Positions 1 through 64,000 of a stretch of DNA of 64,000 bases are shown one piece after another. The notes beneath the pieces were generated by a model that was not told where the DNA came from, did not search any database, and saw only the letters and a program-made list of their open reading frames with translations. Position numbers and translations under genes: made by a program. Within the stretch, counting starts at the first letter, position 1. Each line of letters begins with the position of its first letter. The stretch is from Lentibacter algarum (lineage in GTDB: Bacteria > Pseudomonadota > Alphaproteobacteria > Rhodobacterales > Rhodobacteraceae). The stretch covers positions 248,001-312,000 of the forward strand of contig NZ_CP158687.1 of the NCBI RefSeq assembly GCF_040580765.1. The letters are read 5' to 3'.

Positions 1-185
1 CTGTGCTTTTGTTTCTAGTCCAGCGCACGGATGCGAAAGTGGTGAGCGTGGCGGGAGATATTGATGCGGCTTATGCAGCTGGGTTGCGCGCGGCTCTGGC
101 GGCGGGCGTCGAGGCTCTGGCGTATGATTGTGTGATTGACCTGCAAGGTATCACCCTTGGAAAGCCGTTGGATTTTCAGTTTTGA
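1..185 (+). CDS. sfsA: SfsA family protein, C-terminal end (5' truncated by window)
   Basis: The reading frame is open from the first base and ends at a TGA, so only the last 60 or so residues are present. The segment LLFLVQRTDAKVVSVAGDID followed by YAAGLRAALAAGVEALAYDC matches the conserved end of SfsA, a nuclease-fold protein first described as sugar fermentation stimulation protein. Its true role is unsettled in the literature; a DNA-binding or nuclease function is usually proposed. The neighbour map lies 98 bp downstream on the same strand, and sfsA-map adjacency is common in Rhodobacteraceae. The apparent start at base 3 is an internal codon, not a real start. Confidence 0.85.
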   Translation, partial: VLLFLVQRTDAKVVSVAGDIDAAYAAGLRAALAAGVEALAYDCVIDLQGITLGKPLDFQF

Positions 186-283
186 ACTGTTGCTGCGCAC
201 GGGGCTTGAGGCTTGGGGTGGCCCTTGGGCTTGATCCGATTTATGTAGAGCCAAAGTGATCAGATATAGATGAGGCCAGCACC

Positions 284-1096
284 GTGGGTGAGAAGCATAA
301 CGGACCAGTGACGAGAGACGGTATTCGCATTCATAGCGAGGCCGATTTTGCAGGGATGCGCGCGGCGGGGCGCTTGGCAGCAGACATTCTGGACCGCATT
401 GGCGAGCATGTTTTTGTTGGACAGAGCACAGCTGAGATTGACCGTATCGTTGAGGACATGGTCAATGCGGCGGGAGCCAAATCAGCCACCATCGGCTATA
501 AAGGCTATGAACACGCGAGCTGTATTTCGATTAACCATGTGGTGTGTCACGGCATCCCCTCAGACAAAAAGCTCAAGGATGGCGACATTCTCAACATCGA
601 TGTGACGGTGATTGTTGACGGCTGGTTTGGCGATACAAGCCGAATGTTTGTGGCGGGTAAACTTGGCCGCAAGGCGGAACGTCTGATCGAGATTACCCAT
701 GAAGCGCTGTTCAAGGGGATTGAAGCGGTCAAGCCTGGCAACACTTTTGGCGATATTGGCTACGCGATCCAGAGCTTTGTTGAAGCGCAGCGCATGTCAG
801 TGGTGCGCGACTTCTGTGGGCACGGGCTTGGCACTGTGTTTCATGCGCCGCCAAATGTTTTGCATTACGGGCGCGAAGGCACGGGGCCTGTTTTGGAGGA
901 GGGTATGTTCTTTACCATCGAGCCGATGGTGAACCTTGGGCGGCCTGAAACCAAAGTTCTGGCGGACGATTGGACGGCTGTGACGCGGGACAAGTCTCTC
1001 AGCGCGCAGTTTGAGCACTCGATTGGCGTGACTGCGACGGGCTATGAGATCTTTACCCTGTCGCCTGCTGGGCGGTTTCACCCGACGTATGGCTAG
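284..1096 (+). CDS. map: Methionine aminopeptidase, type I
   Basis: This cytosolic metallo-enzyme removes the initiator methionine from nascent proteins. All five metal ligands of type I enzymes are visible with the spacing of the E. coli enzyme: D106, D117, H180, E213 and E244. They sit in the blocks NIDVTV, GDTSRMF, GHGLGT, FTIEPMV and QFEHSIGV. The 270-residue length is normal, with a short N-terminal extension typical of alphaproteobacteria. The start is GTG, with a GAGG element about nine bases upstream; no better ATG fits the conserved N-terminus. It follows sfsA and converges on rsmD with only two bases between the stops. Confidence 0.97.
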   Translation: MGEKHNGPVTRDGIRIHSEADFAGMRAAGRLAADILDRIGEHVFVGQSTAEIDRIVEDMVNAAGAKSATIGYKGYEHASCISINHVVCHGIPSDKKLKDGDILNIDVTVIVDGWFGDTSRMFVAGKLGRKAERLIEITHEALFKGIEAVKPGNTFGDIGYAIQSFVEAQRMSVVRDFCGHGLGTVFHAPPNVLHYGREGTGPVLEEGMFFTIEPMVNLGRPETKVLADDWTAVTRDKSLSAQFEHSIGVTATGYEIFTLSPAGRFHPTYG

Positions 1097-1098
1097 GG

Positions 1099-1644
1099 CT
1101 AGGCACGCAGGAGCGTGATGACTGTGCTGCCGTATTTGCGCTGATCCTCTAGCGTGAAGCCTTGAGGCGCATACATTGGCGCGCTTTCTTCCCAGACAAC
1201 GAGCGCATCCTCAGAGAGCCAGCCTTGGGCACGGGCGGAGGCGAGAGCCTGTTCGCCCAAAGCTTTGCCATAGGGGGGATCTAGAAAGACCAGATTGCAG
1301 GGGACTTTGGCTGGAGGAAGGCTTGTGGCGTCACTTTTGAGAAGGGTCGCGTCTTGCGTGCGGCGGGCTTTGGTCAGGTTCTCTAGGATGAGCTTTTGGC
1401 CTGCGCGCCCATTTTCTACATAGGTTACATGGGTTGCGCCACGGCTGAGCGCTTCGAGGCCAAGTGCGCCTGTGCCTGCGAAGAGATCAAGCACGCGCGC
1501 ACCAGAGGGCTGGCCGTAATGTGAGAGGATATTGAAGAGGCTTTCGCGCACGCGGTCTGACGTGGGGCGCAAGTGGGCGTCTGTGTCGCCTTGGCCAACG
1601 CTTGCAAGCTGAAGGCCGCGATGTTGTCCTGCAATAATCCTCAC
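1099..1644 (-). CDS. rsmD: 16S rRNA (guanine(966)-N(2))-methyltransferase RsmD
   Basis: RsmD methylates G966 of 16S rRNA during 30S assembly, using S-adenosylmethionine. The 181-residue protein has the family N-terminus MRIIAGQHRG, the RPTSDRVRESLFNIL block (residues 26-40), the SAM-binding loop DLFAGTGALG (53-62) and the catalytic DPPY motif (122-125). Its ATG overlaps the stop of the upstream oxidoreductase by four bases (ATGA), so the two are probably cotranscribed and translationally coupled, although their functions are unrelated. Length and motifs are complete, with nothing unusual. Confidence 0.95.
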   Translation of the reverse strand: MRIIAGQHRGLQLASVGQGDTDAHLRPTSDRVRESLFNILSHYGQPSGARVLDLFAGTGALGLEALSRGATHVTYVENGRAGQKLILENLTKARRTQDATLLKSDATSLPPAKVPCNLVFLDPPYGKALGEQALASARAQGWLSEDALVVWEESAPMYAPQGFTLEDQRKYGSTVITLLRA

Positions 1645-2852
1645 GCCGACATCAGCGCTTTAAGCTCTGTGGCGGGGTCTGCGACCAATTCTGGCGCGGG
1701 AGATTTGCCTGCCTCGATGAGGCGCTTGCCAATCATATAGGCGCGAGGATCATTGGCCGCGTCGACAGCGAGGAGCGTCTGCCCCCCGTAATACCAGAAG
1801 GAGACTGCGCCGTCTTTTTCGCCTTTGCGGGTGACGACGCGGTCATAGCCTGTGTTGAGGCCCGCGATCTGGAGTTTGACGTCGTATTGATCCGACCAGA
1901 ACCAAGGCTTGGCCGTGTATTCAACGGCTTTGCCAAGCATATTTTGTGCGACGATCTCGGCCTGATCGATGGCGTTTGGCACAGACTCAAGGCGGATGCG
2001 TCCGTCACGATACGGGAATGACGCGCAATCGCCTGCGGCCCAGATGTGGGCGTCAGAGGTGCGCCCGTGTGCGTCTGTCATGATGCCGTTGTCCAGCGTG
2101 AGGCCTGCGGCTTCGGCCAGAGCTGTGGCGGGGGCAATGCCAACGCCGACAAGGGCGAAGTCGATCTCAAGGATCGTTCCGTCTGACAGTTCCGCCCCTG
2201 TGACGCGGGTGTCGCCAATGAGGCGGGTGAGCCCTGTGCCTTCAAGGATATTGACCCCGTGTGCTGTATGCAAAGCACGGAAGTAATCTGATGTTTCGGG
2301 CGAGGCGACGCGCTGCAGGATACGGTCGGCCATTTCGACCAGAGTGACATTGAGGCCCTTTTTGGCGGCCACGGCAGCGGCCTCAAGGCCGATATAGCCT
2401 CCACCAATAATCAGGACGCGTTTGCCTTCGCCAAATTCTGGCTCCATCGCGTCGACATCGGACAAGCCGCGCACGACATAGACTCCGTCAAGCGCGCCGC
2501 CGATTGCGGCGGGCAGACGGCGAGGGGTCGAGCCTGTTGTGAGCGCGAGCTGGTCGTAGGCGAGTGTTTCGCCATCAACCGTCAGCGTCTTGGCGGCGGG
2601 ATCAATCGCGCTGACATGTGCGCCGAGGCGCAGGGAAATGTTCTGATCGGCATAAAAACTTTCGGGGCGCAGGTAGAGCCGCTCAAGTTCCATATCGCCC
2701 AAGAGATAGGCCTTGGAGAGTGGCGGGCGCTGGTAGGGGGGCGCAGTTTCCTCGCCAATCAGGGTGATCTCTCCATCAAAGCCTTCGTTTCGCAGCTTGG
2801 CGACAAGAGACGCTCCTGCCTGACCTGCTCCTACAACGACGATATGAGACAT
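1641..2852 (-). CDS. NAD(P)/FAD-dependent oxidoreductase, ferredoxin (rubredoxin) reductase type
   Basis: A 403-residue flavoprotein of the class that passes electrons from NAD(P)H to a 2Fe-2S ferredoxin. The FAD-binding dinucleotide fold is at the N-terminus (VVVGAGQAGAS). A second Rossmann motif, IIGGGYIGLEAAA, lies near residue 150 for NAD(P)H. The FAD-contacting AAGDCASFP comes near residue 270, with a C-terminal reductase-type domain containing QYDVKLQIAGL. This matches rhodocoxin/putidaredoxin reductases, which usually serve a cytochrome P450 or dioxygenase. No such partner or ferredoxin gene lies nearby, so the acceptor is unknown. It is divergent from the peroxiredoxin (84 bp between starts), and a shared redox-responsive promoter region is possible but not shown. 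Confidence 0.88.
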   Translation of the reverse strand: MSHIVVVGAGQAGASLVAKLRNEGFDGEITLIGEETAPPYQRPPLSKAYLLGDMELERLYLRPESFYADQNISLRLGAHVSAIDPAAKTLTVDGETLAYDQLALTTGSTPRRLPAAIGGALDGVYVVRGLSDVDAMEPEFGEGKRVLIIGGGYIGLEAAAVAAKKGLNVTLVEMADRILQRVASPETSDYFRALHTAHGVNILEGTGLTRLIGDTRVTGAELSDGTILEIDFALVGVGIAPATALAEAAGLTLDNGIMTDAHGRTSDAHIWAAGDCASFPYRDGRIRLESVPNAIDQAEIVAQNMLGKAVEYTAKPWFWSDQYDVKLQIAGLNTGYDRVVTRKGEKDGAVSFWYYGGQTLLAVDAANDPRAYMIGKRLIEAGKSPAPELVADPATELKALMSA

Positions 2853-2936
2853 TAGTGTGATCCTTCTGCTGGCCCTGACCGTAAAGAACCCTATATGCTT
2901 TCAAGAGACAATCGCAAACAGGGAGAGACACGGATT

Positions 2937-3425
2937 ATGACGATTTCAGTTGGAGACAAGCTGCCAGAGGTGGCGGTAATGACGCTTGGTGCGGACGGGC
3001 CTGCGCCCGTGGAGTTGGGCGAAAAGCTCAAAGGGCGCAAGGTTGTGATCTTTGCTGTTCCAGGCGCCTACACGCCGACTTGTCATTCGGCACATGTGCC
3101 AAGCTTCGTTCGCCAGAAAGAGGCGCTTGCCGCCAAGGGCGTGGAGGAGATCATCTGCCTTTCGGTCAATGACCCATGGGTTATGAACGCTTGGGGCGAG
3201 GCTACGGGCGCGGCAGGTGAGGGCATCACAATGCTTGCGGATTCTTCAGGTGCTTTTACCAAGGCGATTGGCATGGATTTTGATGCGCCGCCCGTTGGCT
3301 TTGTGAGCCGCTCCAAGCGCTATGCTTTGATGGCAGAGGATGGCGTTGTGAAAGTACTGCACGCCGAAGAGAGCCCTGGAACTTGCGAAATTTCTGGTGG
3401 TGAAGCGATGGTTGCTGCGCTTTAA
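2937..3425 (+). CDS. Peroxiredoxin, Prx5/AhpE-like (redoxin domain)
   Basis: A 162-residue thiol peroxidase that reduces H2O2 and alkyl hydroperoxides. The peroxidatic cysteine is C49 in the Prx5 signature VPGAYTPTCHSAHVPSF. Further cysteines at C74 and C150 are candidates for resolving residues; C150 (PGTCEISGG) is where many bacterial type 5 enzymes carry one. I chose ATG 2937 rather than an upstream in-frame ATG at 2895. GGGAGAGA lies just before 2937, and the protein then begins with the family sequence ISVGDKLPEV. A strong terminator follows, so the gene is probably monocistronic. Confidence 0.93.
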   Translation: MTISVGDKLPEVAVMTLGADGPAPVELGEKLKGRKVVIFAVPGAYTPTCHSAHVPSFVRQKEALAAKGVEEIICLSVNDPWVMNAWGEATGAAGEGITMLADSSGAFTKAIGMDFDAPPVGFVSRSKRYALMAEDGVVKVLHAEESPGTCEISGGEAMVAAL

Positions 3426-3451
3426 GCCAACCAAATTAGAGAACCTCGTTT

Positions 3452-3480
3452 GGCCCCCTTTCCGAGGGGGCCTTTCTTTA
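3452..3480 (+). terminator. Rho-independent terminator after the peroxiredoxin gene
   Basis: A perfect 7-bp stem (GGCCCCC at 3452-3458 pairing with GGGGGCC at 3466-3472) encloses a 7-base loop and is followed by TTTCTTT. It lies 27 bases after the peroxiredoxin stop. Confidence 0.9.
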
Positions 3481-3543
3481 TGAGCTTTTACATTGTCGTC
3501 AGACGCATTAGGCAGCACTAACTTCAAAGGTCAGGGGCCGAGC

Positions 3544-4092
3544 ATGGCGCAAAAAGCTACGATATATAAAGTTGAACTTTCTGTGTCTGATATGGATCGT
3601 CATTACTACGAGACGCATAAGTTGACTGTTGCAAAGCACCCGTCGGAGACGGATGAGCGCTTGATGGTTCGCTTGCTCGCTTTTGCTCTGAATGCGCATG
3701 AGCAGTTGGAGATGACCAAGGGGATTTCGACGGACGATGAGCCCGACATTTGGCAAAAGAGCTTGAGCAATGAGCTTGAGCTATGGGTTTCACTGGGGCA
3801 ACCGAGTGAGAAGCTTGTGCGGCAATCCTGCGGCAAGGCGAGTAAAGTGGCTATTTACAGCTATGGCGGCCGGACCGCAGAGATGTGGTGGGACAAGCTT
3901 AAGAACAGCACGAGCCGTTTTGACAACCTTCAGGTTATGAACCTGTCGGAGAAAGACACTGGCGAGCTGGCAAAACTGGCGAACCGCTCGATGAAACTTC
4001 AGGTCAACATTCAGGACGGAGAAGTTATGGTCAGCGGTGATGAGGGCATGGTTTATGTGACGCTTGTGGAGTGGAAAAGCGCTGGTCAGTGA
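3544..4092 (+). CDS. yaeQ: YaeQ family protein
   Basis: A 182-residue protein matching YaeQ from its first residues (MAQKATIYKVELSVSDMDRH) to the C-terminal VYVTLVEWKSAGQ. The conserved core around residues 30-80 (ETDERLMVRLLAFALNAHE, then EPDIW) is present. YaeQ has a PD-(D/E)XK nuclease-like fold; its biological role is not established. ATG 3544 is preferred because it gives the family N-terminus; an in-frame start at 3493 would only add an unconserved leader. It stands alone between the peroxiredoxin terminator and the convergent pterin dehydratase gene. Confidence 0.92.
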   Translation: MAQKATIYKVELSVSDMDRHYYETHKLTVAKHPSETDERLMVRLLAFALNAHEQLEMTKGISTDDEPDIWQKSLSNELELWVSLGQPSEKLVRQSCGKASKVAIYSYGGRTAEMWWDKLKNSTSRFDNLQVMNLSEKDTGELAKLANRSMKLQVNIQDGEVMVSGDEGMVYVTLVEWKSAGQ

Positions 4093-4099
4093 CGGGTTG

Positions 4100-4119
4100 G
4101 TGTGCGCTCACACGCCTTC
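4100..4119. terminator. Weak hairpin between convergent genes, possible terminator
   Basis: GTGTG (4100-4104) pairs with CACAC (4109-4113) around a 4-base loop, followed by a T-rich stretch on the plus strand. The stem is short. It lies in the 28-bp gap between yaeQ and the convergent pterin dehydratase gene. Confidence 0.4.
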
Positions 4120-4120
4120 T

Positions 4121-4411
4121 TTAGAAACTGTCCATCTTCCGTGCGAGCTTTGCGTCAAGTGAGCTGAGGCCGCCTGCATCGTGGGTTGTGAGCGTGACAG
4201 TGACGCGGTTGTAGACATTGCTCCATTCTGGGTGATGGTTCCACTTTTCGGCCCATAGCGCGGCCTGTGTCATCCAGCCGAAGGCCTCAGTAAAGTCTTT
4301 GAATTTGTATGTTTTTGTGATGGCGTCGCGGGTTTCGTCCTGCGCCCAGCCGTTTTCAAACAGGGGCTCGAGGAGTTGTTCGCGGGCCGTATCGCTGAGA
4401 ACTTCTATCAA
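4121..4411 (-). CDS. phhB: 4a-hydroxytetrahydrobiopterin dehydratase (pterin-4-alpha-carbinolamine dehydratase)
   Basis: This enzyme dehydrates 4a-hydroxytetrahydrobiopterin, recycling the pterin cofactor of aromatic amino acid hydroxylases; homologues also act in pterin metabolism more widely. The 96-residue length is normal. The active-site block [17 protein letters not shown] (residues 54-70, histidines 59 and 60) is intact, followed by [15 protein letters not shown]. Its ATG overlaps the stop of the upstream acyltransferase by four bases. No phenylalanine hydroxylase gene is visible in the window, so its partner lies elsewhere or its substrate differs. Confidence 0.95.
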
Positions 4412-5589
4412 TCTTGTTCCTCCCTTTTGTCGGATTTGAACGGGCCATAGCCTGTCAATATTTCGATTTCTTCGCCAATCGCGCGGTGCTCTGATACGAG
4501 ATACTGCTCGACTGCGCGCGAGAAGCCTTCGTCAGCGAGCCAGTGCAGCGAGTGGCAGGTTGTGGGCAGATACCCGCGCGCCAACTTGTGTTCGCCTTGT
4601 GCACCGGCTTCGACACGAGGCAGGCCCAGCTCAATAGCGGCCTCGATGGCTTGATAGTAACACAGCTCGAAATGTAGGCAGCGGTGATCTTCGACACAGC
4701 CCCAGTAGCGGCCGAAAAGCGCCTGCTCGCCTATGAAGTTGAGCGCACCTGCGATGGGTACGCCGTCACGCTCGGCCAATATCAGGATCATGTCGTCGCG
4801 CAGGGTCTCTTGGGCGATATCGAAAAATTCGCGGGTCAGGTAGGGCGTGCCCCATTTGCGACGGCCTGTATCTTGGTAGAACTGCCAGAAGGCGTCCCAA
4901 TGTTCGGCTTTGATCTGATCGCCTGTGAGGCGACGGATGGTTCCGCCAAAGTTTTGCGCCTCGGTGCGCTCGCGGCGGATGTTCTTGCGCTTGCGTGCGG
5001 TCAGGGTTGTGAGGAAGTCTGCAAAGGTTTCAAAACCGTGGTTTTCCCAATGAAACTGCTGCGTGGTCCGGCGCAGAAGGCCCATGGCGGCGCCTGCTAT
5101 TGCTTCATCTTCTGTGCAGAAGGTCACATGCAGCGAACTGACGCCTTGCTCTGCGGCGACTTGGATCGCGCCTTGGACGAGGGCGGGCATGGCAACCGTC
5201 TCAAAGCCCTCCCGAGCAAGAAAGCGTGGACCTGTGGCTGGTGTAAAGGGCACGGCGATTTGGAACTTTGGGTAATACTGTCCACCTGCGCGGGTGAAGG
5301 CATCGGCCCAGTTGAAATCAAAGATATATTCGCCTTGCGAGTGTGATTTGCCGTAGAGCGGAGCACAGCCGATGATCTGGCCGTCTTGGTGCACCGTGAG
5401 ATAGAGCGGCTGCCATCCTGTGCCAGGACCGACCGAGCTGCTTTCTTCGAGTGCTAGAAGGAAGCGATGGGTTGTGAACGGGTCACGCGGGCGGGGACCG
5501 AGGGCATGGGCGCAGGCATCCCAATCGGCTTGCGGGATGTCGCGCAAGCTGGGATTGAGGCTGATTTCAATTTGCGCGTCACTGTCCAT
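4408..5589 (-). CDS. GNAT/FemAB-like N-acyltransferase (DUF482 family)
   Basis: A 393-residue protein of the DUF482/COG3146 family, related to FemAB peptidyltransferases and GNAT enzymes. Recognisable blocks include the N-terminal [10 protein letters not shown] with [13 protein letters not shown], the central [19 protein letters not shown], and [39 protein letters not shown] near residue 300, ending with [18 protein letters not shown]. The acceptor is unknown; the family is often annotated as peptidoglycan biosynthesis/recognition, which is inference. There is no signal peptide. It is third in a minus-strand operon (ridA, glycerophosphodiesterase, this gene, pterin dehydratase), 34 bp after the diesterase gene. 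Confidence 0.85.
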
Positions 5590-5623
5590 CTTGGCCTCAA
5601 TATTGTTGCAGAAAGCCGCGCTT

Positions 5624-6388
5624 TCAAGCAGGCAAGTAGCCTTCGAACGTGACGTTATCGGCGATTTGGCGCGCGGCTTGCTCTTCTGTACTGGAGCGTA
5701 TGGTCCAGCAGAGAATTGGCACGTTTTGGGCTTTGAGGGTTGTCACAGGGGCACTTCTTAAATCGCTGGCCTGATGGCTTATGAAGCTTGAGCCCGTGCG
5801 ATTAAAATCGGGGATTGGGACAAGCTCGACGAGGCGGGCCTTGGGGAACGTGGGCCAGTCTTCGGGGAGATAGTCACATGTTGTGAGGCCCCGCGGGATA
5901 TGGGGCGCGAGGTCGGCAAGGGCCGCAACAGAATGGGGATTAAACGACATCAAGGCGACATCGCCGTTGTAGCCTGCGAGAGCTTTGATGGTGGCGTCTT
6001 CGAGGGGGCCGACATTGGGGCCGAGGGCGCCATCCTGATCCTTTAGCTCGATCAGAAGCGGCACACGGCCTGCGACAAGAGCGAGCGTCTCAGACAGTGT
6101 CGGAATACCTTCAACGCCGCCTGTGAGGGGGATATCTCCAAGGGCGGCGGCTGTGCGCTGTGCGACTGCGCCTTTTTCGCTCGTCAGGCGTTCAAGCGAA
6201 TAGTCATGGAACACCATCGCTATGCCGTCTTGAGAGAGTTGCAAGTCCAGCTCGATCCCATAGCCGCGGGCAATAGCAGCTTCAAAGGAGGCGAGGCTGT
6301 TCTCTGGGATGCCATTTGGCAGGTTATGCAGGCCCCGATGGGTGATCGGAGCCTGAAGGAAGCTTTGGGGCAACGCAGGTTTTTGCAT
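5624..6388 (-). CDS. Glycerophosphodiester phosphodiesterase family protein
   Basis: A 254-residue GDPD-type TIM-barrel enzyme expected to cleave glycerophosphodiesters to glycerol-3-phosphate and an alcohol. Catalytic and metal-binding residues are visible: H17-R18 (THRGLHN), E29-N30 (IPENSLASFEAA), E46 and D48 (GIELDLQLSQDG) and H61-D62 (VFHDYSLERLT). A C-terminal block VPILCWTIRS matches the usual NVWTVN-type strand. There is no signal peptide, so it is probably cytosolic. Its ATG shares one base with the ridA stop (TAATG), indicating coupling. Membrane lipid turnover is the likely context. Confidence 0.92.
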   Translation of the reverse strand: MQKPALPQSFLQAPITHRGLHNLPNGIPENSLASFEAAIARGYGIELDLQLSQDGIAMVFHDYSLERLTSEKGAVAQRTAAALGDIPLTGGVEGIPTLSETLALVAGRVPLLIELKDQDGALGPNVGPLEDATIKALAGYNGDVALMSFNPHSVAALADLAPHIPRGLTTCDYLPEDWPTFPKARLVELVPIPDFNRTGSSFISHQASDLRSAPVTTLKAQNVPILCWTIRSSTEEQAARQIADNVTFEGYLPA

Positions 6389-6852
6389 TATTTGATCTCG
6401 AAGATGCCTTCGATTTCTACTGCGACGCCGAGGGGCAAAGAGACTGCCGAAACGGCTGAGCGTGCGTGCCGGCCGATGTCGCCGAGCGCTTCGACCATGA
6501 AATCGGAGGCGCCATTGATCACCTTGGGCTGCTCTGTATAGTCGGCTGTCGAGTTTACAAACCCTACAAGTTTGACAACCCGCACAAGGCGGTCCAGATC
6601 ACCGTCGCAGGCCGCTTTGAGCTGTGCCAGAAGGCTGAGCGCACAGGTGCGCGCTGCGGCGGCGCCTTCTTCAGTTGTCATGTTGTCACCAAGCTTGCCG
6701 ACAATAAGGCCCTCTTCTCCATTGGAAATTTGGCCTGAGACATAGACTGTGTTGCCTGTCACGACGAAGGGCACATAGTTGGCTGCGGGCGCTGGGGCTG
6801 CAGGCAGGGTGATACCCATCTCATTGAGGCTTTGTTCTAGTTTGCTGCTCAT
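6388..6852 (-). CDS. RidA family protein (enamine/imine deaminase type)
   Basis: A 154-residue protein of the YjgF/YER057c/UK114 family, longer than the 128-residue classical RidA because of an N-terminal extension (MSSKLEQSLNEMGITLPAAP) typical of one subfamily. The core FVVTGNTVYVSGQ, a central VVKLVGFVNSTADYTEQP, and the C-terminal GRHARSAVSAVSLPLGVAVE are present. The last contains the arginine that in active RidA binds the carboxylate of 2-aminoacrylate-like intermediates. I start at ATG 6852. A longer frame to 7068 adds 72 residues that do not look like protein of this family and would run into hlyD. First gene of its operon. Confidence 0.92.
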   Translation of the reverse strand: MSSKLEQSLNEMGITLPAAPAPAANYVPFVVTGNTVYVSGQISNGEEGLIVGKLGDNMTTEEGAAAARTCALSLLAQLKAACDGDLDRLVRVVKLVGFVNSTADYTEQPKVINGASDFMVEALGDIGRHARSAVSAVSLPLGVAVEIEGIFEIK

Positions 6853-6931
6853 CTCGTGTCTCCTGAATTTGGCGAGTCGGAGTGAGGCTAGCGGGAAATG
6901 CGCCGCGCCGATACGGCAAAAGCGACTTGTC

Positions 6932-8287
6932 TTATTCGCGGAAGGCCTGCTCGAAATAATCCCAGAGCGGTTTGATGAGATAGTCCATCGGACTACGCTC
7001 AGAGGTGAGGATGAAGGCTTCGGCGGGCATGCCTGGAATAAGCACGGCACCTTCGGGAAGCTTGGCAAGCTCGCCTGTATTCAGAGCAATTTCTGCTCGG
7101 TAATAGGATGTGCCTTGGGCCTCATCCATGAAGGCATCGGCAGATACGGTGACGACTTGGCCGTAGAGCTCTGGCGTACGGCGCTGATCAAGGGCTGAGA
7201 AGCGTAAGTTTACGCTTTGGCCTGCGTAGACCTTATCAATATGAATAACGGGGACTTGAGCCGCGATCACGAGGGGGCGGTCTTGTGGGACGACATAGAG
7301 AACGGGCTCAGCCGCGCGGATGACGGCGCGTGGGGTGTTGACGGTGAGACCATATACAATACCTGAAGCTGGCGCTTGGATGGCGAGGCGGGACAGCCGC
7401 TCGGAAAGACGCTGGCGGCGCTCTCTCAGTTCAAGCTCTTGCACTCGCAAATCGCGCAGCTGGCTGATCGCCTCTTCCCGCAGGGAGCTGGTGAGTTTGA
7501 GACTTTCGATATCAAGCTCGGTGGTACGGCCTTCGGCTTGGGCTTTGTTGGAGCGCAACTCGCCCACTTGTCCCAAGAGGCGCGCTTCTTCTCGGCGCAG
7601 TGCGAGCACACGGGAGGCTTGGGCGAGGCCGCGTTCCAGCAGGCTGTTTTGGGCTTCTAGTTCTTCGCTGATCAGGGCGATTTGTTGAACGAGTGCTTCT
7701 GTTTGAGCTTCGATGCCGCGGACCTGATCGAGGATTTGCTCCCGGCGTTTTGCAAGTTGTTCACGCTCGCGGGTGACGCTTTCAGCGCGGGCATCAAAAA
7801 GGCGCGTCTGACCATCCATCAGCTCGGCGATTTCGGCTGAGGTTTTGGCGAGCTGGTCAAGCTCTGGATCGAATGTGAGGGAGGAAGATGTATCCCGTTC
7901 GGCCTCAAGGCGCGCGCGGCGAGCCATCAGCTCGAACAGCTGACTTTGCACGATTGTGAACTCTGAGCCAAGCGAGGCGCTGTCGAGCTTGATTAGGGTT
8001 TGGCCTGCAGACACTCTGTCGCCTTCCTTGATCAAAATCTCGGCCACAATGCCGCCGTCGAGATGCTGAACGATCTGGCGGTTTTGTTCGACTTCGACGC
8101 GACCTGATGCGACGATGGCTCCCGCGAGAGAGCTGAAAATGGACCAGCTGCCAAAGCCGCCGACGAGCAGCATTAGGGCGAACAGACCGACAAACACAGG
8201 CATGCGTGCTGGCCAAGCACGGTTGATCTCGGTGCGGGCTGCTTGGGCTTCACTGAGTCTGGATTCCGGGGGTCGGGTGTTGCTCAT
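6932..8287 (-). CDS. HlyD family type I secretion periplasmic adaptor
   Basis: The 451-residue membrane-fusion subunit of a type I secretion system, bridging the inner-membrane ABC transporter and an outer-membrane TolC channel. One transmembrane helix spans about residues 30-51 (VFVGLFALMLLVGGFGSWSI). It is followed by the biotinyl-lipoyl half VVASGRVEVEQN-type block with QHLDGGIVAEILIKEGDRV, a long charged coiled coil (about 120-330), and the closing half LAIQAPASGIVYGLTVNT. The start at 8287 overlaps the ABC gene stop by four bases (ATGA); a longer frame to 8422 only reads back through that gene. No TolC gene is nearby. Confidence 0.94.
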   Translation of the reverse strand: MSNTRPPESRLSEAQAARTEINRAWPARMPVFVGLFALMLLVGGFGSWSIFSSLAGAIVASGRVEVEQNRQIVQHLDGGIVAEILIKEGDRVSAGQTLIKLDSASLGSEFTIVQSQLFELMARRARLEAERDTSSSLTFDPELDQLAKTSAEIAELMDGQTRLFDARAESVTREREQLAKRREQILDQVRGIEAQTEALVQQIALISEELEAQNSLLERGLAQASRVLALRREEARLLGQVGELRSNKAQAEGRTTELDIESLKLTSSLREEAISQLRDLRVQELELRERRQRLSERLSRLAIQAPASGIVYGLTVNTPRAVIRAAEPVLYVVPQDRPLVIAAQVPVIHIDKVYAGQSVNLRFSALDQRRTPELYGQVVTVSADAFMDEAQGTSYYRAEIALNTGELAKLPEGAVLIPGMPAEAFILTSERSPMDYLIKPLWDYFEQAFRE

Positions 8288-10026
8288 AGCGTGCCTCCAC
8301 CTTCGCCTTTGCCAGCTTGCTTGGTGATTTCGGAGTGGTTCTGGACCATACGGCGCAAAACCTCCTCCTTGGGACCAAAGCTGAGAACACGGCCTTCTTC
8401 GAGCATCAGGAGGATGTCGCACTGCTCGATTGCCGCGGGTCGATGGGCCATGATCAGGACGGACTTACCTTCTTTGCGGAAGGTTGAAATGGCCCGATTG
8501 AGCGCTTGGCTGCCGTCATTGTCGAGGTTGGAGTTCGGCTCATCAAGGATCAATACAACGGGGTCTCCGTACATGGCACGCGCCAAGCCGATCCGCTGAA
8601 TCTGTCCGCCTGACAACCGTCCGCCATTTGCCGAAACTTTGGTGTCATACCCGTCAGGCAAAGCGACGATCATTGCATGAGCATCTGCACGTTGCGCAGC
8701 TTTTACAACTGCGGCGGCATCAGGCGCCAGTGAAAGGCGGGCAATGTTTTCGGCTATCGTCCCTTCAAAAAGCTCGACGCGCTGGGGCAGGTACCCGATG
8801 AGGTCGCCTAGAATGGTGGGATCGTATTGATCAAGGGCCGCGCCATCGAGGCGAATTTTGCCGCCTGCTGGACGCCATGCGCCGGTGAGTGCGCGGGCAA
8901 GGGATGACTTGCCTGCGCCTGATTTTCCGATCACGCCGACCGCTTGGCCAGGCTTGACTGTGAAGTTAACCACCTTGAGCGAAGCCTGAGCTTCGCCGGG
9001 AGGCACAACCGTGACTTGGATCACTTCCAAAAGAGCATTCGGGCGCGGAAGGGGCATGCGCGTATGCTCTGGGGGAACGTCTGATAGCAATTGAGCCAAG
9101 ACTTGCCACCCTTTGCGGGCGCGAGCGAAAAGTGGCCAATGGCCAATGCTCATCTCGATCGGAGCGAGAGCGCGGCCCATCAGGATGGAACCCGCGATCA
9201 TCGCACCTGGCGTGAGCTGATTTTGCAGCACGAGGTATGCGCCGAGGCCAAGCATGGCGGACTGGAGCAAGAGGCGAAAGGCTTTGCCTGACGTTGTGAA
9301 AACTCCGCTCAGATCCGCTGCGGTCATATGTTCTGACAAAGAGGCCGTGCGGGCCTTTTGCCAGCGCGCGAATGCAGATGCGCGCATCCCCATCGCTTCG
9401 ATCATTTCGGCTTCGGAGCGAATCTGCTCTGACAAAATTTCGGCATGGGCGACCGCGCTGTTGGCACGGTTTAGCGGACGGCGTGTGGCCAAGAGATTTG
9501 TAAGGGTCAGTACGATCAGAAGGGCGCCGCCGACAATGGCAAGATAGCCCAACCATGGGTGGAACAGGAATATCCCAAACAGGAAAAGCGGTGCGAAGGG
9601 CATGTCAAAAAGGGCCATGAGCGCGGGGGAGGTGAGCAAGCGTTGCACTGCTTCCAGATCGCGCAGGGCCAAGGCCGTTTCGTCCTGATGGCCGAGGGCA
9701 TTTTTGCGCATAACGGCGTCAAAGACACGCTTGTCTAGACGCGCCTGAAAACGCGCGCCAGCGCGTGCCATGATCCGCCCGCGGGCATAATCAAGCAGGC
9801 CCATCATCGTATATAGGAAGACCACAAGGGCGGTGAGCGCGAGGAGTGTAGCGACGGAGCGCGAGCCAAGAACGCGGTCATAGACCTGCAGCATATAGAG
9901 CGGGCCCGTGAGCATCAGCAGGTTTACAAAGGCGCTGAACAAGCCTGCGGCCCAAAAAAGAGCGCGCGACTCACGCCGTGCCGCGCGTAACTCTTCAAAG
10001 CCGAACTGGTTACTGGGTACTTTCAT
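8284..10026 (-). CDS. Type I secretion system permease/ATPase (PrtD-like ABC exporter)
   Basis: A 580-residue fused ABC exporter half-transporter that secretes RTX-type proteins directly to the outside. The N-terminal half has five to six membrane segments (ALFWAAGLFSAFVNLLMLTGPL onward). The C-terminal ATPase has the Walker A GKSGAGKSS, signature LSGGQIQRIGLARA, Walker B VLILDEPNSNLD and switch histidine block IMAHRP. There is no N-terminal C39 peptidase domain, as in the PrtD/AprD class, so substrates should carry a C-terminal secretion signal. ATG 10026 has GAAG five bases upstream; an in-frame GTG at 10032 is the alternative. No obvious RTX substrate gene adjoins it. Confidence 0.94.
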   Translation of the reverse strand: MKVPSNQFGFEELRAARRESRALFWAAGLFSAFVNLLMLTGPLYMLQVYDRVLGSRSVATLLALTALVVFLYTMMGLLDYARGRIMARAGARFQARLDKRVFDAVMRKNALGHQDETALALRDLEAVQRLLTSPALMALFDMPFAPLFLFGIFLFHPWLGYLAIVGGALLIVLTLTNLLATRRPLNRANSAVAHAEILSEQIRSEAEMIEAMGMRASAFARWQKARTASLSEHMTAADLSGVFTTSGKAFRLLLQSAMLGLGAYLVLQNQLTPGAMIAGSILMGRALAPIEMSIGHWPLFARARKGWQVLAQLLSDVPPEHTRMPLPRPNALLEVIQVTVVPPGEAQASLKVVNFTVKPGQAVGVIGKSGAGKSSLARALTGAWRPAGGKIRLDGAALDQYDPTILGDLIGYLPQRVELFEGTIAENIARLSLAPDAAAVVKAAQRADAHAMIVALPDGYDTKVSANGGRLSGGQIQRIGLARAMYGDPVVLILDEPNSNLDNDGSQALNRAISTFRKEGKSVLIMAHRPAAIEQCDILLMLEEGRVLSFGPKEEVLRRMVQNHSEITKQAGKGEGGGTL

Positions 10027-10058
10027 GCGCACTTCATACGCATAAACCCTTATGGAAT

Positions 10059-10091
10059 CCTCAAATCACGCGTATTATCGCGCATTTGAGG
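10059..10091. promoter_or_regulatory. 33-bp inverted repeat between divergent genes
   Basis: CCTCAAAT (10059-10066) is matched by ATTTGAGG (10084-10091), with inner arms CGCG (10069-10072) and CGCG (10079-10082) around TATTAT. It lies in the 175-bp region between the divergently transcribed type I exporter gene and mlaA. As neither gene ends here, a terminator is unlikely. An operator or a 5' leader structure is the better guess. Confidence 0.5.
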
Positions 10092-10201
10092 CGTTGGCCT
10101 GTTTCCAAACTGCCACATATTCGCAATAACAAAGTAGACTGGTTGGGCTCAGGGCTCAGATGTCATAGATGGGTAAGATGGATTTGAGTGGGGAGTTTGC
10201 G

Positions 10202-10954
10202 TTGCAAAAGGGATTTTTGAAACCTGTTGCACTGATTGCCGTGATGGGATTGGCTGCCGCCTGCACAAAGCGGGATGCGGCGCTGGACCCGTCCGTTGTA
10301 TTTGACCCCTATGTTGAGACCAATCGCAACAATCATGAATTCAACAGAGCCGTGGATCGCACATTCGTGCGGCCTGCGAGCAAAGGCTATGTGAGCATTG
10401 TGCCCAAGCCTGTGCAAAGTGGCGTCAGTAATTTCTCTTCCAACCTGTCGCTTCCGGGAACGATTGTGAACAACGTGCTCCAAGGGCGCATTGGAGAGGC
10501 TGGGCAAAATACGCTGCGCTTTGCTTTGAACACCACGCTTGGGATTGGTGGGATTTTTGACCCATCATCAGAATTCAAGCTTTACCGTGCGAAAGCGGAC
10601 TTTGGCGAGACGCTGGCTGTCTGGGGTGTGGGCGAAGGCGCTTATGTTGAGCTGCCGCTGATTGGCCCTGCAACAGAGCGGGACGCAGTTGGACGGATTG
10701 TGGACCTGTTCACCAATCCTTTGACCTACATGGTTCCAGCGCCTGAAAGTTACTATGGCACGGGCGCTTCTGTGGCGGCACGCCTTGGCGACCGTGGAAC
10801 TTTTGGAGATACGATCGATTCTGTTCTCTATGACAGCGCCGACAGCTATGCGCAGGCGCAAACGATTTACTTGCAAAACCGTCGGTTTGAATTGGGCCAA
10901 GCGGCCCCAGAAGCCGAGCTTGACCCCTTTGATCTGAACACAGAAGGTTTCTGA
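10202..10954 (+). CDS. mlaA: MlaA (VacJ) family outer-membrane lipoprotein
   Basis: MlaA sits in the outer membrane and removes misplaced phospholipids from its outer leaflet, passing them to periplasmic MlaC. The protein has a lipoprotein signal (FLKPVALIAVMGLAAAC, lipobox LAAAC) and then family blocks FDPYVETNRNNHEFNRAVDR, SNLSLPGTIVNNVLQG, ALNTTLGIGGIFDP and GVGEGAYVELPLIGP. I chose TTG 10202 because GTGGGGAG lies seven bases upstream and it gives a normal 21-residue signal peptide; ATG 10169 or 10178 would place acidic residues ahead of it. Two bases separate it from mlaC. MlaFED genes are not in the window. Confidence 0.92.
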   Translation: MQKGFLKPVALIAVMGLAAACTKRDAALDPSVVFDPYVETNRNNHEFNRAVDRTFVRPASKGYVSIVPKPVQSGVSNFSSNLSLPGTIVNNVLQGRIGEAGQNTLRFALNTTLGIGGIFDPSSEFKLYRAKADFGETLAVWGVGEGAYVELPLIGPATERDAVGRIVDLFTNPLTYMVPAPESYYGTGASVAARLGDRGTFGDTIDSVLYDSADSYAQAQTIYLQNRRFELGQAAPEAELDPFDLNTEGF

Positions 10955-10956
10955 TT

Positions 10957-11562
10957 ATGCGTTTTATGACACGTCGTCACTCGATCAAACTGATGGCTGC
11001 GACTGTGGCCAGCTTTGTTCTGCCCCCCCTGTCAGCACAGGCGTTTTCTAAGGATGAAGCGCGCAGCTTGGTGGATAAGCTCGTGGGCGAGATCAACTCT
11101 GTGATTGGGTCGGGCAAATCCGAAGACGCGATGTACAAAGATTTCGAGCGTATTTTCGCACGTTATTCAGATACCGCTTATATTGCGGCCTATACATTGG
11201 GCAATGACGGGCGCACCGCCACTGCCGCGCAAAAGCGGGCTTATTCTGAAGCATTTGAGACCTATGTGGCGCGTAAGTATGGCCGTCGGTTCCGTGAGTT
11301 TATCGGCGGACGTCTTGAAGTCACGGGCGTGAAGCAAGTCAAGAAATGGTATGAGGTGAGCGCTGTCGCTTACCTGAAGGGGCAGTCGCCCTTTGAAGTG
11401 ACGTTTCTTGTTTCTGATCGTTCGGGTGGGAACAAATTCTTCAATCTCTACATCGAGGGCATCAACATGCTCCTGACGGAACGAACAGAGATTGGCTCAA
11501 TGCTGGACAAGCGCCGTGGTGATATTGATGCGCTGGTCGCCGATTTGAAGAACGCCGGGTAG
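10957..11562 (+). CDS. mlaC: MlaC/Ttg2D family phospholipid-binding protein
   Basis: A 201-residue periplasmic lipid shuttle of the MlaC family, expected to carry phospholipid between MlaA and the inner-membrane MlaFED complex. The signal region reads TRRHSIKLMAATVASFVLPPLSAQA, with adjacent arginines resembling a twin-arginine signal, though a Sec signal is not excluded. Mature-protein blocks include FERIFARYSDTAYIAAYTLG, AFETYVARKYGRRFREFIGG and FFNLYIEGINMLLTERTEIG, where E. coli MlaC has its lipid-pocket segment. It follows mlaA by two bases, so they form one operon; the start may be ATG 10957 or 10966. Confidence 0.9.
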   Translation: MRFMTRRHSIKLMAATVASFVLPPLSAQAFSKDEARSLVDKLVGEINSVIGSGKSEDAMYKDFERIFARYSDTAYIAAYTLGNDGRTATAAQKRAYSEAFETYVARKYGRRFREFIGGRLEVTGVKQVKKWYEVSAVAYLKGQSPFEVTFLVSDRSGGNKFFNLYIEGINMLLTERTEIGSMLDKRRGDIDALVADLKNAG

Positions 11563-11612
11563 GGACTTTCCTGACGCCGAGAGGCCGATTTGTTTATGAG
11601 TTTGAGGGTTAC

Positions 11613-12788
11613 ATGTGCAAGTTTCTTAAGGCGGCTTTGCTGGCGCTAGTGTTGGCTTTGCCACAGAGCGTTGTTGCGAAATGTGGTGACAGCTTTGCTG
11701 ATTTTGTCTCGGACATAAAAAAAGAAGCGCGTGCCAAGGGCTATGATGCGGCGTTGGTCGACAGTTTTTTTGCCAACGTACGGGTTGATCGAAAAGTGCT
11801 GAAAGCGGACCGTGCACAGGGGGTCTTTCAGCTAGACTTTACCAGCTTTGCCCGCAGACTTATTTCAAATGAACGGCTCAACAAAGGCGTGATGAATGCC
11901 AAGCGCTATGATCGCATTTTTGACCGTGTGGAGCGTGAATATGGTGTGAGCCGCGGCGTTCTGCTGGCGTTTTGGGCGTTTGAAACGGATTACGGCTCGT
12001 ATCAAGGGAATTTCAACACGCTCAATGCGCTGATGACACTCAGCCATGACTGCCGCCGGCCAGAGCTTTTCCGTCCGCAAGTTTTTGCGGCGCTCGAACT
12101 CTACAAGCATGGCGACTTTAGCCCGACCAAAACGACAGGGGCTTGGGCGGGAGAGATTGGCATGGTGCAGATGCTGCCTCAGGATATTATCGACAATGGT
12201 GTTGATGGTGACGGAGATGGGCATGTCTTGCTCAAGACATCTGCTGCGGATGCGCTTCTGAGCGGAGCCAAGATGCTCAAGCATCTGGGCTGGCGCGCGG
12301 GCGAGCCTTGGCTGCAAGAAGTGGTTGTGCCTGAGGAATTGGATTGGTCAAAGTCCGGACTGCGCACGCAAATGAAGGCATCTGACTGGGCAAAGATGGG
12401 CGTAAAGCCACGTGGCGGAAAGCTGGCGGGACACTTGCCCGCTTCTCTCATTCTGCCGCAGGGCCGCAAGGGACCAGCCTTTCTCGCTTATCCCAACTTT
12501 CGCGTTTATTTTGAGTGGAACCAAAGTTTCACCTATGTGCTCACAGCGGCATATTTTGCCAATCGTTTTGGTGGTGCGCCCGTGTTTGATGCGGGCCAGC
12601 CCGAGCGCGGGCTTGCAGGGGGCGATTTGAAAATTCTGCAAGAAAAGCTCGCGCGCAAAGGCTATGATGTCGGTAAGATTGACGGGATATTGGGCGCTGG
12701 TACGCGCGCGGCTGTACAGGATATGCAAGAAAAGCTTGGGCTCCCAGCTGATGCGTGGCCCACGCACCAGCTTCTCAACAGGCTTTAA
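11613..12788 (+). CDS. Lytic murein transglycosylase, MltB-like with C-terminal peptidoglycan-binding domain
   Basis: A 391-residue secreted enzyme that cleaves the MurNAc-GlcNAc bond to give 1,6-anhydro ends. A Sec signal peptide (residues 1-22, ending VVAKC) precedes the SLT_2 catalytic domain. The likely catalytic glutamate is E124 in FWAFETDYGSYQGNFNTLNA, followed by ELYKHGDF, AGEIGMVQMLPQDI and NFRVYFEWNQSFTYVLTAAYFANR. The last 60 residues form a PG_binding_1 domain (LKILQEKLARKGYDVGKIDG and GAGTRAAVQDMQEKLG). The cysteine at position 24 could be lipidated, but no clean lipobox is present. It lies 50 bp after mlaC and its end overlaps the convergent aminotransferase by four bases. Confidence 0.93.
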   Translation: MCKFLKAALLALVLALPQSVVAKCGDSFADFVSDIKKEARAKGYDAALVDSFFANVRVDRKVLKADRAQGVFQLDFTSFARRLISNERLNKGVMNAKRYDRIFDRVEREYGVSRGVLLAFWAFETDYGSYQGNFNTLNALMTLSHDCRRPELFRPQVFAALELYKHGDFSPTKTTGAWAGEIGMVQMLPQDIIDNGVDGDGDGHVLLKTSAADALLSGAKMLKHLGWRAGEPWLQEVVVPEELDWSKSGLRTQMKASDWAKMGVKPRGGKLAGHLPASLILPQGRKGPAFLAYPNFRVYFEWNQSFTYVLTAAYFANRFGGAPVFDAGQPERGLAGGDLKILQEKLARKGYDVGKIDGILGAGTRAAVQDMQEKLGLPADAWPTHQLLNRL

Positions 12789-14140
12789 CTTGCGGCGGCA
12801 AAGCCTGCATCGAGCGCTGTTAGGATTGTCTGTACATCAGCAGACGTAAGCACGAGGGGGGGCGAGAGGATCACGTTTGGCCCTGAGACTCGCACCATCG
12901 CTCCGTTTTGATATGTGACCTCTTGCAGCGTGCCGATGGGCCCTTTGCCAATCGGAGCTTTGCTAGCGCGGTCTGACACCAACTCCAGTGCGCACATTAG
13001 ACCATGCCCTCCACGCACATCGCCTATCATTTCGTATTTGTCTTGTAGGGCTTGCAAGCCACTGAAAAGTTCGGCCCCGCGTGCGGCGGCGTTTTCGTTG
13101 ACCTTGAGGCGCTTTGTTTCGGCGAGGCACGCCAGCGCCGCAGCTGCGCCAACAGGATGGCCTGAGTAGGTATAGCCATGACCGATGGCGGCCTTGCCTG
13201 TTTTGTCTCCCTCAAAGACCTGCACGACGTCGTCAGCGATCATCACGGCGCCGAAGGGGAAGTAACCGTTTGTTATGGCCTTGGCGGTGCACATAAAGTC
13301 TGGTTTGACGCCCCAGTGGCGGCTGCCCGACCATGAACCGGTACGGCCAAAAGCGGTGATCACCTCATCGGCAATGAGCAGAATACCGTTGCGTGTGCAG
13401 ATATCGCGCACGCCTGGCATGAAGCTTTTGTGAGGCGGAATGACCCCGCCAGCGCCAAGGATAGGCTCCATTATGAAGGCGGCGATTGTACCTGCGCCCT
13501 GGAAGGCGATTTCATCTTCAAGTGCTTGCAGGCAAAGCTGCGCAAGCTTTTCCGGATCTGTCTCATTGAACGGATTGCGATAGGGATAGGGCGCGGGAAT
13601 ATGGAAACAGCCCGCCATGAGCGGCTCATAGGCGGTCCGAAAATTGGCGTTGCCATTGACGGAGGCGCCGCCGAAGTGCGTTCCGTGATATCCCTTCTTG
13701 AGACTGAGGTATTTGGTGCGCGCGGGCTCGCCTTTGACCTTATGATACTGACGCGCGAGGCGCAGGGCGGTTTCGACTGAATCTGAACCGCCAGATGTAT
13801 AAAAGGCGCGCGTCAGACCGTCAGGCTCAAAGAATTCGCGCAGTTCTTCGGACAGTTCAATGACTGCGTCGTTGGTCGTGCCACGAAAGGTGGAATAATA
13901 GGGGAGCTGCTCAAGCTGGGCTGCAATGGCATCTTTGATCGGTTGGCAGGAGAAGCCAAGGTTGACGTTCCAGAGCCCGCCGACCCCATCAACGACTTTG
14001 TGGCCGTCGACATCAATGATGCTGACGCCTTCTGCGCCGGTTACGATTGTGGGTGGATTTGCGAGGCTGTCGGCGGGGTGCGCCATGGGGTGCCAGAGTG
14101 AGCGGGCGTTCTTTTCCTTCAGGAAATTGCTGTCTTTCAC
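12785..14140 (-). CDS. Class III PLP-dependent aminotransferase (omega-amino acid--pyruvate type)
   Basis: A 451-residue fold-type I PLP enzyme of the class III group (beta-alanine--pyruvate, taurine--pyruvate and amine transaminases). Visible blocks are FYTSGGSDSVETALRLARQY (phosphate loop), KKGYHGTHFGGASVNGN, FIMEPILGAGGVIPP, LLIADEVITAFGRTGSWSGS (PLP-binding Asp) and CTAKAITNGYFPFGAV, which carries the Schiff-base lysine. The exact amine donor cannot be read from sequence. It is last in a coupled operon iclR-HAD-aminotransferase (four-base ATGA overlaps), divergent from a carboxylate transporter and an aldehyde dehydrogenase, which suggests catabolism of an amino acid or amine. Confidence 0.92.
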   Translation of the reverse strand: MKDSNFLKEKNARSLWHPMAHPADSLANPPTIVTGAEGVSIIDVDGHKVVDGVGGLWNVNLGFSCQPIKDAIAAQLEQLPYYSTFRGTTNDAVIELSEELREFFEPDGLTRAFYTSGGSDSVETALRLARQYHKVKGEPARTKYLSLKKGYHGTHFGGASVNGNANFRTAYEPLMAGCFHIPAPYPYRNPFNETDPEKLAQLCLQALEDEIAFQGAGTIAAFIMEPILGAGGVIPPHKSFMPGVRDICTRNGILLIADEVITAFGRTGSWSGSRHWGVKPDFMCTAKAITNGYFPFGAVMIADDVVQVFEGDKTGKAAIGHGYTYSGHPVGAAAALACLAETKRLKVNENAAARGAELFSGLQALQDKYEMIGDVRGGHGLMCALELVSDRASKAPIGKGPIGTLQEVTYQNGAMVRVSGPNVILSPPLVLTSADVQTILTALDAGFAAAS

Positions 14141-14799
14141 GGGTCTGTCCTTTCAAGATCAAGGAGGCGCAGAGCCTCTGCATAGCTTTGGGAAGGGGCC
14201 ATCACGTCAAAATGCACGGCTGGCAGGCCTAGGGCCTCTGCCCCCTTAATGTTGCGAAGCTGGTCATCGACAAAGACGCAGTCGGCGGCGGGTAGGCCTA
14301 GCTCTTGCAGAACCTGCTCATAGGCGCGCGCATCGGGCTTGAGGATGCCTGTGTAGGTCGCGTCGACGATCACCTCGAAGTCTTTGAGGAAGGGCAGCTT
14401 CTCGCGGAAGTCTGCACCGTAGAAGAGATCAAGCTCGTTGGAGAGGATGGCGAGGCGAACGCCAGCGGCCTTGCAAGCGGCAATGGTGGTGCGAAATTCG
14501 GGGCGGATGACGGCGTCAGGGTCAGCCCCGCGCGCGGCACGCACGAAATCACTCATCTCGTTCCAGTTCTGGCCTACGAGTTTGGCGACTTCAGCGGTGC
14601 GGCTTTTCCAATAGTCGCGCTCCGATATTTCGTCAGCCTGCATTGCGCGCCAGAGGGGGTCGGCCTCGGGCGCGAAGGGACCTTGCCATGTGAGCGAGCC
14701 ATTGGGTAGGCCGAGCGCCTTTTCACTCAGATCATGAGTTTCAAACAGCGTACGGGAAATGACGCCACCAAAATCAAGGATAAGCGCGCGTGTATTCAT
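14137..14799 (-). CDS. HAD-superfamily hydrolase, subfamily IA
   Basis: A 220-residue haloacid dehalogenase-like protein with a helical cap. Motif I is LILDFGGVIS (nucleophile D9), motif II ILSNELD, motif III the lysine of GILKPDARAYEQVL and motif IV CVFVDDQLRNI. The second aspartate normally found two residues after the nucleophile is glycine here (D-F-G), a variant known in some HAD lineages that is not typical of classical phosphatases. The substrate is unknown. It overlaps iclR upstream and the aminotransferase downstream by four bases each, so it probably belongs to the same catabolic pathway. Confidence 0.88.
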   Translation of the reverse strand: MNTRALILDFGGVISRTLFETHDLSEKALGLPNGSLTWQGPFAPEADPLWRAMQADEISERDYWKSRTAEVAKLVGQNWNEMSDFVRAARGADPDAVIRPEFRTTIAACKAAGVRLAILSNELDLFYGADFREKLPFLKDFEVIVDATYTGILKPDARAYEQVLQELGLPAADCVFVDDQLRNIKGAEALGLPAVHFDVMAPSQSYAEALRLLDLERTDP

Positions 14800-15578
14800 G
14801 CGGCGGGTTCTTTCTGGCGATAGCTTGGAGGGAGAAAGCCGCCCATCAGCCGTGTGAGGCGTGGGCTTGCGTCCAGTAATGCTGTGCGGATGCGCGTACG
14901 GGCCTCGGGGGACATGCGCGCCGAGGGCGCGGCGACTGCGACGGCACCGATGCAGGCCTGGCTTGCATCAAAGAGAGGTGCGGCGTGCGTGTGCACATCG
15001 GTTTCAAAGGCGCTGATGGCCTCTGCGAAACCGTCACGACGAATGTCATCAAGTTTGGCCTTGATCAGTTTGCGGTCTGTGAGTGTGCCTGAAGAGAAGG
15101 CTTCTAGAGGGCGCTCAAGCGCGGCTTTGGCAAAGGACGGATCGGCGTAGGCCAGCACGACATGGCCCGAGCTTGTCGCATGAAGCGGCAAGATTTCGGC
15201 GTCATCCATTGTGACTTGGAGGCCGTGTTGGTGGGCGTAGGCATAGGCGATCGTGCTCAGGACTTCACCATGGAGGAGCGAGACATGGGCTGTTTCGCCT
15301 GTGCGCATCGCAAGATCATCCGCCACGCTTTGGGCCAGATCGCGGCGCGGAACCGTGGCTTCGCGCAGGGCAGCGAGCCGTAGAAAGGCGGGCCCAAGGC
15401 GGTATTCGCGGCCAGAATTGGTCTGTTCAACGAATCCTTGGTCCTGAAGCTCGGTGAGCATCCGGTGTACTGTTGTCTTGTTCATACCCGTTAGGCGCGC
15501 CATTTCACTCAGGCCAATATGGCTCTGAGATCGGCTGAAATAATTCAGTAATGACAAAGCTTTGGAAACAGTTCCCAT
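14796..15578 (-). CDS. IclR family transcriptional regulator
   Basis: A 260-residue regulator with the N-terminal winged helix (VSKALSLLNYFSRS, LSEMARLTGMNKTTVHRMLT) and the C-terminal effector-binding domain (TVPRRDLAQSVADDLAMRTG, LPLHATSSGHVVLAYADPSF, and a final block around ASQACIGAVAVAAPSARM). IclR proteins bind small carboxylates or aromatic acids and repress or activate the adjacent catabolic genes. ATG 15578 begins the conserved domain; the frame extends to 15695 but would run through the operator region. It is divergent from tctC (156 bp between starts), heads the HAD/aminotransferase operon, and probably controls both directions through the inverted repeats at 15653-15713. Confidence 0.93.
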   Translation of the reverse strand: MGTVSKALSLLNYFSRSQSHIGLSEMARLTGMNKTTVHRMLTELQDQGFVEQTNSGREYRLGPAFLRLAALREATVPRRDLAQSVADDLAMRTGETAHVSLLHGEVLSTIAYAYAHQHGLQVTMDDAEILPLHATSSGHVVLAYADPSFAKAALERPLEAFSSGTLTDRKLIKAKLDDIRRDGFAEAISAFETDVHTHAAPLFDASQACIGAVAVAAPSARMSPEARTRIRTALLDASPRLTRLMGGFLPPSYRQKEPAA

Positions 15579-15652
15579 GGATTTCCTTCTGGCCGAAGAG
15601 GCCGGTGTACGTATTTGAAGACAGGCTACGCTTGCTTGGCTCTTTAAAGGTG

Positions 15653-15713
15653 TTGACAGACTCAGTACGGGTCTGTCAATCTGTTTTAGAACCAACGGTT
15701 CAAATAATGAACC
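15653..15713. promoter_or_regulatory. Candidate IclR operator region (two sets of inverted repeats)
   Basis: TTGACAGAC (15653-15661) and GTCTGTCAA (15671-15679) form a perfect 9-bp inverted repeat with 9 bases between; its left arm also resembles a -35 hexamer for tctC. Downstream, GAACC (15689-15693), GGTTC (15697-15701) and GAACC (15709-15713) give three half-sites of a second palindrome family. The location between iclR and tctC fits regulator binding; which repeat is the operator is not known. Confidence 0.6.
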
Positions 15714-15734
15714 AGCACGATCAGGGAGATAACG

Positions 15735-16676
15735 ATGCTAGGTAACAAGATTCTCGGCGGCGCTTTAGCGCTGACCATGGCCGCCATGGGCGGCGCAGCG
15801 ATGGCTGAATATCCAGAAAAACCTGTGAGCTTTATTGTGCCTTGGCCTCCAGGTGATTTGGAGGATGTCCTGACACGGATGATTGCCGAAGACTTTCAGG
15901 CGGAGTACGGCGTTTCAGCGGCTGTTGTGAACAAGCCTGGCGGCGGCGGCGGGCCGTTCCCTGGTGCGATCGAGGTGGCGCAAGCGCCTGCGGATGGCTA
16001 CACCATCGGCTCCTTTGTGATTGGGGTGCCTGTCGTTGGGCACCAGATCGGGATTGACGAGCTGACACCAGAGAAGTTTGACCCGCTGGGTATTTTCCTC
16101 ACATATCCATTTGTCATCGCGACAAGCAAAGATGCGCCTTACTCCAATATGGACGAGCTGGCTGCTTACGCGAAAGAAAACGATGTGGCGCTCGGGCACT
16201 TTGGCGACCCGCTGACACCCACTCAGGTGACTAAAGCAATGGCTGTTACAAAGGGTTTTGAGTGGGGCAGTGACGCCGCATTTGATGCGCTCGATTGCAA
16301 TACGTTGGCCTCTGGAGATGCGGATGTGATCAACACCACATTGCAGCTGATCCTTCCATGTCTTGATGATGTGAAGGTGCTCGTCTCCATCACTGACGAA
16401 CGGATCAGTCTTGTTCCAGATGCGCCAACAGCTGGCGAAGTGGACCCCGAGATGAATATCGCGCTTTGGAACGGTTTGTTCGTTCACAAGGACACGCCTG
16501 CGGACGTCCGTGCGAAGATCATTGCTGTTGCTGAAAAAACAGTGATGAGCGAGCGGGCGCAAAACGTAGCCAAGGAAACAGGCGCGCTTGTGTATTGGCA
16601 GGGTGCTGATGATGCCGCGGCGCGCGTGGCACGCAACATCGAAACCGTGGCCAAAATCCAAGGTCTCTTGGAATAA
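15735..16676 (+). CDS. tctC: Tripartite tricarboxylate transporter, substrate-binding protein (TctC family)
   Basis: A 313-residue periplasmic binding protein of the TTT family, which captures carboxylates for the TctAB permease. A Sec signal peptide (about residues 1-24, cleavage near AMAEY) is followed by the conserved strand SFIVPWPPGDLEDVLTRMIA, VVNKPGGGGGPFPGAIEVAQ, ADGYTIGSF, and the C-terminal GLFVHKDTPADVRAKIIAVAEK. The ligand cannot be inferred, since the family binds many dicarboxylates and aromatic acids. A hairpin after the gene separates it from tctB, and this would favour more binding protein than permease. The promoter lies in the IclR operator region. Confidence 0.92.
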   Translation: MLGNKILGGALALTMAAMGGAAMAEYPEKPVSFIVPWPPGDLEDVLTRMIAEDFQAEYGVSAAVVNKPGGGGGPFPGAIEVAQAPADGYTIGSFVIGVPVVGHQIGIDELTPEKFDPLGIFLTYPFVIATSKDAPYSNMDELAAYAKENDVALGHFGDPLTPTQVTKAMAVTKGFEWGSDAAFDALDCNTLASGDADVINTTLQLILPCLDDVKVLVSITDERISLVPDAPTAGEVDPEMNIALWNGLFVHKDTPADVRAKIIAVAEKTVMSERAQNVAKETGALVYWQGADDAAARVARNIETVAKIQGLLE

Positions 16677-16689
16677 GTCGACAGCAACT

Positions 16690-16719
16690 GGCTGGGCGAA
16701 GATTTTGCCCAGCCTTTCT
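16690..16719 (+). terminator. Intra-operon hairpin between tctC and tctB
   Basis: GGCTGGGC (16690-16697) pairs perfectly with GCCCAGCC (16707-16714) around a 9-base loop, followed by TTTCT. The short T-run suggests partial termination or 3'-end protection of tctC mRNA rather than a complete stop. Confidence 0.7.
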
Positions 16720-16736
16720 GTGTCTTGGGGATCGAT

Positions 16737-17276
16737 ATGAGCAAAGATCGCAGTGAAGAAATCCGCCGCTTTGATGGACCACTGAGAGGGCAGGCGTTGT
16801 TTGCGATTGTCTTTTTGGTGGCCTCTGCTTTGCTCTTGAGCCAACTGGGGAATGAGACCAAATGGGCCAAGGGCACGCAATTCTTTGCTCAGCCGCGCTT
16901 CTGGCCTGCCGTTTCGGTGATTGGCATGGTGCTCTTTGGCGGGCTGCATTTGTGGAAGCTGCCGCGCCGCGGGTTTGAGCGGGTCGATGTCGTCGAGTGG
17001 AAAATCTGGTTTTTCGCAATTGAGTATGTGATTTGGTTTTTGGCTTATGTGATGCTTGTACCCAAGCTTGGCTACTTGCCGATGACCATCGTTCTCATGC
17101 TTACGTTATGCTACCGCCTTGGCTATCGATCGCGCACGATGCTGGGTTCGGCTGTGTTGGTCGCGCTTGCTGTTGTCGTCGTGTTCAAATCTTTCCTTAG
17201 CGTCAAAATTCCGGGTGGGGCGATCTATGAATACCTGCCAGATGCTTTGCGCTCTTTCTTCATTCTGAATTTTTGA
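16737..17276 (+). CDS. tctB: Tripartite tricarboxylate transporter, small membrane subunit (TctB family)
   Basis: A 179-residue protein with four predicted membrane helices: about 20-38 (ALFAIVFLVASALLLSQLG), 58-75 (FWPAVSVIGMVLFGGLHL), 97-115 (FAIEYVIWFLAYVMLVP) and a last pair around residues 120-160. This matches the DUF1468/TctB small subunit, which pairs with TctA in the inner membrane. ATG 16737 has GGGG six bases upstream; the frame opens at a TTG at 16725. TctA starts seven bases after its stop. It is the least conserved member of such transporters, so the call rests on topology and position as much as sequence. Confidence 0.88.
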   Translation: MSKDRSEEIRRFDGPLRGQALFAIVFLVASALLLSQLGNETKWAKGTQFFAQPRFWPAVSVIGMVLFGGLHLWKLPRRGFERVDVVEWKIWFFAIEYVIWFLAYVMLVPKLGYLPMTIVLMLTLCYRLGYRSRTMLGSAVLVALAVVVVFKSFLSVKIPGGAIYEYLPDALRSFFILNF

Positions 17277-17283
17277 GGCGTTT

Positions 17284-18912
17284 ATGGATCTGATACTTTC
17301 AAGTCTTGAAATTCTGGCGCGCTGGGATGTGATGATTGCGCTTTTGGTGGGCTCGATCGGTGGCGTGCTGATCGGGGCGATTCCGGGTGTGGGCCCTGCT
17401 GTTGCGATTGCAATCTTGCTGCCTGCGACCTTCAGTCTGGACCCGATTGTGGGGCTCACGGTGCTCTTGGGGATCTATGGCTCGTCCATGTATGGTGGCT
17501 CGATCCCTGCGATCTTGATCAATACGCCGGGAACAGCGGTGAACGCGCTCACAACCTATGATGGCTACCCTATGACCACGCGAGGCGAGGCGCGGCGTGC
17601 CCTGAGCCTTGCGTACTCCTCAAGCTTTTTTGGGGGTGTGTTCTCTGTCATCTGCCTCGTTTTATTTGCCCCCGTGCTTGCCAAGATTGCGCCGATGTTT
17701 GGCAGCCGCGAGATATTTCTTGCTGCGCTTTTGGGCATCATTCTTGTTGTGGTCGCACATCGGGGCCAAAGCCTGATTGCGGCGGCACTCGCTTGTTTTG
17801 GGATATTCCTGCACACGGTTGGCCTTGAGCCCGTGAAGTATTCCAAGCGGTTTACTTTTGAGCAGTCCTGGCTCTCGTCTGGTGTTGATCTCATCGTCGT
17901 CGTCTTGGGACTCTTCGCAATTTCACAGGCTATTTTCCTGCTGCAAGGGCAGGACGAAAAAATCCGTATGACCAAGCTGCGGGGCGGGTTGTTTCAGGGC
18001 ATGCGGGAGCTGGCGCGGCATCCACGAGTGGCCACGGCTTCCGCCAGCCTCGGCGTCTTGATGGGAATGATCCCAGGCGTTGGAGAATTTACGGCTCAGT
18101 TCCTCAGTTATACATATGCGCAGCGCACCTCAGAACGCCCTGATGACTTTGGTAAAGGCGCAAGTGAAGGCCTGATTGCTGCGGAGACTTCAAACAATGC
18201 AGTGCCTGCGGCAGCGATGGTTCCGCTTTTGGCACTTGGAATTCCGGGGGAGGCGCTGACGGCGATGATGCTGTCGGTGTTTTATGTGCACAATGTCGTG
18301 CCCGGTCCTCAGCTGTTCCAAAATGATATGGACTTTGTTGTAGCGCTTTATCTGGCGCTTCTGATTCTCAATGTGCTCGTGCTGATCTTTTTATTGTTTG
18401 CGACCAACCAACTCATCAAGGTTGTCAAAATCCCCAACCGTTTTTTGGGTGCTTCGATCCTGACGCTGAGTTTTGTTGGCGTCTATAGCCTGCGCAATTC
18501 CTTCACGGACTGTCTCATTGCCGCGTGTTTTGGCATCTTTGGCTTTGTTTTGAAGCGCCTCAACTTGCCTGCAGTGCCGATCGTTCTTGGCATGGTGCTG
18601 GGCGGGATTATGGAAGTGAAACTGCGCGCGGGTATGGCGCGCGTTAAAACGCCTTTTGACTTTATCGACCGCCCTGTGGCGATGATCCTCTTTATTATGA
18701 TCCTCGGAGTGCTGATCCTGCACTTTCGCTACGTGTGGCAGCAACGCAAATTGCTTAAGGAGGCCAAATGGCAAGCCAAGCACAAATCGACGAGCTTCGC
18801 CGCGCAGATGTCGCGCCGCAAAGACTATTTATTGATGGAACGTGGCAAGAGGCTTCGGGAGAAGCGCTCGAAGTATGCTCCCCGATTGACGGACAAAAAC
18901 TCACCACGATAG
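17284..18912 (+). CDS. tctA: Tripartite tricarboxylate transporter, large permease subunit (TctA family)
   Basis: A 542-residue polytopic permease with the family signatures LIGAIPGVGPAVAIAILLPA near the N-terminus, YGSSMYGGSIPAILINTPGT (about residue 63), and the repeat-related MGMIPGVGEFTAQFLSYTYA with GLIAAETSNNAVPAAAMVPL (about 260-315). Around ten to twelve helices are evident. The unusual part is the end. After the last helix (VAMILFIMILGVLILHFRYV) the frame continues for a very basic tail of about 50 residues, and its final 145 bp overlap the next gene in another frame. Most TctA proteins are near 500 residues. Confidence 0.93.
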   Translation: MDLILSSLEILARWDVMIALLVGSIGGVLIGAIPGVGPAVAIAILLPATFSLDPIVGLTVLLGIYGSSMYGGSIPAILINTPGTAVNALTTYDGYPMTTRGEARRALSLAYSSSFFGGVFSVICLVLFAPVLAKIAPMFGSREIFLAALLGIILVVVAHRGQSLIAAALACFGIFLHTVGLEPVKYSKRFTFEQSWLSSGVDLIVVVLGLFAISQAIFLLQGQDEKIRMTKLRGGLFQGMRELARHPRVATASASLGVLMGMIPGVGEFTAQFLSYTYAQRTSERPDDFGKGASEGLIAAETSNNAVPAAAMVPLLALGIPGEALTAMMLSVFYVHNVVPGPQLFQNDMDFVVALYLALLILNVLVLIFLLFATNQLIKVVKIPNRFLGASILTLSFVGVYSLRNSFTDCLIAACFGIFGFVLKRLNLPAVPIVLGMVLGGIMEVKLRAGMARVKTPFDFIDRPVAMILFIMILGVLILHFRYVWQQRKLLKEAKWQAKHKSTSFAAQMSRRKDYLLMERGKRLREKRSKYAPRLTDKNSPR

Positions 18913-20252
18913 AGCGCGCGAGTGCGGCCGATGTGGACCGTGCAGTAGCGGCGGCGCGGCGCGCCTTTGAAGACGGGCGCTGGCGCGATATGCCGCCAGC
19001 AGGCCGCAAAAAAGTTCTGCATAAGATTGCCGATCTTATTGAGCAATACGCTGTCGAACTCACTGTTCTGGGCGTGCGCGACAACGGCACAGAGTTTAAC
19101 ATGGCGCTCAAAGCTGAGGCGGGATCGGCGGCGGGAACATTCCGCTATTATGCCGAGGCTTTGGACAAGATTTATGGCGAGGTGGCGCCGACCGCTCCAG
19201 ACGTTTTGGGCCTAGTACATCACGCGCCTGTGGGCGTTGTGGGCGCGATTGTGCCTTGGAACTTCCCGCTGATGATCGGTGCATGGAAATTAGCGCCTGC
19301 ACTTGCGATGGGGAACTCTGTGGTGCTGAAGCCCGCCGAAACGGCTTCGCTCTCACTTCTCAAACTGGCAGGAATTTGCGCCGAGGCGGGGCTGCCAGAC
19401 GGGGTTTTGAATGTGGTCACAGGGCAGGGCGCTGTAGCGGGTGAGGCGCTGGCGCTGAGCTACGATGTGGACGCCTTGGTGTTCACGGGCTCTGGCGGCG
19501 TGGGGCGGCGCTTGCTGGAATATTCAGCGCGCTCCAATCTCAAACGCGTCTATCTGGAGCTTGGTGGCAAGTCGCCTAATATCGTTTTTGCCGATGCGCC
19601 TGATCTTGCGAAAGCCGCCAAGGTTTCGGCGATGGGGATTTTCCGCAATTCGGGGCAGGTCTGTGTAGCTGGTTCGCGGCTCTTGGTTGAGCGCGCAGTG
19701 CATGATGAGTTTGTTGCACTGATGGCGGCGGAAGCGGAAAAGCTCAAGGTGGGCGATCCGCTTGATCTTGAAACACAGATTGGCGCGGTGAACTCCATCC
19801 CGCAGCTTGAGGGCAACCTTGGCTTTGTGGAAAAGGCGCTGGCCGAGGGCGCGGAGGCAGTCACCGGCGGCGGACGGATACTGCAGGAAACAGGCGGATA
19901 CTATATGGCGCCGACGATCCTGACGGGCGTTGAGCGTGGGCACAACGTGTTTCAAAATGAGGTCTTTGGCCCCGTCCTATCGGTGACGGCTTTTGACAGT
20001 GATGATGAAGCTGTGGGGCTTGCCAACGCGACAGATTATGGCCTTTCGGCGGGTGTGTGGACCTCTAACCTTAGTCGTGCGCACCGCATGGTGCATGGCA
20101 TTCGTGCGGGGATCGTTCATGTGAACACCTATGGTGGATCGGACAACACTGTGCCGCTGGGTGGTGTGAAGCAGTCCGGAAATGGGCATGATAAGTCACT
20201 TCATGCGATTGAAAAATATGTCGATCTGAAGACGGCTTGGATTCAGCTTTGA
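18768..20252 (+). CDS. Aldehyde dehydrogenase family protein (NAD(P)-dependent)
   Basis: A 494-residue ALDH expected to oxidise an aldehyde to its acid in the cytosol. Motifs are VPWNFPLMIGAWKLAPALA (cofactor and Asn), FTGSGGVGRRLLEYS, the catalytic glutamate in LELGGKSPNIVFADAP and the nucleophile in FRNSGQVCVAGSRLLVE, plus EVFGPVLSV and the closing GGVKQSGNGHDKSLHAIEKY. The last block resembles the gamma-glutamyl-gamma-aminobutyraldehyde/PuuC-like group. An AAGGAGG ribosome site precedes ATG 18768, and the family N-terminus RLFIDGTWQEA confirms the start although it lies inside tctA. It probably handles the aldehyde made by transamination of the imported substrate (inference). Confidence 0.94.
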   Translation: MASQAQIDELRRADVAPQRLFIDGTWQEASGEALEVCSPIDGQKLTTIERASAADVDRAVAAARRAFEDGRWRDMPPAGRKKVLHKIADLIEQYAVELTVLGVRDNGTEFNMALKAEAGSAAGTFRYYAEALDKIYGEVAPTAPDVLGLVHHAPVGVVGAIVPWNFPLMIGAWKLAPALAMGNSVVLKPAETASLSLLKLAGICAEAGLPDGVLNVVTGQGAVAGEALALSYDVDALVFTGSGGVGRRLLEYSARSNLKRVYLELGGKSPNIVFADAPDLAKAAKVSAMGIFRNSGQVCVAGSRLLVERAVHDEFVALMAAEAEKLKVGDPLDLETQIGAVNSIPQLEGNLGFVEKALAEGAEAVTGGGRILQETGGYYMAPTILTGVERGHNVFQNEVFGPVLSVTAFDSDDEAVGLANATDYGLSAGVWTSNLSRAHRMVHGIRAGIVHVNTYGGSDNTVPLGGVKQSGNGHDKSLHAIEKYVDLKTAWIQL

Positions 20253-21184
20253 GCTTGGCGGGCGCGGCAAAAGCGGCGGCGGTTTGGGGGTTTGAAAGCC
20301 CTCGGATCACGCTGGCTGCGGCGCGCGAGAATGTGGTTTATCGTCTGGACGCGGGCGAGATTTATGCGCTTCGCATGCACCGTGTGGGCTATCGCAGTGC
20401 AGAAGAGCTGCGCCATGAACTTGCGTGGATTGGGGCGATGGCGGAGGCAGGCTTGCCTGTGCCGCGGCCTGTTGCCTTGCCATCGGGGGCGCTTGTCACC
20501 GAGGTTGAAGGCCAACTTGTGAGTGTGGTCACTTGGCTCGGCGGCGCGCCGCTTGGCGCGCCTGGCGAAATGAAAAATGTACGTGACAGGCCTGCGTTTT
20601 GCCGAAAGCTCGGGGAAGCAATGGCGGCGTTGCATGAAGCGTGCGATGCGTGGCCGCCAGCGAAGGGGTTTGCCCGTCCTGCGTGGGACCGCGCTGGGCT
20701 TTTGGGGGATGCGCCCTTATGGGGGAGATTTTGGGAGCATCCTGATTTTAACGCGGTTGAGCGCGACTTGCTGATGGCTGCGCGCGCGCAGGCAGACAAG
20801 GACTTGGCCGCGCTTGAGGGTGCGCTTGACTATGGTCTCATTCATGCGGACCTCGTGGGGCAAAATGTCATGTGGGACGGGGTCAATGTGGGCCTGATTG
20901 ATTTCGATGACGGGGGCTACGGCTTTCGCGTTTTTGAGCTCGCGACATTTCTTTTGCGGTATATGGATGAGCCTGATTACCCCGAATTGCGCGTGGCTCT
21001 TTGTGAGGGATACGGGGTGCGCGCAGCGATTGACCCGCAAGAGTTGCATCTATTTTTGATGCTGCGCGCCTTTACTTATCCGGGCTGGTTTATGGACCGC
21101 TCGGATGAGCCAAACACGGCTGCGCGTGCGGCGCGGGCCAATGCAACTGCGCTCAAGCTGGCGCAAGCGTTTATGGAGAGATGA
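20249..21184 (+). CDS. Phosphotransferase, aminoglycoside phosphotransferase (APH)-fold kinase
   Basis: A kinase-fold protein of about 311 residues. The catalytic loop is GLIHADLVGQNVMWDG (catalytic Asp and Mg-binding Asn) and the DFG-equivalent is GLIDFDDGGYGFRVFELATF. The N-lobe has ARENVVYRL and IYALRMHRVGYRSAEELRHE, where the lysine of most kinases is replaced by arginine (ALRMHR). Relatives include homoserine, choline and hydroxylysine kinases, so the acceptor is probably an amino acid or amino alcohol. The start is uncertain. TTG 20249 overlaps the ALDH stop as TTGA; TTG 20237 or 20255 are alternatives, and no ATG is available. It is cotranscribed with the ALDH and the Tm-1-like gene. 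Confidence 0.85.
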   Translation: MSLAGAAKAAAVWGFESPRITLAAARENVVYRLDAGEIYALRMHRVGYRSAEELRHELAWIGAMAEAGLPVPRPVALPSGALVTEVEGQLVSVVTWLGGAPLGAPGEMKNVRDRPAFCRKLGEAMAALHEACDAWPPAKGFARPAWDRAGLLGDAPLWGRFWEHPDFNAVERDLLMAARAQADKDLAALEGALDYGLIHADLVGQNVMWDGVNVGLIDFDDGGYGFRVFELATFLLRYMDEPDYPELRVALCEGYGVRAAIDPQELHLFLMLRAFTYPGWFMDRSDEPNTAARAARANATALKLAQAFMER

Positions 21185-21185
21185 G

Positions 21186-22421
21186 ATGAGCCAACACAAA
21201 ACGATCCTTATTGTAGGCACGTATGACACCAAAGATGATGAGCTTGGCTATCTGGCAAGTGTGATCCTTGCGCAAGGTGGACGCGTGGCCACGATGGATG
21301 TGAGCGTTTTGGGCGAGCCTTCAAAGCCGACAGATTACTCCAAGCATGAGGTGGCCGAAGCGGGCGGAAGCTCCATCAAGGCCGCGATTGACGGGGGTGA
21401 CGAAAACATTGCGATGCAGATCATGGCGGATGGAGCCTCGGCGCTTGCCCTTAAGCTGTACCGCGAGGGAAAATTCGACGGTGTGATAGTGCTGGGCGGC
21501 TCTATGGGCACCGATCTTGCGCTTGATCTTTGCGCGGCGCTTCCGTTGGGGGTCCCGAAGTATGTTGTTTCGACAGTCTCCTTCTCTGCGATGCTGCCGC
21601 CTGATCGGCTTGCGCCTGATATTCAGATGATCCTTTGGGGGGGCGGGCTTTACGGGCTGAACTCTGTCTGCAAGTCATCTCTCAGCCAAGCTGCTGGTGC
21701 TGTGCTTGGGGCAGCGCGGGCTGTGGAAGCGCCGAACTGGGACAAGCCGCTGATTGGCATGACGTCTTTTGGCAAGACCGTGCTGCGCTATATGGTGGCT
21801 CTTAAGCCTGCGCTTGAAGAGCGCGGGTTTGAAGTTGCTGTGTTTCATGCGACTGGCATGGGTGGGCGTGCCTTTGAAGGGCTGGCCGCTGAGGGCGCTT
21901 TTGCCGCTGTTATGGATTTTGCACCGCAGGAAGTGACCAACCATCATTTTGGCTCAAACATTACCGCAGGCGCGGACCGTATGACCAACGCGGGGCGCAA
22001 AGGTATTCCACAGATGATTGCGCCAGGCTGTTATGATCTTGTTGATTTTGTCGGCTGGCAAGAGCCGCCTGCAAGGCTGGCGGGATATGAAACGCATGCG
22101 CACAATCGCTTGCTCAGTTCGGCGATGATCTCTGCGGAAGATCGTGGCGAAGTGGCTCAAGTCATCTGCAGCAAGCTTGCGCAAGCGACAGGTACAACTG
22201 AGGTTTTTCTGCCGCTTCAAGGCTGCAATGAGTGGGATCGTGAGGGGGCTCCTTTGCATGATGCCGAAGGCCTGCACCTTTTCATGGACGCGCTGCGCCA
22301 GCATATGCCCGGCAACGTTTCGGCGCAGGAGCTGGACTGTCATATCAACGATGCGGATTTTGCCGAAGCTGTGTTGGCTACCTTTGATAAATGGCTCGCA
22401 GAGGGCGTTGTGACGCGCTAA
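21186..22421 (+). CDS. Tm-1-like ATP-binding domain protein (UPF0261 family)
   Basis: A 411-residue protein beginning [20 protein letters not shown], the hallmark of the UPF0261/Tm-1 N-terminal domain. It continues with [38 protein letters not shown], the catalytic-looking [27 protein letters not shown] and [14 protein letters not shown]. The plant homologue Tm-1 binds ATP and inhibits tobamovirus replication; the bacterial function is unknown. In many bacteria the gene is paired with one for a TIM-barrel PEP-hydrolase-like protein, but none is adjacent here. ATG 21186 lies one base after the kinase stop, with GAGAG just upstream. It ends the operon begun at tctC. Confidence 0.88.
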
Positions 22422-22431
22422 TCTTGCGCGC

Positions 22432-23166
22432 ATGGAATGGCGTGACACTGGAATTTTGCTGGCCGTGCGGCCTCATGGCGAAAGTAGCGCCATTCTTGAC
22501 GTGCTCACGCCTGAACGCGGGTTACATGCCGGTGTTGTGCGTGGTGGCGCAAGCCGTAAGATGGCCCCGATTTTACAGCCAGGTGCGCAGCTTGACCTGA
22601 TGTGGCGCGCACGGCTTGAAGAGCATATTGGCAGTTTTACAGTAGAGCTCATGCGCTCGCGCTCGGCACAGGTTCTGGGATCGCGTCTCGCTCTGGCGGG
22701 GCTCAATACCGTCACTGCTTTGCTGCGCTATGCTTTGCCTGAGCGGGAGGTACATTTGCCGCTCTACCAGCGCACCGAGGCTTTAATGGACCTGCTGGGG
22801 CAGGACGATATCTGGCCTCTGGCCTACCTCAAATGGGAGGTGGCGTTGCTGGAAGAGCTTGGCTTTGGGCTTGATCTGAAATGTTGTGCGGTTACAGGGG
22901 CAGAAGAAGGTCTTGCTTATGTTTCGCCCAAGACAGGACGTGCTGTCACAGCAGAGGGCGCGGGCGCATGGGCAAGCAAGCTTCTAGAGCTACCGCCTGT
23001 GCTTTTGGGAGAAGGTGATGCCGAGGATGAGGACGTGGCGGCAGGCTTGAGGCTGACTGGGTATTTTCTAGCCGAGCATCTTGCGCCAGAGCTGGGCACA
23101 AAGCCGCTTCCTGATGCGCGCGCGCGGTTTGTGAACGTGTTTGAACGCCGGATCACTCAGCCTTAA
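22432..23166 (+). CDS. recO: DNA repair protein RecO
   Basis: RecO anneals single strands and, with RecR, loads RecA on SSB-coated gaps. The 244-residue protein has the OB-fold N-terminus ([40 protein letters not shown]) and the helical C-terminal part ([40 protein letters not shown]). The zinc-binding cysteines typical of many RecO proteins are reduced to KCCAVTG. Only ten bases separate it from the Tm-1-like gene, but no functional link is expected. Its end overlaps the convergent META-domain gene by 14 bp. Confidence 0.93.
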
Positions 23167-23554
23167 AGACCATCTCCCGGCCCTTGTCATTGCTGAGCAA
23201 AAGCGTGTCGCCCAAAACTTCAGACAGGGTCATTTCTGCGAGTGCGGCAAAGAAGAGGTTTTCCGCAGCCAAATTAGCGCAGGCCATTTTGGTTGCGCCG
23301 ATCTGGCCTGCGTCAAACCACGGGTAGGGCACATTCATTGTGCCAAAGTAGCGGTTGCAGGGTGCTGTGCCGGCAAGCTTGCCTTTATCTGGGAAGCTCA
23401 GTGTTGCGCGGGCTGGGAAGGCGGCGCCGTCGATTTCTTGCAAGAGCCATATTTTTTCAGCTCCGCCATAGGCGCGAACTGTTTCGTCAGCTTGGCAGGC
23501 GGGGAGAGTTGCCAGTGTGGCGCAGAAGGCGATGGCGAAGAGGGCGCGCTTCAT
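23153..23554 (-). CDS. META domain-containing lipoprotein
   Basis: A 133-residue protein with a lipoprotein signal peptide ([20 protein letters not shown], cysteine at 20) and a META domain similar to Hsl[36 protein letters not shown], and [20 protein letters not shown]. The paired cysteines of [10 protein letters not shown] and KMACAN are family features. In E. coli HslJ is linked to heat and novobiocin tolerance, but the biochemical function is not known. ATG 23554 is chosen because it starts the signal peptide; the frame continues upstream into the TetR gene. It lies five bases after the TetR stop. Confidence 0.88.
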
Positions 23555-23559
23555 CCGCT

Positions 23560-24090
23560 TCACCTCAGTGCCAAGATCAAGTCGACAAGGGTATCCAGCG
23601 TGGATTTTGATTTGGCTTGGGCGCTTATCGGCAGCAGCTGCTGCCCAATCGCTGCTGCATAGAGTGCTTGAGCGATGTCGGGGTTGCTGACACCCGCGCG
23701 TTTGAGCAGCGCGGCGAGGTACTTCTGTCTTGCGCTGTCGATTTCGGCAAGTGCTTGGGCGACGGGTGGCGCAGATTGTGCCCAGGCCCGTATGGCCGGC
23801 GTCGTGCCCGAAGGGTCTGCCACAAGGTGAACGAATTTTTGCAGCGCTGTATGTGGAGAACTCTGGGATTCTATTTCTGCGATGAGCCCTGTCAGGGCCT
23901 CGTCTTCCCAATGCGCAAGCATATATTTGTGAAAGGCGGGCACATCTCGGAAGTGCCAGTAGAACGAGCCTTTGGTTGTGTTGAGTGCACGTGCGAGAGG
24001 CTCGGCTTTGAGGGCCGAAGGACCATTGGCTTGAAGCGCTGAAAAGCCAGCGCTGATCCAGTCTTGCTTGCTGAGACGTGCTTGGGTCAT
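23560..24090 (-). CDS. TetR/AcrR family transcriptional regulator
   Basis: A 176-residue repressor-type protein. The N-terminal helix-turn-helix (WISAGFSALQANGPSALKAE, then ARALNTTKGSFYWHFRDVPA, residues 11-50) is classical TetR. The ligand-binding part is short and contains HTALQKFVHLVADPSG and AIRAWAQSAPPVAQALAEID, as in the AcrR-type regulators with a TetR_C_33-like tail. The likely target is its own promoter and the META lipoprotein gene immediately downstream. No efflux pump is adjacent, so the inducer is unknown. Confidence 0.9.
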   Translation of the reverse strand: MTQARLSKQDWISAGFSALQANGPSALKAEPLARALNTTKGSFYWHFRDVPAFHKYMLAHWEDEALTGLIAEIESQSSPHTALQKFVHLVADPSGTTPAIRAWAQSAPPVAQALAEIDSARQKYLAALLKRAGVSNPDIAQALYAAAIGQQLLPISAQAKSKSTLDTLVDLILALR

Positions 24091-24137
24091 GGCTTGAAGG
24101 TACGTGAGCGTATGGTCGCTCGCAAGAGGTTTACGAC

Positions 24138-24701
24138 TTAGGTGTTGCCGTCGTTGCCAGCTCCTGCGCCCTTTGCGCGGCTGGCCTCTGTTTCGGGGGC
24201 GTAGGTTCGCTGACAGAAGGCATCAAGTGCTGCATATGTATCGCGGGAACAGGTGGCTCTCCAAACCAGATCTGCGTTTGGCGCTGTCGCGGATTGAAGG
24301 CTCAGATCGCTATCCTGTAGCGCGGGATGGATGACATGCAGTCCGCCATCGAGCGTTGCGAGCCCCTCAAAGACTGCGCCTCGCAGGAGGAGGGCTGTGC
24401 CTTGAGCTTCTGCAAGGGGGCTCAGAAAAGGGAGGAGCAACATTGGTGTGTGGCACGTCGCCAAGGAGGGCGATGCGCCATCGACCAATTGGCATCCCAG
24501 TTTGATTGGGCAGGAACTGTCTTGCGTCTCTCCCGCCTCGCGCGCGGTGAGATATGCGAGAAGTGCCTCTGCCCCTGCGAGGCCTGCGGCGGATAAGCGA
24601 CGCACCGCTTGGCCTGCTTCCTCCGCCTCGCCGAAAGAAAACCCTGCACCGCGCGCGGCTTTGCGGCAGTGACTTTCGATTTCGCCCATAGAATAGCTCA
24701 T
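24138..24701 (-). CDS. DUF3726 domain-containing protein
   Basis: A 187-residue soluble protein beginning MSYSMGEIESHCRKAARGAG, followed by FSFGEAEEAGQAVRRLSAAG, the start of the DUF3726 family. The C-terminal part has VWRATCSRDTYAALDAFCQR TYAPETEASR-type sequence. I know no function for the family. No signal peptide or membrane helix is visible. Its ATG overlaps the stop of the 555-residue gene by four bases, so it is the last member of a four-gene coupled operon with an aldehyde dehydrogenase and an M19 dipeptidase-like protein. Confidence 0.82.
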   Translation of the reverse strand: MSYSMGEIESHCRKAARGAGFSFGEAEEAGQAVRRLSAAGLAGAEALLAYLTAREAGETQDSSCPIKLGCQLVDGASPSLATCHTPMLLLPFLSPLAEAQGTALLLRGAVFEGLATLDGGLHVIHPALQDSDLSLQSATAPNADLVWRATCSRDTYAALDAFCQRTYAPETEASRAKGAGAGNDGNT

Positions 24702-26365
24702 GGCGTGGCTCCGTAGACCCAAGTGTCTCCTTGCTCTTCTACAAGCTCATTTGGGTAGGGAGCGCCGCGGAACATGTTGATACGAACCCAGCGGTCTGAG
24801 CGGGGATCAAAATGTGTCGCTCCAAAGAAGCTAAGCTTGGCGCGTAGCATGTCGATCGGCTTCATGCTTGCGCTGATCGTATTATCTCGGATTTCTCCAT
24901 AGGGGTGGCTCGGAGCCATTTGTACGCGTCGAACAATGTGCCGATGTTCGGGGTGTGCAGCGAGAAAGGCGGCCACAGTTTTGTGCGTGGTGTTTTCGAG
25001 AGCGGCGAACAGAAGGCTTGCGTCTCGCCCCGGTGCGAGGGGTTGCTCATAGGGCTCAAGGGGCTCCTCAAAGCGTTCGCCAAGGCGCGGCTCGAGCTTG
25101 GCTTCAGAGACATACCATAGCCGTGCAGAGGCCTCATGGCTTTGCCAATCGGTCGCGAGGGCCCAAGCGTAATGTGTTTGGATGAGGGCTTTCAAGTCGG
25201 AGAGCGGCATCGCCCCGTCGATCCGAAAGAGCGCATGTTCATCAGCTTGCATGCAGGCTCCAAGGCCTTCTAACAGCGCGCTCTGTGGCTCCATGAGGAG
25301 CGAAACGAGCAACTCTTGGCCTTCTTCTGAAAGCGCGCTTTCGGACCATAAATAAAGGGCATTCCATGGCTGCGAGGCGGCGCCCGTAAAGTCGACCAGC
25401 TTGGCTTGCAGAGCGGTGATGTCTTTGCGTAGGGCGGCGAGCTTGGCCTGCTGGATCGGATGATCGGACTTCCAGAGTGCAACAGAGCCGCATGCCTTTT
25501 CAAACGCTGCTTTGAAGGCGCCGATGTCGGCGACACTCGCGTCTGGGAGCGCGCGGATTTTGGCGAGGGCGTATTCGCGCGCAGTGATCCAGTTGTTCAA
25601 AAGGCGCGGGTGATTGACGAGGAATGGCGCCATGCCGAGGCCTGTTGAATTGCCTATCCCAAGGCTGCGGCGCAGGCTGGGCTTTAGCGATACGGCTTTG
25701 TCGGGGGCTTTAAGTGCGGCCATGTGCTCGACCAAATCAGCGACAAAGGCGCGGGTGAGATAGACAGAAAGCATCTCGACCTGAAAAGGTGGTTCAAATT
25801 CGGGCCGCGCCGCCACGAAGGCGCGGTCGGATGCGCCGAACTTGCCAGAACCATAGACGGCTGTCGTGCGCATCAGATAGCCGACATTGGTAAGCTCTTC
25901 TGCTTCCGGTTGTTCGCCTTTTGCGAGGCAATCTACAACATAGTTCCAGAGCCTTGCAGAGCGGTTTGCGCGGGATAGAGAAAGCTCTTTGTTGCTAACT
26001 CGCCCTGCTTCTTGCAGTGGCACATTGGCGCGCAGTCTCTCAACATCATCGGGGGTCGGGGTGCCGTCAAAGAGTGTGAAGGTTGCATCCCATGCTGTTG
26101 CGATCACGCGGTCAGAGCGCATCTCATCGGGTAGGTCATGAGCAAAAGCAATGAGAGAATAGGACCGCTGAGGGCCTTTGGCCGTATAGACGGCGACGCC
26201 CTCGCCACGGATGTTTATCTCAAAACCAGGGCGGCTGATTTGCCAGTTTTCGCGGCGCATACGGCGCAACAGCTGACGCATGAAGGACAGGCGACATTGG
26301 TGCAGACTGCCTAAGCGCGAGAGCGTCATCACTTGCTCGGGCGGGCGCATCACCAGCTCTGTCAT
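24698..26365 (-). CDS. Protein of unknown function (555 residues), operon with DUF3726 and M19 genes
   Basis: I do not recognise this protein. It is 555 residues with no signal peptide or membrane helix, rich in arginine near the N-terminus (HQCRLSFMRQLLRRMRREN), with an early beta-rich segment (GFEINIRGEGVAVYTAKGPQ, SYSLIAFAHDLPDEMRSDRV) and a long helical middle. A conserved-looking glycine patch, RSLGIGNSTGLGMAPFLVNH, lies near residue 230, and HPYGEIRDNTISASMKPIDM near 510. Both ends overlap neighbouring genes by four bases (ATGA), so it is made together with the M19-like protein and the DUF3726 protein. An enzyme or subunit of the same catabolic step is an inference only. Confidence 0.8.
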   Translation of the reverse strand: MTELVMRPPEQVMTLSRLGSLHQCRLSFMRQLLRRMRRENWQISRPGFEINIRGEGVAVYTAKGPQRSYSLIAFAHDLPDEMRSDRVIATAWDATFTLFDGTPTPDDVERLRANVPLQEAGRVSNKELSLSRANRSARLWNYVVDCLAKGEQPEAEELTNVGYLMRTTAVYGSGKFGASDRAFVAARPEFEPPFQVEMLSVYLTRAFVADLVEHMAALKAPDKAVSLKPSLRRSLGIGNSTGLGMAPFLVNHPRLLNNWITAREYALAKIRALPDASVADIGAFKAAFEKACGSVALWKSDHPIQQAKLAALRKDITALQAKLVDFTGAASQPWNALYLWSESALSEEGQELLVSLLMEPQSALLEGLGACMQADEHALFRIDGAMPLSDLKALIQTHYAWALATDWQSHEASARLWYVSEAKLEPRLGERFEEPLEPYEQPLAPGRDASLLFAALENTTHKTVAAFLAAHPEHRHIVRRVQMAPSHPYGEIRDNTISASMKPIDMLRAKLSFFGATHFDPRSDRWVRINMFRGAPYPNELVEEQGDTWVYGATP

Positions 26366-27339
26366 GGCTTTGGTCCGAAGTTGAGCTCATAAAAGCGCAA
26401 CCAGTTGTCGCCCATGACCCCTTCAATTTCTGCTTGGGAGAAGCCAACATCAGCGAGGCCTTGCGCGATGTTTCCAAAGTCTCGGTTGTCTTGATACCAG
26501 TCGGGCATGGGAGGGAAACCCGGAGCTGCGGCAGAGCCCTCGCCATAGTCGATCTCTTTGGTCCAGCGACCCACGCGCATCCACTCAACGACGGAGTCGG
26601 GCTGATCTTGGCAGAGGTCTGACCCGATGCCGAGATGTTCGGCGCCGAACTTTTCCGCGGTGTCGGCGATCATTTGGCAGAAGCTTGCCAATGTGCATGC
26701 CGATTTGTCTTTGAGGTGGTGAGGGTAGAGCGAGAAGCCCAGCATGCCGCCATTGGAGGTGACAGCGCGGATCACCTCGTCACGTTTGTTGCGTAGGGCA
26801 GGCTGCCAAGCATGCGGGTTGGCATGGGTGATGGCGATGGGCCGTTCGGAAAAGTCCGCGGCTTCAATGGTTGAACGATCAGCGGAGTGGGACATATCGA
26901 CGACCAACCCGACGCGGTTCATTTCGCGCACCACTTGTTTGCCCATACGTGTCAGGCCGGTGTCTTCATCTTCATAGCAGCCTGTCGCGAGGAGCGACTG
27001 GTTGTTGTAGGTCAGTTGCATGAAGCGCGCGCCTAGATCGTGCAGGATTTCGACGAGGCCGATATCATCCTCTATGGGTGAGGGGTTTTGAAAGCCGAAG
27101 AAGATCGCCGTGCGACCTGTTTCATGTGCATGGCGTACGTCGGCCGCAGACCGCCCCTGCACAATCAGATCAGGGAACTGCTCAAACCACCGGTTCCATT
27201 GCTCCATATTGAGCACGGTTTCACGGAAATTCTCGTGATAGGCGATAGTAACATGCACCGCATCTAGGCCGCCCTCACGCATTTGGCGGAAGATTTTCTC
27301 AGACCAGTTGGCGTATTGGAGGTTGTCGATGCGATACAT
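26362..27339 (-). CDS. M19 membrane-dipeptidase-like hydrolase, atypical metal site
   Basis: A 325-residue TIM-barrel protein of the M19 (renal dipeptidase) family, from YRIDNLQYANWSEKIFRQMR to DNWLRFYELNFG. Conserved stretches are RFMQLTYNNQSLLATGCYED, VGLVVDMSHSADRST, RPIAITHANPHA and HLGIGSDLCQD. The N-terminal H-x-D of true dipeptidases is absent (the place reads RIDNLQYANW), and the bridging glutamate segment reads FGFQNPSPIEDD, with Gln. The histidines of DMSHS and THANPH remain. ATG 27339 is used; the longer frame to 27543 reads through the upstream gene. It lies four bases after the dehydrogenase stop. Substrate unknown. Confidence 0.88.
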   Translation of the reverse strand: MYRIDNLQYANWSEKIFRQMREGGLDAVHVTIAYHENFRETVLNMEQWNRWFEQFPDLIVQGRSAADVRHAHETGRTAIFFGFQNPSPIEDDIGLVEILHDLGARFMQLTYNNQSLLATGCYEDEDTGLTRMGKQVVREMNRVGLVVDMSHSADRSTIEAADFSERPIAITHANPHAWQPALRNKRDEVIRAVTSNGGMLGFSLYPHHLKDKSACTLASFCQMIADTAEKFGAEHLGIGSDLCQDQPDSVVEWMRVGRWTKEIDYGEGSAAAPGFPPMPDWYQDNRDFGNIAQGLADVGFSQAEIEGVMGDNWLRFYELNFGPKP

Positions 27340-27343
27340 GGGG

Positions 27344-28795
27344 TTACTCTGGCAAGCCTGCGGAAATATAGGCGGTTTTGACTGTTGTGTAGAACTCAGC
27401 CGCAGCAGAGCCTTGTTCGCGCGGGCCATAAGAGCTTTCGCCACGGCCGCCAAAGGGGACGTGATAGTCTGTGCCGGCGGTGGCGAGATTGACCATGACA
27501 CAGCCTGAGCGGGCACGGGCGCGGAAGTCGCTGGCGCGGGCAAGTGAACGCGTTACGATGCCTGCGGTGAGACCAAAGCGGGTGTCGTTGACGGTATGTA
27601 GCGCTTCGTCGTAACTGCCAACTTTGATAACGGCCGTCAGCGGCGCGAAAAGCTCTTCACGATTGATTTCCATCGTGTTGGTCGTGTTGAGGAACACACC
27701 GGGCGTCATGTAATATCCTTTTGTGGCGCGTTCGACCTCTTCTCCACCGCAAGCCAGCTCTGCCCCTTCGGCGCGGCCCTTGGCGACCCATGAGAGATTT
27801 TCCTTGAGTTGCGCCTCACTCACAACAGGGCCGATCTGTGTGCCCTCTTCCAGAGCATGGCCGACTTTCATGGCCTTGGCCCCGGCAACGAGCTTTTCCA
27901 CAAACGCGTCATGCACAGCTTCGTGCACAACAAGGCGTGAAGAGGCGGTGCACTTCTGTCCTGTGCCGCCAAAAGCTCCGCCAAGAGCGACTGCAACCGC
28001 CAGATCGAGATCGCCATCATCCATCACGGCCAAGGCGTTTTTGGAGCCCATTTCCATCTGTAGCTTGGTGAAGTTGCCGACGGCCGCTTGTGCGATTCCG
28101 CGGCCCACGGGAACTGAGCCTGTAAAGGAGATGGCGTTGATGCCGCGATGCTCGACGAGCTTCTGGCCCACGTCGCTGCCAGAGCCCATTACGAGGCTGA
28201 AGAGACCTTTCGGTATATCTTGGCGCGCAATGATTTCAGCGAGCGCATGTGCAGAAGCTGGTGTGGCATTTGCAGGCTTCCAAATCACGGCGTTTCCATA
28301 GGCCAATGCCGGTGCAATTTTCCAGCTGGCTGTGGCAGTGGGGAAGTTCCACGGGCTGATTACTGCGACTGTGCCTACAGGCTCGCGGCGAATGTCGATA
28401 TCAACACCCGGGCGCACGGACTGTGCGTTTTGGCCAAGTTGGCGGAGCACTTCGGCGGCGTAATAGGTAAAGAACTGGCCTGCGCGGTAGACCTCGCCCT
28501 TGCCCTCGGCGAGCGGCTTGCCTTCTTCGCGACTGAGGAGTGTGCCGAGCTCTTCGGCGCGCGCCATCATTTCGTTGCCGATTGCATTGAGAACAGCTTG
28601 CTTGCGCTCAAGCCCGTAGGCGGCCCATTCGACTTGGGCGGCTTGAGCCGCCTCGACGGCAGTGTCCAGCTCTTGCACTGAAGCTTGGGCATATAAGCCG
28701 ACCAATTCGGATAGATCCGATGGATTGTAGTTTTCAATCGCGCCTACGCCTGTGCTCCAAGCGCCTGCAATGAGATTTGGTTTGATGTCGGTCAT
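27344..28795 (-). CDS. Aldehyde dehydrogenase, alpha-ketoglutarate semialdehyde dehydrogenase type
   Basis: A 483-residue ALDH. Motifs: ISPWNFPTATASWKIAPALA, FTGSVPVGRGIAQAAV, catalytic Glu in MEMGSKNALAVMDDGDLDLA and nucleophile Cys in GGTGQKCTASSRLV. The ending FGGRGESSYGPREQGSAAAE FYTTVKTAY matches the group that oxidises 2,5-dioxovalerate (alpha-ketoglutarate semialdehyde), the shared last step of hydroxyproline, L-arabinose and D-glucarate breakdown. Succinate or related semialdehydes are alternatives. It is the first structural gene after LysR on the same strand, with a 12-bp palindrome over its ribosome site. None of the upstream enzymes of those three pathways is in the window. Confidence 0.9.
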   Translation of the reverse strand: MTDIKPNLIAGAWSTGVGAIENYNPSDLSELVGLYAQASVQELDTAVEAAQAAQVEWAAYGLERKQAVLNAIGNEMMARAEELGTLLSREEGKPLAEGKGEVYRAGQFFTYYAAEVLRQLGQNAQSVRPGVDIDIRREPVGTVAVISPWNFPTATASWKIAPALAYGNAVIWKPANATPASAHALAEIIARQDIPKGLFSLVMGSGSDVGQKLVEHRGINAISFTGSVPVGRGIAQAAVGNFTKLQMEMGSKNALAVMDDGDLDLAVAVALGGAFGGTGQKCTASSRLVVHEAVHDAFVEKLVAGAKAMKVGHALEEGTQIGPVVSEAQLKENLSWVAKGRAEGAELACGGEEVERATKGYYMTPGVFLNTTNTMEINREELFAPLTAVIKVGSYDEALHTVNDTRFGLTAGIVTRSLARASDFRARARSGCVMVNLATAGTDYHVPFGGRGESSYGPREQGSAAAEFYTTVKTAYISAGLPE

Positions 28796-28802
28796 AAGGT
28801 TT

Positions 28803-28814
28803 CCTTGGCCAAGG
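28803..28814. promoter_or_regulatory. Palindrome overlapping the ribosome-binding site of the dehydrogenase gene
   Basis: CCTTGGCCAAGG is a perfect 12-bp palindrome. Read on the minus strand, its AAGG is the likely Shine-Dalgarno element, 7 to 8 bases before the ATG at 28795. It could act as an operator or fold back and hide the ribosome site; neither is shown. Confidence 0.4.
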
Positions 28815-28873
28815 TTTGATCCTTTTTGGCCCTTGCAGGGCTTAAGGGCAAACGAATTTCATTGAAGTTTGCT

Positions 28874-29749
28874 TCAGATTTTCTGAAATGAGGCTGCGCG
28901 CAGAGCGTCGGTGAAGTGTAGCACAGGGGTAAGCAACTGGTCTTCGGTCCGGTGCATAACGTGTACGTGTCGTTTTGCTTTGCTGTCTTTAAGTGGGAGA
29001 AACACCAGATCATCTTCGCCAGCCCCAAGTGCGCGCATGGGCAATATCGAAATCCCTGCACCGGCGCGCAGAAGTGCGAGCAGAGAGGCGGTATTGTGGA
29101 CAAACAGCCTCGAGCCCGCGCGCATGGTTTCAAATGCGGGGTCGTTTATCTTGTCACATAGGCCGTTGGCGATAAGTGTTTCTTCAGTGATGTCGGCCCA
29201 AGTTAGGCTGTCCCACCTCGGGGCAAGGGGATGGTCCGCGCGGCAGACTACCCCGAAGGGGTCGCAGAAGAGCTCAAAGCGCTCAAAGCCTGCGCGTTCG
29301 GGGAGGGCGGCAATACCGATATCTGCTCGGTCGGCTTCCAGCTCGGCCAAGACCCCTGCGCTGTCCAGATCGCGGAGTTCAATGGAAACATCGGGATAAA
29401 GCTCGCTGTAGGATTTTATGATCTCAGGCAGAACAGTCTGCGCAACCGAGGGTGTCACGGCAAGGCGGACTTCTCCATGCGTAGCTTGCGCCAGCCCTTC
29501 GATGCGCCGCACTGAGCGCGCGAAATGGGCGATCTCTTGTAAGGCTTCAGTCAAGATTGCTTGCCCGAGCGGTGTGAGTTTTGATTTGCGGCTGCCGACA
29601 AAAAGCGGGGCGCCCAAGTGCTCCTCAAATTGCTTAAGCGCCATTGAGACTGCAGAGGGCGTGCGCCCCAGAGCGTCTGCCGCCATAGAGAGTGAGCCTG
29701 TTTCAGCCACCGCACAAAACACGCGTAAAAGATCTATTTTTAGGGTCAT
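28874..29749 (-). CDS. LysR family transcriptional regulator
   Basis: A 291-residue LysR-type regulator. The N-terminal helix-turn-helix is LRVFCAVAETGSLSMAADAL GRTPSAVSMALKQFEEHLGA, and PLFVGSRKSKLTPLGQAIL follows as usual. The effector domain has GEVRLAVTPSVAQTVLPEII, the DIGIAALPE hinge and LFCDPFGVVCRADHPLA. It lies 78 bp upstream of the aldehyde dehydrogenase on the same strand, not divergent as most LysR regulators are, so it probably controls the dehydrogenase/M19/DUF3726 genes as part of, or just ahead of, their transcript. Small-carboxylate or amino acid effectors are typical of the family. Confidence 0.92.
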   Translation of the reverse strand: MTLKIDLLRVFCAVAETGSLSMAADALGRTPSAVSMALKQFEEHLGAPLFVGSRKSKLTPLGQAILTEALQEIAHFARSVRRIEGLAQATHGEVRLAVTPSVAQTVLPEIIKSYSELYPDVSIELRDLDSAGVLAELEADRADIGIAALPERAGFERFELFCDPFGVVCRADHPLAPRWDSLTWADITEETLIANGLCDKINDPAFETMRAGSRLFVHNTASLLALLRAGAGISILPMRALGAGEDDLVFLPLKDSKAKRHVHVMHRTEDQLLTPVLHFTDALRAASFQKI

Positions 29750-29830
29750 GCCATAATCTTGCAGGCGTGACGGGCCGTGTCTAGCGCTGCCTTGTGTTTG
29801 GATGGCGGGAGCCTATTTTCCTTGAGTGAT

Positions 29831-29856
29831 TGACGCGTTTTCGCGTCAGCTTTTTT
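29831..29856 (+). terminator. Terminator-like hairpin without an upstream plus-strand gene
   Basis: TGACGCG (29831-29837) pairs with CGCGTCA (29842-29848) around TTTT, followed by GC and six T. It has full intrinsic-terminator form on the plus strand, but the sequence upstream is only the antisense of lysR. It may end a small RNA or antisense transcript, or attenuate a transcript entering the Hint gene. Confidence 0.6.
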
Positions 29857-29960
29857 GCCACAATCAGGATTCATCCTGTGTTTTCGGGGGTATGCAGGAC
29901 GAATCGGTCGTGCTAGCCTCAACTTATAAAATAAAAACAAGATCGAGGCAGGCAGTAGTG

Positions 29961-31022
29961 ATGGAAACGGGCTTTAAGGGCACGTTCGTTATCTCTTGGC
30001 CGCAAATAAAAATAGACGGGCTGGCGCATGCGCCAGTGGTAGACCTGAACGTTGGGGCAACGTGGTCTTGGCAGGGAGACGCTGTGCGCGTTGATGGGCC
30101 TTCCGAGCTATTGCGGCTGGACAGAGCGGACGATGAAGCAAACCTCAGACGGCGCGCGGCGCGCATGGTGCACCGTCTCGTTGGCGCAGCGGTCAATGAT
30201 AGAAGTGACCTGTTGGAAGATGCGCCACAAAATATGAGTGACAACAGTTTTGTTGTGACAGATGGATCGCACAGCTACACGGTAACGCTCATCGAGCTTG
30301 GCGCTGATGCGCAGCCATTGTTGATGTTTGTCGATCAGCTCCCTCCGAAAGGCCGCGATCTTTGGGTTGTCCATCAGAGTTTTGAGCCTGCCCGGCAAAG
30401 TGCCGAAGGGCCAGACGCGGGCGGCGTGATTTGCTTTACGCCAGGCACGCGGATTGAAACACCCGATGGGTTGCGGGCCATCGAAACATTGAGACAAGGC
30501 GACTACGTCCAAACAAAAGATGCGGGCGCGCAGGAAATCCAATGGGTTGGTCAGCGGCGGATGACGGGCGCACGTCTTTTTGCGATGCCTCGTCTGCGGC
30601 CGATCCGCTTTAGAGCGGGCGCGTTGGGGATTGCGCGACCTGATGAGGAATTGGTCGTATCACCTGAGCATCGTATGCTCGTAAAGGGGGCGATCGCACA
30701 GGCATTGTTTAACACGGATGAGGTTTTGGTGCGGGCAAAGGACATGCTCAACGATAAAAATGTCGTTGTGGATAGTCAGTTGAAAGAGGTGACCTATGTC
30801 CACCTTCTGCTTCCAAACCACCAAATTGTCTGGGCCAATGGCGTGGAGACGGAAAGCTTTCACCCTGCCAACACGGCGCTTTCGACCTTGAGTGAGGAAG
30901 ACCGCGAAACCTTGTTGCAGATGCGCCCTGACTTTGAGGTTCAGCCTGAGCGCTATGGTGCTTTTGCGCGGCGCAATCTTTCGGCATCGGAAGCGGCGAT
31001 CCTTGCACACGAAGCCGCATAG
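29961..31022 (+). CDS. Hint (Hedgehog/intein) domain-containing protein
   Basis: A 353-residue protein with an N-terminal beta-rich part of about 155 residues that I do not recognise (TFVISWPQIKIDGLAHAPVV). A Hint domain follows, starting at C158 in ICFTPGTRIETPDGLRAIET LRQGDYVQTKD and with the second block VSPEHRMLVKG (H237) and VTYVHLLLPNHQIVWANGVE TESFHP near the C-terminus. Such proteins are abundant in Rhodobacteraceae, often as parts of secreted RTX-type proteins; this one has no visible RTX repeats or signal peptide. ATG 29961 is chosen because a purine-rich AGGCAGG precedes it and the folded domain begins there. Function unknown; self-cleavage is possible but untested. Confidence 0.85.
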   Translation: METGFKGTFVISWPQIKIDGLAHAPVVDLNVGATWSWQGDAVRVDGPSELLRLDRADDEANLRRRAARMVHRLVGAAVNDRSDLLEDAPQNMSDNSFVVTDGSHSYTVTLIELGADAQPLLMFVDQLPPKGRDLWVVHQSFEPARQSAEGPDAGGVICFTPGTRIETPDGLRAIETLRQGDYVQTKDAGAQEIQWVGQRRMTGARLFAMPRLRPIRFRAGALGIARPDEELVVSPEHRMLVKGAIAQALFNTDEVLVRAKDMLNDKNVVVDSQLKEVTYVHLLLPNHQIVWANGVETESFHPANTALSTLSEEDRETLLQMRPDFEVQPERYGAFARRNLSASEAAILAHEAA

Positions 31023-31053
31023 TGGCTTGAAGCTGAAAATAAAGGGTTTGCGC

Positions 31054-31081
31054 TTGACTCAGGGGCGCGCGCAGATATAAG
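31054..31081 (+). promoter_or_regulatory. Promoter of rpsD
   Basis: TTGACT (31054-31059) and TATAAG (31076-31081) are separated by 16 bases, close to the housekeeping sigma consensus. This predicts a leader of about 110 bases before rpsD. Confidence 0.65.
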
Positions 31082-31087
31082 CGCGGC

Positions 31088-31190
31088 TTCATTGGTGTTG
31101 GTGGCCCTCGCAAGAGCCAGCCTGTCAGGAGTAATCCAGAGGACAACGCCCTTCATAGTGGCCCATTGGGGCCTCGCTCTTAGAAGGAGA
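31088..31190 (+). promoter_or_regulatory. Structured 5' leader of rpsD, possible autoregulatory site
   Basis: Between the predicted start of transcription and the GTG start the RNA can form at least one clear hairpin, GGCCC (31160-31164) with GGGCC (31169-31173), just before the AGAAGGAGA ribosome site (31182-31190). A second possible stem lies at about 31106-31122. S4 autoregulates by binding its own leader in several bacteria, so a similar role is plausible; I cannot match a known RNA family. Confidence 0.35.
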
Positions 31191-31196
31191 TCAGCC

Positions 31197-31817
31197 GTGA
31201 CAAAACGCACGTCTGCCAAGTACAAAATTGACCGCCGCATGGGCGAAAACATTTGGGGCCGCCCCAAGTCACCTGTTAACCGTCGTGAATATGGCCCTGG
31301 CCAGCACGGTCAGCGCCGCAAGGGTAAACTGTCTGACTTCGGTCTGCAGCTCCGTGCCAAGCAGAAGCTTAAAGGCTACTACGGCGACCTGACAGAGAAG
31401 CAATTCCGCCGCATCTTTAAAGAAGCTGAGCGCGTAAAAGGCGACACAGGCGAAAACTTGATTGGTCTGCTCGAGCGCCGTCTTGATGCGGTTGTTTACC
31501 GTGCCAAGTTTGTTGCAACAGTTTTTGCGGCACGCCAGTTCGTAAACCACGGCCACGTCACTGTGAACGGCAAGAAGGTCAACATTCCTTCATACCGCGT
31601 CAAAGAAGGTGATGTGATCGAAGTGCGTGATCGCTCCAAGCAGATCGCTGTTGTGATCGAAGCCACTCAGCTCGCAGAGCGTGACGTGCCTGACTACATC
31701 GATGCGGATCATTCCAAAATGAAAGCGACATTCGTACGCGCTCCTGGTCTTGGCGATGTGCCATACCCAGTTCTGATGGAACCAAACCTCGTTATCGAAT
31801 ATTACGCACAAAACTAA
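31197..31817 (+). CDS. rpsD: 30S ribosomal protein S4
   Basis: S4 is a primary 16S rRNA binder that nucleates assembly of the 30S body. The 206-residue protein has the N-terminal region [20 protein letters not shown], the central [20 protein letters not shown] and the S4 RNA-binding domain [20 protein letters not shown]. It lacks the zinc-binding cysteines, as in most alphaproteobacteria. The start is GTG 31197 with an excellent AGAAGGAGA seven bases before it. It stands alone, outside the alpha ribosomal operon, as usual in this lineage, with its own promoter, leader and terminator. Confidence 0.97.
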
Positions 31818-31845
31818 GCACGCGTATTTCGCAAAGCTTTATGAG

Positions 31846-31880
31846 AGGGCTGTGGCGGGATACCGCTGCGGCCCTTTTTC
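31846..31880 (+). terminator. Rho-independent terminator after rpsD
   Basis: AGGGCTGTGGCGG (31846-31858) pairs through 13 positions, three of them G-U wobbles, with CCGCTGCGGCCCT (31863-31875) around GATA, and TTTTC follows. It lies 28 bases after the rpsD stop. Confidence 0.93.
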
Positions 31881-31937
31881 TTTGCTGGCAGCTAGAGATA
31901 TCTGCCAGTATGACCTGTGAGGAACTTGGAGAGAAAT

Positions 31938-33020
31938 ATGAGCCTTACACCGCAAGCAGGGATCATGAATATCGCTCTTTATGAGGGCGGAAAGTCTAGC
32001 ATTGCTGGGCATTCTGATGTTTTGAAGCTGTCTTCAAATGAGAACCCGCTTGGCCCGCCTCCCGCAGCGATGGCTGCGATCGCGCAGGCGGCCAGTGAGG
32101 TGCACCGCTATCCCTCGACCGACCATGCCGAGCTGCGCGCGGCAATCGGCCAGAGCTATGGGCTGGCACCTGAACAAATCATCTGTGGCGTCGGGTCTGA
32201 TGAGGTTTTGCAATTCGTCTGTCAGGCTTATGCGGGAGTGGGTGACGAGATCATCTACACCGAGCACGGCTTTTCTATGTATCCGATCCTTGCGCATATG
32301 GCGGGGGCCACGCCTGTACAGGTTGCTGAGGCCGAACGGGTTGTGAGTGTTGATACGATCCTTGCAGCTGTGACGGAGCGCACGCGGGTTGTTATGCTTG
32401 CAAACCCTGCGAACCCGACGGGAACGATGCTGCCTGATGGGGAGCTTGAACGGCTTGCGCGGAGCTTGCCTGCGACCGTGATTTTGGTGATCGATGGGGC
32501 ATATGCAGAATATGCCGAAGGCTATGATGGCGGCGCAAGCCTTGTGGTCGAGCTTCCCAACGTGTTGATGACGCGAACGTTTTCAAAAGTCTACGGGTTA
32601 GGTGGATTGCGCATTGGCTGGGGCTATGGGCCGCGTGAGATGATTGATGTCATGACGCGGATCAGACAGCCGTTTAACCTGTCAACGGTGCAGCTTCAGG
32701 CGGCGCAAGCTGCAGTGGAAGATATGGACTGGGTGCCAACCTGTACGGTTTTGAACGCGGCGCAGCGAGCGCGGCTCGCGGGGGCATTGCGCCAACTGGG
32801 TGTGGCATGTGACGAGAGCCACGCGAACTTTGTGTTGGCGCGATTTGCGGATGAGGCAGAAGCGGCAGCCGTTGACCTGGCCTTGCAAGGCGAGGGCATA
32901 TTGGTGCGCCGTGTGGCGGGATATGGCTTTCCTGAAGGGCTCAGGATGACTGTGGGCAACGAGGCGCAGACGGGTCGTTTGATTGCGGCACTTACGAATT
33001 GGCGGGAGACGCAGGCATGA
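31938..33020 (+). CDS. hisC: Histidinol-phosphate aminotransferase (may also act on aromatic amino acids)
   Basis: A 360-residue fold-type I PLP enzyme converting imidazole-acetol phosphate to histidinol phosphate. Blocks: LKLSSNENPLGPPPAAMAAI, VHRYPSTDHAELRAAIGQSY, CGVGSDEVLQFVCQAYAGVG, MLANPANPTGTML, and the PLP lysine K217 in TRTFSKVYGLGGLRIGWGYG. The overlap with a prephenate/arogenate dehydrogenase gene suggests that it may also, or mainly, transaminate aromatic keto acids, as some HisC homologues do; that is inference. ATG 31938 has GGAGAGA upstream and gives the normal N-terminus; a start at 31917 is less likely. Confidence 0.92.
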   Translation: MSLTPQAGIMNIALYEGGKSSIAGHSDVLKLSSNENPLGPPPAAMAAIAQAASEVHRYPSTDHAELRAAIGQSYGLAPEQIICGVGSDEVLQFVCQAYAGVGDEIIYTEHGFSMYPILAHMAGATPVQVAEAERVVSVDTILAAVTERTRVVMLANPANPTGTMLPDGELERLARSLPATVILVIDGAYAEYAEGYDGGASLVVELPNVLMTRTFSKVYGLGGLRIGWGYGPREMIDVMTRIRQPFNLSTVQLQAAQAAVEDMDWVPTCTVLNAAQRARLAGALRQLGVACDESHANFVLARFADEAEAAAVDLALQGEGILVRRVAGYGFPEGLRMTVGNEAQTGRLIAALTNWRETQA

Positions 33021-33931
33021 GCCAGACATATGAAAAGGTGGCCCTGATCGGACTGGGTCTGATCGCGTCTTCGATGTTTTGGGCCATGAAACGCGGCGGC
33101 CTTGCCGGCGAGGTGCGAGGCTATGCGCGCTCAGGCGAGACGCGTGATATCGCGCGGGAGATCGGCTTGTGTGATGTGGTTTGTGACAGTGCGGCAGAGG
33201 CTGTGAAAGACGCGGATCTCGTTGTGCTCTGTGTGCCTGTGGGCGCGATGGGCGCGGTGGCGCAAGAGATTGCCCCGCATCTCAAAGCGGGTGCGACCGT
33301 TAGCGATGTGGGTTCTGTGAAAAAGGCTGTGATTGATGCAGTCGGTCCGCATCTTCCTGAAAATGTGCACTTTATTCCAGCACACCCTTTGGCAGGGACC
33401 GAACATTCTGGCCCGCGCGCTGGCTTTGCTGAGCTGTTTGACAACCGATACACTCTTCTGGTCCCTGCCGATGGCACGCCGCTCGACGCGGTACGGACCC
33501 TGCGTGATCTCTGGGAAGGGATTGGCGCGAAGGTTGAGGAAATGGATGCGGAGCACCATGATCTGGTGCTCGGTGTTACCTCTCATGCACCACATTTGAT
33601 TGCCTATACGATGGTTGGTGTGGCCGATGATTTGCGCCGCGTGACGGATAGCGAAGTGATAAAATATTCGGCGGCGGGGTTTCGTGACTTTACTCGGATT
33701 GCGGCCTCGGACCCAACAATGTGGCGCGATGTTTTCCTCAACAATAAAGACGCCACACTTGAAATTCTGGGACGCTTTACTGAAGAGCTGTTTGCGCTTC
33801 AACGCGCGATCCGCACAGGGGACGGGGATATGCTGCACGCATATTTCACGCGCACAAGGGCGATCAGGCGAGGCATTATCGAAGCGGGGCAGGATACAGA
33901 CGCCCCAGATTTTGGACGGGTTAAAAAGTAA
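33017..33931 (+). CDS. tyrC: Prephenate/arogenate dehydrogenase family protein
   Basis: A 304-residue NAD(P)-dependent dehydrogenase of tyrosine synthesis, converting prephenate to 4-hydroxyphenylpyruvate or arogenate to tyrosine. The Rossmann start is KVALIGLGLIASSMFWAM. DVGSVKKAVIDAV, FIPAHPLAGTEHSGPRAGFA, VEEMDAEHHDLVLGVTSHAP HL and FRDFTRIAASDPTMWRDVFL follow, all family signatures. There is no fused chorismate mutase or ACT domain. The ATG overlaps the hisC stop as ATGA. Substrate preference cannot be decided from sequence; alphaproteobacterial TyrC enzymes are often cyclohexadienyl dehydrogenases. Confidence 0.93.
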   Translation: MSQTYEKVALIGLGLIASSMFWAMKRGGLAGEVRGYARSGETRDIAREIGLCDVVCDSAAEAVKDADLVVLCVPVGAMGAVAQEIAPHLKAGATVSDVGSVKKAVIDAVGPHLPENVHFIPAHPLAGTEHSGPRAGFAELFDNRYTLLVPADGTPLDAVRTLRDLWEGIGAKVEEMDAEHHDLVLGVTSHAPHLIAYTMVGVADDLRRVTDSEVIKYSAAGFRDFTRIAASDPTMWRDVFLNNKDATLEILGRFTEELFALQRAIRTGDGDMLHAYFTRTRAIRRGIIEAGQDTDAPDFGRVKK

Positions 33932-34560
33932 TGAACAAAATTTTTAAGGCATTGTTTTTGTTGTGTTTTGCCTCTTCTTGTTCATTCTCCGGTGCTCCGA
34001 AGGCTGAAAAACAACGCGACTCAGGGCTTCTTGTGGCTGGGGCGGTCTGTGGTGATCCGTCTCTTCAGGGAGAATATGTGGGCCATGTTCCTGGCAAGAT
34101 TAGCGGGTGTGGGATTAACGACGCTGTAAAGATCAGCGCGGTGAGTGGTGTCGCCTTGAGCCAAGGATCCCTGATGGATTGTGGCACGGCTAAAGCACTG
34201 AAAACATGGGTTGAAACTGGGGTTAAGCCTGCTTTTGGCAGGCATGCGGGCGGTGTGAGCTCGTTGAAAGTTGCGGCACATTACGTTTGCCGCACGCGCA
34301 ACCACAAAAAAGGCGCGCGGATCAGTGAGCATGGCAAGGGCCGCGCCATAGATATTTCGGGTTTCATTATGAAAAATGGGAGCGAATACAGCGTCTTAAG
34401 AGACTATGACAAGGGCAAAGGAGGCAAAGCGATACGGGCGACTCATAAGGCGGCGTGTGGGCCTTTTGGCACAACGCTTGGCCCCGGCTCGGACGGGTAT
34501 CATGAGGACCATTTGCACTTTGATACCGCGCGCTACAGCGGCGGACCTTACTGCAAATAA
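33931..34560 (+). CDS. Extensin-like C-terminal domain protein (M15-peptidase-like), putative lipoprotein
   Basis: A 209-residue exported protein. The N-terminus MNKIFKALFLLCFASSC has a signal and a possible lipobox (cysteine 17). The extensin-like domain carries the putative metal ligands of M15/MepA-type LD-peptidases: H134 in ARISEHGKGRAIDISGF, D141, and H194/H196 in YHEDHLHFDTARYS. Six or more cysteines in the domain suggest disulphides. The likely role is in the periplasm, acting on peptidoglycan; the family name comes from plant extensins and is misleading. Its ATG shares one base with the tyrC stop (TAATG). Confidence 0.88.
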   Translation: MNKIFKALFLLCFASSCSFSGAPKAEKQRDSGLLVAGAVCGDPSLQGEYVGHVPGKISGCGINDAVKISAVSGVALSQGSLMDCGTAKALKTWVETGVKPAFGRHAGGVSSLKVAAHYVCRTRNHKKGARISEHGKGRAIDISGFIMKNGSEYSVLRDYDKGKGGKAIRATHKAACGPFGTTLGPGSDGYHEDHLHFDTARYSGGPYCK

Positions 34561-34596
34561 AAAAGTTAACGGCCCTGATTCTAGGGGGGTGAAAAG

Positions 34597-34626
34597 CGTG
34601 CACAACCCGTGCACAACCCGTGCACC
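34597..34626. repeat. 11-bp tandem repeat, 2.7 copies
   Basis: The unit CGTGCACAACC occurs at 34597-34607 and 34608-34618, followed by a partial third copy CGTGCACC. Each unit contains the palindrome GTGCAC. It lies just after the extensin-like gene in the gap between convergent genes. Confidence 0.85.
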
Positions 34627-34655
34627 GCCAAAACGGGATTTTGCAGTGTTAATCG

Positions 34656-34745
34656 AGCGCACGGTGCCGTGCGCTGGACGAGGTGAGCTCGGTTTCGAAT
34701 TTTCGCTGCGCGAAAATCCGACCAGCTTGGGGGGCCAGCCCCCCA
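34656..34745. repeat. Cluster of three perfect hairpins between convergent genes
   Basis: Three inverted repeats follow each other: a 9-bp stem at 34656-34675 (AGCGCACGG with CCGTGCGCT), a 7-bp stem at 34700-34716 (TTTTCGC with GCGAAAA), and a G/C stem at 34728-34745 (TGGGGGGC with GCCCCCCA). On the minus strand they lie downstream of the HD-domain gene, on the plus strand downstream of the extensin-like gene. They probably end or protect both transcripts, but none has a standard T-run. Confidence 0.7.
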
Positions 34746-34753
34746 GACCCCCC

Positions 34754-34779
34754 GGGATATTTCTGGAAAGAAAAAGAGC
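34754..34779 (+). repeat. Recurrent intergenic motif GGGATATTT + purine tract (copy 1)
   Basis: GGGATATTT (34754-34762), then CTGGAAAGAAAAAGAG. A close relative occurs at 43678-43702 before folD. The same combination of a G/C hairpin, GGGATATTT and an AAAGAA-rich tract is, from memory, common in Roseobacter genomes. Confidence 0.55.
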
Positions 34780-34787
34780 GGGGAGGG

Positions 34788-35438
34788 TTAGCTCTCGGGG
34801 ATCTCGCTTTGCAGGCGGGTGAGGAAGCTGCGCATGTATTGCGTGCGCTCTTCGGCGATTTGGCGGGCGGTTACAGTTTGCATGGTGTCAGCCAAGGTGA
34901 AGAGTTTTGTTTGAAAGTGATCGAGGACGAAGGCGGTGTCGTCTGGGTCGCGGTTTTGAGCCAGAGGATCTGTGCTGTCATAGAGCGGGCGGGCGAGCGC
35001 GCCTGAGACCATGAGCATGCGCGCAAGGCCGATGGCTCCAAGGGCATCAAGGCGGTCGGCATCCTGCAGGATTTTGGCTTCAAGTGTTTTGGGATGCATA
35101 TTTGCGGAAAAGCTGTGGGCGGTAATGGCGTGCTTCAGCGCGGGGATTTTGGCCTCGGGAAAACCGCAGGCGCGCGCCAGCGGGGCGGCGGCTTCGGCCG
35201 AAAGGCGGGAGGCCTCTGCACGGTTGGGCGCGTCCTTCGGCAGATTAACGAGATCATGGAAGATCGCGGCGGCATGGAGCAGGTCTAGATCAACGGGGGC
35301 ATTTTCGCCTTTGGCGATGTGTTGGCAATTGGCCCATACGCGGCGGATATGGGCGAGGTCATGGGCGCTGTCTGCCGCACTATCCGAGGCTCCGACCCAA
35401 TGCGTCAGGAGCGCGGCCTCGTAAGGACAGTCGCTCAT
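34788..35438 (-). CDS. HD domain-containing protein (putative phosphohydrolase)
   Basis: A 216-residue metal-dependent phosphohydrolase of the HD superfamily, YedJ-like in organisation. Metal ligands are visible in SAHDLAHIRRVWANCQH (first His), AAIFHDLVNLPKD (His-Asp) and LQDADRLDALGAIGLARMLM (last Asp); AITAHSFSANMHPKTLEAKI lies between. Substrates of such stand-alone HD proteins are usually unknown nucleotides or phosphomonoesters. I start at ATG 35438, which overlaps the DUF2125 stop by four bases; the longer frame to 35726 only reads that gene in another frame. Confidence 0.9.
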   Translation of the reverse strand: MSDCPYEAALLTHWVGASDSAADSAHDLAHIRRVWANCQHIAKGENAPVDLDLLHAAAIFHDLVNLPKDAPNRAEASRLSAEAAAPLARACGFPEAKIPALKHAITAHSFSANMHPKTLEAKILQDADRLDALGAIGLARMLMVSGALARPLYDSTDPLAQNRDPDDTAFVLDHFQTKLFTLADTMQTVTARQIAEERTQYMRSFLTRLQSEIPES

Positions 35439-36418
35439 CGGATCGACAGGCGCGGCGCGGGGGCGACGGGGATGAGGCCAATTTTGATATAGCCGCCTGA
35501 GAAAGTCAGTGGGATATCCAGCGTTTCTGGATTGCCAGAGAAATTGGCGAGAAGGGACAGACCCTGTTCGATTTGATCGGTCAGTGCAGCGGGCAATGCG
35601 CCTGAGGCTGTCGCCAGCGCGAGAATGTCGCGCCAGTTGCGGGCTTTGATGGTGACTGTGCCTGTGGGTGTCCCTGTACGATCCACAGAAAGCTCGCCAG
35701 CGGCGGCAAGTTTGAGCTGACCCCATTCGGCTTCGGCGAGGTGGAGCTTGATTTTTGTTGGTTGGGGCCGGCTCTCTTCAAGGGCTGTAATATCCCATGG
35801 TTTGGTAAAATCGAGAGTGGCATCGGCGCGAAAGGATGTGAGCGCCTCGGGCAGCTCGTCTGTGAGCGCTGCAGGAAGCGGCGGGGCGAGGCCATCGGCA
35901 TTGAAAGCGGCGCGATAGCTTGAGGTGTTTTCTCGGGTGAGTGCAGTTTGCAGTCCAGCAATATGAATGCGTGCGCCCACTTCTGGCGTGATTGTCAGGG
36001 CTGTGGCCGCGAGATTGGCGCGATTAAAGGCGAGGTCTGTGTTGGGCTCCATGACCATGGAGGCCTGCATCTTTTCGCTCTTGAGCGCAAAGCGGGCTTC
36101 TGGCGTGCGCAATGTCTGGAACTCGGGGAAGGCCGCAATGATATGGTTGGGTTGATAGCTTAGGGCGAAAAGCTGAACGAAGGGGGCCGACCATGCGAGC
36201 CCTGTGGCGGGGTCGGCGAGGGCGGGGTCTGTCAGGGTTGTGTCAAACCGGTTGGGGAAGCCTTTGACCGAAAGGTCGGAATACTCAGCTTGCCAGCCTT
36301 CACTTTGGCGGGCGTCAAACCACACGGCGAAGCCAGCTTTGACGCCAGCGGCGCCGACGAACCAATAGCCAGCCCAGAGCGCGGCCAGAGTCACGATAAG
36401 AACGAGCAGTTTTTTCAC
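35435..36418 (-). CDS. DUF2125 domain-containing protein
   Basis: A 327-residue protein anchored or exported by a hydrophobic N-terminus (MKKLLVLIVTLAALWAGYWF VGA). The mature part carries the DUF2125 pattern (WQAEYSDLSVKGFPNRFDTT, LSYQPNHIIAAFPEFQTL and the C-terminal FSGGYIKIGLIPVAPAPRLS). The beta-rich sequence resembles AsmA/YdbH-like envelope proteins, but this is only an impression. The function is unknown; the family is nearly confined to alphaproteobacteria. It is cotranscribed with the HD protein and divergent from chaC. Confidence 0.87.
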   Translation of the reverse strand: MKKLLVLIVTLAALWAGYWFVGAAGVKAGFAVWFDARQSEGWQAEYSDLSVKGFPNRFDTTLTDPALADPATGLAWSAPFVQLFALSYQPNHIIAAFPEFQTLRTPEARFALKSEKMQASMVMEPNTDLAFNRANLAATALTITPEVGARIHIAGLQTALTRENTSSYRAAFNADGLAPPLPAALTDELPEALTSFRADATLDFTKPWDITALEESRPQPTKIKLHLAEAEWGQLKLAAAGELSVDRTGTPTGTVTIKARNWRDILALATASGALPAALTDQIEQGLSLLANFSGNPETLDIPLTFSGGYIKIGLIPVAPAPRLSIR

Positions 36419-36484
36419 GCGTGCACCTTTTCCCTCATGTGGTGATGGTGTTTATGGGGGCAGGCGCGCGAAGGGACAAGTGAT

Positions 36485-37012
36485 ATGACGATGTGGGTGT
36501 TTGGCTATGGGTCTTTGATCTGGAACCCTGGCTTTGAAGTGGATGAGATGCGGATTGCCACGCTTGAAGGCTATGCCCGCAGCTTTTGTATGCGTTCGAT
36601 CCACCACCGCGGAACAGAGGAAAACCCAGGACTTGTATTGGCGCTCGACGAGATGCCACGGGCGCGCTGCCATGGGGTCGCCTTTTCTGTGCGGACGGGG
36701 CAGGAGGCAGATGTTCTCGCATATCTGCGCGAGCGTGAGCTGATCTCTTCGGCCTATGTAGAGCGCACCCTTGAGATTACGCTGGCCGACAAGCGCCGTG
36801 TTGAAGCTGTGACATATGTGATTGATGCGGCCCATGTGCAGTATTGCGGCGGACTTGATCTGGAAGAGCAGGCGCGGATCATTGCGGGTGCGCATGGTGG
36901 GCGTGGGCCGAACAGCGAGTATCTCTTTAACACGGCGGCGCATTTGCACGAGCTGGGGATTTCGGATTCTGAGCTCGATTCTATTGTGGCGCGCGTGAAA
37001 ATGCTTGGCTGA
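36485..37012 (+). CDS. chaC: Gamma-glutamylcyclotransferase, ChaC type
   Basis: A 175-residue cytosolic enzyme that releases 5-oxoproline from glutathione. The substrate-binding loop VFGYGSLIWNPGF (residues 5-17) opens the protein, and RSFCMRSIHHRGTEENPGLV, ERTLEITLADKRRVEAVTYV and GRGPNSEYLFNTAAHLHELG follow the ChaC pattern. Length is slightly below E. coli ChaC. It begins 66 bp from the divergent DUF2125 gene; GGGACAAGTGAT precedes the ATG. It probably adjusts glutathione pools; the regulation is not visible. Confidence 0.93.
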   Translation: MTMWVFGYGSLIWNPGFEVDEMRIATLEGYARSFCMRSIHHRGTEENPGLVLALDEMPRARCHGVAFSVRTGQEADVLAYLRERELISSAYVERTLEITLADKRRVEAVTYVIDAAHVQYCGGLDLEEQARIIAGAHGGRGPNSEYLFNTAAHLHELGISDSELDSIVARVKMLG

Positions 37013-37397
37013 AGGCCAAATTTTCTGAAATATTTGGTGCGTGTTGATCACGAAGGCAGCCATTGCTGCTCTTAATGTGCGTGAGCGCACCTAAAATTTC
37101 GATCACAAATCCCATCTCTTTTTGATCATGCGGCTGTGAAATCTGTGAAATATTTCAGTCGATGATTTCTTCAGTTCTGCGTAAGCACATGAAAATAATT
37201 GATAAAGTTAGACTTTACTTGGGGATTTTTCTTGGGCTCACGATTGCGTCGCGCTTTTGCACGGGGCGGTGAGCAGGGGTGTTTTGAAATATTGAGCGGC
37301 AAGGCTCAGATTGGTTGCATGCCGGACGGTGAAGACGCCGACGGAAAACAGACAGCAACCGCGCCATGAGCGCAAAACAAACATAAAGGACCACATT
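37013..37397. other. 385-bp gene-free region with AT-rich palindromes
   Basis: No convincing coding sequence is visible. The region holds the perfect palindrome TGAAATATTTCA (37146-37157), a related half-site CTGAAATATTTGG (37026-37038), a small stem GTGCG/CGCAC near 37077-37090, and several A/T-rich stretches. The promoter of the 85-residue secreted proteins should be here, and the palindromes are candidate operator sites. A structured or regulatory RNA cannot be excluded. Confidence 0.5.
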
Positions 37398-37655
37398 ATG
37401 AAACTCGTATACAATACAGTCGCCGCCCTTGCTCTTACCGCAACAACAGCTTTTGCCGCAGGTGTTGAAGGCCCCGCAGTGAGCGCAGACAGCTATGTAG
37501 GCCAAGGCACTATTGGTGAAGTTGTGGCAGTGATCTCGACCAAGTCAAACAGCACACGCTCGGGCCAAGAGACAATTGACGGCAAGTTGCAACTCAACGT
37601 CTTCAAAAGCTCAGACGCTATCGTGACAGCCCCAGGCGGCGCGCACTTCCGCTAA
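37398..37655 (+). CDS. Small secreted protein, 85 residues, tandem paralogue A
   Basis: An 85-residue protein with a clean Sec signal peptide (MKLVYNTVAALALTATTAFA, cleavage after residue 20), leaving about 65 residues without cysteines. It is 50 of 85 residues identical, without gaps, to the next gene's product by hand alignment. The signal peptide and the end SSDAIVTAPGGAHFR are the best-conserved parts. I do not recognise a named family. AAAGGA lies ten bases upstream of the ATG. Codon use is strongly biased (GCC, CTT, AAC), suggesting high expression. The role is unknown; a periplasmic or extracellular small protein is likely. Confidence 0.8.
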   Translation: MKLVYNTVAALALTATTAFAAGVEGPAVSADSYVGQGTIGEVVAVISTKSNSTRSGQETIDGKLQLNVFKSSDAIVTAPGGAHFR

Positions 37656-37719
37656 GCCGCAGAACACCCTCTTTTTCAAATCACGCGCCGATGTGCGCAT
37701 CTCAACAAAGGATACTCTT

Positions 37720-37977
37720 ATGAAACTCGTACTCAACACAGCCCTCGCCCTTGCTCTTACAGCGACATCAGCTCTTGCACTTGGCACGGATGGCCCTGCG
37801 TTTTCGGCAAATGAATACGCCGTAGAGGCAACAGCAGGCGAACGCATCACGATTGATGCGCCCAAGTTCAACAGCAAGCGCAACGGGCAGGAAGCCACGG
37901 ACGGTATGCTCCAAGTGAGCCTCTTTGAAGGCTCGGATGCGATCTCGACAGCTCCTGGTGGTGCGCACTTCCGCTAA
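37720..37977 (+). CDS. Small secreted protein, 85 residues, tandem paralogue B
   Basis: The second copy, the same length as the first, with signal peptide MKLVLNTALALALTATSALA and mature start LGTDGPAFSANEY. The central part has diverged (ERITIDAPKFNSKRNGQEAT) while GSDAISTAPGGAHFR at the end is nearly unchanged. A gap of 64 bp separates it from paralogue A and a strong terminator follows, so the two are likely cotranscribed. AAAGGA precedes the ATG. The function is unknown, and the conserved C-terminal GGAHFR could be an interaction or processing site, which is speculation. Confidence 0.8.
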   Translation: MKLVLNTALALALTATSALALGTDGPAFSANEYAVEATAGERITIDAPKFNSKRNGQEATDGMLQVSLFEGSDAISTAPGGAHFR

Positions 37978-38012
37978 GCCTGACTGCGATATTCCTCTCC
38001 CTCCCCCTGAAG

Positions 38013-38043
38013 GCGGCGCGCATATTCTGCGCGCCGCTTTTTC
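38013..38043 (+). terminator. Rho-independent terminator after the 85-residue paralogues
   Basis: A perfect 10-bp stem, GCGGCGCGCA (38013-38022) with TGCGCGCCGC (38028-38037), around TATTC and followed by TTTTTC. It lies 35 bases after the second paralogue. Confidence 0.95.
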
Positions 38044-38133
38044 TTGTCGGGCGGACGTTGGCATTTTTCTTGGCTTGAGCGTGAGTTCTGCTTATGGTTG
38101 ACGCAATTGAAATAAGCGTCAGGAGCCGTCACG

Positions 38134-39360
38134 ATGGCGCATCCGGACCGTGAGGCCGAGCTGTATTTTTCGCAACCTTTGAGACAGATCGTTTTGATGC
38201 TGTTGGCGCTTGGGCTGGCGGGGTTTGTTACCCTCTTGGCTCTGCCACAGGTATTGCCTGTTTTCGAGGCGAACCCCTATCTCAACGGGTTTATCGTTTT
38301 TGTCTTTGCCGTCGGCGTTTTGGCGACGTTCTGGCAGATATATCAAATGATGCGCTCTGTGCGCTGGATCGAGGCGTTCGCAGCGGATGTGGCGGAGCGT
38401 GAAGGGGTGTTGCCGCCGTCTCTTTTGACGCCTTTGGCCAATCTGCTCAGTGCGCGGGCACATGGGAGGCAGATTAGCTCTGGCTCGGCACGCTCTATTC
38501 TTGACTCAGTGGCGCAGCGGATCGACGAAGAGCGGGAGATCACGCGGTATATTGTCAGTCTGCTGATTTTTCTTGGCCTTTTGGGCACATTTTACGGACT
38601 GGCGACGACTGTTCCTGCGCTTGTTGACACGATCCGAGGTCTTGCCCCCGCCGAAGGAGAGAGCGGTGTTGAGGTTTTTGGGCGTTTGATGAGCGGGCTA
38701 GATCAGCAGCTTTCTGGTATGGGCGTTGCGTTTGCGTCTTCCCTTCTGGGTCTTGCTGGCTCGCTTGTTGTGGGGTTGCTGGAGCTTTTTGCAGGCCATG
38801 CGCAAAACCGCTTTTATCGTGAACTGGAGGAGTGGCTCAGCTCGATCACCCGTCTTGGCTTTGCCTCTGGCGAGAGCGAAGAGGGCGGCCAGGCTGCTGT
38901 TTATGACGGCGTTTTAGAGCATATGGCACAGCAGATGGAGGCCTTGCAGGACATTTTCCGCGCTGGCGATGCGCGCCAAGCGGCAGTTGATGAGCGGCTT
39001 GTGCAACTGACTGGTGCGCTTGAACGGCTTATGGCCGAGATGGGCGATGCCAGCCCGACGTTGAGCGCGCTTGGCCGTGTGGCTGAAGGGCAAGACGCGC
39101 TGATTGGCGAATTGCGTCAGCGCAGCGGTAGCAGCACGGAAGCTGGGATTGATGCTGAGAGCCGTATGCGCCTCAGATCGATTGATGTGCAGATGCTGCG
39201 AGTTTTGGAAGAGATCAGCGCGGGGCGTCAAGAGATGATGGCTGAGCTGCGCACCGATATTGCCGATCTGGGCAAGGTACTTGGCGGGCAGGGACCTAAC
39301 ACTGTGCGTAAGTTGCGCGTGAGCCGCCAGACGCCAGACGCCACTGGAAACGAGGGCTAG
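38134..39360 (+). CDS. MotA/TolQ/ExbB-like proton-channel family protein
   Basis: A 408-residue inner-membrane protein. Four membrane segments are apparent at about 17-40, 50-70, 140-162 and 196-220. The last two contain the stator signatures LLGTFYGLATTVPAL and GMGVAFASSLLGLAGSLVVG. About 190 residues follow, predicted cytoplasmic and helical (EHMAQQMEALQDIFRAGD, LVQLTGALERLMAEMGD). It is paired with an OmpA/MotB-like gene four bases downstream, as in flagellar motors, ExbBD and the Zorya ZorAB complex. No flagellar, TonB or Zorya C/D/E genes are present. The likely role is an ion-driven envelope machine of unknown purpose. Confidence 0.85.
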   Translation: MAHPDREAELYFSQPLRQIVLMLLALGLAGFVTLLALPQVLPVFEANPYLNGFIVFVFAVGVLATFWQIYQMMRSVRWIEAFAADVAEREGVLPPSLLTPLANLLSARAHGRQISSGSARSILDSVAQRIDEEREITRYIVSLLIFLGLLGTFYGLATTVPALVDTIRGLAPAEGESGVEVFGRLMSGLDQQLSGMGVAFASSLLGLAGSLVVGLLELFAGHAQNRFYRELEEWLSSITRLGFASGESEEGGQAAVYDGVLEHMAQQMEALQDIFRAGDARQAAVDERLVQLTGALERLMAEMGDASPTLSALGRVAEGQDALIGELRQRSGSSTEAGIDAESRMRLRSIDVQMLRVLEEISAGRQEMMAELRTDIADLGKVLGGQGPNTVRKLRVSRQTPDATGNEG

Positions 39361-39363
39361 CTT

Positions 39364-41019
39364 ATGGCCCTTTCCCGCCGCACTGGGCAGCGCTTTCAGG
39401 CCAATATCTGGCCTGGGTTTGTCGATGCGATGACGGGGCTTTTGCTTGTTCTGATGTTTGTTTTGACCATCTTTATGGTCGTTCAATTCGTGCTGCGTGA
39501 GACGATCACGGGGCAGGAAAGCGAGATGAACCAGCTGAATGCCGAAATTGCCAAGCTGGCGCAGGCACTTGGGCTTGAACAGCGCAAGACCTCGGGGCTT
39601 GAGGCGCGGGTTGGTGAGCTTGGTGTGACGCTTGAGGCGGCGCGCACACGGGCGGGGGAGCAGGCGGCTTTGATCGCAACTTTGCGGGCCCAAACGCAGG
39701 CGCAAGACGAGGCGTTGAGTGCTGCAGAAGCGCAGATCACGGGGTTTGAGGCTCAGGTGGCGAGCCTTTTGGCGGAGCGGAACTTGGCCCAGAGCGAGGC
39801 TGAGGCTTTGCGGGCCGAGAGCGCCGACCTTAGCACGCAGAAGGCGGCTTTGGAGGCCGTGATTGCAGCGGCTGAGGCCGAAGCGGCGGCAAAAGATGAG
39901 GCGCTTGCACGGGTCGAGACGGCATTGAGCGAAGAGGAAGCCGCCCGCGCCATCGAGCTGGCGGCAGCAGAGGCTTTGCGTGCGCGGCTTGCAGCAGCGG
40001 ACACAGAGCTCACGGCGATGACACTCGCGCTTGAGGCCGCGCGCAAGGATGCGGAAGAGACGCTGACCTTGCTCGCCGCGGCGGAGGCGAAAGAGGATGA
40101 GCTCGGTCAACGGATCGCGGCATTGCTGCTTGAGGCTGAATCAGAGGGTGCTGCACAGGCCGAAATGAACGCGGATATGCGTGCGAAGCTTGCGCAGGCT
40201 TTGGCAGAGAAGCTTGCGCTTGAGGGAGCGCTTGGCGAGACGTTGAGCGAGACAGAGGCGCGTGCTGTGCTGTTGGCCCAAGCCAATGCTGCGCTCTCAG
40301 AAGAAGAGGCGCGCTCAGCAGAGGCGCTGCGAGAGCAAGCCTTACTCAATCAGCAAGTCGCGGCTTTGCGGGCGCAGCTTGGCAGCCTTCAGGCGATTAT
40401 CGATGATTACAAAGAGCGTGACGCCGCGAGCGATATTCAGCTTTCGAACTTGGGGCAGGATCTCAACGCGGCCTTGGCGCGTGCGGCGGCCGAAGAGCGC
40501 AAGCGGCGCGAGCTGGAAGAGGCTGAGCGGGTCAGGCTTGAGGCCGAAAAGCAGAACCTCGAACGCTATCGAAGCGAGTTTTTTGGACGTTTGAGAGACG
40601 TGATTGGCGCGCAGGACGGTGTACGCATTGTGGGCGACAGGTTCGTCTTTTCCTCCGAGGTGCTGTTTGCGCAGGGGGCGGCCAATCTGAGCGGTGAAGG
40701 GCAGGGCGAACTGGCCAAGATTGCAGGTATTTTGCGCAATGTTGTCGGAGATATCCCTGATGAGATTGATTGGGTGATCCGTGTGGACGGCCATACTGAC
40801 AATGTGCCTTTGTCGGGCGCGGGCGCGTTTGCTGATAACTGGGAACTCTCTCAGGCGCGGGCGCTTTCTGTCGTAAGGTATATGGTGAATTTCCTTGATA
40901 TTCCGCCCGAGCGGTTGAGCGCCAATGGATTTGGGCAGTATCAACCTATTGCGAATGGCAATTCCCCGGAGGCGCGTGCGCAGAACCGCCGGATTGAGCT
41001 TAAGTTTACCGAGAAGTGA
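39364..41019 (+). CDS. OmpA/MotB-like protein with very long periplasmic coiled coil
   Basis: A 551-residue protein with one N-terminal helix (about 20-43) carrying D21 in WPGFVDAMTGLLLVLMF, where MotB and ZorB have their ion-carrying aspartate. About 350 residues of alanine/glutamate-rich coiled coil follow (residues 45-400). A C-terminal OmpA peptidoglycan-binding domain closes the protein, with RVDGHTDNVPLSG, NWELSQARALSVVRYMVN and SPEARAQNRRIELKF. The coiled coil is far longer than in MotB and could span a wide periplasm. It is made with the MotA-like protein and should form its stator partner. The function is unknown. Confidence 0.88.
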   Translation: MALSRRTGQRFQANIWPGFVDAMTGLLLVLMFVLTIFMVVQFVLRETITGQESEMNQLNAEIAKLAQALGLEQRKTSGLEARVGELGVTLEAARTRAGEQAALIATLRAQTQAQDEALSAAEAQITGFEAQVASLLAERNLAQSEAEALRAESADLSTQKAALEAVIAAAEAEAAAKDEALARVETALSEEEAARAIELAAAEALRARLAAADTELTAMTLALEAARKDAEETLTLLAAAEAKEDELGQRIAALLLEAESEGAAQAEMNADMRAKLAQALAEKLALEGALGETLSETEARAVLLAQANAALSEEEARSAEALREQALLNQQVAALRAQLGSLQAIIDDYKERDAASDIQLSNLGQDLNAALARAAAEERKRRELEEAERVRLEAEKQNLERYRSEFFGRLRDVIGAQDGVRIVGDRFVFSSEVLFAQGAANLSGEGQGELAKIAGILRNVVGDIPDEIDWVIRVDGHTDNVPLSGAGAFADNWELSQARALSVVRYMVNFLDIPPERLSANGFGQYQPIANGNSPEARAQNRRIELKFTEK

Positions 41020-41179
41020 GCTGTCAGGAAGTGGCGTAACGGAAGGCTTGCGTTATCTATCGTCCTTCGTTTGGATCCGGAAATCGGCAAGAAGTGGCTG
41101 TGACACTGATTTTTGGCGTACGAGAACCTTGTTCATTGTTATGCTGCGCCAAATTCACGAGGTAATGAGGGGGGCTGAT

Positions 41180-41776
41180 ATGCCTGCGTTGAAACCAACG
41201 AATTTTAAGGCCGTGATCAAATGGATTGGGCGTGTAGAAGACCGTGATGCAGGCTTGCGCTCAGAGCCGCTCCGCTCTGTGAGGCTTGGGTTTGACGGAA
41301 TGGAAGGCGAGGCGCATGGCGGATTTACACGCGTGTCTTGCAGCCGTGTCACGAGCCAGTATCCCAAAGGCAGCGAGATTGCGAATGTGCGACAACTCTC
41401 TGTTTTATCTGTCGAAGAAATGGCGCTGATTGCGGCCGAGATGGGGCTTGAGGCTTTGCAGCCCGAGCATTTGGGCGCATCGCTGGTGATCGAGGGGATC
41501 CCTGACTTTACCCATGTGCCGCCATCTTCGCGCTTGCTTGCACCTTCGGGTGCGGCGCTCGTGGTTGATATGGAAAATCGCCCCTGCATCTATCCTGCCA
41601 AGGAAGTCGAGGCCGAGCACGCGGGGTACGGCAAGGCATTTAAACCTGCCGCAAAGCACCGCCGCGGTGTTACAGCTTGGGTTGAGCGTGGCGGAGAGAT
41701 CACTCTCGGGGATGAGCTTGTGCTGCATGTTCCTGATCAACCGGTCTGGCCGCATCTGGCACAAGCGCGCCGCTGA
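41180..41776 (+). CDS. MOSC domain-containing protein
   Basis: A 198-residue stand-alone MOSC domain, related to the C-terminal part of molybdenum cofactor sulfurase, thought to bind or transfer sulphur or Moco. Recognisable parts are LGFDGMEGEAHGGFTRVSCS R, NVRQLSVLSVEEMALIAAEM, EALQPEHLGASLVIEGIPDF and KHRRGVTAWVERGGEITLGD. ATG 41180 has GAGGGGGG five bases upstream; the frame is open further back (40925, 41144, 41165) but overlaps the previous gene or lacks a ribosome site. Its partner molybdoenzyme is not in the window. Confidence 0.88.
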   Translation: MPALKPTNFKAVIKWIGRVEDRDAGLRSEPLRSVRLGFDGMEGEAHGGFTRVSCSRVTSQYPKGSEIANVRQLSVLSVEEMALIAAEMGLEALQPEHLGASLVIEGIPDFTHVPPSSRLLAPSGAALVVDMENRPCIYPAKEVEAEHAGYGKAFKPAAKHRRGVTAWVERGGEITLGDELVLHVPDQPVWPHLAQARR

Positions 41777-41924
41777 ATGAGTTTCCGATAGGCGACAGGC
41801 GCAGATTGTGGCTGCGACACTCCGCCGCTATGGGCTTTGGAAATGTCGGATTCCGCGCGCCGCTGTCTCTTTGGGGCCGATAGAAGGGCAGCAAGAGAAG
41901 CCGGATGGGAAAAAGGAATCCGCT

Positions 41925-43601
41925 ATGAGCTATAAGTCCGACATTGAAATTGCCCGCGAAGCCAAGAAGCGCCCGATCCAAGAGATTGGCGATAAAATCG
42001 GGATCGCGAGCGAGCATCTGCTGCCTTACGGCCACGACAAGGCCAAAGTGAGCCAGAGCTTTATCAACTCTGTGCAAAAGAATAAAAACGGCAAGCTTAT
42101 CCTTGTGACGGCTATCAACCCGACGCCTGCGGGCGAGGGCAAGACCACAACGACCGTGGGTCTTGGCGATGGCTTGAACGCGATTGGCAAGAAGGCGATG
42201 GTTTGTATTCGCGAAGCGAGCTTGGGCCCGAACTTCGGGATGAAGGGCGGCGCAGCTGGCGGCGGCTATGCACAAGTCGTGCCAATGGAAGACATGAACC
42301 TGCACTTCACGGGCGATTTCCACGCGATCACCTCTGCGCACTCGCTTCTGAGCGCGATGCTGGACAACCACATTTATTGGGGCAATGAGGCCGATATCGA
42401 CACCCGCCGTGTGACTTGGCGCCGTGTTGTGGATATGAACGACCGCTCCTTGCGCCAGATCACATCGTCGCTCGGCGGCGTTTCAAACGGCTTTGCACGC
42501 GAAGATGGCTTTGACATCACTGTTGCCTCGGAAGTTATGGCGATCTTGTGCCTCTCCAAAGACCTCAAAGACCTTGAGGAGCGTCTGGGCAGTATGATTG
42601 TTGCCTATCGCCGCGACCGCTCGCCTGTTTATGCGCGCGATATCAAGGCGGAAGGCGCGATGACTGTTTTGCTGAAAGACGCGATGCAGCCAAACCTTGT
42701 GCAGACGCTTGAGAACAACCCTGCGTTTGTTCACGGCGGCCCGTTTGCCAACATCGCCCATGGCTGTAACTCTGTGATTGCAACGCAGACCGCGCTCAAA
42801 CTGTCCGACTATGTTGTGACAGAAGCGGGCTTTGGCGCGGACCTTGGTGCTGAGAAATTCATGAACATCAAATGCCGCAAAGCGGGCCTTGCGCCTGACT
42901 GTGTGGTGCTTGTGGCCACTGTGCGCGCCATGAAAATGAACGGTGGGATTGCGAAAGCGGACCTTGGTGGCGAGAATGTTGACGCTGTTAAAAAGGGCTG
43001 TGCCAACCTTGGCCGCCATATTGGCAACCTGAAGTCCTTTGGAGTTCCTGTTGTTGTTGCGATCAACCACTTTGTGACCGACACCGAGGCAGAAGTTCAG
43101 GCTGTAAAAGACTACGTGAAGAGCCAAGGTTCTGAAGCGATTGTCAGCCAGCACTGGGAGTTTGGCTCCAAAGGCAGCGCAGAGCTTGCCAAGCGTGTGG
43201 CCGAAATTGCGGACAGTGGCGCGAGCCAGTTTGCTCCGCTGTATCCTGATGACATGCCACTCTTTGAAAAGATTGAGCGGATTGCAAAAGGGATTTACCG
43301 CGCTGATGAGGTGATTGCGGACAAGAAAATCCGTGACCAGCTTAAGCTTTGGGAAGAGCAGGGCTACGGCAACCTTCCGGTCTGTATGGCGAAGACGCAG
43401 TATAGCTTCTCGACCGACCCGAGCTTGCGTGGTGCGCCAACCGGGCACTCTGTGCCTGTGCGCGAAGTGCGCCTGAGTGCGGGTGCTGGTTTTGTTGTGG
43501 TTGTCTGTGGCGAGATCATGACAATGCCGGGCTTGCCACGGGTGCCTGCGGCTGAAACAATCCGCCTGAACGACGCAGGCGAGATTGAAGGCCTGTTTTA
43601 A
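41925..43601 (+). CDS. fhs: Formate--tetrahydrofolate ligase
   Basis: A 558-residue enzyme that makes 10-formyl-THF from formate, THF and ATP. The nucleotide-binding loop [17 protein letters not shown] and the signatures [60 protein letters not shown] and [19 protein letters not shown] are intact. ATG 41925 follows AAAAGGAA and begins the family N-terminus; an ORF start at 41808 is rejected. Together with folD it lets this organism oxidise or assimilate one-carbon units, a pathway widely used by marine roseobacters on methylated compounds. The 148-bp leader shows no riboswitch I can identify. Confidence 0.97.
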
Positions 43602-43610
43602 GGAAAAGGG

Positions 43611-43647
43611 CCGGAGCACCAAGGGCATTTAGCCCCTGATGCTCCGG
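43611..43647 (+). other. Hairpin between fhs and folD
   Basis: CCGGAGCA (43611-43618) pairs with TGCTCCGG (43640-43647), and an inner stem GGGC/GCCC encloses ATTTA. There is no T-run, so it is more likely an mRNA-processing or stabilising structure than a full terminator. Confidence 0.6.
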
Positions 43648-43677
43648 TCGCCGCTATGCGGCTCCATGCCTCTGGCA

Positions 43678-43702
43678 GGGATATTTAGAGAAAGAAGAGG
43701 AC
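43678..43702 (+). repeat. Recurrent intergenic motif GGGATATTT + purine tract (copy 2)
   Basis: GGGATATTT (43678-43686), then AGAGAAAGAAGAGG, directly ahead of folD, whose ribosome site is the GAAGAGG of this motif. Compare the copy at 34754-34779. Confidence 0.55.
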
Positions 43703-43705
43703 GAC

Positions 43706-44596
43706 ATGAGCGCGACGATTATTGACGGGAAGGCCTTTGCGGGCACAGTGCGCGAGAAGGTCGCGGGGCATGTGAGCCGCCTCAAGGAAGAGCATGGGAT
43801 TACGCCAGGGCTTGCTGTTGTGTTGGTCGGCGAGGACCCTGCGAGCCAAGTTTATGTGCGCTCCAAGGGCAAGATGACTGTCGAAGTGGGCATGAAGTCT
43901 GTCGAGCATAAGCTTGATGTGGAGACGCCTGAGGCGGAGCTTCTGGCATTGATTGACCAGCTCAACAATGATCCTGAAATCCACGGTATTCTGGTACAAT
44001 TGCCGCTGCCCAAGCACTTGAACGAAGACCTTGTGATCAACTCGATTGACCCTGCCAAGGATGTGGACGGGTTTCATATCTCTAATGTTGGATTGCTTGG
44101 CACGGGGCAAAAGAGCATGGTGCCTTGCACGCCGCTTGGCTGCCTTATGATGCTGCGCGACCATCATGGCTCTTTGAGCGGGATGGATGCTGTTGTGATT
44201 GGGCGTTCAAATATTGTTGGCAAGCCTATGGCGCAGCTTCTGCTGGGCGATAGCTGCACGGTGACGATTGCGCATTCACGTACAAAAGATCTGGCCGATG
44301 TCGTGCGCCGCGCGGATATCGTGGTGGCGGCTGTCGGGCGGCCTGAGATGGTCCCGGGGGACTGGATCAAGGAGGGTGCGACCGTGATTGATGTGGGGAT
44401 CAACCGTATCGAGCGGGATGGCAAGAACAAGCTTGTCGGCGATGTGGACTTTGACAGCTGCGCGGCTCGTGCTGGGGCGATCACGCCTGTGCCTGGCGGT
44501 GTTGGGCCAATGACGATTGCTTGCCTGCTGGCCAATACTGTGACCGCCTGTTGCCGTGCCAACGGGCTTGCGGAGCCTGAAGGGCTGACGGCTTAA
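43706..44596 (+). CDS. folD: Bifunctional methylenetetrahydrofolate dehydrogenase/methenyltetrahydrofolate cyclohydrolase
   Basis: A 296-residue bifunctional enzyme interconverting 5,10-methylene-THF, methenyl-THF and 10-formyl-THF with NADP. Motifs: [37 protein letters not shown] (catalytic lysine in the YVxxK-type segment), [42 protein letters not shown] and [22 protein letters not shown] 43706 follows AGAAGAGGA. The 104-bp gap from fhs holds a hairpin and a recurrent motif. With fhs it covers formate to methylene-THF. Confidence 0.97.
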
Positions 44597-44619
44597 GACT
44601 CTGAAAATTATAGAATTTT

Positions 44620-44655
44620 AGGGCGCGATGGCGAAGGCTGGAGCGCCCTTTTTTG
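44620..44655 (+). terminator. Rho-independent terminator after folD
   Basis: AGGGCGC (44620-44626) pairs with GCGCCCT (44643-44649) around a 16-base loop, followed by TTTTTTG. It lies between the convergent folD and AAA+ genes. Confidence 0.88.
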
Positions 44656-44671
44656 TTTGGTTTCTGATCGT

Positions 44672-45979
44672 TTAGTTTACGATGTCTTCTTCTTTGACGA
44701 ACATGTTGGCCCATGCGCGGTCAATCAGGCTGGGTGACATCTTGTAGGGAATGCCCTCAAAGTCGCAGATGGCGCGCATCTGGTCGATGAGAAAGCCGGG
44801 CTGATAATTTGCGTAGATGTTGTCGATCGTGGGGTATTTGACCTTGAGCAGGTGCACCAAGGCGGCCTCATCGAGCTCCATTTTCTTGGAGCGGGCGACC
44901 ATGGCGAAAATCTTGAGGAAGTTTTCCTGATCGGGGCCGTCGATCTTGATTTTGAAAAAGATACGGCGGAGCGCAGCTTGGTCAAAAATCTTGTTGGGGT
45001 GGAAGTTCGTTGAGAAGATCACGAGGGTATCGAAAGGCACCTCGAATTTCTCCCCCGATTGCAGCGCGAGGATATCTTTGCTCTCTTCGAGCGGAACGAT
45101 CCAGCGGTTGATCAGGGCTTGGGGCGGTTCTTTTTGGCGGCCCAAATCGTCGACGATAAAGATGCCGCCAGTGGACTTGAGCTGAAGCGGCGCTTGGTAG
45201 GTGCGCGCTGTGGGATTGTAGACCAGATCAAGCATATCAAGGGAGAGTTCGCCCCCTGTGATCACTGTGGGGCGGTCGCATTTGACATAGCGTGTGTCAA
45301 AGGTCACGCGGCGGCGCAGGGAGGTGGGATCATCCTCTTCCTCATCGACGGCGGCGTGCACGATAGGGTCATAGACCGTGATCACCTGACCTGCGTATTC
45401 GATAGCGCGGGGGACATAGACTTTGTCGCCCATTGCGTCGCGAATGCCGTTTGAGATTGAGGATTTGCCGTTGCCTGGAGGGCCATACATCAAGATCGAG
45501 CGACCTGCGGAGACGGCTGGGCCGAGATGATCAAGAAGCTCGTTTGGCAAGATCAGGTGGCCCATCGCGCTTGTGAGTTGTTCTCGTGTGACCTGAATAT
45601 TACGGATCGACTGGCGCTTGATCTGTTCGCGGTAGACGGCGAGCGGAACGGGCATGGCGCCGAAGTATTCAGACTGAGACAGCGCATCAAGTGTGCGCGA
45701 TTTGCCTCCGTCGGTGAGCTGATAGCCCATCTCACCGCCTGCGCTTGCGTTGAGTGTGCCAGTGGCCTCGACGAGCTTTTGCTCTCGGGCCATGTCGATC
45801 AGTTCCTGCGTCACTTGACGGGGGAGGCAGATGGCGCGGGCCAGCTCGCTCACCTCGTTGATGTTTTTGCGAAACATTGTCTTGAGAGCAATGTCACGCA
45901 TCATCACGTGGGGAAGCTGCATATCATCCAGCGTTTTGGGCGGGGGGGGAGCCATGACGGCTGTAGCTTGCATATTCAT
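44672..45979 (-). CDS. AAA+ ATPase with N-terminal winged-helix-like region, function unknown
   Basis: A 435-residue ATPase. The first 140 residues (MMRDIALKTMFRKNINEVSE, LARAICLPRQVTQELIDMAR) resemble a winged helix. The ATPase core has Walker A SILMYGPPGNGKSSISNGI, Walker B GGIFIVDDLGRQKEPPQALI NRW, sensor 1 VIFSTNFHP and the arginine block FDQAALRRIFFKI. It looks MoxR/DnaA-like rather than like a protease partner. Starts at ATG 45979 (GAGG six bases upstream) or 45973 are both possible. It lies near, but not in, the Tad operon, divergent from a membrane-protein gene. A link to pilus assembly is only positional. Confidence 0.85.
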   Translation of the reverse strand: MNMQATAVMAPPPPKTLDDMQLPHVMMRDIALKTMFRKNINEVSELARAICLPRQVTQELIDMAREQKLVEATGTLNASAGGEMGYQLTDGGKSRTLDALSQSEYFGAMPVPLAVYREQIKRQSIRNIQVTREQLTSAMGHLILPNELLDHLGPAVSAGRSILMYGPPGNGKSSISNGIRDAMGDKVYVPRAIEYAGQVITVYDPIVHAAVDEEEDDPTSLRRRVTFDTRYVKCDRPTVITGGELSLDMLDLVYNPTARTYQAPLQLKSTGGIFIVDDLGRQKEPPQALINRWIVPLEESKDILALQSGEKFEVPFDTLVIFSTNFHPNKIFDQAALRRIFFKIKIDGPDQENFLKIFAMVARSKKMELDEAALVHLLKVKYPTIDNIYANYQPGFLIDQMRAICDFEGIPYKMSPSLIDRAWANMFVKEEDIVN

Positions 45980-46126
45980 GTGACGCCTCAGTCTACTCGT
46001 TAACATGGGCCAGTCTTGTGCCAGCCTTTTGAACCGAGTTTAGCGGCCCTTGGCCCAAGCCCCAAACAAAAACCGTGCAAAGGCCAATATGGCCCCATAA
46101 AGTGCATAAAAAATGAAGAGGTTGTG

Positions 46127-47653
46127 ATGCAGAACGCACAGGCAGGCCGTGTTTTGGGGCTGATTGCGGGGGTTTTCGGGGGGATTGTTGTCTTGGCAGC
46201 CCTGCGCGGCGGGTTTGATTTTGCCAAGCACGAAACCGATATGCTGCATCTTGTTGATCTTGTCTTGCGCCTTGAGGGCGGGGCAAAGCTTCATGAAGAC
46301 GTGATGACGCCCTTGGGGCTTTGGGGGCTTTTGCCTTTTGTGGTGCTCAAAGAGGCGGGGCTTGGTCTTGGAGCTGCTCTTAAATGGGGGCAGATTTTAG
46401 TGGCAGGGCTGCTCCTGCTCCCGACAGTTTGGGTCGCTGTGAGCCGCTTTCGCACCGTGCCATTGGCTCTGGCGTTTGGGGCTGTGGTGCTCTTTTTGGC
46501 GGCGGGGATGGTGTATGGCGGCGATGATGTGAAGCTGTCGCTGTCAATGCATTACAATCGCTGGGCTTGGGCGGTTGTATTCTTGCCTCTTGCTTTGGTG
46601 ATCTTGCCTGCGGAACGCGAAAATGCTCTGGCGGACGGGGCCGTGATTGGCGCGGCGATGGCGGCTCTGGTTTTGATCAAGGCGACCTATTTTGTGGCCT
46701 TTGCACCTGCTGTGGTCCTTGGACTTTTGCTGCGCCGTCAGGGGCGGGTGATTGTGATATCTGCGGCTGTTGGCCTTGGACTTTTGGGGCTGCAAACGCT
46801 CGTTTCCGGTTTTGGCTTTTGGCAGGCGTATCTCGCCGATCTGCTTGCTGTTGCGCGCTCGCCTGTGCGGCCTGCGCCGGGACAAGGCTGGGCGCAAGTG
46901 ATGTTGTCGCCCGCATATGCGGCGGGGACATTGCTGGCCGTTGGCTCGGTGCTCTGGCTGCGCGGACGGCTCAAAGACGAGCCTGCAGGGCTGATCCTTG
47001 CGGTTCTGCTGCCAGGGGCGATTTATGTGTCTTATCAGAACTTTGGAAACGACCCTCTTTGGCTTCTTTTGTGGGGGCTCGTGCTCTTTGTGTTGGCGCA
47101 GGGGCAGGAAAAAAGGCGCAGCCTCGGTCTGATGGGTGCGCTCGCACTGGCGTTTGTGGCGGCGCCAACGATCAATATTGCGATGAGCCCTTTGCGGCAT
47201 ATCTTGCAGCCGCAGGCGGCGTTTGAGCCTTTGATGGCGCGTCACCCTGATCTGCGTGGCGTGAGCGTTCGGTTTGAGCGGCCATTGGGGACTTATGCTT
47301 TAGACGCCGAGGACCGTGTCTGTACGCTTGCGGGCGGCTCTGTAGCACATATGCGCGCCATGGCGGCACGGCTTGAGAGCGCAGGGCTTGGTGGACAGCC
47401 CACCTATGTGGCGGGGCTTTTTAACACGCTCTGGCTCTATGGCGACTTTGAGCCGCTGACAGACGGTGCGCCTTGGTATTATGGAGGTTTGCCCGGGATC
47501 GAGAACGCGCGGCTCTTTGTGCTGCCTGAGTGCAGCTTTAAACCCGAATTTAAGGCGCTTGTGATGGAGGAAATTGCGGCTCGCGGGATCGTGCTTGAAC
47601 CAATCTATCAAGACGACCTGCTCGCGGCGTTTCGGGTTCAGCTTCCGAAGTAA
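46127..47653 (+). CDS. Polytopic membrane protein, glycosyltransferase-like topology, unknown function
   Basis: A 508-residue protein with about ten membrane helices in the first 370 residues, beginning GLIAGVFGGIVVLAALRGGF. An early charged loop with DFAKHETDMLHLVDLVLRLE precedes the second helix, a position where GT-C glycosyltransferases carry an acidic catalytic pair. The last 140 residues are soluble (PDLRGVSVRFERPLGTYALD, and WYYGGLPGIENARLFVLPEC). I do not recognise a family with certainty. GAAGAGG precedes ATG 46127. It converges on the prepilin peptidase gene with a 16-bp overlap and is divergent from the AAA+ gene. Confidence 0.75.
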   Translation: MQNAQAGRVLGLIAGVFGGIVVLAALRGGFDFAKHETDMLHLVDLVLRLEGGAKLHEDVMTPLGLWGLLPFVVLKEAGLGLGAALKWGQILVAGLLLLPTVWVAVSRFRTVPLALAFGAVVLFLAAGMVYGGDDVKLSLSMHYNRWAWAVVFLPLALVILPAERENALADGAVIGAAMAALVLIKATYFVAFAPAVVLGLLLRRQGRVIVISAAVGLGLLGLQTLVSGFGFWQAYLADLLAVARSPVRPAPGQGWAQVMLSPAYAAGTLLAVGSVLWLRGRLKDEPAGLILAVLLPGAIYVSYQNFGNDPLWLLLWGLVLFVLAQGQEKRRSLGLMGALALAFVAAPTINIAMSPLRHILQPQAAFEPLMARHPDLRGVSVRFERPLGTYALDAEDRVCTLAGGSVAHMRAMAARLESAGLGGQPTYVAGLFNTLWLYGDFEPLTDGAPWYYGGLPGIENARLFVLPECSFKPEFKALVMEEIAARGIVLEPIYQDDLLAAFRVQLPK

Positions 47654-48135
47654 GTGCCCATGGCGATATAGAGCGCGAGGGTGCCGCCAAGACTGAGGCC
47701 CATCGGGAAGTCAGACCCGACGTTCCAGCTTTTCCAGTCTGGCGCGAGGTTGCGCAGCTTGGTGTGTTTGGCGAGGCGATGTGTGACAAAGGCGGCAAGG
47801 AGATTGGCCGCATAGAGCGCCATAAGAATGCGCAGATCACCCAAGGCGATAAAGGGCGCGGCGGCGGCGGCAAACTTTGCATCGCCCGCGCCCATTGCGC
47901 CTGTGGCGTTGAGCACGATACCCACCAGAAGCACAACGACGAGCTGCGCCAGCCGCCAGAGATAGTCAGGCCATGGCATGACGAAGAGGCCAAGCAGAAC
48001 GAAAACCAGCGCGAGGGCGATCACGGCTTTGTTGGGGATTTTCATGGCCCGTAGATCGTTCCACGCGGCCCAGATACAGATGGGCAGCACGAATGGCAGA
48101 AAGAGCCATGCCGCGAAGGATGTCTGCTCCATCAT
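47638..48135 (-). CDS. tadV: Prepilin peptidase, A24 family (TadV/CpaA)
   Basis: A 165-residue inner-membrane aspartate protease that cleaves Flp prepilins. The two catalytic aspartates are D27 (WAAWNDLRAMKIPN) and D85 (GAMGAGDAKFAAAA), in the settings of the A24A/CpaA group. Five to six helices are visible, and the N-methylating domain of PilD is absent as usual for Tad systems. The C-terminal NVGSDFPMGLSLGGTLALYI is a family feature. Last gene of the minus-strand Tad locus, five bases after the TPR lipoprotein gene. Confidence 0.92.
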   Translation of the reverse strand: MMEQTSFAAWLFLPFVLPICIWAAWNDLRAMKIPNKAVIALALVFVLLGLFVMPWPDYLWRLAQLVVVLLVGIVLNATGAMGAGDAKFAAAAAPFIALGDLRILMALYAANLLAAFVTHRLAKHTKLRNLAPDWKSWNVGSDFPMGLSLGGTLALYIAMGTYFGS

Positions 48136-48140
48136 CGGCT

Positions 48141-48998
48141 TTAGTTGCTGACGTTGCTGTCAAGCGCACGCAGGGAGCGCACCGCTGCTTCAAAGTGCTG
48201 CGGATGTGTGTTGATGGCTTCTTGGAGGAGGCCTTTGCCTGTCTCGACATCGCCTTGCTTGATGGCCGATAGGCCAAGAGTGTGCAAAAGCTGGGCGCGT
48301 TCGACCTGAGACATCGGGATGACGGGCAGATTATAATCGCGCTGAGCGCCACGGGCCAGAACCATGTTGTTTTTGGCTGTGAAGAGCGAGCTGTCTTGGC
48401 GGATGGCGTCAGCGAACAGGCGTTCGGCTTCTTTGAAGTCACCACGGCTGAGCTTGGAATAGCCCCAGTTGTTCAAGACGCCTGCGGGACGGGTTGTGAG
48501 GCCCACGGCTGTTTCGTAAAAGCTGTCTGCTTTTTTCCATTCTTTGTTGCTGTCGGCCACCATAGCTTCAAGGCGGTAGCGCTTGAAGGTTTCATAAGTC
48601 GGGGGGACAGCATCAAGCGTGGCTTCGGCTTTGGGCCAGTCACCTGCGCGGAGAAGGGCATCGGCGTAATCGACACGGTCTTCATCGGTTGCGCCGTCTA
48701 GTTTCATCAGGCGCTCATAGACGGGAACGGCCTCTGTCGGACGTTTGGCGCGGATCAGAGACTGACCAAGACCACGGTGAAGATCGGCGCGATCGGGGTT
48801 TTCGGCGACGGTGCGCTTGAAATAGTTGACCGCTTCATTGGGGTCGGCGACCGTGAGCATTATGTCACTCAGGTTGCTTTCATCGACTACATTTACGTCT
48901 TGAAATGCGCGGTTGACCTCTTGGTCACCTGACTTCTGGCAGCCAGCAAGCGTGGCTATGCCCAGAAAGCACATGGAAATTACTCGAAAATGGCGCAT
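48141..48998 (-). CDS. tadD: Tetratricopeptide-repeat lipoprotein, TadD-like (longer copy)
   Basis: A 285-residue lipoprotein (MRHFRVISMCFLGIATLAGC, lipobox LAGC) with several TPR units, among them AVNYFKRTVAENPDRADLHR GLG, AVPVYERLMKLDGATDEDRV, WKKADSFYETAVGLTTRPAG and EAERLFADAIRQDSSLFTAK. TadD is the pilotin-like TPR lipoprotein needed for Tad pilus assembly, probably for secretin placement. Two such TPR lipoproteins are adjacent here; this one has the usual TadD length of about 250-290 residues. The AAGGACGCAGG element precedes ATG 48998. Confidence 0.88.
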   Translation of the reverse strand: MRHFRVISMCFLGIATLAGCQKSGDQEVNRAFQDVNVVDESNLSDIMLTVADPNEAVNYFKRTVAENPDRADLHRGLGQSLIRAKRPTEAVPVYERLMKLDGATDEDRVDYADALLRAGDWPKAEATLDAVPPTYETFKRYRLEAMVADSNKEWKKADSFYETAVGLTTRPAGVLNNWGYSKLSRGDFKEAERLFADAIRQDSSLFTAKNNMVLARGAQRDYNLPVIPMSQVERAQLLHTLGLSAIKQGDVETGKGLLQEAINTHPQHFEAAVRSLRALDSNVSN

Positions 48999-49029
48999 TT
49001 GCCTGCGTCCTTTTACTGCCTCGGCCTCG

Positions 49030-49602
49030 TCATGGTATCGATCGTATCAGAAAGTCGCTGCTTCCGCGCCGTACCAATTTATATTTTTGCTCTTCGTTGC
49101 TCTCTGTATAGTCGGAATTCTCCGATTTTGCGAGTGCTAAGCGTAGATTATCGCGAATTGAGTCACTTTGGCCATCATCGAGTGCATAGGCCTGCTGAAA
49201 TATTTGCGCGGCTTCGGCAAATTCGCCACGCTCCATCAGGATCACTCCTAAATTGTTCCAGGCTTCGGGAACGGCATCGTCTTCTTCAATAGCGCGGCGC
49301 AAGAGCTTCTCGGCCTGCCCGAGCCGCCCGAGACCGATATTGGCGGAACCCAGTGCACTCAGCACATCGACTGTCATACCTTGCGCGGCTGCGGCGCGGG
49401 TAAAGGCGCGTAGGGCGAGCTCGTATTCGCCCGCGTCCATGAGGCGGTGACCAACAAGCAAGCCATCCACGGCCTCAACGCCAGCCTTGCGGCCCGGCGC
49501 GTAGGGGCTGTCTTTGGATGCGCCAAGGCCGCCTGTTGAACAAGCGGCCAAAGCGAAGAGAAGAGGGGTGGCCAGTAAAAGCTCGAACCGGCGGTGTGTC
49601 AT
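49030..49602 (-). CDS. Tetratricopeptide-repeat lipoprotein of the Tad locus (shorter copy)
   Basis: A 190-residue lipoprotein (MTHRRFELLLATPLLFALAAC, lipobox LAAC) with about three TPR units: LMDAGEYELALRAFTRAAAA QG, GLGRLGQAEKLLRRAIEEDD and AWNNLGVILMERGEFAEAAQ IFQQAYAL. The C-terminal 35 residues are charged and unstructured-looking. It is seven bases after tadC and 31 bases before the longer TPR gene. It probably works with or in place of TadD; whether it is a true paralogue cannot be judged by eye. Confidence 0.86.
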   Translation of the reverse strand: MTHRRFELLLATPLLFALAACSTGGLGASKDSPYAPGRKAGVEAVDGLLVGHRLMDAGEYELALRAFTRAAAAQGMTVDVLSALGSANIGLGRLGQAEKLLRRAIEEDDAVPEAWNNLGVILMERGEFAEAAQIFQQAYALDDGQSDSIRDNLRLALAKSENSDYTESNEEQKYKLVRRGSSDFLIRSIP

Positions 49603-49609
49603 GAAAACC

Positions 49610-50575
49610 CTACATGTTGCCCAACTGCGTGATGCCGTGAACCGAGGGCCCGACCAGAATGATCAGGAGCGGCGGCACCGTCAGCATCATTGTGGCAAGT
49701 GTCATCTTGGTTGGCAACTTGTTCGCGGCTTCTTCGGCACGCATCACGCGTTTATCGCGCATTTCGGCAGAATATACGCGCAACGCATCAGACATCGGCG
49801 TACCGAAGGCCTGAGACTGGTTCATCACCGTCACGAAGCTTGAGATATCTTGTGACCCGCAACGCTCGGACATGTCGTTGAGAACAGTTGATTTGTCTTT
49901 GCCTGCTTTCATTTCGTTGGCGACGATGTCAAGTTCGTCGGCCAGATCGGCGCAAGAGGGGCGCACTTCTTTACCGACGCGGATGATCGATTGTTCCATA
50001 GACTGACCTGCCTCGACGCAGACGAGCATCATATCAAGTGCGTCGGGGAAGCCGTTGGTCAAGGCTTCTTGACGCGTTTGCATGCGTTTGGTGACCCAAT
50101 ATTTGGGGAACATGTAGCCTAAGGCACCTGGTCCAAGGATATAAAGGATGGTTTGCTGCATGGTGGTTTGTTCGCCTTGCACGAACATCACAAAATACGC
50201 CACGCCGAGCACAAGGAGGCCGATGCCGCCCGCGAACTGGGCAAAGTGGAAGTAGCGCACGGAGTCTTTTCCGCGGTAGCCCGCCTGCATGAGCTTGAGC
50301 TTCATGCCAGCCAGTTCATCTTCGTCTTGAGGCTCGAGGAAGTTTGCGTATCGCTCCAGCTTTTCGTTGTGCTGGGCGGTGCGCAGTTTTTCTTTCACTT
50401 CGCGAGCGTTTGATGGCAGACGCGTGTCCCGCTTGAGCCGCTCCAGTGGATCGCGCTTTTCGGCCATGATCATCGAGATGGCGATCAGAACGAGGAAGAG
50501 CCCCAGAAGGCCCACTGCGATGAGCGGGCCAAACGGGCCTAGAGCCCCTGTGAGTGTATCGATCAGCTGGTCCAT
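49610..50575 (-). CDS. tadC: Tad pilus inner-membrane platform protein TadC
   Basis: A 321-residue type II secretion F-domain protein. Membrane helices lie at about 12-35, 105-145 (QFAGGIGLLVLGVAYFVMFV and an adjoining helix) and the C-terminus (MTLATMMLTVPPLLIILVGP). The F-domain has ALTNGFPDALDMMLVCVEAG QSMEQSIIRVG and ISSFVTVMNQSQAFGTPMSD ALRVY. TadC pairs with TadB to form the platform driven by the TadA ATPase. It follows tadB by nine bases. Confidence 0.94.
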   Translation of the reverse strand: MDQLIDTLTGALGPFGPLIAVGLLGLFLVLIAISMIMAEKRDPLERLKRDTRLPSNAREVKEKLRTAQHNEKLERYANFLEPQDEDELAGMKLKLMQAGYRGKDSVRYFHFAQFAGGIGLLVLGVAYFVMFVQGEQTTMQQTILYILGPGALGYMFPKYWVTKRMQTRQEALTNGFPDALDMMLVCVEAGQSMEQSIIRVGKEVRPSCADLADELDIVANEMKAGKDKSTVLNDMSERCGSQDISSFVTVMNQSQAFGTPMSDALRVYSAEMRDKRVMRAEEAANKLPTKMTLATMMLTVPPLLIILVGPSVHGITQLGNM

Positions 50576-50584
50576 GTCTGGCTC

Positions 50585-51553
50585 CTAAACCTTGATGTTT
50601 GTCAGCATGCGCATGACAAAGAGGTTAAGCGTGAGGAAGGCGGCCACAAAAATACAGGCCGGAATAAAGTAGGGGTGGTCCATAACCTCGTCATAATAGT
50701 CAGGCTTTGACACGTTGATCACGATCAGAGCGACAATGGGGAAGGACGAGAGGAACTTGCCCGACCATTGCGCCTCGGCGGTGATCGCTTTTACACGACG
50801 GAAGAGGCGGAAGCGGGCGCGGATCACTTGCGCAAGACCAGCCAGAATTTCGGCCAAGTTACCGCCTGATTGCTGCTGGATCGTTATGGCAACCGCCAGG
50901 AAGCGCAAATCCTGAAGGCCAATGCGCTCGGCCATATCCTTGAGCGCTTCACCCACATCGCGGCCATAGGCGCTTTCATCGGCGATGATGCCAAACTCTG
51001 TGGCGAGCGGGTCTTTGATTTCTTTGGACACGATTTGCACGGCAGAAGAAAACGGGTGACCCACACGCAGGGAGCGCACCATGAGCTCGACGGCGTCAGG
51101 GAGTTGTTCTTCGATCATCGAGATGCGCTTTTTGGCTTTGGAATTGACCCAGAAGAAGATCCCGCCGATGCCCATAATGGGCGCAATTGCGGCGCGGATT
51201 GCTAGGGTTGTGTCGGTTGCCAGTGTCAGGCCGAGAAAGGCGACAACGGAAACACCACCCATGAGCATAATCAACTGAATGGGCGTGAAGGCCAGTGCGG
51301 CTTTCTGGGCTTTGGACGCCAAAAGCGAATAGAGCGGAATGCCCATCGACTTTTTGTGCTGGTTCATCTCCTTGCGGAGTTTGTCCATCACATCGGCGCG
51401 CTTGTTGCCCTTCTGGATCATCTCGAGGCGGCGGTTCACTCGGCTGTTGAGCGAGATCGAGCGGCCAAAGAGCGTCAGATAGATGCCTTCGACGAGCACG
51501 AGCACGCCGATAAAGATCAGACCGTAAATCAGGGGTTCTGCGCTGATGGCCAT
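50585..51553 (-). CDS. tadB: Tad pilus inner-membrane platform protein TadB
   Basis: A 322-residue F-domain protein with an N-terminal helix (PLIYGLIFIGVLVLVEGIYL), a central pair around 90-145, and a C-terminal helix (FIPACIFVAAFLTLNLFVM). F-domain motifs: MIEEQLPDAVELMVRSLRVG HPFSSAVQIVS, GRDVGEALKDMAERIGLQDL and LAVAITIQQQSGGNLAEILA GLAQVIRAR. It is the partner of TadC. It lies five bases after the tadA stop in the same operon. Confidence 0.95.
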   Translation of the reverse strand: MAISAEPLIYGLIFIGVLVLVEGIYLTLFGRSISLNSRVNRRLEMIQKGNKRADVMDKLRKEMNQHKKSMGIPLYSLLASKAQKAALAFTPIQLIMLMGGVSVVAFLGLTLATDTTLAIRAAIAPIMGIGGIFFWVNSKAKKRISMIEEQLPDAVELMVRSLRVGHPFSSAVQIVSKEIKDPLATEFGIIADESAYGRDVGEALKDMAERIGLQDLRFLAVAITIQQQSGGNLAEILAGLAQVIRARFRLFRRVKAITAEAQWSGKFLSSFPIVALIVINVSKPDYYDEVMDHPYFIPACIFVAAFLTLNLFVMRMLTNIKV

Positions 51554-51558
51554 GGGGC

Positions 51559-53028
51559 TTACTCCGCTGCGACTGGTTCAAAGAGGGTTGCGGGCAGATC
51601 ATAGCCCCAGAGGCGGAAGCGCTCGGAGAAGTGCGAGCGAACGCCTGTGGCTGTAAAGTGACCGATGATTTTGTTGTCGGGTGTGAGGCCGACACGCTGG
51701 AAGCGGAAGATTTCCTGCATCGAAATAACGTCGCCTTCCATGCCGGTGATCTCGGTGATCGAAGTCATGCGGCGGGAGCCGTCTTGCAAGCGTGAGGCCT
51801 GCACGATCAGGTTGACCGCCGAGGAAATCTGGCTGCGTACGGCCTTGAGCGGCATTTCGATCCCGGCCATGGCGACCATGTTTTCCAGACGCGAGATACC
51901 ATCGCGCGGGTTGTTAGCGTGGATCGTTGTCATGGAGCCGTCGTGGCCTGTGTTCATAGCTTGAAGCATGTCGATAACTTCTTCACCGCGCGTTTCGCCC
52001 ACGATGATGCGGTCGGGGCGCATCCGAAGGGCGTTTTTTAGGCAGTCGCGGGGGGAGACTTCGCCTTTGCCTTCCACGTTGGGTGGTCGGCTTTCCATAC
52101 GGCCCACGTGGGTCTGCTGAAGCTGAAGTTCGGCTGTGTCTTCGATTGTCAGGATGCGTTCGTCATCGGCGATGAAACTTGAAAGCGCATTGAGCGTGGT
52201 TGTTTTACCTGAGCCTGTCCCGCCTGAGACGATCACGTTGAGGCGGGTTGAGACGGCGGCCTGAAGATAGGCGGCCATCTCTTCAGAAAAGGCTCCGAAG
52301 TTCACCAGTTCGTCGATGCCAAGTTTGTCTTTTTTGAATTTACGAATGGAGACGAGCGAGCCGTCAACCGCGATGGGCGGAACCATCGCGTTAAACCGTG
52401 AGCCGTCTTGCAAGCGCGCATCAACGTAGGGATTGCTTTCATCGACGCGTCGGCCCACGGCGGAAACAATCTTGTCGATGATCCGCATCAGGTGCTTTTC
52501 GTCTTTGAAAGTCACATCCGAGAGCGTCAGCTTACCGTTGCGTTCCACGAAAATCTGCTTTGGGCCGTTTACGAGAATGTCGTTTACCGTGTCGTCTTGC
52601 AGAAGGGTTTCGAGCGGGCCGAGACCTTTGACTTCATCAAAGAGTTCTTTGTTGAGCGTGTTTCGGTCATCGCGGTTGAGCACGACGTTTTTGCCAGCGA
52701 GCACCTCATCGGTGATGGCGTTGATTTCGGCGCGCAGATCACTTTCTGTTGCGGTGTCGAGCGCGGCCAGATTGAGGCTGTCGAGAAGCTCGCGGTGAAG
52801 CTCAAGTTTGAGCTCGCCAATGCGCTCGCGGCGCTTGGCTTCTTTATCAATGGGTGCGGCCTGTGCAGGCGTGCCTGATGTGGGGCGGCGCAGGCTTGTT
52901 TTGACTTCTGGGGCAGGTGCGGCGGCTGCTGGAGCCGGCGCATTGGCCGTTGCTTTTTGGGGGAGGGCCGTAACGCTGGCACCTTTGGCGGCAGCAGCGG
53001 GGCTGTCTTTTTTGTAGCGTGAAAACAT
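51559..53028 (-). CDS. tadA: Tad pilus assembly/secretion ATPase TadA (CpaF family)
   Basis: A 489-residue hexameric ATPase that drives pilus extension, and in some Tad systems also retraction. A proline/alanine-rich N-terminus (about 85 residues) precedes the N-domain ([20 protein letters not shown]). Then come Walker [20 protein letters not shown], the Asp box [20 protein letters not shown], Walker B-like [20 protein letters not shown] and the His box [13 protein letters not shown]. The downstream block [20 protein letters not shown] is also typical. It lies 12 bp after tadZ. Confidence 0.96.
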
Positions 53029-53040
53029 TGTAGCGCCCCT

Positions 53041-54288
53041 TTATGCAGCTTTGGCTTCAGACTGGCCGAGCGCGTGAAGCTCGCTGGCCAGTTTGGCGAT
53101 TTCTTTGCGCAGCGGATTTTTTGCGGCAGAGCTGGCGAGGGGCAAACCGTGATCTGCACCCTGTGTGACGGGCTTGCCGCCATCCGAAAGGACCACTTCG
53201 ATCTTGATGTCGAGGCTGTCGGCCATGCGCTTTATACGCGATTTGCCGTTGAGGTCGGTGAACTTTGGTCCGCGGTTGAGTACATAACGCAGCTTGTCGG
53301 CGGGAAGATCCTCGGCTTGAAGCGCGCGCACGAGGCGGAGTGTGTTTTGAGCCGAGCGCATATCAAGCTCAAGCGTGGCGAAATAGACCGCCGCTTTGCG
53401 CAGGACCGCCTCGGACCATTGTACAAGGGTCTTGGGCATATCAACGATCACGTAATCAAAGTGTGTTGCGGCCATATCAAGCACGCGGGTCACATCGTCT
53501 GATGTGATCAGGTCAAGCGGGATCATATCGGACGGGGACGTGAACACGCTGAGGCGGTCTTCAAAGCCCACCAGTGCGTATTTGAACATTTCGTCGTCCA
53601 TGCTTTCGGTGTCTGTCCAGAGCTCAAAAACGGGCTCAAGGCGGGGCAAATCCAAATAGGTAGCAATTGAACCAAACTGCAGATCGAGATCGATCAGGCA
53701 GACTTTGGGCGGATTTTTCTTATCCACTGTGGCCAGTTCCCACGCGAGGTTGACGGCAAGAGTTGTGGCCCCTGTTCCGCCTGCAAGGCCGTGGGTTGCT
53801 ATGATGACGCCTTCTTTTTTGCCAGGCCCAGCTGCGACGGGGGCTGCTGCCACTGAGACAGGGGCAGCTGGTGCAGGTGCGGGCGTATTGAGGCGCTCGA
53901 TGGCGGCGTGAAGCTCGCCTTCGGGAAGGGGATAGGGAACAAATTCATCGGCACCGTCGCGCAAGAGCTGGTGCAGCGCAGTGGGCGTCACATCTTCGGC
54001 GATGAGGACGACATTGATGCCCTTGGATTTGGCGGATTTTATGATCTCGCTGAGGAATACAGTTTTGTCTTCGTCCTCGGCATCAAGCGCCATAGCGATA
54101 AATTCAAGCGCCTTTGCTTCGGGCTGTTCAAAGAAATGACGGGCTTCTGCGAATCCGATATCGCCCCAAGCCTCACCGAGGGCGCTCTCCATGTCTTCGA
54201 TAAGAAGATCGAAGTTTTGAACATCACGACTCACCGTGACGGCCTTGAGCGGGGGGAGCTCTTGGAGTGTTTTATCCGAATGCGTCAT
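53041..54288 (-). CDS. tadZ: Tad pilus localisation protein TadZ/CpaE (ParA-like ATPase with receiver-like domain)
   Basis: A 415-residue protein with an N-terminal receiver-like domain of about 130 residues (NFDLLIEDMESALGEAWGDI, GINVVLIAEDVTPTALHQLL). An alanine/proline linker precedes the ParA/MinD-type domain: GVIIATHGLAGGTGATTLAV NLAWELA (deviant Walker A), KVCLIDLDLQFGSIATYLDL and FDYVIVDMPKTLVQWSEAVL. TadZ places the pilus machine at the cell pole. Starts at 54288 and 54303 are both possible; GAGGAATGAGG supports the former. Upstream lies a 240-bp gap with a terminator for the preceding gene, so tadZABCD may have its own promoter. Confidence 0.92.
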   Translation of the reverse strand: MTHSDKTLQELPPLKAVTVSRDVQNFDLLIEDMESALGEAWGDIGFAEARHFFEQPEAKALEFIAMALDAEDEDKTVFLSEIIKSAKSKGINVVLIAEDVTPTALHQLLRDGADEFVPYPLPEGELHAAIERLNTPAPAPAAPVSVAAAPVAAGPGKKEGVIIATHGLAGGTGATTLAVNLAWELATVDKKNPPKVCLIDLDLQFGSIATYLDLPRLEPVFELWTDTESMDDEMFKYALVGFEDRLSVFTSPSDMIPLDLITSDDVTRVLDMAATHFDYVIVDMPKTLVQWSEAVLRKAAVYFATLELDMRSAQNTLRLVRALQAEDLPADKLRYVLNRGPKFTDLNGKSRIKRMADSLDIKIEVVLSDGGKPVTQGADHGLPLASSAAKNPLRKEIAKLASELHALGQSEAKAA

Positions 54289-54490
54289 TGCCTCATTCCT
54301 CATATATGAGCGTTCAGGCGGGCTTTTTGCACCGATTATCCTGCCGCTCGGCGCCTTGCTCTACGCAAGACACACAACTGCTTTTGAGGGAATATTGCTT
54401 TAGACTGGGGCAGAATTGGGGCCAAAACCCTGCATTTCTGCGATTTGTTTCCGAGATTGGGGGAATGTTTCGAGGCTTGTGCCTCTGGGC

Positions 54491-54520
54491 AAAAGGCAGA
54501 GCTGGGGGCTGCTCTGCCTT
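54491..54520 (-). terminator. Terminator between the OmpA-like gene and tadZ
   Basis: A perfect 10-bp stem, AAGGCAGAGC (54493-54502) with GCTCTGCCTT (54511-54520), loop of eight. On the minus strand it lies ten bases after the OmpA-like stop and ends in a short T-run (CTTTTG). It would split the Tad locus into at least two transcripts. Confidence 0.7.
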
Positions 54521-54529
54521 GAGATTTTA

Positions 54530-55201
54530 TTATTCGGTTGTGGCCAGATCGCTGCCAGTAATGCCTGTCAGCTCGGTCTTGGCTCCAGCACCTGTCACGT
54601 AGTCGCGATAGATAATTTGAGCGTATTTGCCATCCAGAACCGACTGATGCGCGCGCACAAAACCTGACACTTCGGTCACGGCGCGGCGATTGCGCCGTTC
54701 GCGGCCTTCGGTGGCAACGAGTGGCTGCGTTTCGCCAAGCGATGAGACAGCCTCGAGGCGGTCACGGCTGATGCCCTGTGTCGACAGGAAGGCAACGACC
54801 GCTTTGGCGCGGCGTAGACCAAGGGTTTTATTGTAGCCGTTTGACCCAGGTGCGTCGGCGTGGCCGAAGACACGGAACGTGATTTCGGGGAACTGACGGA
54901 TCCAGTTGGCTTGCTCGCGCAGCGCGTCTTGTGCGCCAGCGTCAAGCTGCGAGGAATTGAAGGCGAAGTGAACTGTTGTGATCACTTCGGCTGCAAATCT
55001 GTTTGCTAAATCAATGGCATAGGACTTTTCGCCTGACATGATCTGAGTATTGTTCATGGTTGCGTTGCCGAAGTCCTGACCGCCCAGAAGCACACCAGCT
55101 TCGCTTTCAAAGCGCATCATGGCTGGGTTGTTTGAGCAGGCGGTCAGCGCGGTGCAGGCCGCCAGAGCGACCAATGCGTTTCGCGTTATTCGTTTTTTCA
55201 T
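54530..55201 (-). CDS. OmpA-family outer-membrane lipoprotein of the Tad locus
   Basis: A 223-residue lipoprotein (MKKRITRNALVALAACTALTAC) whose C-terminal half is an OmpA peptidoglycan-binding domain: TVHFAFNSSQLDAGAQDALR, FRVFGHADAPGSNGYNKTLG and RRAKAVVAFLSTQGI. The final extension is AHQSVLDGKYAQIIYRDYVT. OmpA-like lipoproteins occur at this position in alphaproteobacterial Tad loci, where they may anchor the secretin to the cell wall. ATG 55201 is preferred (GGTGGGG upstream) over 55213. It starts 17 bp after the secretin stop. Confidence 0.9.
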   Translation of the reverse strand: MKKRITRNALVALAACTALTACSNNPAMMRFESEAGVLLGGQDFGNATMNNTQIMSGEKSYAIDLANRFAAEVITTVHFAFNSSQLDAGAQDALREQANWIRQFPEITFRVFGHADAPGSNGYNKTLGLRRAKAVVAFLSTQGISRDRLEAVSSLGETQPLVATEGRERRNRRAVTEVSGFVRAHQSVLDGKYAQIIYRDYVTGAGAKTELTGITGSDLATTE

Positions 55202-55218
55202 AAACCCCACCATGTCCC

Positions 55219-56640
55219 TTACTCCATCACATAACCATAAGAGCCGTTGAAGTCTTGTTTTGCAACCTCGCCGACAACACCGCCTTGTTCACCCGTAGTG
55301 GCAACGCGGCCGTGCAAGAACAAGTCTTTCTCGGACGGTGGGCGCACACGGTCTGTTGGAAGCGCGAGGGCTTCGCCGCGGGTGGGTGTGACAAGGTGGG
55401 CTGTGATGATAATCACAAGTTCAGACTGTTGGCGGTTGTAATCGGCGCTACGGAAGAGCGCACCGAGGATCGGCAAGTCACCGAGCCAAGGCACTTGGCC
55501 TGCACTGTCGCGGAAGTCATCTTGCAGAAGACCTGCGATTGCGAAGCTTTCACCATCGCGCAGCTCGACTGTTGTTTTGGTTTCGCGGCGCTTGAAGGCA
55601 TCTACAGTGAAGTTGTTGAACGTTGCGCCATTGTTCGGGTCAATCGATGATACTGCCGCTTCCAGCTCGAGGTTGATGAGATCGCCATCCACCACGCGGG
55701 GGATAAAGTTCAGCTCGACACCGAAGGGCTTGTATTCGACGGTGACAGAGCCGCTGTCTTGGGCCACAGGAATTGGGTATTCGCCACCCGCGAGGAACTT
55801 GGCCTCTTGGCCTGAAAGTGCCGTTAGGTTTGGCTCGGCCAATGTGCGCACGACGCCTTTTGTCTCGAGAGCTTCGAGTAGGACACCGACTTGGACGGAG
55901 CCTGCATTGAAACCAAATAGCATAGCGCCGTTGTTTTCATTGATGCTGGGCACTGCGCCACCAAGGGCTGTCGTGATACCGCCTGAGTTGTTTGTTGTGT
56001 TGGTACCGCCGTTGAGGCCAAGATTGCCGCCTGCGGCGCTGCCATTGAGTGCCAAAGATGCGCTAAGCGATTTGGACACTGTGCGCTGCATTTCGGCAAA
56101 ACGTACTTTCAGCATCACTTGCTGGATGCCGCCGACAACCATCAGGTTTGAGACCCGCTCGGGCGCGTAGCGCTCCGCTAGGTCAAGAGCGCGTTGGAGA
56201 CGCGCCGCGGAAGAAACAGTACCGGAGAGGACAATGCCATCATTGGCGGTGCGCACTTCGATTGTCTCGCCGGGAAGAATTTGGCGCAGACGCTCTTTGA
56301 ATTCGGAGATGTCAGAGGCGACGCGCACATCAACGTTGGTGATGAGGCGGCCATTGGCATCAAGAAGGGTAAGTGTGGTCAGGCCAGGAGCCTTGCCGAG
56401 CACGTATATAGTGCGATCTGACAGTGACGAGATGTCTGCAATGGCTGGGTTTGCGATGCTCAGCTCTGCGAAGGGCTGATCACTTTCGACCACGACGGCG
56501 CGGTTCATCGGGACTTCAAGCGTACTTGATGTGCCACGTTTTACCACGCGCAGGGACTCTGCCACGCTAATATTTGGAACTGTCGCAAATGCTAACGCAA
56601 AGCTTGCGACGGTTGCTTTTAGAATTCTGCTCAATTTCAT
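55219..56640 (-). CDS. rcpA: Tad pilus outer-membrane secretin RcpA/CpaC
   Basis: A 473-residue secretin that forms the outer-membrane pore of the pilus. A Sec signal peptide (about residues 1-27) precedes the N0-like domain (GTSSTLEVPMNRAVVVESDQ), a BON-like domain (GETIEVRTANDGIVLSGTVS), and the secretin core. The core carries GVLLEALETKGVVRTLAEPN LTALSGQEAKFLAGGEYPIP and the C-terminal RRETKTTVELRDGESFAIAG LLQDDFRDSAGQVPWLGDLP ILGALFRS. The AGAGGCAGG element precedes the ATG. It is separated from cpaB by 217 bp that include a large hairpin. Confidence 0.95.
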   Translation of the reverse strand: MKLSRILKATVASFALAFATVPNISVAESLRVVKRGTSSTLEVPMNRAVVVESDQPFAELSIANPAIADISSLSDRTIYVLGKAPGLTTLTLLDANGRLITNVDVRVASDISEFKERLRQILPGETIEVRTANDGIVLSGTVSSAARLQRALDLAERYAPERVSNLMVVGGIQQVMLKVRFAEMQRTVSKSLSASLALNGSAAGGNLGLNGGTNTTNNSGGITTALGGAVPSINENNGAMLFGFNAGSVQVGVLLEALETKGVVRTLAEPNLTALSGQEAKFLAGGEYPIPVAQDSGSVTVEYKPFGVELNFIPRVVDGDLINLELEAAVSSIDPNNGATFNNFTVDAFKRRETKTTVELRDGESFAIAGLLQDDFRDSAGQVPWLGDLPILGALFRSADYNRQQSELVIIITAHLVTPTRGEALALPTDRVRPPSEKDLFLHGRVATTGEQGGVVGEVAKQDFNGSYGYVME

Positions 56641-56799
56641 TGTGACCTGCCTCTCTGATCACATTATTTTATGGGCTTTTTGCCCTTTATTATCGCGACC
56701 ATGCTTTAGTTTGGTTTTTTTTGCAAGAATCAAAGGTTTCAAGGAGTTTGTTTATGTTGATCTAGTGCAACAGACCCTCAGTACACCCATGATACTAAG

Positions 56800-56827
56800 A
56801 TGGGGCCCTGCCAGCGCTGGACCCCAT
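56800..56827. other. Hairpin between cpaB and rcpA
   Basis: ATGGGG (56800-56805) pairs with CCCCAT (56822-56827), and the intervening sequence contains the palindrome CCAGCGCTGG (56811-56820). No T-run follows on either strand. It lies in the 217-bp spacer between cpaB and the secretin gene, where an internal promoter or processing site may lie. Nothing else recognisable is in the spacer. Confidence 0.5.
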
Positions 56828-56857
56828 GATGATGTGTTTTTGAGTATATCTACCACA

Positions 56858-57706
56858 TTAGTTTGTGCATGGGATCTCGATTTCAACGACTTCCGCGCCG
56901 CGGCGTGTACGGATGGTACAGACCTCTTTTTCTTGAATGGCTTGCGGTGTTTCCGCTTCCACCAGTCCGAGAAGGGCGTTTTGGTCTACTTCGATCACCT
57001 CATCTGTGCGGGCATCGCCAGAGCCGACAAGCGCCAGCGAGAGCTGACCTGTTGACTGTGCTTGCGCAAGTGATGCGACTTGTTGGGCGGACGCTGCGAC
57101 TGTCACTGTACGGGCAATGCCTGACTTTTCGACTTCCTCATTTGCAGATTGGTCGATCGCAATCAGTGGGAGGCTGGACTGGATCAGCTTTGTGACTTCG
57201 GCGTTGCGCTGGTTGCTTTGGACACGGCCTGTCCAATAAACATCTACTGAGTGGCCAGGACGTAGGAAACCTGAGACGCCTGAGGATACGTTGACTTCGA
57301 TTGTGAAGGCGCGTTCACCTGGCTTGAGCAGGGATGTGAGGCCTGCTGGTTCGCCTGCTGTTGTGAGTTTGACAGCGAGAATGGCTTCACCTGGCTCGAT
57401 CGAGCGGAGCACAGAGCGGGGCTTGTCAAAGCCTTGTGGGAATAGCTCAGCCGGAACTGTGAAAGCGCCTCCTGGTACGGAGTTGCGCGGCCATTGAACA
57501 AGGCGCACATCTTCGGCGGCGAGGGTGTCACCATATTTGACTGACTTTTTGGAAACGAAAATTTCGACCAGATCGACTGCGCCATTCTTTGCTTCTGCCT
57601 CTGCAAGAGCGCTGCGCGTGTTATCAATGTAGTCTTTCGCCATGTACACAGCAAAGCCCGCAAGAGCGATGCCTGCAATGAGTACCAATCCGAAAACGGC
57701 TCGCAT
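56858..57706 (-). CDS. cpaB: Flp pilus assembly protein CpaB/RcpC
   Basis: A 282-residue periplasmic protein anchored by an N-terminal helix (VFGLVLIAGIALAGFAVYMA). It has a SAF domain (VEIFVSKKSVKYGDTLAAED VRLVQWP, PRSVLRSIEPGEAILAVKL) followed by the RcpC/CpaB segment ALTVEVN-type (RAFTIEVNVSSGVSGFLRPG HSVDVYW). It probably links the inner-membrane platform with the secretin. ATG 57706 with TTGAGGA upstream begins the anchor; the frame to 57859 runs through the pilin terminator and is rejected. Confidence 0.94.
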   Translation of the reverse strand: MRAVFGLVLIAGIALAGFAVYMAKDYIDNTRSALAEAEAKNGAVDLVEIFVSKKSVKYGDTLAAEDVRLVQWPRNSVPGGAFTVPAELFPQGFDKPRSVLRSIEPGEAILAVKLTTAGEPAGLTSLLKPGERAFTIEVNVSSGVSGFLRPGHSVDVYWTGRVQSNQRNAEVTKLIQSSLPLIAIDQSANEEVEKSGIARTVTVAASAQQVASLAQAQSTGQLSLALVGSGDARTDEVIEVDQNALLGLVEAETPQAIQEKEVCTIRTRRGAEVVEIEIPCTN

Positions 57707-57850
57707 GATGTATTCCTCAAATTTGTTATGGCGTGGGCTAAAGACCCCGCCTTGGCATTGCTCTAGCTTGTGAATGTGGCGAGAAGGTGGTGGGGCTGCG
57801 GTGATATCGTGAAAACGAAGCTGGGCTTTTGAGTGCTGTGCGTCGTTTTG

Positions 57851-57882
57851 ATAAAACAAAACCGCCGGAGGCTCCGACGGTT
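57851..57882 (-). terminator. Terminator between the Flp pilin genes and cpaB
   Basis: On the minus strand ACCGTCGGAG pairs with CTCCGGCGGT (arms 57872-57881 and 57861-57870, one mismatch), followed by TTTGTTTT. Partial termination here would make much more pilin mRNA than assembly-protein mRNA, a common arrangement in Tad loci. Confidence 0.8.
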
Positions 57883-57916
57883 GGTTTGATTTGGCGGTGG
57901 GCGAAAGGCTCTGGCT

Positions 57917-58102
57917 TTAAAACTCGCCTGGCTCTTGAGATCCCATGTAGTTTGATGTGCCCTCTGCCAAGTCTGATGTGCCTTGGCGCATCATTCCATA
58001 ACCTGCGGCCAATAGGCCAACAACGGCGGCTGTGAGAACAACCCAGTCCACTGTGACGGCTCCGTCTTCACGTGTGAAGAAGCGTTTGAACTTTGACAAC
58101 AT
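57917..58102 (-). CDS. flp: Flp family type IVb pilin (second in order)
   Basis: A 61-residue prepilin with a short positively charged leader (MLSKFKRFFTREDG), predicted to be cut after G14. The hydrophobic assembly helix AVTVDWVVLTAAVVGLLAAG follows, and the tail ends in NYMGSQEPGEF. At +5/+6 of the mature protein are D-W instead of the usual Glu-Tyr of Flp pilins. AAGGTCC lies before the ATG. It is closely related to the adjoining pilin over the leader end and helix. Confidence 0.9.
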   Translation of the reverse strand: MLSKFKRFFTREDGAVTVDWVVLTAAVVGLLAAGYGMMRQGTSDLAEGTSNYMGSQEPGEF

Positions 58103-58143
58103 GCGCCGGACCTTTCGGGGAGAATGGAGTTTGGAAGAAGGAA

Positions 58144-58171
58144 GTCGCGCCACCCTGATAGGCGGCGCGAC
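58144..58171 (-). other. Hairpin between the two pilin genes
   Basis: GTCGCGCC (58144-58151) pairs with GGCGCGAC (58164-58171), extended by CC/GG inside. There is no T-run on the minus strand, so it is more likely a 3'-protective or processing structure for the first pilin mRNA. Confidence 0.6.
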
Positions 58172-58184
58172 AGCTCAAGTCAGC

Positions 58185-58373
58185 TTAGTTGAAGCTGCCT
58201 GGGTTTTGTGAACCCATGTATGTGTTTGTGCGTGATGTCAGGTCTGACGCACCAGTCTGGATTGAAGAGTAAGCTGCAACTGCGAGGCCAACTACGGCTG
58301 CTGTCAGAACAACCCAGTCAACTGTTACGGCGCCGTCTTCGTCTTTGCGGAAGTTTTTGATAAATTTCATCAT
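58185..58373 (-). CDS. flp: Flp family type IVb pilin (first in order)
   Basis: A 62-residue prepilin: leader MMKFIKNFRKDEDG, cleavage predicted after G14, helix AVTVDWVVLTAAVVGLAVAA, and a soluble end TNTYMGSQNPGSFN. It shares the stretch DGAVTVDWVVLTAAVVGL with the second pilin but differs in the exposed C-terminal half. A strong TTGGAGGG ribosome site precedes ATG 58373. It is the promoter-proximal gene of the Tad locus, so it is probably the major pilin. Confidence 0.92.
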   Translation of the reverse strand: MMKFIKNFRKDEDGAVTVDWVVLTAAVVGLAVAAYSSIQTGASDLTSRTNTYMGSQNPGSFN

Positions 58374-58729
58374 GGTATGTCCCTCCAAAGGATCATTTAG
58401 GTTTACATTACCTTGTCGGTTGTTTGATGCGCCGCTCTCTCTCTTTGGCTCATCACCGTCTCGGTATGGGCAGATATAGCCAGTTGAAAGCGGCAGGAAT
58501 TGGGCACGATTTGAGCAATTTTAGTGCTTTTAAAAGAATCTAAGCCCTATTTGATTAAGTGTATGATTTTAATCATTTAAATGATTTAACTTTTCTCTAA
58601 AATCAGCAGCATTTCCTTCGGGAAGGGCAATTTTAGCGCAAATTTTATGTGAAAATACCTGCGAGGCTGGCCGAAATCGAAAGATTCTGCGATAGTTTGC
58701 GAAAGTAACAGGCAGAGCAGAACGCAAAA
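58374..58729. other. 356-bp region between divergent pilin and transglycosylase genes
   Basis: No gene is visible. This must contain the main Tad promoter (minus strand) and the transglycosylase promoter (plus strand). The stretch 58555-58600 is markedly AT-rich and holds overlapping palindromes. No sigma-54 pattern and no TTAA-N7-TTAA CtrA site could be found by eye. Confidence 0.6.
58563..58586. promoter_or_regulatory. Overlapping AT-rich palindromes upstream of the pilin genes
   Basis: AATCATTTAAATGATT (58571-58586) is a perfect 16-bp palindrome. It overlaps ATGATT-TT-AATCAT (58563-58576), a second dyad with the same half-site. This looks like a binding site for a dimeric regulator acting on the Tad pilins, the transglycosylase gene, or both. 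Confidence 0.5.
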
Positions 58730-59593
58730 ATGCGGGCCCTATATGTAATGAGTCTTGTCGCACTTGTAAGTGCGCTCCCTGTGTTGGCTGATGAGCCAGC
58801 GCAGTTTCGCGAATTCACCTTCAAAAAGGTGAAGCCGCCGAAGGCTGGTTCGAAGAACAGGATCAATATTCAAATCGAAGCCGCCGATCTTGAGCGCCAG
58901 CGCGGCAAGAGCAGCAGCCTTGTACAGCCAGCGGCGCCCAAGCTTGCCGAGCCCAAAGTGGCGAACGTGCCGCCCCCAACGCAAAAGACAGGCGCGTACG
59001 CGTGGTTTTGGGACAAGATTTCTCCACACATGGATGAGAGTGCGCCGGGGCGGCTTGCGCCCGCACTTGTCAGTGTAAGCAATGGGCCTGGCGGTAAGAC
59101 AGTGAGCACACCGAGGCTTGAGACCTTGCGCGGGATTGTTGAGACCCGGGGCGCTGATATCTTGAAGGCGACAATCGGAACGGAAGTGTCGCCTGCGCTT
59201 GTACTGGCCGTGATCGCGATTGAGAGTGGAGGACGGGTTGACGCTGTGAGCAGCGCTGGTGCGCAAGGCTTGATGCAGCTTATGCCTGTTACTGCGGAGC
59301 GCTTTGGCGTGGCGGATGCGCTTCAACCTGCCGAGAATATAAAAGGCGGTGTCGCCTATCTTGATGTGCTGATGAAGCAGTTTGACCGTGACCCTATTCT
59401 TGTGCTGGCAAGTTACAACGCGGGGGAAAATGCTGTTAAGCGCGCAGGCGGTGTGCCTGACTACGCCGAAACGCGAGACTATGTGCCCAAGGTCCTTGCC
59501 GCGTTTAAAACAGCGAAGGGGCTTTGCCTCACGCCACCCGAGCTGGCGAGTGATGGCTGTGTCTTTAACTTCAAGATGGCGAAAGCGGATTGA
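58730..59593 (+). CDS. Lytic transglycosylase, SLT domain
   Basis: A 287-residue exported enzyme: signal peptide (about residues 1-20, MRALYVMSLVALVSALPVLA), a proline-rich linker to about residue 130, then the SLT domain with catalytic E165 in LVLAVIAIESGGRVDAVS. GAQGLMQLMPVTAERFGVAD, KGGVAYLDVLMKQFDRDPIL and LASYNAGENAVKRAGGVPDY AETRDYVPKVLA follow. An alternative start is ATG 58748. Its position between the Tad locus and the prenyltransferase is ambiguous. Local wall opening for pilus assembly is possible, but it overlaps the prenyltransferase start as TGATG, so it is translated with that gene. Confidence 0.92.
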   Translation: MRALYVMSLVALVSALPVLADEPAQFREFTFKKVKPPKAGSKNRINIQIEAADLERQRGKSSSLVQPAAPKLAEPKVANVPPPTQKTGAYAWFWDKISPHMDESAPGRLAPALVSVSNGPGGKTVSTPRLETLRGIVETRGADILKATIGTEVSPALVLAVIAIESGGRVDAVSSAGAQGLMQLMPVTAERFGVADALQPAENIKGGVAYLDVLMKQFDRDPILVLASYNAGENAVKRAGGVPDYAETRDYVPKVLAAFKTAKGLCLTPPELASDGCVFNFKMAKAD

Positions 59594-60804
59594 TGGGTTT
59601 GACTGTTTTTGCGCTGAAGGGTGGTTTGCTGCGCACGAGCCCGAGGCTTGAGTACTTTTGGGGCGCTTTGGGCGTAAATCCAAAAGCGGCTCTGGCCAGT
59701 CTGTTGACCCAGAAAAAGCCAGAAGATGTGAGCTTGCGCGTAGATCTGCTGCCGCTCAACGAAGATGTGCTTTCACAGATTGAGGCACTGAAGTCGGCCG
59801 ATAAGGCTGTAGCGCTTTCGACACGGGATTACCCCGAGCTTGCGACCGCGCTGGCGGCACAGCTTGGAATTGCGCTGAGTGAGGCCAAAGGCGAGACGCG
59901 GCCCCAGAGCTGGAACGTACGAGCTTTGCTCAAGGCGATCAGGCCCCATCAATGGGTGAAGAACATTCTGTTGCTTATGCCGCTTTTGGCGGCGCATCGG
60001 TTTGACAGCGGATCACTGCTGCTGGCACTGCTCGGCATCGTGGCTTTTTCGGCGGCAGCTTCTTCTATATATGTTGTGAACGATCTTGTGGACTTAGAGG
60101 CCGACCGCCTGCACCCCAAGAAATGCAAGCGCCCTTTTGCCAGCGGAACTGTACCTCTTACTGTCGGAATGCTTACGGGGCTTGTGCTTGTGAGCGTGGC
60201 GCTGGGCGTGGGCGCATACCTTGGGCCTAAGTTTCTGGCGATTACGCTGCTCTATGTTTTTGTGTCGGTCGCTTATTCTATGCGGCTCAAGAGGATGCGC
60301 TGGGTCGATATTATTTTGCTCGCCTCTCTCTATTCTGTGCGCGTGGTGGCAGGCGCGGCCGCGGCGGGTGTGGCGGTTTCGGGGGCGATGCTGTTTTTCA
60401 TCTTCCCTGTTTTTCTCACACTCGGCGCGGTGAAGCGGCTCACCGAGCTCACATTGGCGACAAACGACGAGCGTTTGCCAGGACGCGGCTATGGGCGACC
60501 TGATCGGGGCAAGCTTCTCAACTTTGCTGTTGTGAGCATGATCTCTGCGCTGCTGATCTTTTTTATATATTCACAGAGTGCGCAGGCGATGGCACTTTAT
60601 CCTGATCGCTGGTTTCTCTGGCTGGCCATTCTGCCGCTGGCGGCTTGGCTCTTCCGGATGGTACGGCTTGGCTATTATGGCAAGCAGGATTATGATCCGA
60701 TTGTCTTCGCCTTGAGCGACAAGCGCGGGATCGGTTTGATCCTTATCACGCTGTCGCTGATGTTTTATGCGGCAGGGCTTTGGGCGCAGTGGTTTGGCTT
60801 TTGA
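59593..60804 (+). CDS. UbiA-family prenyltransferase, decaprenyl-phosphate phosphoribosyltransferase-like, with degenerate HAD N-terminus
   Basis: A 403-residue protein. Residues about 112-403 form the eight- or nine-helix UbiA domain: LLKAIRPHQWVKNILLLMPL, the Mg-diphosphate motif NDLVDLEADRLHPKKCKRPF (NDxxDxxxD at 163-171), and YSMRLKRMRWVDIILLASLY. These match Rv3806c-type enzymes that join phosphoribose to a polyprenyl phosphate. Residues 1-100 look like a shortened HAD domain (VDLLPLNEDVLSQIEALKSA DKAVALSTRD); the DxDGT nucleophile region is replaced by VFALKGGLLRTSP and the distal catalytic part is missing. ATG 59593 overlaps the transglycosylase stop. It converges on the DprE2-like gene. 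Confidence 0.88.
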   Translation: MGLTVFALKGGLLRTSPRLEYFWGALGVNPKAALASLLTQKKPEDVSLRVDLLPLNEDVLSQIEALKSADKAVALSTRDYPELATALAAQLGIALSEAKGETRPQSWNVRALLKAIRPHQWVKNILLLMPLLAAHRFDSGSLLLALLGIVAFSAAASSIYVVNDLVDLEADRLHPKKCKRPFASGTVPLTVGMLTGLVLVSVALGVGAYLGPKFLAITLLYVFVSVAYSMRLKRMRWVDIILLASLYSVRVVAGAAAAGVAVSGAMLFFIFPVFLTLGAVKRLTELTLATNDERLPGRGYGRPDRGKLLNFAVVSMISALLIFFIYSQSAQAMALYPDRWFLWLAILPLAAWLFRMVRLGYYGKQDYDPIVFALSDKRGIGLILITLSLMFYAAGLWAQWFGF

Positions 60805-60810
60805 GCCACC

Positions 60811-61560
60811 TTAGATCGACATTTTCTTAAAGATTGGCTCGGGGATTGTGCGGATCACGAACATGACCAGCTGCCAGATACCTGCCGTGTAGACAATATT
60901 GCGCTTCTTGCTGAGGCCCTTAAGGATGTCGTCGGCCACGCCTTCGGATGTTGTCATGAAGGGTTGTTTGCCAAGGCCCCATGTCATGGCGGTATCGACT
61001 GGGCCGGGCTTCACTGTCATCACATGAGCGCCTGAGCGACCCAAGCGGTTGCGCAGGCCTGACAGATAGGTCGCAAAGCCCGCTTTGGCCGCGCCGTAGA
61101 CGTAGTTGCCAAGGCGGCCGCGGTCGCCCGCGACGGAGCCGACGCCGACGATTGTTCCGCCGCCGCGCTCTTCCATGAGGGGAGCGAGCCTTTGCAGGAA
61201 AGTTGCTGGCCCTGTAAAACTGTCGGCGATCACGCCTTCGATGAGCGATGGATCCATGTCAATCGCGCTCTGATCGGGCATGGAGCCGAGGAAAACAGCG
61301 CAGGAGAGCTGGCCTTCTTGGCCGCTGGCGTGGGCGAGGATCGGTTTGAATGTCGTGGCGTTGCGCGCATCAATCGGGAAGCTGGCGACTGTGCTTGCGC
61401 CGCGCGCGGAACAATCGGCGGCGAGGCGAATGAGGTCGTCTTTGTCGCGGCCCGTCAGGATGAGGGCATGGCCCTGCTCGGACAGGCGGCGGATGAAGGC
61501 ACGAGCCATAGAGGAGCTTGCGCCGAGGATGATCCATGTGTCTTTGCGTGGCTCTGTCAT
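60811..61560 (-). CDS. SDR-family reductase, DprE2-like
   Basis: A 249-residue short-chain dehydrogenase. The nucleotide loop is WIILGASSSMARAFIRRLSE (the GxSSxxA form typical of DprE2-like proteins). The catalytic residues are S142 in VGSVAGDRGRLGNYVYGAAK and Y155/K159, with VKPGPVDTAMTWGL afterwards and a hydrophobic C-terminal segment (IWQLVMFVIRTIPEPIFKKM). In mycobacteria DprE2 reduces the keto intermediate made by DprE1 to give decaprenyl-phosphoryl-arabinose. It starts one base after the DprE1-like stop, and this adjacency is the main support for the assignment. Confidence 0.88.
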   Translation of the reverse strand: MTEPRKDTWIILGASSSMARAFIRRLSEQGHALILTGRDKDDLIRLAADCSARGASTVASFPIDARNATTFKPILAHASGQEGQLSCAVFLGSMPDQSAIDMDPSLIEGVIADSFTGPATFLQRLAPLMEERGGGTIVGVGSVAGDRGRLGNYVYGAAKAGFATYLSGLRNRLGRSGAHVMTVKPGPVDTAMTWGLGKQPFMTTSEGVADDILKGLSKKRNIVYTAGIWQLVMFVIRTIPEPIFKKMSI

Positions 61561-61561
61561 G

Positions 61562-62869
61562 TCAGATGCTCCTCAGGCCTAGGCGGCGGGTCAGATCGGT
61601 TTCAAACTTGTGCTCGGGGTCGGCCTTGTTGACCTCTTCCGCCCATATGGCCCAATTGGGATACATGGCTTTGGCCTCGGCTTCGGTGGCAAGGCTGTCC
61701 TTGGCGAAATAGATACGGCCGCCTGCTTCCAGAGTCGCAGCATTGAGCTTTTTGATCAGCTTGCGCGCCTTGTCGCTTTCGCGAAAATCGACGGCCAGCG
61801 TGTAGCCTTGCATCGGAAATGACATCATGCCAGCGGCATCAGTACCGAGGCGTTTGAGCACGGCGAGGGGCGAGGCGAGGCCGCTTTCTGCGATCATCTC
61901 GACCATGGCGCGCAGTTCTGGGAGCCTGTCATCAGGCAGAACACATTGGAACTGGTGAAAGCCGCTTTTGCCATAGAGCCTGTTCCAGTTGTGGATTTTA
62001 TCGAGCGGGAAGAAGAACTCTTCGAGCGGCTTTATACGGGTCTGGCCGCCGTCGCGGATGCGCAGGTAATAGGCTTTGTTGAAGCCCGAAACCATGGCTT
62101 TGGACAGGGTGAAGCGGGGGAAGTTGAACGGCACGGATTTGCTCCCGCCTTTGGGCGCGCTTTGCGGGCGAACGGCCGTGGAGCGGGCCTCTTCGACAAT
62201 ACCGCGGCCAAGGTTTTTGCCTTTGGCGGTGCAATCGAGCCAGCCGACAGTGTAGCGGGCCTGCGAGCTGGAGAGCAGGGCGATGTGCTCCTCCCAGTTT
62301 TCAGCGCGTTGCTCGGTAACTTCCATGCCCTCGCCTTCACAGCGCGACATCTGGAGCGTGGCGGAGGCGATGATGCCTGTCTGGCCGAGGCCACCGACTG
62401 TGGCCTTAAACAGAGCGGCGTTGCGCTTGGGGGTGATGGTCTTGGGCTTGCCTGCGACCATGAGTTTGATTGCGGTGACATGGTTGCCAAAGCTGCCATC
62501 AACGTGGTGGTTCTTGCCGTGCACGTCCATGGCGATACAGCCGCCGATGGTGGCGAAGCCTGTTCCCGGCATAACCGTTGGCATCCAGCCGAGGGGGGCG
62601 AAGAGGCGGGCCAGCTCGCCCACAGGAACGCCGGCTTCGGCCTCGACAAGACCAGTGGTGGCGTCAAAGCTCAGGATGCGGTCAAGCCGTGTCATATCGA
62701 CGGCTGCACCTGTGCTGTTGAGGCAAGCATCACCATAGGAGCGCCGCGCGCCAATGGCGGGATGTGCATAGAGCTCGGCCAGAGCGGCGGCACGCTCGGG
62801 GCGGGCAAGCTCGCCTTCGGCGGAGAGCGCGCGGCCCCAGCCTGTGTAGGATTGGGTGTTCCAGAGCAT
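61562..62869 (-). CDS. FAD-binding oxidase, DprE1-like (decaprenylphosphoryl-ribose 2'-epimerase subunit type)
   Basis: A 435-residue VAO-family flavoprotein. RRSYGDACLN (Y45), MPGTGFATIGGCIAMDVHGK NHHVDGSFGNHV (H117), KSGFHQFQCVLP (Q306, Q308), FPMQGYTLAVDF (A359) and GGRIYFAKDS (K390) line up with Y60, H132, Q334, Q336, C387 and K418 of Mycobacterium tuberculosis DprE1, with identical spacing from memory. It would oxidise C2' of a polyprenyl-phosphoryl pentose. The active-site cysteine targeted by benzothiazinones is alanine here. The ATG shares a base with the flippase stop (TAATG). A different polyprenyl-sugar substrate is possible. Confidence 0.9.
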   Translation of the reverse strand: MLWNTQSYTGWGRALSAEGELARPERAAALAELYAHPAIGARRSYGDACLNSTGAAVDMTRLDRILSFDATTGLVEAEAGVPVGELARLFAPLGWMPTVMPGTGFATIGGCIAMDVHGKNHHVDGSFGNHVTAIKLMVAGKPKTITPKRNAALFKATVGGLGQTGIIASATLQMSRCEGEGMEVTEQRAENWEEHIALLSSSQARYTVGWLDCTAKGKNLGRGIVEEARSTAVRPQSAPKGGSKSVPFNFPRFTLSKAMVSGFNKAYYLRIRDGGQTRIKPLEEFFFPLDKIHNWNRLYGKSGFHQFQCVLPDDRLPELRAMVEMIAESGLASPLAVLKRLGTDAAGMMSFPMQGYTLAVDFRESDKARKLIKKLNAATLEAGGRIYFAKDSLATEAEAKAMYPNWAIWAEEVNKADPEHKFETDLTRRLGLRSI

Positions 62870-63861
62870 TAGGTGGCTCCTTTTGCATTAGATTTTGCCT
62901 CGGCATAGGGGAAGATACCAAGGCCGATGAGAATGGCGAACCAGAGGGTGGTCAGGCGGATGACGGCTGTTGCGGGCAGGGCAACTTCAAGCGGGATACC
63001 CTCGAGGAGAAGCAGGCCGACCATGGCGGCCTCTGCGCCTCCGATGCCGCCTGGTGCCCCTGTGAGCCCGCCTGCAAGCGTTGAGAAGACAAATATCAGT
63101 ACGGCGAGCCAGAAGGAAATATTGGCGTCCATCCACGTGAGCAGAAGCCAGAAGGCGTAGCCCTCGGCGAGCCAGCCTATGAGGCCCAGAATGGTGGCAA
63201 GCGTGAGGATATCGGCGCGGGAAAAGGCCTTGAGTGATCGCGCGGCGCGGCGGACGCGTGCCATGAGGCGGGGGAACAGGCCTGTGCTGTGATAAAAGAG
63301 GCCTGCGCTAACCGAGAGGAGCGCGGGGCGTGTGACGAGAACTGCACCCGCGAAAGCAAGCAGCGTTACAGGAATGGCAAAGCGGATCATCGCGCCTGAA
63401 AAGAGCAGGCCGACGGCGAGAATGAGAGCCATGGCAGCCAAGTCAGAGGCGCGATCAACGAGCACGAGGGGGGCTGTGCGTTCAAAGCTCCAACCTGTTT
63501 CGCGCTTGATCCAGCGCATGCGGATCAGCTCTCCCACACGGCCCGGCGTGACGGACATGGCGAAGCCACCAAGAAAATGACGGACGTTCTGGGCAAGATG
63601 CGTTCCAATGCCGAGGCAGCGGGTGAAAGCGTGCCACCGGACGGCGCGAAAGAGGTAATTGACGAGGGAGAGTGCCAGAAGGATGCTGACCTCGAGAAGC
63701 GAGAGCTTTCGTAACTGTGTCAGGGTTTCGTCCCAGCCTGTTGCCGCTGCCAGCGAGGCAAGACCTGTGAGGACAAGCACAAAAAGACCGCTCAAAAGCG
63801 CATAGTCGCGCCAGCGATGAAAGCCCGTGCTCTTGGGCGCTACTGGAAAGTCACTGCTCAT
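62869..63861 (-). CDS. Lysylphosphatidylglycerol synthase TM-region / flippase-like membrane protein
   Basis: A protein of about 330 residues with eight or so membrane helices and the UPF0104/AglD pattern: YLFRAVRWHAFTRCLGIG, GGFAMSVTPGRVGELIRMRW, TLAGGLTGAPGGIGGAEAAM and GLLLLEGIPLEVALPATAVI RLTTLW. It lacks the soluble MprF lysyl-transfer domain. Relatives are thought to move or handle lipid-linked sugars, so here it is a candidate flippase for the polyprenyl-phosphoryl pentose made by the neighbouring enzymes (inference). First gene of that operon. Starts at 63861, 63867 and 63888 are all possible; 63861 has GGG at a usable distance. Confidence 0.85.
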   Translation of the reverse strand: MSSDFPVAPKSTGFHRWRDYALLSGLFVLVLTGLASLAAATGWDETLTQLRKLSLLEVSILLALSLVNYLFRAVRWHAFTRCLGIGTHLAQNVRHFLGGFAMSVTPGRVGELIRMRWIKRETGWSFERTAPLVLVDRASDLAAMALILAVGLLFSGAMIRFAIPVTLLAFAGAVLVTRPALLSVSAGLFYHSTGLFPRLMARVRRAARSLKAFSRADILTLATILGLIGWLAEGYAFWLLLTWMDANISFWLAVLIFVFSTLAGGLTGAPGGIGGAEAAMVGLLLLEGIPLEVALPATAVIRLTTLWFAILIGLGIFPYAEAKSNAKGAT

Positions 63862-63927
63862 TGTCATTGCCCGAAGGTATAGGGGCAAAATAGGGCAATT
63901 TTATGGATTTGTCGCTAAGTTTGGCCA

Positions 63928-63960
63928 AGAAAAAAGCGGGCCTCAAAGGAGGCCCGCTTT
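63928..63960 (-). terminator. Rho-independent terminator of the gene at the window end (bidirectional form)
   Basis: A perfect 12-bp stem (AAAGCGGGCCTC at 63933-63944 with GAGGCCCGCTTT at 63949-63960), loop AAAG, followed on the minus strand by T-rich sequence opposite 63928-63935. It separates the flippase operon promoter from the gene ending at 63981. Confidence 0.9.
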
Positions 63961-63980
63961 CTATCATGATGCTGGTCGGT

Positions 63981-64000
63981 TTAGACCAGTGTTGCCTGCG
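63981..64000 (-). CDS. 3' end of a minus-strand gene (truncated by window)
   Basis: Reading leftward from the window end there is an open frame ending QATLV and a TAA stop at 63981-63983, 21 bases before a strong minus-strand terminator. The stop-then-terminator layout supports a real gene end. Too little is present to name it. Confidence 0.5.

Follow-up and report, generated by a model that had tools for sequence, protein, structure and literature searches.

A probable polyprenyl-phosphoryl arabinose cassette with a decayed phosphatase domain in Lentibacter algarum and other Rhodobacteraceae

A gene set resembling the mycobacterial DPA pathway

The window analysed here (64,000 nucleotides; bases 248001-312000 of the 3.28 Mb single-contig genome of Lentibacter algarum) raises the question of whether a Gram-negative bacterium carries a pathway of the mycobacterial decaprenyl-phosphoryl arabinose (DPA) type and, if so, which lipid-linked pentose it would make. 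A literature search found no report of a polyprenyl-phosphoryl arabinose pathway in Rhodobacteraceae. An earlier note on this DNA had grouped a UbiA enzyme, a DprE1-like oxidase and a DprE2-like reductase, the last two translationally coupled to a flippase-like membrane protein. All four genes were found together (Table 1), and the coupling was borne out: on the minus strand the genes for the PF03706 protein, the oxidase and the reductase are tightly packed in that order, with the flippase-like stop overlapping the DprE1 start (TAATG) and one base separating the DprE1 stop from the DprE2 start. UbiA lies on the opposite strand, its start overlapping by one base (TGATG) the stop of a lytic transglycosylase gene that the earlier note had not mentioned. 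While the four genes of the earlier note stood, it had overlooked the decayed phosphatase at the UbiA N-terminus and the persistence of the transglycosylase where the cassette is missing. Tad (Flp) pilus genes, presumably tadC/tadB-like, cpaF, cpaE, an OmpA-like gene, cpaC and cpaB, adjoin the transglycosylase at 49610-57859.

Table 1 Features of the locus, in window coordinates.
Feature	Position	Strand	Evidence or remark
SLT-family lytic transglycosylase	58730..59593	+	PF01464 1.2e-25; neighbour, outside cassette
UbiA-family polyprenyl-phosphate phosphoribosyltransferase (predicted)	59593..60804	+	start possibly TTG 59590 or ATG 59593
HAD phosphoribose-phosphatase remnant, UbiA N-terminus	59593..59892	+	alignments, D-x-D pattern count
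DprE2-like SDR reductase	60811..61560	-	21gq_C, NCBIfam DprE2, YGAAK at 155
DprE1-like FAD oxidase	61562..62869	-	21gq_A, NCBIfam DprE1, residue map
PF03706 flippase-like membrane protein	62869..63888	-	start possibly 63867 or 63861; PF03706 and TIGR00374

Among solved structures the three enzymes come closest to mycobacterial Rv3806c, DprE1 and DprE2, in agreement with the earlier assignment to DPA-type enzymes; all three score under the NCBIfam equivalog cut-offs. The best solved match of UbiA is 8j8j, a decaprenyl-phosphate phosphoribosyltransferase (E 2.8e-27); its fold is nearest Rv3806c and it carries NDxxDxxxD and RxxE. Its best decaprenyl-phosphate phosphoribosyltransferase model reaches 146 bits against a cut-off of 207, and PRK08238 (UbiA family prenyltransferase) 330.8 bits against 351. 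The reductase matches DprE2 21gq_C best among solved structures (E 1.8e-22; next SDR 1e-13) and carries the YxxxK motif as YGAAK at 155; its NCBIfam DprE2 score is 152.8 bits (cut-off 250), exceeded by PRK07102 with 246.2 bits (its own cut-off 267).

The oxidase aligns with DprE1 21gq_A over residues 8-432 at E 2.2e-74, compared with a mere 2e-6 over residues 9-175 for xylitol oxidase; the kinship with alditol oxidases that the earlier note had named as a threat to its reading is not supported by this search. Its NCBIfam DprE1 score is 376.2 bits (cut-off 500). Among the positions compared in the residue map, presumed catalytic sites of DprE1, Y60, H132, K134, W230, Q334, Q336, K367 and K418 are identical, and N385 and Y314 are substituted. 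By search and residue map, full-length similarity, catalytic residues and distinctness from alditol oxidases together place the protein with DprE1. Ala occupies the position of mycobacterial Cys387, which we take to be the covalent site of benzothiazinones.

The flippase-like protein matches PF03706 (8.2e-43) and TIGR00374 (90.3 bits, above the cut-off of 43.2). Its PF03706 match and operon position make it a candidate flippase for a lipid-linked sugar, and it occupies the place of the SMR or MATE flippases of other systems.

Decay of the fused phosphatase domain

The UbiA N-terminus is a HAD remnant of ~100 residues in which the alignment shows the second half deleted and FALKGGLL at the position of D-x-D, so that the catalytic Asp of an ORF15-type HAD domain is absent. 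Relatives of this UbiA also have the HAD-UbiA fusion, and D-x-D is present in 23 of the 30 homologs examined; the seven lacking it are the window protein, four from the same genus and two from other genera. The first set (n = 12: the window and 11 loci) has D-x-D in seven; both the motif and the HAD second half are missing from the window protein and from four relatives of the same genus. The second set comprised 18 frames selected by NDxxDxxxD, neither this motif nor RxxE, checked there by a loose pattern over 60 residues, being independent evidence, and D-x-D is present in 16 of them. The two exceptions (G092 and G074), the top two UbiA matches by score in a survey of 120 family genomes, align with the same D-x-D replacement and the same deletions as the window UbiA. 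Both genomes retain DprE1 and GT87b (a candidate transferase, see below), so decay of the phosphatase is not accompanied by loss of these pathway genes.

Precedents exist in the available portions of two reports. One is the deletion of rhizobial noeN, a phosphatase gene that is partly dispensable (PMC5080398); the other is the D18A variant of Citrobacter ORF15, in which UbiA is fused to a HAD phosphatase bearing a catalytic Asp (PMC11127046).

Cassette-like behaviour of the four genes

In Rhodobacteraceae the cassette lies between the lytic transglycosylase and SCOT/topA. All five genes, including the transglycosylase, are present in 10 of 12 relatives' loci fetched around DprE1 matches; L036 lacks UbiA on site and L038 lacks transglycosylase and flippase. 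In G013, the genome of L036, a distant UbiA whose HAD motif is intact is encoded at another locus (L199). The wider locus set holds the 80 highest-ranking places out of at least 568, some ending at contig ends. Among these 80 are 55 near loci (DprE1 ≥50% identity), with DprE2 in 55, the flippase in 48, the transglycosylase in 43 and UbiA in 36. Of the 43 near loci in this set with both DprE2 and transglycosylase, 12 show no UbiA match (L072, L073, L075, L079, L081, L084, L094, L101, L102, L106, L117 and L118). Farther DprE1 relatives (L121-L146 except L131), from other Proteobacteria and other phyla, make up 25 loci of the same wider set (80 out of at least 568 places), with DprE2 in 22 and UbiA in 13.

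Among the 120 family genomes, DprE1 was found in 39, UbiA in 48 and both in 37. From the 67 DprE1-negative genomes bearing CpaC, stretches were fetched for 15, chiefly those with the highest CpaC scores. The transglycosylase stays beside cpaB in all 15, SCOT and topA are also seen in 13 (in one of the remaining two the stretch stops at a contig end), and these stretches gave no match to any of the four cassette genes. The four genes therefore seem to arrive and leave as a unit, while the transglycosylase remains.

A candidate transferase outside the cassette

The earlier note, having seen no arabinosyltransferase in the window, had proposed a genome search for one of GT-C type. This search gave a candidate unlinked to the cassette: a GT87 protein (GT87b; G000:C1:76329-77540) that has a GT-C fold, for which PimE, a mannosyltransferase, is by far the nearest solved fold. 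Searches of its sequence against solved structures and NCBIfam gave no match. GT87b is present in 19 of the 120 genomes, each from a different genus, and a profile search recovered the same 19, with only 14 candidates scored in many genomes. One carrier (G041), in which a contig begins within the locus and shows DprE2 and UbiA there, was counted as cassette-positive, giving 19/40 cassette-positive against 0/80 other genomes in a statistic that ignores phylogeny; without moving G041 the figures are 18/39 DprE1-positive and 1/81 negative (p 9e-10, phylogeny again ignored). The 19 stretches around GT87b homologs contain a carB-like frame in 18 cases and an aspS-like frame in 15, both names being our assumption. 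GT87b is possibly the arabinosyltransferase partner of the cassette.

Other GT-C proteins were also considered. Any PF09594 protein occurs in 24/120 genomes, 19 of them DprE1-positive. A second GT87 protein (L005), in 7/120 genomes, is not clearly associated with the presence of DprE1 (p 0.15). PMT_2 (PF13231) and PMT (PF02366) were not found in the window's genome, and no GT-C protein was recognised beside the cassette. At the far DprE1 loci, 10 of 28 TM-rich unlabelled frames were scanned, yielding one PMT_2 (L132), one MFS and no recognised shared GT-C. The literature search found no AftC/GT87 report.

Proposed pathway and alternatives

What is observed is sequence similarity and motifs, the cassette behaviour, the missing phosphatase motifs and co-occurrence. 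Every reaction is inferred, and so are the use of a separate phosphatase, lipid flipping, and the roles of transferase and acceptor. The window set is a real polyprenyl-phosphoryl pentose cassette of known type, most likely for arabinofuranose, and the best explanation, which we hold with good though not full confidence, is that it makes and exports polyprenyl-phosphoryl D-arabinofuranose. Another cellular phosphatase would strip the 5'-phosphate, proposed because UbiA's own phosphatase domain is taken to be dead in the window's lineage. DprE1 would then oxidise and DprE2 reduce C2, converting ribose to arabinose; the PF03706 protein would flip the lipid-linked arabinose; and a GT-C enzyme, possibly GT87b by carB/aspS, would transfer it to an envelope glycan or protein.

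A different pentose lipid (ribose, or a 2-keto or 5-phospho form) could result from the dead phosphatase or from another substrate of the epimerase pair. We regard this as improbable: the phosphatase motifs are gone in the window's lineage (7/30 homologs) and N385 and Y314 of the oxidase are replaced, but the eight identical residues at presumed catalytic positions and the joint presence of DprE1 and DprE2 in 55/55 near loci (best 80 of at least 568) argue for arabinose. The available portion of PMC11127046 bears on both sides, Citrobacter using Ribf and Xylf whereas Araf-containing systems have DprE1/E2 homologs. It is similarly unlikely that arabinose decorates the Tad (Flp) pilus, which would account for the cassette's position beside tad genes. 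Pilin arabinosylation has a precedent in the type IV pilin D-Araf of Pseudomonas paraeruginosa (available portion of PMC12369383), and of the 39 near loci that extend at least 5 kb past DprE2 (best 80 of at least 568), 34 carry cpaB on the far side of the transglycosylase. However, CpaC occurs in 104/120 genomes (37/39 DprE1-positive and 67/81 DprE1-negative; p 0.055), making the pilus a weak candidate for a dependent partner; the 15 fetched DprE1-negative genomes pair transglycosylase and cpaB without a cassette; and none of the 15 far loci of at least 15 kb in the wider set (80 out of at least 568 places) has a cpa match. The Tad neighbourhood is probably inherited gene order, which suffices to explain the adjacency.

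The role of GT87b is more evenly poised. We give an even chance to its donor being polyprenyl-phosphoryl mannose or some other compound, with its co-occurrence with the cassette due to shared ancestry only. The PimE-like fold, the single inherited site that GT87b occupies and the 21/40 cassette-positive genomes in which it was not found agree with this, but its absence from all 80 cassette-negative genomes, despite carriers spanning 19 genera, does not. More tentatively still, we suggest a history of gain and loss in Rhodobacteraceae arabinosylation, in which the donor cassette cooperates with a distant, fixed-site GT87 arabinosyltransferase and one lineage lost the fused phosphatase while keeping the pathway; if true, GT87 would include an arabinosyltransferase acting in Gram-negatives.

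A cassette for arabinofuranose would bring polyprenyl-phosphoryl arabinose chemistry to roughly one third of the genera sampled in this large family (39/120), name a testable candidate transferase and flippase for it, and exemplify a natural handover of the dephosphorylation step, apparently to another enzyme.

Comparison with known systems

The pentose-phosphoryl-polyprenol pathway that the earlier note had proposed for a Gram-negative finds good support in the homology, motifs and co-occurrence, but is less new than it implied, given the precedents, in the available portions of the reports, of the rhizobial noeCHOP arabinose-donor genes (PMC5080398), pilin arabinosylation in Pseudomonas paraeruginosa (PMC12369383) and Citrobacter pentofuranose side chains (PMC11127046).

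As in the mycobacterial DPA pathway (Rv3806c, Rv3807c, DprE1, DprE2, Rv3789), the window has a UbiA phosphoribosyltransferase and DprE1/DprE2 homologs with most catalytic residues kept; it differs in the HAD remnant of UbiA, in having PF03706 for the SMR flippase and in Ala at Cys387. With Citrobacter youngae O1/O2 (ORF15, ORF14, ORF12; GT136), as far as the available portion describes it, the window's intact relatives share the HAD-UbiA fusion and the cassette shares the three-component logic of lipid-linked pentose, flippase and GT-C, whereas in the window the HAD domain is decayed, DprE1/E2 are present, PF03706 replaces MATE and no adjacent GT-C is recognised. Rhizobial Nod-factor arabinosylation (noeCHOP/noeCNHOP, compared by its description in the available portion) likewise uses alphaproteobacterial DPA-type genes, and its partly dispensable noeN phosphatase can be likened to the phosphatase loss in the window. 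The pilin D-Araf system of Pseudomonas paraeruginosa (PSPA7_6245-6251, TfpW), in the portion available, also pairs a DPA-type pathway in a Gram-negative with a transferase of GT-C type, here a candidate; its target is the type IVa pilin, whereas for the window an envelope glycan or protein is proposed. Against these systems, the Lentibacter cassette is distinguished by its decayed phosphatase domain, its different type of flippase-like protein and its unlinked candidate transferase.
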